64,000 bases of DNA from Glandiceps talaboti (taxonomy: Eukaryota > Hemichordata > Enteropneusta > Spengelidae), in the NCBI RefSeq assembly GCF_964340395.1, contig NC_135549.1, forward strand, positions 6,204,001-6,268,000, given 5' to 3'. The notes below the pieces were generated by a model that saw only the letters and a list, made by a program, of their open reading frames with translations, did no database searches and was not told the DNA's origin. Positions 1 through 64,000 of this stretch are shown in pieces. The position numbers and the translations under genes were made by a program. How positions within the stretch are numbered: position 1 is the first letter of the stretch; each line of letters starts with the position of its first letter.

Positions 1-588
1 GGTGCATTAGATGCAACTGCAACTCTCCGGACAGGCACCATAACATTGAATCCTGCTGCTGCTAAGGAAGCCAATTTTAACCCTAATGTGTTGACAAATA
101 CCCAAACTACCGCTGCGTCGATCTTGCCACAACAACCAGTACAGCGCGCCCCCAAGGCCGCTTCTGAGAACATGTCCAGCAAGCCGTGGGTTAAACGGAG
201 TAACAGCCCATACCGCAGTCAAACTGCAATGTCATATGCAAGCACAACACAGACTTTTGATTCTGCATACGGCGATAGTAGAACTGATGACGAAGAAGAC
301 GTTGATAATGTATTAGAAGTTAACGAAACTGAAATTACCACGTTAGAGGACAGAATTCGACAGTGGTGTGTTAGTACTTATGAAAGTTCCAGAGCTGCAG
401 CAAAGGGATATTTCCCAAAATTACGACGTCTTTCGGAGTTGGAACGAGAACATGTGTTAAGGTCCAAACTACCTCTGAGATACAGAGCTCGGACCCAGGC
501 CCAAATTATCGCCAGAAGAGACTTTCTACGACACCACAATATAGGTGTAACTAACGATTACAACGGATACCCAGAATTTGTGGAGTAA
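1..588 (+). CDS. C-terminal coding exon of an unrecognised protein (partial)
   Basis: The frame is open from base 1 to a TAA at 586-588, giving about 195 C-terminal residues; the start lies outside the window. The sequence begins with a low-complexity Ala/Thr/Gln/Pro stretch. An acidic patch (DDEEDVDNV) follows, then a basic, probably helical C-terminus (IRQWCVSTYESS, LRRLSELEREHVLRSKLPLR) ending in NGYPEFVE. No catalytic motif, signal peptide or membrane segment is visible, and I do not recognise the family. The sharp change from codon-like sequence to AT-rich DNA at the stop, together with poly(A) signals downstream, supports a real terminal exon. The coding potential is convincing; the function is unknown. 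Confidence 0.7.
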   Translation, partial: GALDATATLRTGTITLNPAAAKEANFNPNVLTNTQTTAASILPQQPVQRAPKAASENMSSKPWVKRSNSPYRSQTAMSYASTTQTFDSAYGDSRTDDEEDVDNVLEVNETEITTLEDRIRQWCVSTYESSRAAAKGYFPKLRRLSELEREHVLRSKLPLRYRARTQAQIIARRDFLRHHNIGVTNDYNGYPEFVE

Positions 589-1276
589 AAAAAATGCACT
601 TTACACAACCAGAACACAACATTTAGCGTTTGAGAAACTTCGAATTTAATTTACCCACTTGTGTTTATAGATTTTCAATCAGAACTTTAAAAGCTGTTCT
701 TACTCAAATCGTGTATACAAATGTTGTTCTGTTGATATAACTTCGATTCTAGGATCGCATCGTGACTTTTCAGTAGTTCTTTTTTTTTATTTCATTTCCA
801 ATTAAAGTTCACGTAACAAGTTGGATAAGCCTAACGTGTTGCGAACATCAACATGGCAAACTGTGAGACTCTTTGAGACTCATCAGTATAAACAATAATT
901 GGAATAACAAGACAATCAGAAATAGTTAGGCAGTAAACCATTTAGGAAAAAATAGAATATCTCAATATAAAAATACGTTTGATTTAAGGTGTACAGGCCT
1001 TATCAAACGCCCTTATCAAGAACGTCCAGTGTGATTCAAAAATAAGTTTGGACGATCATTTGTTCATGCCATCATTAAACCACGGTTGAAAATCGAATTT
1101 GACAAATTGTGGTTTTTGACATGAAGAAATGTCCAGTCTGATATAGTGCAAACATACACGTCTCTACTTGGAAGATTAGAGATACGTGTAGGATCGTTTA
1201 CTTTGTATTTGAAATCCCACTAGTGTAGCTGATATTATGGCACGATGGGTACTAATGTATTCCTTTGGAGAAAATC

Positions 1277-1298
1277 GGGGGGGGGGGGGAGGGGGGGG
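1277..1298. repeat. Poly(G) tract
   Basis: Thirteen G, one A, then eight G. Such runs are prone to length error in assembly and can form G-quadruplexes. Confidence 0.9.
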
Positions 1299-1940
1299 TA
1301 TCTTAGATACTTCACTTTTCTCCAATATTAGATTCTGTGATTTGTATTTACATTCCGCCAGTACTAGAAAACGGATTTGGGCAAACGATAAATGTTAATA
1401 CTTTACCGTCGAAATGATACATTAAGATATTTCTCTATATTTGCAGGTTTTGTTTATTTTAAGTTTTTACAACACAAATGTTGTCATCAGTAACATTACA
1501 TGACAAGTAAACTGCTTATATTTACGCTGTTCACTTGACAACAGTGCAAAGAGAAATCCTAAGTTGTACTATTCAACAGGGTCTTCAACATTTTACTAGC
1601 GTGCATGAATCAGCATGCTGTCGCGGGGTTTCGTATGGATAAGGAACAACAAATGTATACGTGTACAATTATATTGAAACCCAGTGGGAGGAAGAAAGGG
1701 CAGATATCCTTCACCACAGTGGAAGGCACATAAGAACGACTAAACACCCTTTTCACAATTTTTATTTGGGGGTGTGATTCTATTAAAAACATCGTTTTTG
1801 GTCTGAAACAATTAATGAAAACGACAAATCTGCCCACTGAATGCACCTGATATTTAAGGTTCAGTATGAATGTTTAAAAACGACCCAAATCATACAGATA
1901 TTATTATTTCTAGAAAGGGTCGTGATGTCACTGATTTGGA

Positions 1941-1954
1941 AATAAATAAATAAA
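1941..1954 (+). terminator. Overlapping AATAAA poly(A) signals
   Basis: Three overlapping AATAAA hexamers (starting at 1941, 1945 and 1949) lie about 1.35 kb after the stop of the first gene. They are the best candidates for its 3' end. An alternative, weaker ATTAAA sits near 801-806. Confidence 0.4.
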
Positions 1955-3094
1955 ATTAAAAGTCGAAATGGTAGAGTAATTTGTGATGCACCCGGTTTCA
2001 AATAAAATGGTGACATTCGTTGTCCTATCAACGCTCCTATGTGGCATTGAGGAACACGCTACATTTTGGGCAAAGCAGGAAAATACTCTTGGTTAAGAAT
2101 TTTACCAGTACGGTAGCTGTAATGTGTTTATGCTACACAACACGCATAAAAATATTAAACATCTCTTTGGAAATCTTTCCAACGCCACCGTTCACGTGTA
2201 AATTCACTTAATATATGTCTCAACAAGTATTTTACATGTCGATTTCATAGACCGTACTCTAATCAATAACATATTTAAACAATGGCGTGGCAATAACCCC
2301 TTTGTATAATAATAATGTCTTTCAACGATATCATTTATATGTATATATATTTTGAATTTAACAATTTTTGATAACTTGATGATTTATGCAACTGTGAAGC
2401 AGCAATCTTTAGTAATTTCAACACTTCTATTTAGAAAGTAAGGAACTCACCTCAAGTGACTGTGCAACTGGATAGAGGGTTTTTTACATATAATTTAATA
2501 TGTGATGTATAATAATAAAGGATATATAAAACAAATCTTTGTATATGGCTGTCGATTTTCTCATAAAACAAAATAACAATTAAACGTGACGAAGCCAAAG
2601 TCGAATGATATTACAACAGAGAACAGTTAACTTGAAATAGAAAGTAGTCTGCCTCAACAAATATCTTACTAAATAATTAATGTCCTTGCATCCTCTGTCG
2701 TGAAAACATTCTTACCAACATTGCTATACACCAGATTTTCTTTGCCTGAGCTGTCACTATCTTGGCAGATCATCTCCAAAATACATATACAGTACTAGTG
2801 TAACAAAATGAACTTTTTTCAGAGATTTACGAAAAAATACATATTTAACCAGGATTAAAATGTAGCAAGTTTGCTTAACTTTTTGTAGAGCCAGACGATA
2901 AAATGTAGCCAGAAGACGCTGTCTTCTATTGTATTCTTTCTTCAATAATAATTTGACAATTGAAACTTTCGCTGCCAAAAACTTTTCCGCCAAAATTATA
3001 TGGCTCAAACCACTTTTCTTGAGGGAAGAAAAGATGTTGTGATCACAAAATCACATACTACTGTAAGAAAATATTGACAAAACTGGATTTCTTG

Positions 3095-3180
3095 TACATA
3101 CATACATACATACATACATACATACATACATACATACATACATACATACATACATACATACATACATACATACATACATA
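3095..3180. repeat. (ATAC)n microsatellite
   Basis: A perfect tetranucleotide array of about 21 copies in intergenic DNA. Confidence 0.95.
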
Positions 3181-3787
3181 ATGATAAATCTTCGTTTTAC
3201 TGCAATTTTATTTTTCGAAATTCATGGAGTTGACGCATTGCTTTGAAAACATGGGTGAATGTGAATTTAACATTAAGTTGTCCTAAAGAGGACGCTGTTT
3301 TCCAAAATTAATATCCCATTCCTAACCTCCATTCCTATTTTTTATTACACCGTAGGTTTCAACAACGCCCTCAACGGCAAAGAAAGATATGTAGCCAGCT
3401 AAAAGTATTGGCTTTGTGGAATGTATTAAAATGTTATTACTTATCTTTTGTGTTAAATAGTCTTTACTGTACTTTCATATTATTAGAGGTTTTTTATTGT
3501 TACATTCCATTTGTGGGGTTACTCACTACGTTATCTGATATTTTGTCAAAATTGTGTCAATTTTGGAAACTTCACCATGAAACTGTCTTATATATAATGA
3601 AACTTTATTAAAAAGTCATTTTTGTGGTTTGAAATCAAATATGTTATTATTTCATTCCAATTAACATAAATTATTTGATCACTTCTGGTCAAATAAGGAG
3701 ATACTGCTATACTGAATATAATCGAACAAAAACACAAGTTCAAGTCACAGTGATAAGTCTCTTCCTACTTATTTAAAGTGCATAGTA

Positions 3788-4620
3788 AGGGAATCTTCAG
3801 TAATTACCAAGGGGAGGGCCGGGGAGTAAGGGGGAGGGGAACAGATTTGATACATTGGTTCGTGGGGATATTTTAGAAAATAGAATTGGGGAAGGTCATA
3901 TTTTACTTTTGACACATTGTATTATCTCACTTGCATTATCCAACCACTGCCATGCTGTCATATTCCAATGCCGCAACATCCCACCACTGCCACCATTGTA
4001 CCATAATATCAGTTAAACCACTGCTGGCAACCATGCAGTGAATTGATTCTTAGTTGTGGTGTACATGTGATGATGATCAAGCGGAGTGGGTCTTGAAGAA
4101 AAGAGCTGGGTAACAGTGTGGTATTATTGGTGATGAGTGTTGTGGAGTGGGGATGCTGACATTGGTCCTGACAAACTCAAAAGCACACCTTTCGAGTCTT
4201 TGAGAGTTCAGACCTTCAGCTATGCCAATAAGATCCAAACACAGAAATTAATTAATACTGTGCCTTCACACAAATCCACTGTGTGTTAGTAGTGGGAAGC
4301 AACAAATACCTATCATAATTTTAGTTTTTCATATAGCACTTTCCTACATTGTACTCAAAGCACTTTTAAATTACAATTTAAAATTCAAAAATTATCCATG
4401 TGGTGGCAGAAGTGGGAGAGAGCCATTAGTTCTGAGACTTGTGTCCATTTCCATGTCTGACAGCATTTTAACCAATGTTTTTGAAATACTTGTACAGGTC
4501 ATATTTTAGAAAGAGAAATAATCTTTTTAGAAAATGGAGTAGAGGAGGGTCACATTTGTATGCCACAGAAAAGGCTTGACTTCCCCCGGCCCTCCCCCTT
4601 GTAATTACTGAAGGCACCCT
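3788..4620. mobile_element. MITE-like element with GC-rich inverted ends
   Basis: The left end (3788-3826) and right end (4580-4620) are inverted copies. Both contain CTTCAGTAATTAC followed by a GGGGAGGGCCGGGG-like block. Inside each end is a related direct motif (TTTTAGAAAAT followed by a G-rich stretch and GGTCA). There is no transposase, so it would be non-autonomous. I could not identify a clear target duplication, so the superfamily is unassigned. Confidence 0.5.
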
Positions 4621-5642
4621 AAACAATGAGCATTTGTGGCTGATGATAAAATACAAATCAACTTTACGTCAGGTATAGAACCCATGAACTTTGTGGTGGT
4701 GAATCCTACATAACCCCCCCCCCCCACCCACCCACCACCATGCATATAATAGAAGAGAATAAAGAATATTACACTGTAAACATACTATCCCTTCTTAGCA
4801 TCTGTGATATGTGTCCTTGACTCTCAAAGAAACACACAATCAAATATGCAAATTATGCTATGTTATTCGATATTATTATGTTCAATATGTAGTATTTATT
4901 TTGTGTAGTCTCTTCCATGATTTACATGTAACACACTATGTTTACACAATACAGCATCTGCTACTAAGAAAGTCTAGAGTGTATCTGTTTATCACATGAC
5001 CTGATCGTCAACATGAAACATTTAATATCGAACAACTGTTACAAATCTGAAAAATTTCGTCAATTTATATGAAATAAAAATAACATATTTTTTTGTTATA
5101 CATCAATTGTGGAGAACCATGGACACTGACATAGCAGTAGTCCTAACTCCCTAGCTAGAATACAAAATGTGTAGTAAAGTAAAAGGCTGAAATCGTTATA
5201 ACGTTGGGGCCACCGATTGTAAGGTGTGGGCCTAAAATTGGATTTCAGTACAATATTACGTGTATAATGGTATTACATTTATATCTAACAAAACTGGCTT
5301 TGGTTGTACATAGTGCAGCTTTGTGTACAATTTTAGCATATAGTAATTACAATATCTGAGAAATGTTTATGCTGCATATTGAAAACATGCTGGAAGACTT
5401 AAAATTCACTATTGCTCTGAATACATGTAATGGGAACATAAAAAACTCTATCCTTCTGAAATAGTATCATCATGAACATATACCATACTACACACACACA
5501 ATATATGAAAGAAAACACACACTGTGGTGAAAATACATGTTTTGGCCAAAATATACCACTGACCACATGTGTACATACATGTATAATATCTAATATGTAA
5601 TGAGAACATTAGAGTCAGTAGGATTAGCCCTGTCCTCATCTG

Positions 5643-5840
5643 AATCGCTTCAAAACCGATTCAAACTGAACTGATGCCGTTAAACCAGTTTGAAACCAAT
5701 TTAAGTACATATGGGGAAACGAGAACTGAATTCGATTCGGTTCAAAACCGATTCAAACTGAACCAATGTAGTTAAACCAATTTAAATACATACGCGGATA
5801 GGAGAATTCAATTCAATTCAGTTAAAAACCAGTTCAGAAT
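5643..5840. repeat. Two-copy tandem repeat, about 100-bp unit
   Basis: Two diverged copies both contain AAAACCGATTCAAACTGAAC followed by GTTAAACCA and a TTTAA run. It is intergenic and non-coding. Confidence 0.6.
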
Positions 5841-7587
5841 GTAAATGGGACAGGCTAATTATGAAATACTAGCAACAATAAACATAAAATGATCCGATCG
5901 CAACTATTTTTGCAGAAAAGTATTCATCGAAGAACCTTTTCTGCAATAAACAAATAAAACACCTCCTACTACATGAATCCTTTTCTTTTGTGTAATTTCA
6001 ATGTTACTTTATTGCCTTTTCATCATTTTCGTATTTTTGTATCATACACTTCCCCCTTTATGGCAGCACTATTTTACTTTTTCACAGAGTCAGCTGGGAC
6101 ATATGTTCTGTTATGACAGCAGTATCATTTTACTTCAAAGTTTGAGTTTTGTACAAAATATCTAAATTTCAAAATTTACGTAAGATATAAAAGAAAATTG
6201 TAAATATTTTGTGAATGCACATTTGGATCTCATTCTTGTACATCGTTGTTTATAGTAGTAAGCTTTTTCTAGCAGTTTTTTCATGAAGGATCTTGAATTT
6301 AAAACTTGGTCAAATATTTTTGGCCATATAAATGGTCACTAATTCTCACACAAGATAAGATGATCAAGGTCTGACTATAGTGTAGTGAATGCCCAAACAT
6401 GGTTGCTATACTATTACAAGGCCTTTTGCACAACCTTCAACACTTGTTTACTTGATTTCATGAACATTTACACAGAGACCAAACAGAATTGTTGGTGTCA
6501 GTAATTTGTTTTCAAAAAACATGACAGTCCCTTATTTATCTATAATGTTGGGAGTTGGGAAGCCATTTTGAATTTGTATGTAAATAACTTTGAAGACACT
6601 TTTTTCTCGATCCCCTAAAATTTGTCTCTTTTCCTTTTACTGGTTGGATGATTGTGTGTTCAAAGTAACTGCTATAGTTCTGTTGTAGTACAAGATTTGT
6701 CCAGTAAGTTAAGAATCCACGGTCCATACAACATAACCGTCATCAAATAGTCTGATTTGAATGTTGACATTCTTATTTATCAACGTACCTGTCAAATTAC
6801 TGAATGGATACTCTGAAAATAGTTTATAAATTTTTTATAATGTATATAAAGATATATATTTGAAACAAAAAATTAAGCTTATACAATTTTCAAATCAGTA
6901 CTTAGAATTTTCAAATCAGTACTTAGAATTAAAAAAAACTATGAACCATCTAAATTTGATGTCTGCCTGGCAGAATGAATTGGGTGCAACCTGCAACCAG
7001 TATATAATTTACACAAATTACGATGTTTTAACTTATCATGACACTAACAGCATTATGGAGAGACGTGTAAATAATTTGGAATTTTTTCACACATGTGATA
7101 CATACTATGGACACTATCAAATTTCATGCAAAATAAATCATTGCATTGATTCTTACTCGGACTAATTGAAGCTATAGACAATTCTGTGAATATGTCTTCA
7201 GAACATGGAGTTAGTAAGTTGAGATATCTATGCACATTAGTATATATTTTTAACTGTGCTCAGTATATAAGGCTACAAATATTTTTAGTTTACAACTCAT
7301 ACAACTTACAATAATCTTTTCCAGTGGTTTGAAAGAAAAAAAAGTTTAAAATATTATCATTTCTGTGAAAGCATGCAATTAACTTTTCAAAAAGATATAT
7401 TTTGTTTTTGAATATGAATTGCCTACAAAAGTTCAGAATTAGCAAGAAATAATAACCTTGCTTCTTGTTAGCCTAACCAGGCCCTGTATTGTTGATGAAT
7501 GAATATGGTATGTGTACGCAATCATACATTACTAATACTCAAGTGACAAATTTTGTACCGTAATGAATGTTTCACTGTCACTTAGTG

Positions 7588-7593
7588 TTTATT
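7588..7593 (-). terminator. AATAAA poly(A) signal of the IRAK gene
   Basis: Read on the minus strand this is AATAAA, about 105 nt after the IRAK stop codon. It is the first canonical signal downstream. Confidence 0.6.
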
Positions 7594-7698
7594 ACTTGTC
7601 GTGTCACACTGACAATAAACAGAGGTGTGTTCAGATTATATACAAGATTTGAGGAGTCCAGAAACTTGTAACTGAGCTCTGTATGCAGTGTTCAACTT

Positions 7699-9650
7699 TT
7701 AACACTGACTTGCATGATCATTGCCTTCCCCTGGATCATTTCTAGGATTGTGACTTTCATCACTCAGTGCAGAGACTTCAGCATCCTGTGGAAGACTAGT
7801 GTCAGAAGCTCCCTCACTTGAAGCACTTCTCTGAGTAAGATACGCTCTCTGAGGACTACGATGATGCTGCTGGTCTTCATTGCCGATTGGCATATTATGT
7901 GTCTCCGGTCTGCCATTGAAATTCCTACATGCATTAGTTTCCATTCGCTCAACTGGCTCTTGGTGTCTTTGTGAGTAGATGTTGCCAGGTGCATTGACCC
8001 TGCTTTGCGCGAGTTGATAACTCTGTTGGTAGTTCTCTTGTGGCCAATTATCCTGAATAAAACTACTTGGTCTGTGATCTGGTGAAGTTGGTGGTAGTCT
8101 ATTTTGGCAATGCTCTTGGCCAACATTTGCTGCTGATGGAGGGCTAGAAGGTGTGTAGGGCCAATTTTTCTTTTTGGGATGATCTTGAGGTTTAATGTGA
8201 CTTTCATCTGCCATTGATGGTGGCCTCACTGGCAGGTACCTAGGGTGATGCCTATAGTCACCCTGCCATGCCCCCTGGGTAGCCATAGGGTTTGGCCAGA
8301 GTGGGTCACTATTTTTTTGAGGTTTATAATACTTGTATACTGGATCACCAGGTCTGTATTCATCTATCATACCTCCATCGTCATACCGATACTGATCATT
8401 TGAGTAGCGGTTGGTTGGTTGTTGATACATATCATGTGGTGTCAAGTTATAGGCATACATATCAGGGGGCAGTCGTTGCGTAGGATTCTCATAGTATGGA
8501 TTACTATAAGGTGGGAAGTATTGTGGTCTCCCTTGGTACACATGGGGTCCCATTTGGTTTGCAGGGTACACTCCTTGCCTGAATTGGCTTTGACCTGGTG
8601 GATAACATGGTAAAGAATTGGATGAACCATCTGTTCTTGAATTAGAGTGGTGCAATGTATGTTGCATTGTTGGATATTGATGGTAGCTTACATCGGGGGA
8701 ATCAGTCGGAGGATGGTAGCTTGGTTTCATCACCATTTGATGACGTGACATATCAGGATACTGTCCAGATGGGCTTCCATGTCTAGGGTCATGGTATAAG
8801 TGACCTGCCAGTGGGTAGTTTTCAGGCATCCTATGACCACCTTGTGATATACTGTGGATTTGTCCTTGGCTCATCTTGGGGTGTCCATTCTCTTCTACAT
8901 ATCTGATCTCGGATGGTCCATGCCCTTCCTCAAACCGGCTCTGGGGATGTCTATTCTCTCCCTCAACCCTGCTATGGGGGTGTCCATTCTGTCCCTCAAA
9001 CCGGTCATGTTGTGTTCTTGTAATACTACAGTCGCTTGACTCGCATGGTTCACGGCTCATCCTATGCATCTGGCCATATCTATCTGGACTTCTGTCACCA
9101 TGGTTTTGTTGCTCATGTAAAATAGGTGGTTGATAATGTATCTCCATAGCAACTGGTTTGTTGACATTATCAGTCACATGACCAGCATATTCACCACTTT
9201 CAGATTTACTTTTCTCGCAACTGCTGGCACTGTATCGACCGCTATCTTCTGGATTTTCTGCCAGCTTCATGTCAGGAATTTCACACTCTTCCATGGCAAC
9301 ATTTTTAATATGTAATTCTTCAACCTTCTGTGCTATTTCACTTGCCACTTCACCTTCAATTTCTCTTTGTTTAATGGCAGCTTTCTCTTCAAGAGTCAGA
9401 TCAGAAACATGTTTATCATCAACTTGTTCTTGTTGCTCTGCCGCTTGTTTTTCTTTGCACTCTTCACTTTGATAATGTTGTTCGGAACTAGTCTCAAGTT
9501 CACTGCTAGTGGCAGGTTTACAGGAATCATCACTGTATTCTTCTGGGACTCTTGCAGGCACATCTGGTGTTGCTGCTTTTGGTGGCTGAGCACCAGTTTC
9601 ATTTTCAACTTTCTCCACTAGTTGATACGGTTCTGTATTTTGAACTGGTT
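7699..9650 (-). CDS. IRAK1: IRAK terminal exon: 650-residue disordered tail
   Basis: The exon begins after a TTTCCAG acceptor in phase 1 and joins exon 12 through a split Gln codon (residue 631); the stop is a TAA. The tail is rich in Pro, Gln, His, Tyr and Ser with no globular signature, so probably disordered. Four sites fit the TRAF6-binding pattern P-x-E-x-x-(acidic/aromatic): PEEYSD 666-671, PSEIRY 876-881, PVERME 1196-1201 and PGEGND 1270-1275. A coiled-coil-prone acidic stretch (TLEEKAAIKQREIEGEVASE) lies near residues 716-735. Vertebrate IRAK1 tails are roughly 200 residues, so this one is about three times longer. The upstream in-frame ATG at 9696 lies in the intron and is not needed. 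Confidence 0.88.
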
Positions 9651-12600
9651 CTGGAAACGGACAACATAAAGTCTTTAACAACTTGATACAATTCATTGAA
9701 TATTGACATACAGTAATTGTTTGTAAATTTTATTTAAGCATTGTATAATTTAAGTACATGTAAGTCCACATAGGACAAATTAATAAACAATAACATAACA
9801 TAACATAACATAACATAACATAACATAGCATAACATAGAATAACATAACATAGCATAACATAACATAACATAGCATAGCATAACAACATAACATAACAAA
9901 ACATAACATAACATAGCATAGCATAGGATAACATAACATAGCATAGCATAACATAACATAGCATAGCATAACATAACATAGCATAGCATAACATAACATA
10001 ACATAACATAACAAATGCAGTTTTGTTATAATTAGTGAGCAGTGGAAAAACATCCTCTTTCTATTAACTGTATAACAATAAGTGAAAATATTGAATATGG
10101 ATGTAAACTTTTGTTTAAAACAGAAGAGAAGAGTGTCTTACGATTTCCTATACGATTGTCTCTCCACTCTTGTACTTTGAGTTGTAACTTTTCAAGGTCC
10201 TTCAACACCTGCATTGGAAAAAGAAAAGACCTTTAAGCGATTTGTTACCAAAACATAGTAATTTCATGAACTATACTACACACAATCTTCACAACGACTT
10301 CTGTTTGTGAAAATTGAAAACCCAGTAGCTCGACTTGGTATTACTTCTACGCTGTTGTGCTTACTCAAGCATACATGGTCATTTAGTGAACAAACCCCAT
10401 CAGCAACTCACAAATCTGCAGTATGTTGTGAAATGGTTGGGACTGTTTATTGGTAGTGTTTACACAAGGACACCAAGTCAGTGTATACAGTAGCATCAAA
10501 GACTAGGGGACACATAACACAGCTCATTAGTAGGATTCCATGGGGGTAAAATTTATGAAATCTAGAGACAAGTTGCAGTTGTTGCAGATTTTAAGTATAT
10601 ATATATATACTAGTGATGTCAGATAAAAATTTAGTTTCATACCTGATGTAGGTTGTACATGTCATGATAATAATAATATTTTATTTATACTGGATAGTTC
10701 TTTAAGTATATAAACACTTGTCTCCCAAGAAGTCCAGTGAGGACCATCCCTCATGAGTTCAGTATTAATGCAGGAGGAAACCGGAGTACCCGGGAAAAAA
10801 CCTGTGTTGTTCAGCAGTCAAACTAAATGACACTCTTCTTACTTACAGCGTGGTAAATTTAATTAAACCCTGACTGGGTTTGAACAATGACTGCAGTGGT
10901 AAGAGGCAAATGATTTAACCACCTAGCCACTGGCAACCCCATGATATTTGAAACAAAAACTCTAAACATCATCAAAGTTCATCATCATTATCATTCACAC
11001 TTTCAGGATGATATAGAAAAAGGTAAATTTCTGTACAGCAGAAAGTGAGTCCTTGAATTTTGGACTAGTTTCACTAACATCTCAGTGGACTTGTTTTTGG
11101 CAAGGAATTCAATGGGCACGTACAGCCTCAAAGACCCAGTTTGGAGTCAGATTAAAATTCAGATTTGAAAAAAAAACGTTAGTCTGGCAGAGCTATAAAA
11201 AAAGTTGGTCCTGAACGATCCTATGTAATTCTTGAGGTTCCACTCTACTCCTAAGACAACACTATGCAAGAATCTGGGATTGAATCCTGGCCCTTTACAA
11301 TGTAAGCATACATTCACGCTATCATTAGCCCAATTAATAGGTATCAGATAAAGTTATACTTAATGTAGAATTTACCATTACGACTTCTGGTCTGTCTTTT
11401 GGTTTTTCAGCTGTACACTTCCTACTGATATTAATGAAATCCATAACTATTTCATCAGGCCAATCTGGACATCTTATATCTCGTAGTTTCCTCACAATTG
11501 ATGCAGGGATTATATTTGTGTCATCATCAAATAGCTCTGCAACATCTTCCATCTGGTAACAGACATTCAAAATCACAGGTTAACACGCATACAAGACATG
11601 TAAATTTGCACACAAGAAAAGATTCAGTGACAAAACAAAAAGTTCTTGACTGACAAAAATTATGAACTTACAATGTAAACAAAGACCAACTCAGCTGGTA
11701 ATGGACATTCAAATTCATCTTTTTTGTTTTATACATGAACAAGTTTTAAATTGTTGCAGATGGTAAAAAAGGAATCTGATCGAATTTATTGCTGTAGGAT
11801 TTGTTTTTTTATACTTAGATTATTTTTGTGATGGTGTTTCTCTAGATATGTAAATGTTTTACTTTATTGCCAAATATACAATAAACAAAGGTTTCCTAAT
11901 GTTTACTTATAGAGGGAGCTATTCATACTGAGAAATGACCATCATGAACCAAGAACAGTACATTATAATTATAGATATGTATTTCAGTGTTTAAAATCTC
12001 TAAAGAAAAATCTCAATGCTGGTGGTTAACCACTCTTGTTTTACAACTTTATAGTACAGTTGTCTTTACTTCATCTCCAATGTATCACACTACATCACAT
12101 TGCATTACATTACATTACTTCAATAATATGAAATAACATTATGATTTATGAGTACAGAATGATTTAAATTTTGTAGTAACTCACCAGCAATCTATGTGGA
12201 CGTTCTCTGCCAGGCTCATAGGCCATCCTACCATTCAATATCTCAAATAATACCTAGAGAGAGAATGATAAAAAAGTAAATTGCTAATTACTTGACGGCC
12301 AGACCACAGACCACATGTGATAAATTTTTAAAAATCAAACTGGCTTCATTATGAGCAGTGGTTCGAACTCTATGATTATGTACAGGTGACTCTAGTATGG
12401 TAAACAATTCTAATGAAGATAAGAGTTTTTTGTTAATTTTTAAGAATGTTGTTGCCATGACTATGCAAGAGTTTCAAGACAAGATCTCAAATACCAAACA
12501 TTAAAAATGATATTCGGCCCAGGTGATCTCTATTTGTTGTTGGCCTCAAAGCACAGAAAGCCAACCACCGACTAAAATGTCAAGTTCATCGATTGTGAAA

Positions 12601-15600
12601 ATTTACACATTATTTGAACTTCATGATGCTGAGAGTAGGAACTGTAAGACAAGTATAGAATAGCTATCAATCATGGTTGATGATAAAAGTCATATTATGC
12701 TAGGGGGTCTAACCAATTGCTACCCCTTGCCAGTCTGTGACCCTAACTCCCTAGCTTGCATGTAAATGTAATATATATTCATTGGCACAGTCAGTGTTAA
12801 GGGTGGTAAGCAGGTGAAATGGTAATTCGAGTTCCCCTGTCATTTTACCAGTGTTCTCAACCCAAATTATGATATAATGTAATGCAAACTATGCCAGTTT
12901 TATCATATTCCCCCATTCTGTTGGTTCCCCATTAACCTTAGCAAAAATTCTGAAAGTTTGCTGTTCTAAGCTCATTTTACACTTGTATCAAGACCTACTC
13001 CTTGGACATCTCTCCAATTACCCAATAAAAACTAGACATATACAAAACCATAGATAAGACCAGTGTTCCCTCTAAGTTTTTGAGACTGAGCAACTTAAGG
13101 AGAAGGCCAAAAATGGGGAAGGTGACATTGTGGTCGCATTTGCGCAGGGGGATGGGCTGGAAGGTGTGTGTACCCCCTTCTGGCCAAAGGCCTGGAGCAA
13201 TATCCTATGTTTATTTATAATATGAAGCTAACACTTTTTACCTGCTGTAGGATGCTGAATAGAGAGAAATAAAACTCTATGACAACATCACTTCATTTGT
13301 ATATATTTTCTGTTTCATTCTTGATGGTTGAAATTGAATATAAGTTTGCACAAAACATGAAATTAGATAGCAAGAGCTGACAGAGACCTTGAGCAAGTAG
13401 CCACTAATAAGCCTTAGTGGGAACACTGAATAAGACTGACACCTACCACTCCAAAACTAAGACTGACACCTACCACTCCAAAACTGAATGTGTCTACTTT
13501 GGTAGACAACTTCCAATTTCTAAGAAACTCTGGAGGTAAGTAATGTATTGTTCCATGGACTGTCTCAGTTTTCAACACGGTGTACCCTTTATTGTTTGGT
13601 CCTTCTCTAGCCAAACCAAAGTCACCAATTTTGGGTTCATCATGTTTGTCCAGCAAGATATTTGCACTGAAATTGAAAGGACAAATTAAAGTCAGGTGTT
13701 CCAAGGTATACATAGACAATGTCACTTTGATAGTACATCTAAATTCCTAATGAGAGTTCTACCAGCTGGTAACAAGATTCAGCATGACTCAATAATTGGA
13801 GTAACATAAAATATTTAAAATTAAAAATAAGTAACCACAAAAGCAAACATCAAGCTACATAGTTTAAATTAATGACTTATACAAAATCTAGCCTTGTACA
13901 TTGTAAGTCAAGAAATAGTGTTGATGCTAGCATTGTACAATGAAATGGAACATTTGCTCCTTTACATGTGTTTCCTTTAATCTGACACATCATGTCTCCC
14001 CTAATAATTGCAGTAATATTTCCTCACTCTAGACTACTCTGTTATTTAAACTCCCCCATCCCAACACAAACCCCATCCCCACTTTCACCCCCTTCCCATC
14101 ACCAATCATTTCAAGCGGTATGCTGTACAAAATGAATTTCTACAACAAGCATCACTGGTACATCAAAGGATAGCTCAGAAAAAACATTACACTACAATGC
14201 AACAAATAAATGAATAAACAGAATATCTAAATAAAATCATTACTGTGAGTGTGAGCAACAAATTAAAAAAAGTAAACACGTTATTATTGATCTGTCTACG
14301 TGGGGCACTGCATTGCACTGTACTGTGAAGTGTAAAGGGTCTAACCTTTTGATGTCTCCATGAATCAATGGTTTTTCCTTAGCTGTGTGCAAGAACTGTA
14401 TTCCACGTGCTGATCCTGTGGCTATTCTTAATCTCAATTGCCAATGAAGGGTTGATTTCCGTTTCTACAAATATTGACAGAAATAAAGGAATGTGAAGAC
14501 TTTCTTTTAACCAAGTAATGATTTACTGCATTGGATTGATACACTGGACAGGGTATATCAACGTTACATCCATTTTTTTTAAATTTATGGATGGATAACT
14601 TTTCTTCTTCAAATTTTGAAGCATCTGAGTTCACATTGGTAATCCTGTTTGTTATGGTAGAGATACTTCATATCATGTGAAATCAAATTGTTTACCACAA
14701 GACAACTATCCACCTGGTGATGGTTTTCTTCATCTTTCTTGATTTTTCGATAGAGAGAAAACAATTTCCACCATAGACACTTTTGGCCTAGAGAGAATTT
14801 ATCAAATGAACTGCAAATAAATGAATAAATACCTTGCCATTGAGTCTATCCTGAAGTGAACCATTGTGCATGTATTCATAGACTAAACATGGTTCTGGTC
14901 CATCAAGTGAATAAAATGACAAAGGCACAATGTTAATATGTCGATATCTGGAAAACAAAAATAATAAAAAAATATAAAGTTTATTTTGAATTTTGAACTT
15001 TTTTGATTTATGTATGCAGTTTCCAAAGACAATGCCATCTCAAAAATTTATCATATTTATTAGCCCCCAACCCCGACCCCACCCCCCACCCCATTCTCAA
15101 GACAAGACTGTAGACATCTGAATTTTTGACTTTCTCATGATGAACTTTTATCAATAGATATTGACTGGGCTCATTGTGATGAGTATGTCTATGTCTATAG
15201 TTTAAAAAAAGATGAAAAAGTTTGTGAAAAAAATAATCTTAAATTTAATAAGGAAGACCCACTTACATACAATTACACAGATATAGTAGTATTTTTTTTT
15301 AACTTACTTGAGTAAAGCACGAATTTCATTCAACTGGTACTTTCGTGCATATTTTTCACCTTCAAACCCAGTCTCTTCATTCTGAAAAATAAGATATAGT
15401 ATTTATAGATTGTATATTAGGAGAATTCACTTTACAATATGATATAAGGTTAAAATGTTGTTAACAGTCAGCATGAAAATGGTAAAATGATATAAGCTTT
15501 ATATGATTTGTACTTCATAATTCCACATGGAAAAATCATTATAATCTATACTTTGATTACCACAACTGACATGACATCCCTCTCTCATTACATGTAAAAC

Positions 15601-18600
15601 AAAAAGAAATGAATTATCATCATGATACTTAACCATTGACTTTCCATAGATTTAGTGTTAATGTTTTGATACTTGGCACAAAGCTACCTGGCACATAGCT
15701 AGTAACCTGGCACATTGATACATTTTCCTTTTAGATTTGACAAGTATCAGTAACTTGACTTTTCTCTTCTTTATTGAAAGTTTAGTCCAAAGAATGAGTC
15801 AATTTGAAATCATTACAGAGATAATGAGCTACAATAGCTGGGGTAAAAAATCCTCCTATCAGACATAGCAGAGTTCAATAGCTTTGTGTTCTTTCATTGA
15901 GAATAAATTGGCAATTTTATTGCATAGAACATAACGTCTGTTCTAGTCTGAACAGACGTTATGTTCTATGCAATAAAATTGCCAATAAAATTTGTCCGCA
16001 AATTGAAACAGAAACTGAAACTACTAAACAACGGGTATAGCAATCTCATGGACTTACCAACAAAATGTGTTTCCCCGATACTAAACTTGAAACCCCCTCT
16101 AACAACACTGTATTACCCCACCCACACAAGCGTAGTCCCACTCTATATTCGAAGGTGACACTTGCTAACTGGGTCACACATTTTTGTAGGTTACTGGTAA
16201 TACTAAATTGCAGACCTTTTTTCAGATTTATTTCGAACACATAAAGTTTAGTAGCTAAGTAGCTATTCTCAGTTTCAGATATTAAAGAGATTCTCTGTAT
16301 AACCAGTTTGGTGAGAAAGATTTATGGTAGAATGAAGAATGGGAATGGTCATAAATATGGCCGCCATACAATCAAAATATGTCATAGTTAAATACTTTTG
16401 AAATTTCTTACATATCAAAATATCTCTTTGCCTTTCATATTTTCAAGAATTAATGAATATATATGTTGGATTATTATAGCTCACCAATCACTTACAATCA
16501 CTTAATATTTTTTATCACATAACTTTTTAGGTTAAGTTACTGGTATGTCTATAGAACCCCTATTATGTATAGTCACTGGTTTTAATACAAGTCTGATGAC
16601 CAATAATACTCGCAGGGGTCTTTTTGCTATCTGACTCGGTGACAAGACAGACTGAGTTAGCATGTACTCGATGAATTTTAGGGTTCCTGGGTAAATCCAA
16701 CACTTCACAGATCAAACTAACAGTTGTAGTGTAGTACTATTGAATGATGTAGACTTCTGACATTTTGTTAATTTGTAGAAGCACAGTCAAACAATGAAAT
16801 GGCCGACATGGTTTGTATGTACCATACCTGTGACAATCTCTTGACAGCAAAGATCGTTTCATTTAACACAGCTTTAAAGACAACCCCAAATGCTCCTTCT
16901 CCAAGTACATTTTCTTTACTGAAATCATCTGTTCCATGGACAATCTCTTTGTATTTCTTGTGATTCATGGCGATAAGTGCATACAAATGCATCCGTTCTC
17001 GTAGTTCTGAAACAGAAATGAAATACGACAAACTTAAGATCACTAAAAAACACTAAAAGTTGCACCCTTCAGATGCAAACAAATTCAGTAGACTTTGGAC
17101 TTAAAATTACAAGATTGCTATAAACTTTCATTTTTTTTACTGTCACAGTCAGGACAATCTCTGATTTTTTAATGAAATAATATCTGGTATGGACTGCAAG
17201 ACTGTGTATTGTGGTAACCTTTACCTTACTAAGATTTGCATCAAACAGGAAGTAAAATGGAGTGTTTTTAACAACACTCTAAACTAAATAAATACCTGTG
17301 TTGTGAACGATCAATATTAAAGGTATTGGAGTGAATGACCTCAATCAAACTATTTCAACTTTCAGTTTGCAAAATTACAAAAAAAACTCGTAAATTGATA
17401 TTCATGTTTTTGGCATAAACTTTTGTTGAATGAGCATGAAACATGGGATTAGACCTGAAGTATGACTGGTTGCTATGACAATCTGGGAATCACTTTACCT
17501 TCTGGAGACTGAACTTTTGTTTCTTTCATGTCGTTGTCATAAGATTTTAATGTATGCAACAAGTCCTTGTCGATGCTTCCAATCGAAGGAAAGTCACTCT
17601 CTGATATCTCTGTGGTGGACAAATTACAAGATGTTGTAGATGTGCTATCAAAGGAGTATGCTGACTTTGGATCTGTGTTGTAGTTGACACGGCTATTAAC
17701 TGTGTTTGCTGGTAGTGGTGAGCTCTGCGAAGTTTTCTGGTTTGCACCGGATGGTTGTTTGGGAAATCGATGTCCTTTGTGGAATGATGTGTTGAGTCGA
17801 GAACTGGACGTCGGAATGGACATTGAATGAGAATCACCGTCACATCTACCACATGTACAAGTCAGTGGTGGTGGTACCGGCTCTGGCAATGCTAGAAATA
17901 GTACAAAAACACAATTCAGCATCAAGTTTAAAAGTACAGTATGTGGGTAGAACTTTGAATTTGATGAGCAAGTCTCATAAGGTGACCAGTGAGTGGGCTT
18001 GAAGTAATGTCTATAAATGTCATGACATATACTCTGATTCATCAAATTAATAATTTATCAATCTTAAAACTATGGGTTATGAAAATATCTACTTTTAATG
18101 TTTGTACCATTTTTAGGTCTCTTTCAATATCTGTGTATATATAGTTCATTCTCAATGTTTGGATTTGAATTGCTTGGTAATACAGAATACACCAATGGTA
18201 CATGTTCTCATTTTTGTTACATCTTGCTGATGGGACACAACAGTGACAGTCACCATTATAGAGAGCAAAACTAGATTGTTAAGTTGGAAATCTGAGATGT
18301 CGTGACCTACGTTTGAGCTTGGTGTGCATATTACAAGGATCTAGGAAATTCCATTCATCATGTAATAATCAGTCGTACTTTACTGACTATGTTTGGATAT
18401 ATTACGATGTATTTGTGTACACATATACTTGACAGACACTTCCCTATTTTAAGGTGCACGGAGGGGGGAAGGGTCATGGTGCAATGTACCTACTACAATA
18501 ACAACATAAATACTGTGTATCACGACATTTCAACAGAACATGGAAACTTTCCTTCTCAAAAATGTTCCAGGATTCTGAAGACATGCAAAAATTATTTTCC

Positions 18601-21600
18601 TGGAGACTGCAAGATGCATCTATATATTGAACATGGCTTCTAAACTGAAAGTGGGAGAAGTATGAAATACATAGTATCCACTTTTTCTCTAGTTTAAAAT
18701 TTGCTAAAAATTATTCTTGAATGATGGGACAAATAGCGTTTATAAGTACAACTGTATAGTATACCATACAAGGCTTTTTTGGGAGAGGTTTCAAATATGG
18801 CACGCTGCCTGCAACTGGAACATTCTTTTAAATCTGTCTGTCTGACAATCTGTCATCTTCACACAGACAGACAGACACCTGACAATCTGTCATCCACACA
18901 CACAGACAGATGGACACCTGACAATTTGTCATCTACACACAGACAGACGGACACCTGACAATTTGTCATCTACACACAGACAGATGGACACCTGACAATT
19001 TGTCATCTACACACACAGACAGATGGACACCTGATAATCTGTCATCCACACACACAGACAGATGGACACCTGACAATTTGTCATCTACACACAGACAGAT
19101 GGACACCTGACAATTTGTCATCTACACACAGACAGACGGACACCTGACAATTTGTCATCTACACACAGACAGACGGACACCTGACAATCTGTCATCTACA
19201 GATAAACAGACAGACACTTTACAATCTGTCGTCCACACACACCGACTGGCGAAAACCTTATAATCCCTATATAATAGTATGAACTGAACTCTGATCAAAT
19301 GTGCTCAATGAAAATTGTTCTTCTCTGTGTTTGATTATCATACTCAAGTACACAGCTGAAAATAATTCATAACTGTTACATAATTATTTACATATACATG
19401 CATATTAAAACATACACACATAAACATATATATGTACACATACGCATAAAAGAAACACAACTTACACTCATGCACATACATACAAGGGATAACATTGAAG
19501 TAAAGCACTTTCTCTATGTGCTACACTTGTTTATAGCATTCACATCAAGTGTTAAAATGTGTACTGTTTCAATTGGTTTATTTACAAGCCTAGCATTTGG
19601 CCTTTCTAATGTGGTCAATTAGCAAATGAAACAGTGTACTTTACACTTGATATGGATGCTATAAACGACTGTGGTGCATACAGAAAATGCTTTACTTTGA
19701 TGTTATGGGTTGTACTGAATATGCTACACATGCAAACCATGCTGTGACCTTGACTCAAAGGGTAAAATCTTTGAGTGATATTATTATTATTGAAATCTGA
19801 ATTAACAAACCAAACAGTAACTAAATTCACAACTCTAGTATGGTAAAAGTAGGTGAATAGACAAATATATGTACAGTAACATTGTAATTTCTAAGACTTG
19901 CAATCTCTGTCTTTCTTCACAACACATAAACATGCAACTTAAAGTGTACATGCAAAAAGTTAGTATTATAATTTTCTTCATAATGATGTTTATTTTTCCA
20001 TAGTAATAAAGCAAATTGGATTCATTGCAGTATCTTCTGAGGGAATAACCTTTATCTGTTGTCTCTTTCAATTTGCCACTGTAATTTTATTTCTGTATAC
20101 ATTGTATTAGAACTTGTGCTTGTTTCCTGTTCTTATTTTACTATTTTTTTCCGTTATGTTTATAAGCTTCCATTTAATTTTGCCACCAACACTTCTCTTT
20201 ATTTACTAAGAATTGTATTTTTGTTGTTATTGTGAAACTCGTACCAGCCCAAATTTGTATTTATTATCTACATGTACGGTCCATGGACATTGATTAGTTC
20301 CTACGAACTATTTCCATGGCCCTCACCAGAAATGTTCTATCCGTTGCTTTCAGAGTTTATGTATATATTTTTCTCTTCTGGTGGAATAAATTTCAATTCA
20401 ATTCAATTCAATTCAATTCAATTCATACATCTAAATATTATTTGCGTTGGCTAGAAAAGTCACAAAAATACAAATTAAATTACAACTGAATAAGTTTCTC
20501 AGTTCATATTATGTTGCTACGTACACATGCCACTTTATGCTGTATACTTACTTTCAGGGTCTATTCCTCGCTTGTTAACAAAGGGTCCTTTTGACAGTTG
20601 AGTTGACATTTGTAGTTGATATGAACATGACCAGTTTGAACTTGAACTTGAACTTGAACTTGAAAAAGAACTGTGTGCTGATGACATTGAACTACTTGGA
20701 ATGGTGGGTTCTTGGTAGTTAGGTATCATACTGTGATAACGGGAGTCCACTGTAAGAAACCAGTAAATAAACGTACAAAATGAACACGTAGTCATAGTAA
20801 CATATTTATTCGCAAAGTAATTTACAATCATAAACCTGCAGGAATACAACAGTGCTGAACCATAAACTGAGTGGGTTTTTTCCTCAGCTCAAGGTCTGCA
20901 GCTAATGTACTGCACTAGTGTTTGCAAAAGGCATGAAAGTATAAACAAACCATTTTGTCTGTCTATGAAAGAATCTATGAAAATCTTGTACATAGCAATG
21001 GCAGAGATGTTAATTCCAGTACATGAAATTTACACTCAACCTCATAGATCCAATATTTTGGAGTGCAAAAGAAGTAAAGAAGTACAAGCAAAAATATTCA
21101 TCAACCGTGACAAGTCAAATGTTACAACACACAATTAGTTCAACTTAGTAAAAGACCGACCATTACTCTTTTCATCTACCCTAGTTGATGGGGGAGGGGG
21201 AGGGGGAGGGGGGGGGATAAACACACTACAATTACAAACAAGACACATTAACCAACTGTCCCAGTAACTGACTAATGATTTCGACTGGAAGAGGTGGGAG
21301 CCTGGCCCCCTAGCCGGTATGTGTGATTTAGAGCATAGACCCTACTCTTTCATGCCAGGTCTATATTTAGACATGCTCATGTTAATTTTTTATTTCTATA
21401 TTTTATTTTATTTATTTTTTTAAGATAAGATAAAGTGAAGTACATTTTTTCTAAAATATTGTAATGGAAACTCTACACTCATTATAATCCTTTAATTTTC
21501 CAGGGTCATTTATGAAATCATTATTTGAAAAATTGAATTTTTAAATTGTGCCATACTGTCGAGATCCTTAGATTAGCTCAGATGGAAATGTCTATGAGAA

Positions 21601-22501
21601 TAATTCATTTGAATGACAACATACAGTTTGATTTTTGTAAACTGACACATAACAAATGTTCATGGATTGACCTCTGACCTTATTAACAAATGTTCATGGC
21701 CTGACCTTTGACCTTATCAGCTTTCAAGATATGCAAGCATGACATGACATACATTTGTACCATTCTACTGTTGGTTGGTTTGCATTTCAAGAAAAACAAA
21801 GGAAACCTGTCTTCGCAAGAGGGTTTCTCATTCCTAAAATAGCGGAACATATGTCAAAAGCAGTAGATGTTCTTTACAAATGTATATGATTCCAAGAAAG
21901 TTGAATAACAACATACCAAGGTTTAATTTTATCACCAAAAATCCTACATTGAAAGTCAGAAGTAGATCTGACTGGACATTTCCTTTAATAATATGTTACT
22001 CATTGTATTGGATCAAGAGTACTCCATAGGTTATATATCATTTCTTGAACAATAATATAACTACATGTACGTGTTCTATTGATAAACAAATTCTTGTGAC
22101 AATTATTAACATTTCCTGGAAAAGTCAGGAATGCGGAGGTTGGGTTACAAGTTTTAAACTCTGACTGACAATCGCAACATGAACGGTAATCCTCCTAGCT
22201 TGTGACAAACACAAAACATTTATAATTGTACATTATCATCATCATCATCATCATCATCTTTTAAAGGAATGAGGAACATTTATTCCTATTTAACCCTGTT
22301 ACAATTAAAAAAGGCTAAAAATACATACAAGCTAGGGTAGCAGGGCGAACATACTCTAGTAGAGTACACAGTGCGATTATAATGTCTCGAAAGATTCTAT
22401 AATTGCAAATACATAGGTGAAAACGGTACATGTAGTATCAAAAAAAAAATCTTTAAGTTGTAAGTGAACAGTTACTGTAATCAATCTGGAGTTGACCGTT
22501 C

Positions 22502-22557
<56 letters not shown>

Positions 22558-22634
22558 ATCATCATCATCATCAATCATCATCATCATCATCATCATCATT
22601 ATCATCATCATCATAATCATCATCATCAATCATC

Positions 22635-22705
<71 letters not shown>

Positions 22706-25109
22706 TTTTACTGTTGATAGAGGTCAAAGACATAAACAACTTATTAGACCACTTTATCAATATCATAAGTTAATTTCCTGAGGTTCTAATTACCATATGG
22801 TTTAAGGACTTCCATACATCTCACATGATTCATGTTACTGAAGAGAAGAAACAGATCAGTCACTGTGTGATTTTCATATCCCCATACTTGCAGCATTTCT
22901 CTAAATGGGCCTCCTCCATTCATTCGGTTTAAAGCCAGACCAAATACACGTACTTTGTCTTCAGTAAATTCCATCAAACTTGCTGTAACATCAAAACAAA
23001 TGATGCTAAGTTAACACAGAGTGGCAGGCTCTTGTATTTGAGTGACCTTCAGACATGTGGTTTGCTAATTTACATTCACACCTTTGAAATCCTTCTTCAT
23101 CTCATGTTATCCATTACTAATAAGACTTCACCTTGTTTATCACCCATTTTAATTTAAGGGCTATGTTTCATTCCTGGGTCATCACATTAGTGTTATCTTA
23201 AAGGCCAACTCTCAAAAAGGATTAAACAGTAGGTGTGAAAAACCTGACAAAAGTTATAGAAAAAGTTGGTCCAGCACAAAAGAATAACCCTATGTAAGCC
23301 TCATGGCTACTGTGATGGTGACTGATAAGATAACACTAATGTGAGAACCTGGGATTGACAACCTGGCCTTAATAGGATGACATGGGATCATTCTTTTGCT
23401 CTGTACCAAGTTTTTCTATGTCTTGTCAAACAATTAATGCCTATATAATTTTATTCTTAATCCATGAAACAGAACCCTCTTCAGGCTAAGTTCATGTAAA
23501 AGACAGTGGCTGTGGCAGGATTAGGCTTTGCAAATCCTGCACATGATCTTGAACATTACCCACAATTTGCACCTCATATGCTAGCTGATATTACTGTGAA
23601 TTGAAAAACACCATTATACTACCATGGATGCATTAGCTATGAACATCCATGGTAAAATACTATACTAATGTATACCTTTCAATAATTATGTCTACCTTGA
23701 ATGTATACACAGAACTGCCCTATATAAAGAAGATTATGGCTAATCTATGCAAATGCAGGAAATTCAAACTGCTGTACAGAGCACTAGCTTCTGGGTCTTG
23801 TTTTCAGCATTTTTTCTATGCTCTGAGAAACACACAGGTCATGTATCATGTAAAAATTGTTTGTGAATGTTGTAGGATGGTAACCTGATACACAAATTAG
23901 TTGAAAAGCAATCTGTTCGTTTCATAGAATGAAAAAAACTTTCAAAATGAGACAAACTCCCCTGCAAACACAGGATTATTCAAATATGCGGTATTTGCAT
24001 GTGAACAACCCAGATAGGGAATGTTTATATTTTGGTGATTTGGTGAGTCATCACAAGTTCTCCACCCCTAAACATACAGTCAGTCATTTGCAAAATAGGG
24101 TCCCAGGCCCAGGCAGTCGTACCTTTAAACAGTCAAACTTAATTCACAAGAGTTTTGGAAGTTTGACTTGTGGAAATATATGTAATTTCATAGGGTTTAT
24201 CTACTTCTTGGATAGTTGGAAGCTATGCAAATCACACAGAATTTCATTTGCTGTGCTTTACTACAATACACCATGATGGAATATCTTATTGTATCATAAT
24301 GGAATATATACAGTCCTGAAAATATCAATGCAAATTGAACAGAATAACAAATGAAGGAGCAATATTCTAATTAAACTGGACAATATCGTTGCATAATTGT
24401 ATGTCCAAAATACATTCTACCTTTCACATATTTACATGTCCAACGACAGTGTGAAAATGTTATATATGATAGTACATTATGATTAGATCATAGACTTTGA
24501 TCATAGATTTGGTTTGACAAAAGTTACATAGCAAACAGTACTAAAAGTTTGATATTGGGTTTTTTTCATACCATTGTGGATGTATGTATCCTCTGAACAG
24601 TGGACTATCTTATCAGTTTTACACAGATGGATTCAATACTGGCGTAGTTACTGTGATAACATTGTTACAAGTATTTAGAACAAACGATGGAAAATTATTG
24701 TTTACATGGAATGTAGACATAATATTGTCCTTTGACAACCTAACAAAAAATAAATCACACAGAGTCTAACTAAGTATCATAGGGTGTTACATTGTTTTGG
24801 TTGCTTTAGGTTGAAGTTCAATAACCAAAATGATGATTATACATGAAAATTTCACAAAACAATTTAGAATACGGCACTGCAAAGCTGGAGAAAACGGTAG
24901 ACATTTTAAAATTTTATCTTATTTCCGGGTTGAAAAACTACTCAAGATCTTTTCAAATATGATATGATCATCTGTTACACTTCAAACTCACCTAAACGTT
25001 GCCAGTTGCTCGGCCCCGGTGGATCTAACATTTTAGCAAGTTCGTCTAGCGCAAGGGGTGGGATGTCATAGACATATTCTACCTTCTTTTTTCTACGCGA
25101 AGACGCCAT
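7699..25109 (-). CDS. IRAK1: IRAK1/Pelle-type death-domain kinase, 13 exons, 1,280 aa
   Basis: Serine/threonine kinase of the Toll/IL-1 receptor-MyD88 pathway; it acts in the cytoplasm and hands the signal to TRAF6. Coding exons in order: 24992-25109, 22794-22982, 20552-20749, 17499-17891, 16828-17006, 15308-15381, 14833-14947, 14346-14464, 13474-13666, 12185-12253, 11376-11552, 10142-10208, 7699-9650 (3,843 nt). Death domain about residues 10-103 (YDIPPLALDELAKML, then NWQRLA). Ser/Pro-rich linker about 104-300. Kinase about 320-625: glycine loop GEGAFG 335-340, K355, candidate alphaC E378, tyrosine gatekeeper Y407 (CLVYEYM), HGDIK catalytic loop with D459, DFG 477-479, PPE 506-508. HGD rather than HRD, plus the long tail, argues for IRAK1/Pelle over IRAK4; an intact D459 argues against IRAK2-like pseudokinases. 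The first four introns are all phase 1. The 5' UTR start is not defined. Family assignment is very secure; one-to-one orthology with vertebrate IRAK1 is inference. Confidence 0.93.
8872..9003 (-). repeat. Four 11-residue coding repeats in the IRAK tail
   Basis: Residues 847-890 consist of four units of 11 residues (RFEGQNGHPHS, RVEGENRHPQS, RFEEGHGPSEI, RYVEENGHPKM), a 33-bp DNA repeat. The third unit carries one of the TRAF6-type motifs. Confidence 0.75.
9784..10013. repeat. (TAACA/TAGCA)n pentanucleotide array
   Basis: About 45 copies in IRAK intron 12. Because 5 is not a multiple of 3, all minus frames read through as MLCYV-type peptides, which are artefacts. Confidence 0.95.
10690..10940 (-). 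mobile_element. tRNA-derived SINE
   Basis: Read on the minus strand, an A-box-like stretch (TGGCTAGGTGGTTAA, about 10917-10933) is followed by a B box TGTTCAAACCC (10876-10886), then a conserved body with CCCGGGTACTCCGGTTTCCTCC-like sequence. This head-plus-body organisation is typical of tRNA SINEs of marine invertebrates. It lies in IRAK intron 11. The family name is not assigned. Confidence 0.7.
11120..11297. mobile_element. Foldback MITE family, copy A
   Basis: It shares the core AAAAAAGTTGGTCC, then CCTATGTAA, then a right arm TAAGACAACACT...CTGGGATTG with copies B (23153-23373) and C (44812-44950). It lies in IRAK intron 11, just before the exon 11 donor in genomic order. Its left arm is eroded. 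Confidence 0.55.
13061..13428. mobile_element. Non-autonomous hAT element (MITE), 368 bp
   Basis: The termini are inverted 16-mers CAGTGTTCCCTCTAAG and (reverse complement) CAGTGTTCCCACTAAG, with the CAG...CTG ends of hAT transposons. The flanks are 8-bp direct repeats, GATAAGAC on the left and AATAAGAC on the right (7/8). It has no coding capacity. It sits in IRAK intron 9, 18 bp from the nearer of two candidate 5' splice sites. Confidence 0.8.
13433..13486. repeat. 27-bp tandem duplication spanning the IRAK exon 9 donor
   Basis: Two adjacent 27-bp copies (13433-13459 and 13460-13486) each contain GGAGTG|GTAGGT on the minus strand. The 5' splice site is therefore present twice, after 13474 and after 13447, exactly nine codons apart and in frame. 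Confidence 0.9.
15908..15985. repeat. Perfect 36-bp hairpin (6-nt loop)
   Basis: Arms 15908-15943 and 15950-15985 are perfect reverse complements around TAGTCT. It is located in IRAK intron 5. It could form a cruciform or stem-loop, or be a recent foldback insertion. Confidence 0.95.
18833..19250. repeat. Minisatellite, unit about 42-46 bp
   Basis: Roughly nine copies built from GACAATYTGTCATCTACACA, CAGACAGAYGGACACCT. Each copy carries internal CTGTC/GACAG palindromic potential. It lies in IRAK intron 3. Confidence 0.9.
19480..19718. mobile_element. Foldback element with about 95-bp arms
   Basis: 19480-19575 and the reverse complement of 19622-19718 align over their whole length (shared blocks TAAAGCA, TTTATAGCAT, ATCAAGTGT, ACTGTTTCA). 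The two strands therefore encode look-alike peptides (VKHFLY...FIA...SSVK), a signature of a palindromic MITE rather than a gene. It is in IRAK intron 3. Confidence 0.75.
20388..20425. repeat. (AATTC)n microsatellite
   Basis: Seven or so pentanucleotide copies in IRAK intron 3. Confidence 0.9.
22502..22706. repeat. (ATC)n microsatellite
   Basis: An interrupted trinucleotide array of about 200 bp in IRAK intron 2; a shorter (ATC)8 array lies near 22231. Poly-Ser/His/Ile reading frames over it are artefacts. Confidence 0.95.
23153..23373. mobile_element. Foldback MITE family, copy B
   Basis: The left arm (CCTGGGTCATCACATTAGTGTTATCTTA) and right arm (inverted, with TAAGATAACACTAATGTGAGAACCTGGG) form terminal inverted repeats of about 45 bp around a core with AGTTGGTCC and CCTATGTAA. 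It is the best preserved of three copies in this window and lies in IRAK intron 1. Confidence 0.7.
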
Positions 25110-25712
25110 GATGGAGAAAATCTACGAATGCTCAGCAGCAGACGTAGATGTACGTGTGTGGCGTTGTTGGGACTTATTTGGGGAAATCCCCTCACGTGAC
25201 GTCACCATACTGCCTTAGCCAAACGTCATAAAAAGTACCACCATGCATGTTGATGAGGCACGGGCTTGTTCAGTGATGTAGGGTAGAATTTTGTTATGAA
25301 TGACGGTCCGCTACTATTTCAGTTTGCTCTCAGGCTCTTTTAAATTTATCCCTAGTCCCCATCGTAAACATTACGTATGTTTAAAAGAGACGCAGACATC
25401 GCGACGAGAGGCGACCTCAAGCCGCATTACTTCAATACACACTATGAATCAGGTCGCTCGTATATCTTACCATGATTTGAGAGGGACATGTTATCAACTG
25501 TAAGTTGATAATAAAATCTAGACGAGTTTAAATTTCTCAATAGTATTAGATCAAAGTCATAAATGTTAGTACACAAAATTTAGTGTGGTACTATTTTGTT
25601 TACCTTTTACCTGGGTATTGATATAATTAGGTACACCGGTCGTCTCGGTCATCACGTAGCACTTTTCTGTGGACCTCTAAGTGCTAGTGCTAGCAAGTTA
25701 TTTACAGTAAAA
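25110..25712. promoter_or_regulatory. Divergent promoter region, IRAK and dehydrogenase genes
   Basis: Only 603 bp separate the two start codons, which face away from each other, so the promoters and both 5' UTRs lie here. The region holds the kappaB/E-box/CRE cluster. No upstream coding exon is evident on either strand. Confidence 0.6.
25180..25204. promoter_or_regulatory. kappaB palindrome with overlapping E-box and CRE
   Basis: GGGGAAATCCCC at 25180-25191 is a fully palindromic NF-kappaB/Rel consensus. One base later comes CACGTG (25193-25198), overlapping a perfect CRE TGACGTCA (25197-25204). The cluster is about 70-95 bp upstream of the IRAK start codon and about 510 bp upstream of the divergent dehydrogenase start codon. 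That an IRAK gene would be Rel-inducible (pathway feedback) is inference from motif and position. Confidence 0.7.
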
Positions 25713-28700
25713 ATGGCCTTTATTTGCTCGAAATATCCTCCAAGAATTGTCACAAATGTATTGGTCAAGCACAGTGGATGTCTAAGAGCTAGAAAAATAA
25801 GGATTTTACCAAATGTAAGGTATATATCTGCCATAACAGCAATACAACATGATCGGAGTGGAAAAGGCGGGACATGTCTGGCTGCTGACAAAATGGTCAA
25901 ACCACAGAGAGATCATAATTTTGTGCAGCGATCGTCCTACAGTTCACAAAGTGATATGCTAAAATGGACTCCACATGCGTTTGCCGATTTCCTCCGTGAA
26001 AAAAATATCAAGAGGTGTTATATGGTCTGGGATCAAAAGGCTGGTGAGGTTAAATTGTCACACGAAGAACTTGAACCGCTTGGGAAATATTTTAGCGAGG
26101 ACAAGATCGATTTTGACCAACACGAAGGCATGTTCCTCCAAATTGGCAAACGAACTGGGTGTTTACTCGGTGCTTTTATTTGGAGAACTAAACGTGGTCA
26201 GGCGGTAAGTGATTTTACCTGTATTTGCATAATTTCACTCTTCTTTTGTATGGACCGCCTGTGTAAACGTGATCCTTGCACCTCCACCATGGTTATAATG
26301 TGTGCACGGCAGTCGACGAGAGAAATTGGTCACTCGTTCGCGTATTCATATTTTCTTTTACTACAATTCCATGTCACACGTGTTCTCAAAATGACTCGGG
26401 AATCAAGTTATGTTTCGACGACTTTTGTAAACAGAAAGACAACAATGTACGGTGTAGTGTCATTGTCAAACCAATCAAATTCTGCATTTGATTCACACCC
26501 ACTGTCTGACCAATGGTATTTGAAAACGGGTGGGCAGGTACGTTTTGAATATATTAAACCTGTATTAAATGATGGCACCACGATGGCCCATAATGACCTA
26601 TGCAGCACCACAGACACCTGTGTCCCGAGATATGTTTCAGAATATGATAAAATGTATCATTATCATTATTTTATCATATTCTGAAACATATCTTGGGACA
26701 CAAGTGTCTGTGTGCAGCATTGAGTATAATATACATGTAGTGACTACTCAGAGTACTCAGAAGGTAGAAATACACCTCCATGGAGTAATGAAGGCATCTA
26801 CATGTAATTCATTGGGTTTTGAAACAACCTGTACATATAGGTTGTTTTTGTACACTGCATGTGTATAGACTTTGAAGTTTCTGTATAAAAACTACATATA
26901 TGCAAATTAATTTAACATTTGTTGAAAGTGTATGTTTCTGTATTCTTCAAATGCTTTCAGTTTTGTAAAGAAAAGTATATGTCCTCAACTTTTTTTTATA
27001 ATTTTCCCCAGCTACTAGTAGACTTTCTACTAAGTACTCTCCCAGGGCTACATGCATTCACCCTCAGACCACTAAAAGATTTCTTTTACATTCTGTTTCA
27101 CAATCACTCATGCAGGTCATTGTTCACACAGGTGACACAAGAACACACTTATGTTAAAACAATAATTTATTCAACTAAAGAATAACAAAAGCCCAGGGAC
27201 TTCAGCAAGTTAGTCTATGCATGAGTAGAAAATGATAAAAGATGAACTAAGCTAATTAATCTCTGTAAAATATTGTTGACCCTAGTAATTTAGAAGTTGA
27301 TGCAACATTTTTCAAGATAAAATATCTGATGATGTATTTGAATCTTGTATGATATCCAAAGCAAGAAGAAAATACAATCTTGCTTTGGATATCATACAAT
27401 GTATATGTACTAAATATATAGCTCAGTTTAAGACAAGGTATTATAGTATTTACAGGGGGTTATGAAAGCTGAGTTTAAATGTGAAACTGTTGTTTTTGTC
27501 TTTTATAAAGTGTGGTGGTGTTCGACTTTGGGACTATGCTACTACAGAACAGTACATGAGGGATGGTTTACGTCTTGCTCAAGGCATGGGAGTAAAGTCA
27601 GCATTGGCTGGCTTGTGGTAGGTGTAATCATTTCACCTGCATTCCTAACAGTGCATACATCTTGCAAACTATTGCTTTATTGGCTTGCTAGTATTCCTGT
27701 GATGAACACCTTACTAATACTGTAATTAGTGTAATACAAAATTGGGCAACTTTGTCAAGATGTTCAATGTGAAAAAAAATTACTAAGACCTACAAAAATA
27801 GAAATTGGAAGGGTTAGTCTCGTTATACTTAATTATACAAAGATTTTGGTAAAGTAGCAGTTTTATTGTAAGAGGTGTCATAACCAATTCTGTATTCAGT
27901 GCTAAGGATTATACTTTGACATCTAGTTTGTGCTTCAGCCATGTGTACACAAATGTATATGTAATTGTCACAGAAATGCTGGCAGGCCAAGAACAGTGAA
28001 ATTATAAAAAATTTGACTAGTCTGTACTTCTTGCAGTTTTAGCAACTTGTGGCAGTGAAAAAATATGTTTGATGTGCCTTATGTATATTGTAGTGAAATT
28101 TGTTTATATGATTATGATAGTATATGGTAAGGGAACTTTCATATCTTACCATATCGCATCATATAAAATATATGTACATGTAGCAGCTGGGGAACAAAGA
28201 AGGAAATACATGTCAGTATTATACATGTATCAGTGTGAGTCAAGGAATGTAAAAGGTTTGATAGTAAAAAATGATACAGACACAAAATTGATTATTGTGC
28301 ACACACAGGTAATGTACTTGGACAATTAAGACTAGAAGACTGCTGAGACCTATTTTCATCCACATATATATGCTTGAGTTACTCCCCTAATTTTGTGAAT
28401 TTCCAGATATTCATATTGCCTTCAAAATTTGAAAGAGATGCAAAACACATGATTTATTTCGTTGGCCAAAGATGAAAGTTTGACAATGTTATCATTGTTA
28501 CTATTAAGAAAGCTAAAAGGACCACTGTAACAGGAGTTATAGACTTGTCTTTTGCATAAACTTTTAGAAAAGGTCTCAGAGTCTAGTCATGTGATCACAG
28601 ACGCAGTCTTGTCATGTGAACACTGATTCAGTTTAGTCATGTGATCACACTCACGCTAGTTGTGATCAGACTCGGTCTTTCATTTGAACACAGACTCAGT

Positions 28701-31700
28701 CTAGTCATGTGATCACAGTCTAGTCATGTGATCAGACTCAGTCTAGTCATATGATCACACTCAGTCTAGTCATGTGATCGGACTCAGTCTAGTCATATGA
28801 TCACACTCACAGTCTGGTCATGTGATCACAGATTCAGTCTAGTTATGTGATCATAGTCTAGTTGTGTGAACACAGGCTCGGTCTAGTCATGATCACACTC
28901 AGCCTAGTCATGTGATTACACAGACTCTAGTCATATGATCACAGACTCGGTCTAGTCATGTGATTGTGAAGATACACATTGTATGACAGTATTGTCATAA
29001 TCTCACATAGCTTAGCTGCTATAGAGGATGTTTTCATATAACACCTATATTGTACATGTACATGTACCAGTACCCCTCCAGGCAATATGAAATGTATTCT
29101 CCTGTTTCTCCCCACCCCCCTGTCCCCCACCCCTGTGATGTTTACATTTCATGAATGTAGGCATTCAACCAGTTTGCTATATATCGGAATATTTCACAAA
29201 GATACTCTTTGTCTGCTTGCAAGAAGTACAGAATGTTCAAGACATCTTACTAAACAATTAAAGCTTTATGAAAGTCACAATATACAGGGTTCAAAATGAA
29301 CACATTCAAAATAAGGAACATTGATGATTGTACTTTAGTTGTCTATAACCCCACATGTATTAAGTACAGATGTCTTGATGTGGTTGATTATTTCATTCCG
29401 TAAAAAATTGTATTGTGTTTCTTCTCAAGTCCATTTTTCACCCAATGAGTGCATATCCTGACAAAGTCCAAAGAAAGCTAAGAGCTAAGACATTTTGAAG
29501 GTTAGCATGGATGATGGTGGACTTTACTGTATACTATCAGGACATGTTGTTTGGATGATTTCACAACAAATGTATATTCTGTATTGTAATATTTTAGACA
29601 CTGAGTAAGTTGAAGACACCATGACATGCACACATTACTGGCATCATGTACAACAAAAAATTATACACTTTGAAGCCAATAAACTGTACACTGTACATGG
29701 ACATTGACAACATGAGACTGAAAACTTAAAAGTTTGTGTCAATTAAACTCTACAGATGTGAACATAAAACTGTAAAATTGTGTAATTCAGTAAGTTTATT
29801 TTGAACCCTGTACATATTAAAGATCATGACAAGACATATGCCGTCACATGCTTCATGCTAAACATCAGCCATGTCAGGCTGACTTCCGTTGAAACTGTTT
29901 TCTCTCCATATCATTTTGCCTTTGTCTGTCATGTAGGGCTGGCGGTGGCAAAGGCGTCATTCAAGTACCTTCTGCAAACAAACACTTCCACCAAGATTAC
30001 CGTGCTCAGATCTTCTATGATTACGGCGATTTCTTGTCCTCTTTGAATGGTTGTTATGGTAACTGAAATTTTTATTTTGTTCTAAATCTTCATACAGACT
30101 CCTCCCAGTATTGTCAGACTAATCAACAGTGTAGCCTATCTTTCATTTCAATCACATTCTCACTGTCTCACCACATCACGTTAGTAATATGAATTGCCAT
30201 ACCTGTCAATAACCATTAATTTCTCTTGCACTACTCTGCACTTCAGGTAACCTTTGACCCTACAGTCCTTCTATTTCTACCCAATTACAGCTTTGCAGCT
30301 GAGAAGAAATTTACTTGAGTATCCGGGGATGGATGATACAATTCAAATTTATAACTTACATGTAGAAAACAGCTGGCTGTCACTAGTTCACCAGAAAAAT
30401 GTCAATGTCACTAGTTTATACACTAAGAAAGTGTGTCATATGAGGCTTATAATATTGCCCTATAACTTGCTGCCATTTGTTTACCAAAAAGAGGTTGCTG
30501 CAGAAAATCAACATGCCATCACTTAATGTGCTCCTTTCCTCTGTCTTCTTGTAGCTGTTGAACTTTGTATTAGGCTGTCCTCTTTTACTTGTCTTCCCTC
30601 TTGTCACTGGATTTTTGTATTTCTTTCTCTTCTTTGTTACTGTACATGTATGTATGTACATGTATGCCATCTTTCTTCCATGTCATTGACAAGGGTAGCA
30701 ACTCTCCTATGATTTCTTTGCAGCATGTTGTAATAATTGCACAACTCTGTCATTAATTTCAATCACAAAATTGACACAAACACACAAAAATCAGAAAGAT
30801 GGCTACACTATTGATGACTAAAGTCTCCTCTAGTGTCAGAGAGAAACCAAGTATACGAACTGCCATACTGACATAGATCTGGCTTTATTTCATCTCAATT
30901 TTGAGGGTTGGTGGAGGAACTGCAGGTATGTATGACCCCTTCAACTGGGTGAATGCGACTACAACAGAGACTCTCATTTTGAAGTAAACACTAATTGCGA
31001 TCGTCTTTGCGAATGTTTTTGAGACTCTCAGAGGGGTTGTAAACAGTGAATGAGAGTGAATCTGAGACCGTATTTGGGACTCTCAACGTGCCCATAAACA
31101 GTAAATGCGAATCAATCTGAGACCATCCAGCTACTACGTACCGTATGACTTTATCATTCACATCTAACTGTATAAAGATCACAGTGAGTAACTGTTGAAA
31201 TTTCGCCATGATGAATATCTACGCAACAATATACACATACATGCGTCGGCAATCATGGTCACAAATCATGGAGTTATAACTTGAAGTAAAGTCAAATGAG
31301 CCACCCAGCCTCATGGCGAGTGTGTTCACAGAGTCATTTTGAATTTATATGAATATAGACGAAGTGACGAGTGGCGTACGGTGTCACGTGGCATGGATGG
31401 GTGTGGTAACGTATGATCTTCCGACGCACGGTCGATGATCGTAATTTGATACCTACGATCTAGTATTGGTAGTAATATGAATATTCCAACTTTATAATCT
31501 CAACTATACGTCTTTATGTGAAAGGTCTGCATTGTATAATGTGGCCATTAGTGGATTCTCGTGTATTATGTCGGACATTTCCTACATCAACATTAATTAC
31601 GAACCCCACATTTTAAAATCCGACAAAAGTAGCGACGCACCGAAAAATTCGAATACTGAATCGGGTACGCCTAGTAGTACGGCGAGAACACGCTGAAATA

Positions 31701-34700
31701 TGGTCCTGCTTTACAGACGGTGTAAATTGGGACTCGATTCTCAGGCAGACACTGTCCCCTTTCTACCTTGACAGAATCGAGTCAGCTCCGTCTGCAAGTG
31801 AAAATATAAACGTGCTCTTGGCGCATAGGGGATGTGTAATGTTAGTTAGATTGTTGTTTTCCTTGTCTAGCTACGGTCTAAATATGAGAACGCTTTGACT
31901 TGAATACGATGGGGGCATTGTATGGAGTACATATTGATACATTTTTAATTATAGCGCCTTACGAAAAAAGCCATCTAAACAAGAATGCAGAATGTTTTGG
32001 AGTAGTACCCCCCCCCCCTTATGTCGCGGTGTGCACGTCTAACCTCGACGTGTCAAATTTACGTTACCTTTACAAGTTTTATTGACAAAGTAATTTTTAG
32101 AAAGTTGATGAAAGCGCTGTCTGCCAGCAGGACTAAACACAATCTGATCTAAATACGACTCGGATTTCACCATCACATACACAAGTCAAATGGCATGATA
32201 ACACGCGTAGCATCCACTTTAAATGTAAAAATATTATCTGTGGGCTTACTATAAGGTATTGAAAAAATCACATAGTCGGTTCAGTTCTGTTTTATTTCAT
32301 CTTCAAATTTGGAATTCAAGTTTGATTTTTGACATATTGGTGGGGATTTCGCTGATTCTCCAACAACGGCGTCGGCAACAACGCACGAGGACAAGTTGTG
32401 AGCCCGTACATCCGGCTCAGCGAGTGCACTATAGTCCCGGGGTGTTGACATCGTCAGCGAGTGCACTATAGTCCCGGGGTGCAATTTTACAGGAAAGATA
32501 TAAACGGTGATTAATTCTAATACGGAGACCAGGATATGTTCAGATTTCTCTGCAAAATTGTTATTGTTACCATGGATGTATTAGTGACATCCATGTTGTT
32601 ACTTAGAAGTTACACTTTGCTAATACAACAAACTGCATCTCACAAAGCCAATGTTAGTAAATATATTATTATGTTTCAAAATAGCCATACAAGTTGACAG
32701 ATACACTCAACTGGGATAGTTCTGGTACACAATATAAGCATATAAAGACGATCTAAGAATATGACTGAAAAATCCTCGGTATAAAGGAGCTCCCTGTAAA
32801 TTTGTCGTCGACCCCTCTCAAGCGCGGAATACATATTGAACTTGAATGATTGACAACCACTACGCTTGTGATTTGCATATGTTACAGTAGAAGATCATAA
32901 ACAATGGATTACGTTTATCGGTTTATTACCGCTGTGTACAAACAAGCAGCAGCCGATCATTGACCAGTTTCACACCCGTTATACCGTCAAAGCCAACCTT
33001 TTTCGCATCGTTTGTATATAAAGATAGACCAATAAATGTTTGACAACGCGGTGCAAATCACCTTTCGTCGCTATCGTTGTACCGCGCTTTGTTTAGAACA
33101 TCAAAGTCTGCCTTCATTTCACACTGTCAATGTGCGGCTATCCGTGGAAATTGAAGCTGGCCTTTCTTACTATGATTATGAAATGGAATGAATGTAAACA
33201 ACTTTAAATATACACGTCTTTGATTAAAATTGAAAACGTAGCGATATTTTTCCTTATGTTGTAAATGACATCTTGAATTTGACCATGTGAGATCGAGAAT
33301 TGTTGATACGCAAATACGTCACTCTAATAGATGGAACGACGTCTACTGTCCTTGTTTCACGTTTGTTTAATTTAAATCTTGTCAAATCGGGGTTATACTT
33401 CTATGATTCTAGTAATTTCGGATGAGCATGGTGACTAAAATACTAGTAAAAGTGACTGTGGGATGAGTACGTCAGTTTGTCGTACGTTGCGTCCAAAAAC
33501 AGTCAATGACCTTCTTTGTCGGTTACATGTAATGGGTTTACAAAAACGCCGCCCCGCTAATTGTCGAACAACAGGTTTCTAATTTGCTTGTGTCTTTGTT
33601 ATCACGGTGTGTTGTCCGTGTAACACCATACCGCTCGTGCGACTACATTGAATGAAGTGCACAATAGAAGGTGTCAATTTGATTTTTTGCCCTGACAAAA
33701 TTTGCTTCTCAAGATACCGCTTTGTAACTATATGTGTGAAATTGAAATAAATATGAATGGCTTAAGCTTTTCTATAAAATCTGACGAGAATTTTGGATTT
33801 CTCAGTTCAACACGGTACATCCTTCCAGCAACACGTATCAACCACTACCGGTACTGCTAGTATTCTAATGTCATGGCAATTGAACTAAACAAGAGTGAGC
33901 TGCAAAGCTGGCAAGTTATCCAGCGTCAGATTGACATGTTTGTAAAAAAGACAAATTTTGAAGTCGTCGTCCTCTCAACATTTCAAAGCAAATTCTCTAC
34001 ACGAAGAAATCATCTCATCCACGGTACTGATCGCTTACGAGCCACTGTCAAAGAAAACATCTCTACATTAGTATCATCACATCCAGAGTCATCTTCCAGT
34101 AACGGCAACACTACACAAACTATGCAAGCTGGTCTCCTAGATATCAGAGAGTTGCCAAATCGTAAACTGTCAGAAATGCGGTTTCTTGGCCTACGGAAAC
34201 TCGTTCCCCTGTTGGTGAATAATAGTTTACCAGATGACAGGCGTCAGCCTGGGTGGGGAACTGATGACCGTAGGCCGGTGTGGTGGCCGCATGATGTCCC
34301 ATTTGTAAACCCCAGCCGTCCCCCGAAATTAACTGGCAACGAGTCCTGGAAAGAAATGTTGCGACGTGCAGCAATGTGTTGTTACAAGCACTATGGTGCA
34401 GTGCATTTAACTGGTGAGTTCAACTTCTTATCCACTTCCCTTTTAATTTGTAATTTTAACTTGGACAACAATACTGGCTATAGTCTAAGGAATATGTAGA
34501 TCCATCTCGATGAAATTCACAATCTTCCGAAAACTTTTAAACCCCTTTATACTAGCACTTTACCAAATGTCAATGTTTATCAAGATCTATGAATGACTAT
34601 GCAATCTAACATGCCAGTGTAATTGTTTTTAAAGGATTGGATCCACAGATTGCTCAGTTAAAATACTATATATAGAGTACACTTTATATAGTATTTACTT

Positions 34701-34712
34701 GTATATATATTC

Positions 34713-34743
<31 letters not shown>

Positions 34744-37700
34744 TGTATGTATGTATGTATGTATGTATGTGTGTGTGTGTATCTGAAAATGTATACAGAA
34801 AAACTTGTCTAAACCAAACACCTATGGGACTGAAAAAGTTGTTCGGTTTAGAGAGGTGTTTGGTTTATAGAGGTTTTATTTTAATTGTGTCTATTTGCGA
34901 GTGACTGAGATCCATGTTTAGAATAGACAGTGTTCCAGTTTAGATGGTTCAGCTTAATATAAGCACAGTACAAAGCATGGGGTTTGTATGGTAGGCTCAG
35001 TATTGCCAACAAATTCAAACAAAATTACTGTTAGGTCCATTCTTTTATTCTTACAGTGTAGGTTTGTAACCCAGCCACCAGTCAATTGTGGTCACCCTGG
35101 AATGCCTGTTTTTACCATGATTTTTTTTTAAATTCCATCTAATTTTGTCACTTTTAAAATTTTTTAAAAAATCACCTGTTATCTTCTCTTCTATTACTAA
35201 TTTCAATTTACTAATGTTACTTTTCCTTTTAGGTGATGTCGAAGAATTGTCACAATTAGAAGACCTAGGTGAGTTGTTATTAGCAATCACACCAATACTT
35301 GGCATGTTTACTGCATTGCTGAGATACATTGTTAGATGGTAGTGCCTTCCAGCCCTTCTCAAAGGGTTAGTATATACAACCTGGTAACAATATATCTCAA
35401 CAGTGGAATAAACATGCTAACAAATATTAAATTTGAGTAGCTTTACTGCTGATTCCTTTATTTATGCTGGATAATTGTCATTCTTGTCAATTTTTTTTAC
35501 CACCGCATATTGCCACATGTCTGTTCATTCACTTATTCTTGTACTTTATATACTTTGCAGGCAATGTTACCAGTAACACTCCATCACAAGATCCACCAGT
35601 TATCCCAGCTCCCAATCCACCGACCCAACTTGTAAATGCCACTAATATAGGTGAGTAATGTCTCTATCAACACATCAATTGAGCCAACACAAACTAATTT
35701 ATAATATCAATATTTTATTAACAATACCAAGTTCTAATTGGATCAAGGAAAACAGCTCCATTTGTCAGTTTCAATAGAAAAATATACACAATCGGTGATT
35801 CATCTAATACAGATCTGAAATCAGTTGCCTCTTTTCTTTCAACAGATATAGATGACTTGCTACTAGGTATCGGGAATGGTACATACACTATCACAGGCAA
35901 TGATACAGGTAAGTTAACACTATTCAAAATAATTCAGTAAAAATGTATACTAAGTTTGCAAGTATTGCACGATTGGATACAAACTAATCAAAGTGAGCCA
36001 TACATTGTACAATTATGTCATTGTTCATTTATTGTGTCAAAATATTTTGCCTGTATACCTAAAACTTCTTTTGTCATTGCTTTGTTTTAGATGACTTAGA
36101 ACGCCCACTAGATGACTGTCCCAGTATATGTCAGCCCTTTCCTACAATTAATGAAGATGATCTTGGTAAGTATAAAGATTGTTCCTTATTGCACACTCAA
36201 ATTAATAGCCCCATTTGTTTGAAAAGTATATTGTCAACATTGTAGAAGTCCACTGTCTCATTTTGAAACATTTCTTACATTTTTGGTATTGTACATACAA
36301 AAGTACTTGTATACAGTCAACATTGTAGAAGTCCACTCTCGTTTTTTAAACATTTTCCTACATTTTTGGTATTGGTAATATCCAGACCCATCATAATCAA
36401 TTCATATAAATGGCAAAAATATATCATGTGACAATAGCAATTTCTTTTCAAATTTACAGTAACACTAACTCAAACCAGCAGTACACCAAATGTTTCCGAA
36501 ATTGAGCCGGCATCACTCTCCATGTCAGTGATTGCAGTAAGCAATGAACAGAGGACAAGGAAGAATACAAGAGCACAGAACAAACCAGATGAAAATGGTA
36601 GGTTTACATTTCACATATCAAAATTAGTACAGTTGTAAGCTTGGCCTGATATTGAATAACTTGTAGTGAAACATTAATCTGATGAAGTATAAAGATTTGG
36701 ATAATCACTGAATATTGTCACATAATACTCAAATATCTATACACAGTTATTACGGTACTATTTGTATTCTATGAATAATTAATTGTTGAAACCATTTTTC
36801 AGTTTAAAATAATGTTAATTTAACATTGTTTTACAGAACCAAGACGATCCAAGCGACCAAGGAAGAACAACCCAAGATTTTCATCATAATTCATGATAAT
36901 GATATGTATTTTGTTTCATTTCTGACACTTTTCATATGTACATTAAGTTAATAAATAATTTTACACTTTTGATAATAAGGTCTGTAATGGTCATTTCTCT
37001 AAAATCCTGTCCTAGTTAAACAGTATGTGGTTTCTCACACCTAGAAGATGGAAATTTAACATGACACATGAAACAAACTGCTTACAGTCTCAAATCTACA
37101 TAACACAATTTCCACTTTCCCTGTTCATTACTGCTAAAAATAATGATACATGAAACATAAAATTATCTGGCAGCATGTACGAAACTTGAGCTTTAATTCT
37201 TGCTAAGTCAGCATTGCTTTGTTCACAGACTTGAGAGTTTAACTTATTTATGTCAGCATTATATTTGTACACGTTCATGTTGTAACCAGAAGAACACCTA
37301 CAACAAAAGACAGGAAAGTCATTAGCAGTGGATACAGTAGTTGAGTTGTGGGTTTCTCGATGAAAAATAATAATATTGAGTGCTCTTACATAAGCAACAC
37401 ATTGAGTAAAACAGGTTTAGTTATATTAAAATATGAACATCTATACACCATTCAAATGTTTTTAAGTCTTTCTTAGCATGAAATTAGTAACATATGCTAC
37501 ATGCAATCCAGCTATTATAGTGTCAAACAAAACACCTAGGATATGATTTACCCTGTATGATTCTTCCAGTGAAGTCGGTCAACAAGAAACAGTGTGTTTT
37601 TGAAAAACTCGGGCTCCCTGCAAGAAACCAAAGAAATTGAAATGTTACCATATGCAATCTGTAAGGAGACGAATCACTTTGTCCCGATTTCAACTTCACC

Positions 37701-40700
37701 CATTCAACTTGTCCCAATTTCAACTCTCTGATTGTTCAATGTTTGCATCTTATATATTTACATCAGCCAAGAATTGTGGTTCATTTCCTAGAAATCTTCT
37801 GATGCAAGTAGGTTTTCTATAGCAACTATAACGGGTTGTAAATTTTTGCTCATTCCATTTAGTGTACATTGGATATGCAACAGCTTAGTTTAATCTCAAT
37901 TCACTCTTGTATGCATCATCAGAGCTAAGTAAACCACTGTATAAGATATTAAATAATTTGGAATTGACTCAAATGGATATTATTATGTGTATCATATTTA
38001 ATATATATTAATAATAAATATATTCAGAAGCTATAAAGGAACCGCCTTAATTTTGAAACAAATTGGTCATTTAACTGACAAAGCCCACTAGAGGATATAT
38101 TGGCCATCACCAAAAAAAAAAATTGAAATGCCAAAAATATGGGTAGGTCGGGCCCATTGAACAGATTTTTTTATTTTTTCTGGCCTAACAAAATATTAGA
38201 CAAAATTACATCCAGATACATGGGAGAGAATTTCAAAGTTTACATTAATTTTTGACTCACCGGTTTAAGGAATACTGATGCAGCTTACAACAATTGTCAT
38301 ATATTATAATCTGTGGCGCGGTTGGGAATCTTGTCATGATGATCGAAAATGGAACTGCTGGGGATTCCACTTGTTTCATCAGTTGAAATCCATAGCAGAC
38401 TTTATGGGGACAGCAGACTGTGAAGATTCCTGGGGACAATGTGGGATGGCCGCCATGAAATTTACGACAACCACTTTCAACTTGACTTGTTTTGTCCTGT
38501 TTGTACCTGCCTTTGCTGTAAAGGAAAAAAAAGATGACACAAATAAGTATTTTATCCTTAGTTGCAAGTGTATGTGATACTGTAATCACATCAAAGCCTA
38601 CATGTTATGTGTGATTTTAATGTAACTTCAACAATGTCTGTCACTGTTTTAGCAAGTGAACAGACAAAGTTGGAAACCAATTCTAGTAATCTAACAATAT
38701 CTATGTAAACATTAATTGTTATTGTTATTTAATATTTTGACTAATCAGCTGTAATAGGAAATAAATCATGAAAACTTACCCTCTAATATGTGGAAGCGAT
38801 GGGAAAAAGGACAGGCTATCATTGGAAGACACTGATGGATATTGTCTGTTGTTATCTTGTGACACATAACATTGCTTTGCTCTGATCAGGATATCGAACA
38901 ACAGTTGTCGTGCTTGGATTGGTACTTGCTGACTTCTAGATGCTATTGCAACCAAGAACTTGAAGATGAGTGGTGCATCATGCTGTAGGCTCTTTAGTTT
39001 TGCAGAATTACTAACATTGAATATATTGAGACCTCGAATTACTTCCTTAATGATATTTCTAGCAATTGAATTTGAGGGTATCTGTATCAAGGAACAAACT
39101 GGCGAATTCTTTGCAATATCAGAAAAAAATGATGAAAACTGTTGTGGTGCTTTGAGAAGTGTTCCATTTGTTGAGATCAGCAACAGTACACTGACTAGAG
39201 ACTGCAAATGTTCATACTGTTTCAGTAAGTGGATAAGGTGGGTAAAGTCTTCTGAAGATAAGGGAACAGTAGAAGTTTGATCTGCAAACTTTAAAAGTAG
39301 TTTTCTGGCCTTGGCATGTGGTATGTAGACTCTGTCTTCATGTTTACTTCCGACCATAGCAGGATATTCATCAGTGGCAGTTGAATCTTCTTCAGAGAGA
39401 AACTGTTTAAGGAGAACCTTGTTAACTCCAAGGCTAGTACCATCACAAATAATGACAGGTGGTGTTTCCCCACATTTGACACAGGTGAAGGAATCTGTGT
39501 AGTTTATACTGAGAAGCCGACTGTATCCATTCCATGCTATTCGTAGCTTGTGTAAAGGAAGAGGTACAGTTGTGGAATAAGTGGCGTGTAATTTCACATA
39601 TGCCCTGTAAAAAGACATGAAACAAAAGTATTACAAATCATGCATATCCACAATAAAAACATAATGACTTTTAAAGAGTATTTTAATTGGTAGAATGTTA
39701 CCCTTATCATAAAATTAATAGCAAGAGTGCAATTTCCAATATTTTCTTGGTATTGGCGTGGTCTGTGTTCTATATTTAGAATTGATCACATACAGTATAA
39801 CAGGTTAAGTTTGTAAACCCTATGCTGACGAATGTTGTATCTAGCTAGCTACAGTGTAACAATGGATACATCCTGTGGAATAGTTCAGAAAAATTATGGC
39901 GAAATCTGTCCCCCAAAATGATACCAATAATCACTCTGGTTCATGGATTAAATAGAAATCAAAGCTCCATACCTGTGAAATGTAGCAAGTGGGTTTCTTC
40001 CCTCACACATGAGATGCAGGTAAGACTGGAGGAGGCTGTGATGGATGATGTCTTTGTTGTTTAAATTAAACAGCAGATCATCTCTACCATCATAATACAG
40101 TTTACAAGCACAGGTACCAACACTTGGTCTATAGAACACTGAAAGACAAAATAACATAGTACGATTAACACCTTACAGGGTATACAAGTTTGCAAATTTG
40201 AATTGGCCACATCAGTAGAAAATGAACAGATACTGAAATGTAAACTTCCATATAAATATCACTGGGACACAGACAAATTTCTGATGAGAATTGTGGCTAC
40301 GAGAGTCACAATATTACAAATAAAAATTGTAATAATGTAAATAGCAGAACAATTTGAACCCACATTATAGAATTGAAAACAAGAGTGAAATTTTCATTAT
40401 TTAAAGTTTCTGAATGCAAACTGTCTATAATTACAAACTGTAATATCATGGTAGTTTTTATTTAAAGCTCACCTTTAATGTTTTGACTTCCAATATTTCC
40501 CTTGGTTGTCTTCAATGAAAAACTTTCAAAATATATAGTAGCTTCCCCTACACACCATTTATGCTCTACTGCATCTCCATCATCCCATTTGTTACCATGG
40601 CAACACAATGCATAGGGTCCATCATCTGCTGGCATTTCAGGAATGAGTACAGGTGGTATAGAAATCTGTGAACAAATTAATAAAATATTACTAAGTCAAA

Positions 40701-43700
40701 ATTCACTGAGCACTACCATAATAGGTATTGTTATACTAACAAGTCAAACATTTAGTCAGGCCATGTCTATTAACAAAATATAATAAACAACACAAAATGA
40801 ACTCACCTCACCACTCCTTAGCTGATCAAAATTCTCCTTTGCTTCATCTGGAAGACTGTATGGAATTGGTTTATAGGACATGCATGAAAATGTACTGGTA
40901 CTTGAAGCAGCAGACTCATCATCTTCTGGAATGGTTCTGCTGTGCTGCTGGGACCAGGTCCTGTACACTTCCACATGGTCACATGATGACCTACCAAATC
41001 TACAGCTTGTGCAGCAGAGTTGTCTTGCTCTGTTTCTGTGTACTACAGACAAAACATGAACATCTCTGTTGATGGTAACTGCAGCGAGGAAAGGATCTTC
41101 CGTAAGCTGATCCACAACAATTTGAGATTCATCTAATGGTTGTTGAGTAACAACTGGATGTGGTGTATAAATGGCATTGACTGCTTTGGCATGGAGGCAA
41201 TAGTTTGACTCTTCATCCTTGATAAATCTACGAAAGTTACAGTCACTACTGCTGGATGGACGAGTGGCCTGTAGTCTCTCCTCATTTTGCATACCCATCT
41301 TGCATGAACATGTCAAAAGACGAGTCTGCAACGTGTTTTCAGCATTGTGAAATAGCAAAGTCCTTTTTACTATGCAATACTGAGACTTGAGTTTAGCTGA
41401 AGAAGGGTCACAGTCTGCAACAACATAGACATCACCAGATGAGAGCTCCCATGTCATCTTGTGTCTTTTCAGCTGATATAAGTATGCAGAATCAATATCG
41501 ACATCCATTGAACCAGAACTTGATGATGTGCTAGAAGAGAATAAATGATTTAAGACCATAATAAGTTATAATGTTATCTTACAATTTCTATCCACAAGTT
41601 ACCAGTTTGTCCAGTATTCCGCGAAGCATTTAGGCACCAATATTTGATTGACATCTACGGTAATGATGACTCAGATTTTCACAAAACCCCTTTGGTCTCT
41701 ACTTACGATTTTTCAGACAGATTGGTGTGCATTTGAAAAAGTTGAACATGAGCTGAGCGAAGTTTAGTTGTCATAAAATAATGTTGCAAAGTTTATTCAA
41801 GTTTTTCTGACATGAGCACAGTAGTACTGACTGTGGTGAGTGTCCTTGGAACACATATCGCTGACCTGTTGATAGCATTTCCATGAAAGCCACTACCCAA
41901 TTTTTGATAATCTGTCTTACAATGGATAGCACTAGTGCATATATGCCAAAAGTAAGGAATTTTGTAGGGAAAAAAAATTCTTTACATAAATTTTGCCAAA
42001 TAATGCATAATATGGTGATTTAGGTTACCATGGCAACAGATGTTCCTAAAATGATAACTATTTTTGAACTCAACATAACAAACTACCCAACATAGGGTGG
42101 TCAATATGCAAATAAACTATGTTATAATTAAATTTATCAAGTTATTTTCCAGATATGTAATGTTTAACCAAAACAACATTTTTAGTCTACTGTTTCAATG
42201 GAAACAGCTGTCCTATTTTAGTTAATTTGTGTTACAACAGATAGCCCCCATCTCATACATGTCAAAAACAGGGAAACATTTTCATTTTTCCATGTTTTAT
42301 GTCAAATTTTGGAAAAATCATCCACATATTATGGTGATTTTGGTTACCATAGAAACAGATGTTAGTAATATGACCCTCTTTTGGAACTCAGCATAAAAGA
42401 GTATCTTAGGTAGGAGGTTAATATTCAGATAAAGTTGATTATTATCAAACTTATTATTAGAAAATTTATTTAAACACACTCTAAATTCCAGTGAAATCTT
42501 CAAATGTCTATCCTTGTTTATTAATTATCTAATTATTCAAAGACATAATTATAGGCTCTAAGATACAAGATTGTACGTTCACTAGGTTAACTTCTTCATA
42601 TGCAATTGCACAGTAATATTGTAGATAAGTTGTCCTCGTCATGAGTTGGTACAAACAACTTTTACACATGTTACAAGGAGAGCTTCGGTATACTCCTGAA
42701 ATGGGACGTGGTGTGTGCCTATGCACTTCAACAAGTGTGTGTTCTCTGATGATGGACCATGGATCATATGAATTACTGAGAACAACTCGTACTACAACTG
42801 TTGAGCACGGAACAGAGCGAAAACTCAAAAAATTCAAAATGTCAATTCGGATAGTGGAACAGTGTAGTGACACTGATAGCTGTTCTCAAGTCTACGAATG
42901 ACGGTAGGCTACCAAAGTGTCATGATTGAGTTCCAAGCGCGTATCCGTCAAGACGTGAGCTACGTGAAGTCAAATCACGGTAAAGCCTACAATATAACCC
43001 TAAAACCACATTACAAAACAGCATTTATAAACTTATCTCAAGGAACTTCGTACCGTCCTTGTACAAGTTGTAGCATTTTCAAGAAAAGTATTCACAGATG
43101 GCGTGGCATCGGCGGCCATTTTGAATCGTCCCGTACGGATATACGCACACACTACTCTCTCAAACTTTCATCAATAGTAGTAGGATGTTGTTCAGAAATA
43201 AAACATGCATTCATGCCATAGTGTTCAGATTCGAAGTCGAACACTTACCATTGCCACGCAATACTATGTATAACAATATGGCCCGTATAAACGATCGTGC
43301 ACATCGGTGTGTTGACTTGTGTTCGGGCCAAACCAACGCATATGGGATATCTCGGGCAGGAAACGAAGGATGAACCCCGTTCAAATATTCACATGGTGAA
43401 CTTTGTTTTAAACATTGAAATACACTTACCATTTTATTCTCTTTGTATCTCCACGATTGGTATTTTCAACTTTTCGCTTTCGGCTCGTTCTTAGAATTTC
43501 GTGTGCTGACAATTCCGCTATAAGTCGCTTCTTTCTGTACTCCATGACGTGACGTGACGTTCACAACTTTGACACGAGATGCTGTTATTTACGCGAGTGA
43601 CAGTTTTTATAGTCCCACTAGCACTCTCAGATTGATTCGCATTTACTGTTTATGGGCACGTTGAGAGTCCCAAATACGGTCTCAGATTCACTCTCATTCA

Positions 43701-46285
43701 CTGTTTACAACCCCTCTGAGAGTCTCAAAAACATTCGCAAAGACGATCGCAATTAGTGTTTACTTCAAAATGAGAGTCTCTGTTGTAGTCGCATTCACCC
43801 AGTTGAAGGGGTCATACATACCTCGGAACTGGCATAGTTGCTGAACCTATCGCAAAGAAACACATTCTTCCAGACTTCCGAGCCGATATATTTTATGACT
43901 ATGGAGATTTTGTGACTTCACTTAATGGGTGTTATGGTAGGCAAACCCACTGGATGACAATTGATTTGTGCAATTACAAGTTAAGAAAGCGAAGAAAAAA
44001 AAAGATAGATTGTGTTGCTTTTTGTGTTACTTTTATTTGATACATCACTTTAACAGTGACCCTTGCATGTTTGAAGTTATATTCATTTACAGAATGTATC
44101 CCTATTCCTTGTTTTTTTGTATCAACTGCACCGTATCTTTAAATTGATTACTAATGATAATTTACTAACACCATGTTTCATATTTTACAAAGTACTAACT
44201 TCTTTCTTAGTCTGTTCTGTTTTTGACTTGTTATTTTCAAATACTGAGACTAATAGTTTTGTAAAGTGTAGCCATGGATACATGTATTTGTTGATCTAGC
44301 TGTTTTAATGGAAACGCCATTGGTTAAGTAATAGAATGTGTATGAATGTCTTGTAATCAAATGAACAATAAACTATTTTGTATATGGCATGTTAGAGCAT
44401 ATAAACTGAATGAAATTATGAGGAAAGGAATAACAACACATGACCTGACGAAAAGTTGTAATTTAAAAAAAAAAATAGACATGCTTTAAATGATGTAGTG
44501 ATGAAGTATGAAGCATTAGTATCTTATCATGGGGTCAAAGTTGATGACAGGGGTCAAAGTTGATCCTGATAGATGTTGATTCTGTTCTACTATCTTGTAA
44601 TCACAGTGACAGCTGAAGATGTCGGTGTAAATGTCAATGATTTAGATCATGTCCACATCCGTACAAGATATGCAACATGCATTCCTGAAGAAAAAGGTGG
44701 TTCTGGAAATCCATCAATTACCACAGGAAAAGGTACTGCATTGATAATAATTATCCAACATTGCAGCTATGATTACTTATCTAATAATTTCAATCACATG
44801 ATACGGCAAGGGTTAAAGGGGTATGTTTCAATACTGGGTCATTCCATTAGTGTTATCTTAATAAGGATTTCATTCAACTTTTTATTAATAGGTCTATCAA
44901 ATAACTGTTTTTCACACCTAGTTTTTAATCCTTACCCAAAGTGGATCTTGAAGGAAATTTAAACAAATGAGAAGAAGACAGGACTACCATGTAGGAAATG
45001 TTATCCAACCATTTATATGAAATTGATTGAATTTTAAATTCCAGAACTGATAAGGTCAAACTTAAAACTTTACCATAGTCATTGCCAAATGAGAACAGGG
45101 ACAGTTTGTGTATATTATCTGTTTTGGATGAAAATTGCTCCTGATTATTTATTTGTTATCCTATGCCATTCTCAGTATTGTCTCAAAATGTAAGTTTTAG
45201 ATAGTAAATTGGACTGCAAAATACAATAATTATGGATGGAGCTCTCATAGTCGTGTAGAGACATATAACTTACATATAATTGGGTAATATAAAGTACTGG
45301 CCCTTCACCTACAACTGCGTTGTGCAGTTCAATTATAAATTGGCAGTCAATTACTCAAAATCCCACCCATACCTCCATTGTAGGGTAATATTGGATTGTC
45401 TTGTCCCATTCATCATTCAGGTGTTGTGTGTGCCATGGAGGGAGCCTTAGACTTTTTACATCATGGTACACTGGCTGGCAAGTCAGTAGTCATCCAAGGT
45501 GCAGGTAATGTAGGTAAGTATTGAAGTGGCTGTAACATTCAGGATTTGTAAAAATTCAGAAGATAAGGAAATTCTCCTTCTGTATTTCATATACATGTAT
45601 GTGTATTGTTTATCTAATTATTTAAATTGTATGTCATATAGTTATGGAGTATGAACAAATTGTCAAATTTTATGTTTTGATATTTAAAACACTGCACCTG
45701 AACAAGCACTGTTTTTGTACCATTTAAGATATTATAAATTTGATGGATTATATGTTAAAGTATATGATATTCATCCTTGACAGCTACTGTGATAGTGGAG
45801 GAACTTCTACAGAAAGGTGTGTCTTCAATCTATGTCACTGACTGTCATCAAAATAGAGTTGATGATATGAAGCATTTATTTCATGGCAAGGTATGCACCC
45901 ATTCATCAATTTGTTCACACCATAGACCAGTCGTCTTGGCAATGGATTTAATTGGCGATGGATTTAATTTAACTGCAGATGCACAAAAGCTTTATCCATG
46001 GAAATAAGTCCCGCCAACATATTTCACGAGTTGTCATATTGCTAAATTAACTTAATAATATGAAAGTTGCATCTACAGTTGTTAGTGGGCTAACTGGTAT
46101 TTAATACAAGCCGTGCATCTACTTTCATCCTGCACTGTCCAAATTAAAGTGTGCCTCACACATCCTAAATTGCCATTCCACCAAATATTTCGTCTGCCAA
46201 AATAAATGTTTACAATAGGTGTTTTCCATGTAGACAGACATCACATCATGCCATTTAAATGGGTAATGGTTGGCAGTCTTGGGGA

Positions 46286-46316
<31 letters not shown>

Positions 46317-48556
46317 CCTGTGCCATATATCAATTCTGAGTCTTGGCTTGGGCTAATCATTATCAGAAAACTAGTCAGCATATGGAGAGGACTAAATTAC
46401 TGGTTGACAGTGACACTGAGATGATGCTATCCTATGTAATACAATCAGACAAGTAATTCACTATAACAAGACAATGCTTTAGTAATGCAAAGTTCTGAGA
46501 TTGATCGGATAAATTGACTAAATCCGAGTCATTTCACTTGGAGAGGTTCAGACTTGCAAACCTTATTAAAATCAATAGCAAGTCACAAGTAAGGAGGAAA
46601 CTAGTTTTTGAAATCTCTTTTCTTTCCACAGCATGATGGTAGACTCACAATTAAAAAAGTACCAATAGATGATGTTAGTGTGATGTCTCGTCCATGTGAT
46701 ATCCTTTCACCTTGTGCATTAGGAAATGTAAGTATGAATTTGTTTGTGCAATAGGGGCATTTTTGTGAGCCAGGAGTAGTTTCTCACCTCACATAAAATA
46801 ATTCTACGATATATTATGAATAAGTGGTTTAGTTACCCAAATAGAAATGATTGCGAACTATGGTTGGATAAAGGGATTGATAATAAATAGAGAAAATGAT
46901 AAATGGGGAGACAGGAAATAGCTTGCAGCTAGTCTAGCCTGAAAATAAAGCATTGAGAATAATAACAAAAAGAAGGCAATGTCATTTGATAGTGAATTCA
47001 TGCTGGAATGGTAGATAAACATAGAATTGAAAATCAATTAAAAACAACCTTTACTTTCAAATAAACAACAATGCTTGCACCTCCATATGCACTCTACACT
47101 GGCAAGTTACATGCAGTGAAATTTGCTATTAGTAAATGTGTATTTCACTGCTAATTAAGTAAACCATGTTGTCTTGGGGAAATGTACCACTACTGTCCAC
47201 CCAGTGCTTCTTGGTTTTACTATATCATCATCAGTAGGATATAGAAATGTACATTATTTTGTGAGTGAAAGTGTTGATTTCATCTCCAGTGATATATACT
47301 CATCTTTCCCATTGTTGCTGCCAGGTTTTGAACCAGGAAACAATCCCAAGTATTCAGGCTGAAATCGTGTGTGGTGCTGCAAACAACCAACTTGGAAGTC
47401 CTGAAGACAATGAACTTTTGAAAGAAAGGGGAATAACATATGTTGTAGATTACCTGGCAAATAGAATGGTAAGTTTGAAGTACATGACAATGGGTAATAG
47501 AGTTTTCTTGTTTGTTTTGGACTTCTTCAGAGAAACTTAGCCCCCACTTTGTATTCATTTTGTACAAACAAATCTTGTCCTAAGTGCTTAGGGATGAACT
47601 TGATGTTCAACATGATTGACTTCATCAACTGATAATGAAATCTAAATACCATAGAAATGTAATCATGGATGACATCATAGCAAGTGTAGAAGCGTGTCAA
47701 CATTAGTCTAATGCTAGCCCTATACTTTAGCTCCCTAGCCTGATTACACAGGTGTATCTAGAATAGTCACAACATTGTTCAACACTAATTGTCAGATGTT
47801 TTTCACCTGTGTAAGATGAGTAGAAAATAGAAGTAATTGGTCATAACTACAACGTTAGTGTATCACAACTGTAACTTGTTTGTGTTGACTTTTTGCAGGG
47901 TATTGTAAATTGTGCCAATGAGACATATGGCAGACTTCCTAATGACCCAGCCATTGAAAGGCACTTTGGTACAGAGTGGGAAAACTCAGTAAGTATTAAG
48001 TCACTCTGTTCAAGTGTTTTGATAGAATTGTAAATTGTATGTCATCTTTTATGTGTAGTGTAAATTATGAATGATGCACTTGTTATGGGGTGAAAGCAAC
48101 TTGTTCCGGAAATCATCTGGTTCTCTTCCTTTCAAGATAGGTGAAAGTTTACAATTGGCAGTATGAATTAGACATAGTAACAAGTTTGAATGATAAATGT
48201 GACAAGTGTTGTTATTTTGATAGTTAATCTGTATGTAAATGAGTTGTGATCATATAGAATCTTAAAAAGAATCAAATGCACACAATAAATGAGTGTCGAC
48301 GTGGCATGTTGTTGGCGCAGTTTAAAGCCTGACATTCCCTATATTAGACTAACACTATGTTTTCTCCTTTCCTTAGATTATAAAGATGACAAAGAAGATC
48401 CTAGAGAAAGCAAGGGATGATAACATCACCCCAGTCCAAGCTGCTAATGCAATTGCCGATAAGCTGAGTAGGGAACTACATCCATTATGGCCAAACAGAT
48501 CTCAGCAAATTATTGATGCATTAGTTGAATCTGAATGGCATACATTACCTCTCTAG
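25713..48556 (+). CDS. Mitochondrial leucine-dehydrogenase-like enzyme, 10 coding exons, 518 aa
   Basis: Member of the Glu/Leu/Phe/Val dehydrogenase family, NAD-dependent oxidative deamination of branched-chain amino acids in bacterial relatives. Exons: 25713-26204, 27511-27617, 29937-30058 (3a), 44607-44732, 45421-45513, 45784-45890, 46632-46727, 47325-47468, 47899-47988, 48377-48556; all phases agree. The N-terminus (MAFICSKYPPRIVTN, then KHSGCLRARKIRI) resembles a mitochondrial presequence. Active site as in LeuDH: K193 (GVKSALAG) and K205 (GGGK), 12 residues apart, with D245 in TAEDVG. The Rossmann motif GAGNVA spans exons 5-6, with acidic D in VTDCHQN after strand 2. CDILSPCALGN and GAANNQL are also family motifs. 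ATG 25713 was chosen because upstream in-frame sequence has no ATG. An alternative exon 3b exists and is interrupted by a transposon. Substrate preference is not visible. Confidence 0.88.
26602..26718. repeat. Foldback with about 50-bp arms
   Basis: Arms 26602-26652 and 26668-26718 are near-perfect inverted copies (shared CAGACAC, ATATGTTTCAGAATATGATAAAAT and its complement), with a few mismatches. It is in dehydrogenase intron 1. Confidence 0.8.
27345..27399. repeat. Perfect 21-bp hairpin
   Basis: 27345-27365 and 27379-27399 are perfect inverted copies with a 13-nt loop, in dehydrogenase intron 1, about 110 bp before exon 2. Confidence 0.9.
28572..28968. repeat. Minisatellite of palindromic TGATCA units
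   Basis: About 18 degenerate units of AGTCTAGTCATGTGATCACA(CTC). Each unit contains the palindrome TGATCA, usually extended to GTGATCAC. It lies in dehydrogenase intron 2. Confidence 0.9.
29285..29810. mobile_element. Candidate short DNA element with CAGGG...CCCTG ends
   Basis: The ends CAGGGTTCAAAAT and (inverted) ATTTTGAACCCTG are perfect 13-bp inverted repeats 526 bp apart in dehydrogenase intron 2. The ends resemble hAT termini, but I see no exact target duplication. Confidence 0.45.
29937..30058 (+). CDS. Dehydrogenase exon 3a (catalytic GGGK exon)
   Basis: It is 122 nt, acceptor CATGTAG, donor G|GTAACT, phase 2 in and phase 1 out. It encodes W-AGGGKGVIQVP... and YDYGDFLSSLNGCYG and supplies the catalytic lysine K205. 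It differs from exon 3b at about 16 of 41 residues. Confidence 0.9.
30906..30922 (+). pseudogene. Dehydrogenase exon 3b, left fragment (interrupted)
   Basis: After an acceptor TTTTGAG, 17 nt encode W-VGGGT in the same phase as exon 3a. The fragment ends with GGAACTG, the target duplication of the inserted transposon. Confidence 0.8.
30923..31122 (+). repeat. Left terminal inverted repeat (200 bp)
   Basis: It begins CAGGTATGTATGACCCC. Inside are three related blocks led by GACTCTCA (near 30968, 31022 and 31078) and followed by an AAACA-AATG module. The pentamer TGCGA occurs four times. These are candidate binding sites for the element's own proteins. Confidence 0.95.
31123..33872. other. Element-internal upstream region, no recognised gene
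   Basis: The 2.7 kb between the left repeat and the NRF1-like gene has only short open frames without homology I recognise. It holds a 28-bp duplication (32417-32444, 32454-32481) and a small hairpin at about 32573-32598. It presumably includes the promoter and 5' UTR of the NRF1-like gene. Confidence 0.55.
32417..32481. repeat. 28-bp direct duplication, period 37 bp
   Basis: Two exact copies of a GC-rich sequence containing GTGCACTATAGTCCCGGGG, separated by nine bases, in a region otherwise AT-rich. Confidence 0.9.
33873..36889 (+). CDS. Transposon-borne NRF1/EWG-type DNA-binding protein, 7 exons, 331 aa
   Basis: Exons: 33873-34413, 35233-35268, 35561-35650, 35846-35908, 36091-36165, 36460-36597, 36837-36889 (996 nt); ATG start, TAA stop. 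Residues about 96-178 match the DNA-binding domain of nuclear respiratory factor 1 / erect wing / sea urchin P3A2. The shared landmarks are RKLVPLL, PGWG 126-129, PVWWP 135-139, the following DVPFVNP, a helix SWKEMLRRA, and CCYKHYG 170-175. The remainder is Ser/Thr/Pro/acidic, activation-domain-like, and ends in a basic, NLS-like tail (RRSKRPRKNNPR). All six introns are phase 1. It is convergent with the transposase and inside the inverted repeats, so it travels with the element. Role inferred: binding element ends or controlling element transcription. A captured host regulator is an alternative. Confidence 0.85.
34716..34780. repeat. (GTAT)n then (GT)n microsatellite
   Basis: It lies in intron 1 of the NRF1-like gene. 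A 13-bp inverted repeat (TAAACCAAACACC, its complement near 34855) follows at about 34810-34867. Confidence 0.9.
36230..36375. repeat. Two-copy tandem repeat, about 75-bp unit
   Basis: Both copies carry GTCAACATTGTAGAAGTCCACT and CTACATTTTTGGTATT or close variants. It is in intron 5 of the NRF1-like gene. Confidence 0.7.
36950..36955 (+). terminator. AATAAA poly(A) signal of the NRF1-like gene
   Basis: A canonical hexamer 61 nt after the stop. Only 206 bp separate this gene's stop from that of the convergent transposase, so their 3' ends may overlap. Confidence 0.7.
37096..43545 (-). CDS. KDZ-superfamily transposase with SWIM-like zinc fingers, 8 exons, 848 aa
   Basis: Exons: 43430-43545, 40807-41530, 40473-40665, 39973-40138, 38780-39604, 38261-38515, 37552-37617, 37096-37297 (2,547 nt), all phases consistent. 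The N-terminus is basic (MEYRKKRLIAEL, SRKRKV). SWIM-like finger 1: CSC 113-115 and CLH 150-152. A second CxxC...CDH cluster is at 212-224. Then RPSVGTCACKLYYDG, CVKCG 441-445, and the first catalytic Asp candidate D454 (ICDGTSLG). Next come SPGIFTVCCPH and CYGFQLM, the second candidate D748 (IIYDNCCKLH), LVDRLHWKNHTGCSSGY, and the candidate Glu E807 (SQVCEQSN). These are the core motifs of KDZ transposases and of the related C-terminal half of HMGXB3. All catalytic candidates are present and nothing is broken, so it may be active. The assignment of the first Asp is the least certain. Confidence 0.9.
41895..42470. repeat. Two diverged tandem copies, period about 317 bp
   Basis: In transposase intron 1. 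Copies are anchored by ATGGTGATT at 42012 and 42331, each followed by GGTTACCAT and AACAGATGTT. The first copy contains a perfect RFX X-box (GTTACCATGGCAAC, 42024-42037). Confidence 0.75.
43625..43824 (-). repeat. Right terminal inverted repeat (200 bp)
   Basis: It is the reverse complement of the left repeat over 199 of 200 bases; only the outermost base differs (C left, G right in element orientation). Confidence 0.95.
43832..43936 (+). pseudogene. Dehydrogenase exon 3b, right fragment (interrupted)
   Basis: The 105 nt following the second GGAACTG copy encode GIVAEPIAKKHILPDF and FYDYGDFVTSLNGCYG, ending at donor G|GTAGGC in phase 1. Together with the left fragment the exon would be 122 nt. 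It lacks the GGGK lysine (Thr instead). Confidence 0.85.
44812..44950. mobile_element. Foldback MITE family, copy C (reverse orientation)
   Basis: It shares CTGGGTCATTCCATTAGTGTTATCTTA and the TTTTTCACACCTAGTTTTTAATCC core with copy B, read in reverse. It is in dehydrogenase intron 4. Confidence 0.6.
46288..46316. repeat. Poly(G) tract, 27 or more G
   Basis: A long G run in dehydrogenase intron 6; its true length is uncertain in any assembly. Confidence 0.9.
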
Positions 48557-48625
48557 AGTAATCATACTGGTGGAATTATATAAAGACAAAAATTAATAAG
48601 CAAAATGATTCAAAAGTTTTAATGA

Positions 48626-48631
48626 AATAAA
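48626..48631 (+). terminator. AATAAA poly(A) signal of the dehydrogenase gene
   Basis: A canonical hexamer 70 nt after the TAG stop; the nearest and best candidate 3' end. Confidence 0.65.
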
Positions 48632-50786
48632 TGAAACATGTAAAGCAGCAAACTGAATTAATTGTAACATTTAATTAACGAATCACGTTTTCTTTTGAAA
48701 TCTTAATTGACATTTATTTTGAATATTTAGGAAGGGGAGGAGGTAGTTTGCAGTAGAGTACGGTGATAATCTTTATAATCCTTTATTTCATCTTTTAATA
48801 GAAACTAGTGTAATGGAAGAATTCCCTCAAATGATTTCGTGATAATTCTATCTTTAAAAAAATAACCTACAGTCTTTCTGTGTACTAGTTTTTCTCCACT
48901 GTTTTTGATCATGGTGGTATTCAATATTTACAGACTCAATAACTCTACCGTTCTGAAATAATGGTTACGCTGGTCAACAAAGTGTAATATTCCCAGTTTG
49001 TATTTCCGTGACATGCAATTACAAGTAGTTTAAATATTACCAAGGTATGTACAGAAGATACAAGAAGACTAACCATGATTGTGAAAAATATCAAAAAACA
49101 ACATACGATAAATAGAGACATCAAACTCTCTGAATTTGAGGTATCTATGGTAGAACAAACTTGAAGTAAAATTATGTATTTTAATTCAGAAAGATAAGAG
49201 TTGTCAAGTGTAAATCTGTAATAATACCATTTTACTTACCACATTTGAATCCATCCACGTTCTGTTTCCAGTACTTGTAAATAGCTGTTTCCTTGGGCCT
49301 CTTTGCAGAACACAAGCATAAAACTTACTATGTTTAGCAAGTCTAAAAACTGGTAAGAACTTGTAACCTTGCGTGTACTTTCTAAATTGTAGTTAAAGTA
49401 TTCTGGTGTTAAAGATAACACACACCTTGTTCACTAAAAATTATGACACTAACATATTGAAAACTAGGTTTAGATATAATTCTTTTTGCTGCATGATATA
49501 TAGCAAGATGAACAGATATGTCTTATTTGTTAAACTGAAAGATTCACCATTGGTGGCGCTAGTGTTAAAGGGGAACACCACACAAGGAAAGAAACAGCAT
49601 TTTTTTTTTGTAAACTTTAGGATCTGGAGAGCCTTTCCATGATTTTACATCACGTAAATATCAAACAATTGCCAAGACACCAAATTGAAACTTGTTTGAC
49701 ATTTATTAGTTTGTAACAAATAATTGAAGGGAAGTGTACACATTGATGAATCTTTTAAGTCTAACATATTGGTATGAAAGCTTTAAAATGTACAGTGCTT
49801 CATAATTCATAATGATAAGTTTCTTTTATGACAAGTATTTAAGGTATATTTTTGGTAATGGTTTTATTACAGTCATGACAGAATATGATGGAAATGGTCA
49901 AATGGGTTACAAAGTGACTCATGAATATGTATATGTAATTTGTTACAAGGAAAGAATGTACTGTGTGAACTACTATACAGTATATCCACATGGTATGAAT
50001 GGAGGTCTAGTGAGTGAGTTTTTAAAATGAAAGTACCGGTATATGGTGACTTAGGTGAACAGTACTGAAAATGTCTTGTTAGACAAAGAGTAATAATAAA
50101 CCAGCATATTAACTTTGATATACATTTTTTTTTATTTTGATGCCTTATTATATGGTGATATCTAACTTAAAGCAACATTGAAAAGCATGTACATGTGTTT
50201 TTGTATGCATGTGTTTATTTCTAGCACTTTAATACAGTTGTAGAAATTGGAAGTTTCCCCTGTTGAGGTTCAAAGAAAACAAGGGAATGAATTCACTTTG
50301 AAGTAGTTATAATTGTATTAATAAGATGTTTAAGAGTGTTTTTGGTGCTTTCAAAATTATTTGGAGATCTGTTCTTTTCATAGTACGCTGGATAGAGTTA
50401 GTTATTAGACAGAAATGACAGAAAGGTGGAAGTAGTCAATAAATAAATGAGATGTTGTAAACTGACAATTTTTGTAGCTGTTCTAACAAGTTGCCACAAT
50501 TGTCTCATGTAACATAGCACATGTATATTTTTATAGAAAATGAGGCATCAGATAAAGTGTATTGGTGTTTATGTTAGTTAACACTGTAGCCTCATTATAA
50601 TAAACCTATTGGGTGATATGGGAAAAGGTTTGCAAGAAAGATGTACTCAATTTGAAGTTGAAATTTGGGGACATAAAAGGGTGTGTGTTAGAACAGAATG
50701 TTGACTTTAACTGAGTTTATCAGTAAGAGACTACAATGTATCGAACCTATCAAAACAATGCAAAATCTTTTTCTTTGCAACAAATG

Positions 50787-51016
50787 AAATGTAACATTGG
50801 AAAAAATCATGTAGCAACAGAAAAAATGCAACATTGAAAAAAGTCATGTAGCAACAGAAAAAATGCAACATTGAAAAAGGTCATGTAGCAACAGAAAAAA
50901 TGCAACATTGAAAAAAAGTGAAGTAGCAACAGAAAAAATGTAACATTGTAAAAAAGTCATGTAGCAACAGAAAAAATGTAACATTTTGAAAAAGCATGTA
51001 GCAACAGAGAAAATGA
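50787..51016. repeat. Minisatellite, unit about 37 bp
   Basis: Six copies built from GTAGCAACAGAAAAAATG and CAACATTGAAAAAAGTCAT. Confidence 0.9.
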
Positions 51017-51953
51017 CTTTTGATACATAACCAAAACAGAGGAATACCCAAAATACCTCAATCGGTTTCATTCATTCATTAATGTTTTATTTTCATGCGT
51101 AATGTTCATTCCATTGAAATGGGGTAATATATATGCATGATGGGGTATCTTTAGCAGTACACAAATTGACAACTTGGAACCAGATCAAACAGGAAATATT
51201 TCTCATTCATATTTGAGTTAACTTAATGTTGACGTTTCTATAGTTTGTAATTGTATATTCATTGTGTACCAAGTACTCTGTATATAAATGGAATATTTAT
51301 GTACCAACATATGTTAATTTGTAAGACGAAAATTTAACCTTTGACCTAGGAGTTGATGGGTCATCGATTCAAAGCTCAGCTATAGTATATGAATGCTGAA
51401 AAGCAATAGAAATAAGTCAATGAATGACAGTATCTGGATCTCTGAAATATTATCAGCAAAGTCTTATTTGTAAAGGATTTCTAGACATTGATTTATAATT
51501 TGTTTAAAGTAATTATGTGACTAACTGCTGTTAAATGCATGACAGAATTGCATGTCTGTATTGATGGCTAAACAGTTTTTTGTGTACTCAACAGAGTAGT
51601 GTCATTTCATAGAACAATTTCACTTTGTTTGAAAGTATTGAGTTATAATCAGCATTATATATATACTATCTCTTCTCATCTATATTTCATTACATTTCAA
51701 TTGTAATGTGTGAAACAACGTGGTGTGCTTTTTATAGGTTCAGCAAGTGTATATTGCTATCAAACGATATCTCCCAGCCACAAAAAATAATGAATTGCAT
51801 AACTTTTTGTACTTTTATGTGTCAGTCAAACAAGTGCAAATTTGATATTTGAAATGTACTACTTTCAGAATATTTAGACATCAGATGAAACCCCCTCATC
51901 AAGAGCCAGGTTGAGGGAGGTATTAATGTTCATATATAACAGAACACACAAAG

Positions 51954-53088
51954 ATGAAAACAATAGTAGATGTTGAATAAAGTAAATAATGATCCATGAT
52001 TCCCCATTCTATTCAAATCCATACTGTTCAGTTTGCCAAAGATGTCCCATGCCCACTGAAGTCAATGACTCTGTTAAGAAAAATGATAAAACTCAATGTA
52101 TTCAAACAAATAAAAAAACCAAATCAAACTGTTATTAAAGTTGTAATTGTCAGTTAGAGCTATGTCAGTAGAACAGCAATAAACTAGATATTGTGACAGC
52201 CATGTCTTCTATTTATGCAGTATTTATAGGGTGTTTTTGTGTACCCTGTTTTAAGTTAATTAACTACTTATTTGTATGTTTGCCAGGTTTCTATTTTTGC
52301 TATTATTTAGGTTATTTTTTTTTGTTTTGAAAGTTGAACTGTGTCAACTGTGTAACGGAAATAAAACAATTAAAACATGAAAACTTGTTTCTATGTAATG
52401 TGTTGATGTCTGTGATGTGTTGATGTCTGTGATGTGTTGTTCTTAATTGTCTGTGGTTGTCTATAATGTGTTGATCTGTGATGTGTTGATGGCTGTGATG
52501 TGTTAATGTCTGATGTGTTGATGGCTGTGATGTGTTGATCTGTGATGTGTTGATGTCTGATGTGTTGATGTATGTGATGTGTTGATATGTGATGTGTTGA
52601 TGTCTGATGTGTTGATGTCTGTGATGTGTTGATGTCTTATGTGTTGATGTATGTGATGTCTGATGTGTTGATGTCTGATGTGTTGATGTATGTGATGTGT
52701 TGATGTCTGATGTGTTGATGTATGTGATGTGTTGATGTATGTAATGTGTTGATGTCTGATGTGTTGATGTCTGTAAATTGTGACTTGGTCCTTACATGAG
52801 TAATACCAATATCTTGTCTTTTCTGTCAACAGATCTGCATAGATTTGTTAATCTTTAATATTTGCCATGAACTCTTCAGAAATTACTTGTTTCATCATCA
52901 GTATTAGTTGATCGTCAACTGGGATGTTACTCTGGGACTCAGGGTGTCTACTTTCAAAAAATGTTCAAATCAAAACGATCGCTCATTAAGTTGTGATTTG
53001 ATGAAAACAATAGATGTCAAATTATGTATTAAAATCATGATCCCCGATTTCCCTATTCAAATCAGTACGGTTCAGTTTGCCAAAGATT
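51954..53088. repeat. Diverged direct repeat, two copies of about 90 bp
   Basis: 51954-52044 and 53000-53088 share GATGAAAACAATAG, CTATTCAAATC and GTTCAGTTTGCCAAAGAT in the same order. They are probably remnants of one transposable-element family; the DNA at 53100-53600 has the same repeat-like character. Confidence 0.6.
52395..52775. repeat. GATGTGTTGATGTCT minisatellite
   Basis: About 25 short units of GATGTGTTGATGTMTGT with deletions. The minus strand reads as His/Gln/Thr/Ser-rich artefact peptides. Confidence 0.9.
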
Positions 53089-54854
53089 ATGATATGATTG
53101 TTGGTGAAAATTAAACCCAAAACTACAGAGCAGAATGGTCAGAAATTTTGTGGAAATGTTCTTAGGAATGTGTAGATAAAGAATTTGTTCATGACAATGT
53201 CTTTTTGGCCAAAAATCTTTTAATTCAGAAACTACTCACATTGAGCTGAAATTAGCTGGGGATTTGTAGAGCTATTCTATACTGTCACAAAACCCAATGT
53301 CCTTTATTTTTATGGCAAAATGAACATAATGACGAAAAAAAGTATCACACTTTGTATGTACACTTTTAAAAAAAAGGTATTCAACACATGTCATCAATGA
53401 TATGCATATTAGGTCTAGAAAAATGTGCAGTTTGATAAAAAAAACTTGTCGTCAACTACTTGGTGGATAGGGCTGAAATTTGTATGCAAATATGCTTAGT
53501 AACAAGGCCACGCCCATAGCAACTGAAAGTATAGTGGAAAGTGTGAAGATAACAGCAAGGATTTGTAGGCATCTAGGCAGAAACTTCTCTATTTTTTTGG
53601 CCTAATCAGTCATACTCCATCAAACTCTCACAACACTGTACACTAGTACAGTTTATTCCTACACAATCATCTTCCATGAAACTCCACAACACTGCAGTCC
53701 AATACAGTTAATTCACTTTTATTTTTATCAATGAAGTTGTAACTCTTCAAGCTGGAAACTCGCATACATCAGAATTTAATACAAAAAAAAAAATCTACAT
53801 TTAGACCAGTACAAATGGTCGGATTGAATTCCACATGTAATTCCTTGTCTAACATAATTCACATCTTAGCATGAGAGGTCACTATACTATCATTCAAATC
53901 ATACAATAAATTATGGTACCTGGATATCTATAGTGTATACTGTGTGAGTGAGTGCACACCGACTATATTGATAACTTAGGGGTATCTAGTGCCCTCTAGT
54001 GTCAACAACTCAGTCCTGTTATCCAAAGTGCTGCTGATCATATTGGAGCTTTAGACTTTAGGAATGGGAGGAAAAATTACACAGTAACCAAGAACATGTG
54101 ACATTAATTACAGAGACTGATGTTTATAATGGTGAGTATACACACTTTACTTTTCATCCCCCAATAAAGGCATGAGTGTCACAATGTGTTACTGAAGACA
54201 AATATTGATTTGTGTTTCTTAAATTCCTAGCAATATAATTCGTAACACACTCATATTGTTGGAAAAAAATGACAATGTATAAAATGAGTTTCATTAAAAA
54301 GAAACAGATAAAATCAGATAAAATCATTATAGAAGTTTGGAGGTGCATTGGGATAGTGAGGAGGGGCTAGTCATTCAAAGGGAGGGGGGTAGCCATTCTG
54401 TCATCAGTTGCTCAAAGTATTGTTTCTGTTAAAGTCGGAATTTTGAATGTTTGAGCAGAGGTTGGTTATTATATTCATCTTCTTTCTGAATCCACACAAA
54501 GGCAGTTTTTAGTTCCATAGTTGCAGACCTATCATCAGAGAACCTAAATTTTTTTGAAATCACATATCCTAATTATCAGCTATATTTCATAAACCATATG
54601 TCTTTCAGTTACATTGTGTACGTTTTAGAGTCTTGGAAATCTGTGATAACACTGCAAACAAATTTGTAGGAGAAGCACCAACATAAACATGAGGAACCAC
54701 TTAAGTTCATGAAAAAACTGAGAGTAGTAAGGTATTTGAGTGTAGTTTAGAAGATTTACACACATATCATGGATACTGGATATAAATTGCCTGGTTGAGT
54801 TCTGACACCACTGTCTAACATTGCCATGGTTACAGTGTTCAGCCTGTGCGTAGA

Positions 54855-54860
54855 TTTAAT
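54855..54860 (-). terminator. ATTAAA poly(A) signal candidate of the USP gene
   Basis: On the minus strand this reads ATTAAA, 64 nt past the stop codon. It is a common variant signal; no closer AATAAA is visible. Confidence 0.4.
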
Positions 54861-54923
54861 ATACAGTATATACACAATGTCATCATTACAAGACGTGATG
54901 TACCATAACGTCAGGGAGTGTTT

Positions 54924-63278
<8,355 letters not shown>

Positions 63279-64000
63279 CTAATATTGAATACATAACAAG
63301 ATATTTTATGTAAGTAAGTTTTGATATAGATCAGTTATATTATTTGTTTTGTCTAATTCACCACAATTAGCGTCATATGTTTCCTATAATATATAATCTC
63401 TGTTCACAATATCACTTGTTTCAGATGTGAAATTCTCAAAGATTCTAAATTTTCTAAATCCTGTCAACTACACCTGGCATTCCTTTCATTTGAGCCTACA
63501 ACATTAATAACAATGGTACTACATTCATCAAACTTTGTTATTCACGAGTCAGCTGCCAAGGTCAGCTTTTGACAGTGAAGTGATTAATTGTTACATTACT
63601 AACAATACACTAAAACATATCACATGTCTGCTATTCATACAAATATAGTATATCAATAAGACCAACAGATTACACCCACTCACACCAAAGCATTCATGTC
63701 CATAATATTATAATTTCTTTTGTGTATGACTTGAAAAGAAATGTATTAGTTTTTAAATGTAAAAATTAATCTCTGTATTAAAGTGTAATTCTGCTCTCAT
63801 ATATACACTGTAAGATATGTCGTGTAACTCCCGATCCCATGAGAGGGGTTGACCAATGTGTGAGGGCGCCCCATCATGGCATATCTAACAGACTACTTTG
63901 AAGTATTAAACTGTACAACTTTCATGTTAATGCCTCTGACATGTGTATATATGATGGTTTACCTTGATATAATAGGTGTCAGAGTGAGCGACATGACATT
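63279..64000. other. USP intron; no exon identified
   Basis: The preceding exon, expected to carry NLGNTCFMNS with the catalytic Cys, is not visible on the minus strand here and should lie beyond the window end. Nothing else is supported. Confidence 0.55.

Follow-up and report, generated by a model that had tools for sequence, protein, structure and literature searches.

The window analysed here, a stretch of 64,000 nucleotides from the acorn worm Glandiceps talaboti placed by our own-genome search at C1:6204001-6268000 of the 590-Mb assembly, contains at positions 30923-43824 a complete DNA transposon of KDZ type that carries a convergent pair of genes. One of these is a KDZ-type transposase gene, and the other is predicted from its sequence to encode a protein of the NRF1 dimerisation/DNA-binding type. 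An earlier note on this DNA had described the element in terms that hold but understate it, the identity of the second gene not being given there. As the best explanation overall, we consider it probable that this is a recent, potentially autonomous two-gene KDZ element in which the NRF1-like protein would serve as an end-binding/promoter-driving accessory.

The element is delimited by two inverted arms (30924-31122 on the plus strand, and the same sequence at 43625-43823 on the minus strand) that are identical at 199/199 bases. The lone mismatch in the 199/200 identity originally claimed is the outermost base, a C at 30923 and again a C at 43824 on the same strand, each non-complementary to the opposite end. 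Directly outside lies the claimed 7-bp duplication, GGAACTG, which is exact (30916-30922 and 43825-43831). When the element and one duplication are removed, the joined flanks form an exon that aligns without gaps over 127 bases to a paralogous exon at 29935-30061, and we therefore conclude that this is a real insertion that split a host exon. The split exon belongs to a tandem gene family, whose paralogue within the window shows the empty site. Its peptide (29935-30061, 43832-43950) resembles what we take to be a Glu/Leu/Phe/Val dehydrogenase, and a Pfam search with it returned no match. Elsewhere in the window, an ORF at 61137-61592 has a weak likeness to an exon of a ubiquitin carboxyl-terminal hydrolase (Pfam UCH, E 0.0013, below the cut-off).

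The earlier note had made its reading depend on the presence of a second copy in the genome. The 200-bp end has at least 34 matches in the own genome, and both ends occur at 98% identity or more in three places, namely the window and two further two-ended copies, C8:24227842-24240630 (12.8 kb) and C16:20889463-20898224 (8.8 kb); the remaining matches are single ends or fragments, 74-92% identical. A perfect inverted repeat of 199 bp, together with the flanking duplication and the sister copies, excludes chance. In the NCBI annotation both genes are ordinary uncharacterized loci, which would suit a reading as two host genes that lie between the arms of a palindrome, with no mobile element involved. 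However, the empty paralogous exon, and the copies that sit on other chromosomes with exact ends but with flanks and 7-bp duplications of their own, make such a reading wholly implausible.

The C8:24227842 copy differs from the window element at 51 of 12,674 aligned bases (99.6% identity), with 6/3543 differences in coding bases versus 45/9131 in other bases, and both its genes are free of stops and frameshifts. The C16:20889463 copy carries an internal deletion of 4.0 kb that removed most of the transposase, and its NRF1-like gene is still open. The first transposase exon is found in all three copies alike, and the duplications in this family are GGAACTG, AATATTG and AACCATG. Within each of the three copies the arms differ at 0/199 bases, yet between copies they are more diverged than the interior: the window and C8:24227842 differ at 8/398 arm bases versus 43/12,276 elsewhere (P 0.0002), and the window and C16:20889463 at 8/398 arm bases versus 46/8313 in the rest (P 0.003). 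The arms have therefore been homogenised within each copy, a concerted evolution of both ends seen in all three, and their identity is thus no clock for the date of insertion. Concerning the recent transposition proposed previously, the sister copy with both genes open and the exact duplications speak for it, whereas the argument from arm identity falls away. Overall, these data support a recent insertion of a potentially autonomous element.

A second transposon family comprises six copies that are 99.2-99.9% identical around the NRF1-like exon. In its C24 and C8:21849661 copies the arms measure ~128 bp and are 93-95% identical, and the last 12 bases of these arms agree with those of the window-element family. 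Its duplications are likewise exact and 7 bp long (TGTATTG, GGTTAAG, ATTACCC and CAATAAA), giving exact 7-bp duplications in 7/7 two-ended copies of the two families, and 8-bp duplications in none. The outermost base of the two-ended copies is equal at both ends on the same strand, C..C in six and G..G in one. This pattern (window 30923/43824; C16, C24, C8, C10 and C7) may reflect asymmetric termini or inversion between the arms, or may have been left by the chemistry of excision.

The transposase gene lies on the minus strand (37096-43545) and comprises 848 codons in eight exons (43545-43430, 41530-40807, 40665-40473, 40138-39973, 39604-38780, 38515-38261, 37617-37552 and 37297-37096), with its start codon 80 bp inside of the right arm. 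The completeness originally claimed for it is borne out by the NCBI prediction LOC144442507 of G. talaboti (848 aa), which is identical to the eight-exon reading. The proposed catalytic candidates D454, D748 and E807 are correctly positioned and, as is D773, invariant in an alignment of 13 proteins (the window transposase plus 12 others among 26 found), among which identity ranges from 26 to 48%; in the window transposase an RNase H-like core carries the DDE triad. Transposases of Ptychodera, Branchiostoma and Amphiura are 38-48% identical to it.

The assignment to the KDZ superfamily, also made by the earlier note, is supported via relatives: 9 of the 13 aligned proteins match the Pfam KDZ domain (PF18758, best E 2.5e-8), and six match the KDZ-associated CxC4 cluster at E 0.01. 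The whole 848-aa window transposase has no match to PF18758 at E 0.01; one of its exons reaches E 0.05 (13.7 bits, cut-off 26.6), and its match to the CxC4 cluster (E 1.5e-4, 22 bits) is below the curated cut-off of 26.9. With its own matches below the cut-offs and the KDZ domain present in its relatives, it therefore represents a divergent KDZ member. A more distant KDZ locus at C6:28626839-28627297 is the sole match to the Pfam KDZ profile in the genome.

The window element shares with Zisupton and KDZ elements of animals a KDZ-type DDE transposase (by its relatives), long inverted ends and an animal host. It differs from Zisupton, whose duplications measure 8 bp (PMC12730594), by its 7-bp duplications and its NRF1-type second gene. 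The same source gives 7-bp duplications for fungal Kyakuja, and for the Kyakuja of Laccaria CA..TG termini, no inverted repeats and the carriage of TET/JBP (PMC12730594). On these descriptions, the window element is similar to Kyakuja in its 7-bp duplications and its 5' terminus CA, but departs from the Laccaria elements in having 199-bp arms, a 3' terminus TC, and an NRF1-like gene instead of TET/JBP.

Animals throughout possess the transcription factor NRF1, also represented by EWG and P3A2, which is essential and has hardly changed. The NRF1-like gene of the transposon lies on the plus strand, convergent to the transposase, and encodes 331 aa in seven exons (33873-36889). The entire region matched to NRF1, with a putative dimerisation part and the DNA-binding part (Pfam PF10491), is contained in exon 1 (33873-34413), and exons 2-7 (35233-36889; 35233-35268, 35561-35650, 35846-35908, 36091-36165, 36460-36597 and 36837-36889) finish in a basic tail. 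The NCBI prediction LOC144439810 is the same as the product of exons 2-7 from its residue 7 onward; like LOC144442507, it is an automatic prediction named only as an uncharacterized protein and, without exon 1, gives no hint of a link to NRF1. A 66-bp direct repeat, 83% identical and with a spacing of 83 bp, occupies 36226-36374 in an intron of the gene.

Exon 1 matches the Pfam Nrf1_DNA-bind profile (PF10491) at E 1.6e-11 (44.8 bits, cut-off 23.5), and human NRF1 (chain 8k3d) at E 4.2e-10 as a single sequence and E 1.7e-22 as a profile with seven relatives from the own genome. An NRF1 DNA-binding domain is thus recognised, the strong match being to the DNA-binding part; in the dimerisation part the Pfam match begins at profile position 44 with a plausible alignment, and both PDB-chain profile matches start in the DNA-binding part. 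A single-sequence model of the exon had a pLDDT of 35, and the fold assignment rests on sequence. Host NRF1, at C1:26114033-26117544, is 79% identical to the human protein over this region and spreads it over several exons, whereas the transposon gene holds the same layout in one exon and its product is only 23-24% identical to NRF1.

NRF1 binds DNA as a dimer and reads TGCGC through R206, which contacts T and the first G, and through N242 and R244, which read the rest (PMC10810270). Like NRF1, P3A2 and EWG, the transposon proteins have a putative dimerisation region and a DNA-binding region in the same order, keep N242 (9/9 aligned proteins) and mostly carry R or K at R206 (8/9); unlike them, they are transposon-borne and have R244 replaced (9/9). 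This partial conservation of the base-reading set suggests a related protein with an altered reading head.

Each 199-bp arm contains four TGCGA sites in a single orientation, and none of the arms tested contains TGCGC, the usual NRF1 half-site. The TGCGA sites are for the most part conserved in related ends; in the second family TGCG is less prominent, with only one or two per arm. The choice of TGCGA was post hoc, and 24% of shuffled arms (n=3000) contain some 5-mer four times. As a lead, the changed reading head and the TGCGA sites would fit a protein that reads TGCG with an altered last base on transposon ends. Transposition would then involve staggered cuts, 7 bp apart, by the transposase at an arbitrary target into which the element is inserted, while the NRF1-like protein would dimerise in the manner of NRF1 and recognise TGCG-type sites in the inverted ends. 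By analogy, the bound dimer might help end assembly and/or drive the promoters of the element. Accessory DNA-binding proteins are known from other two-gene DNA transposons, such as TnpA of En/Spm and the Myb-like protein of Harbinger.

A tentative alternative, to which we give a lesser chance, is that the NRF1-like protein acts on expression, either at the element's own promoters or against host silencing, as a competitor or mimic of host NRF1. In favour of this, NRF1 itself activates the promoters that it binds, both element genes begin within the ends or close to them, and the NRF1-like gene stays open in the C16 copy, where the 4-kb deletion took most of the transposase. However, the TGCG sites sit in ends needed for transposition, the arms tested lack the TGCGC half-site, and roles in expression and transposition may hold together.

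The association of the two genes extends across the genome. A genome search with the Pfam NRF1 profile produced 28 matches, four of which are host NRF1 and 24 transposon-like. Our transposase search gave 69 exon matches (53/97 candidates scored), grouped into 19 loci, and at 13 of these an NRF1-like match lies no more than 10 kb away, in all cases convergent and at a distance of 1.3-3.3 kb. A fourteenth pair, at C8:22858985-22863747, was overlooked by the Pfam search and detected by tblastn (E down to 1.8e-22); it is convergent, with a broken frame. An NRF1-like neighbour is hence present in 14/19 loci, convergent in 14/14. Among loci with at least four exon pieces, 9/10 are paired, the tenth (C13:525704) being a copy that ends abruptly, with no NRF1-like neighbour in the 6 kb examined; the other four of the five unpaired loci are single-exon fragments, unpaired as judged by the profile matches. 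Outside the window-element family, paired transposases are 40-46% identical to that of the window over the catalytic exon, and NRF1-like proteins of paired loci are 33-43% identical to the window protein where aligned. Since divergent families share the gene pair, the pair is older than these families, and its regularity with divergent transposases indicates that this lineage regularly carries the NRF1-like gene as its second gene, which is distinct from the conserved host NRF1.

For eleven NRF1-like matches, the 10 kb to either side contain no transposase match; two of the eleven (C22:13547511 and C2:10236150) are remnants of the window-element family. As several of the eleven contain stops, they could suggest that the NRF1-like gene is a passenger, i.e. 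a functionless fragment of host NRF1. We disfavour this reading as very improbable: the frame is open in three copies of the window-element family and in further families, the neighbours are invariably convergent, and an identity of 23-30% with human and host NRF1 across nearly the whole domain is far from what a recent host fragment would show. Moreover, comparison of the window gene with its relative at C22:13547511 gives a dN/dS of ~0.2 (dN 0.054, dS 0.276 over 130 codons), a value from one pair, the remaining pairs being saturated or too close. The NRF1-like loci C10:6080591, C4:3563889, C8:2215641, C7:17881168, C23:19296241 and C17:14262028-14312601, likewise lacking a transposase match in that range, include several with long open frames, and may be solo remnants, partners of transposases that escaped the search, or possibly genes of the host.

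KDZ elements have been described with transposases and, in fungi, with TET/JBP as companions. The type of transposon is known, but a two-gene layout in which an NRF1-like protein is the partner is not described as far as the library searched shows: our search of it turned up no paper that connects KDZ with NRF1. The KDZ transposon lineage and NRF1 may share an evolutionary history. It is conceivable, if unlikely, that animal NRF1/EWG/P3A2 is a domesticated KDZ accessory protein, whose ancestor would have bound TGCG-type end sites and in which a change at the R244 position would have fixed TGCGC specificity; alternatively, descent may have been the reverse, with an early NRF1 captured by the transposon. 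Regular carriage of an NRF1-type companion by KDZ elements of an animal lineage would amount to a new two-protein design and tie a mobile element to an animal-wide transcription factor, so that the origin of NRF1 becomes directly testable. With intact, young and near-identical copies, the acorn worm offers a place for studying a possibly live KDZ element together with its partner protein.
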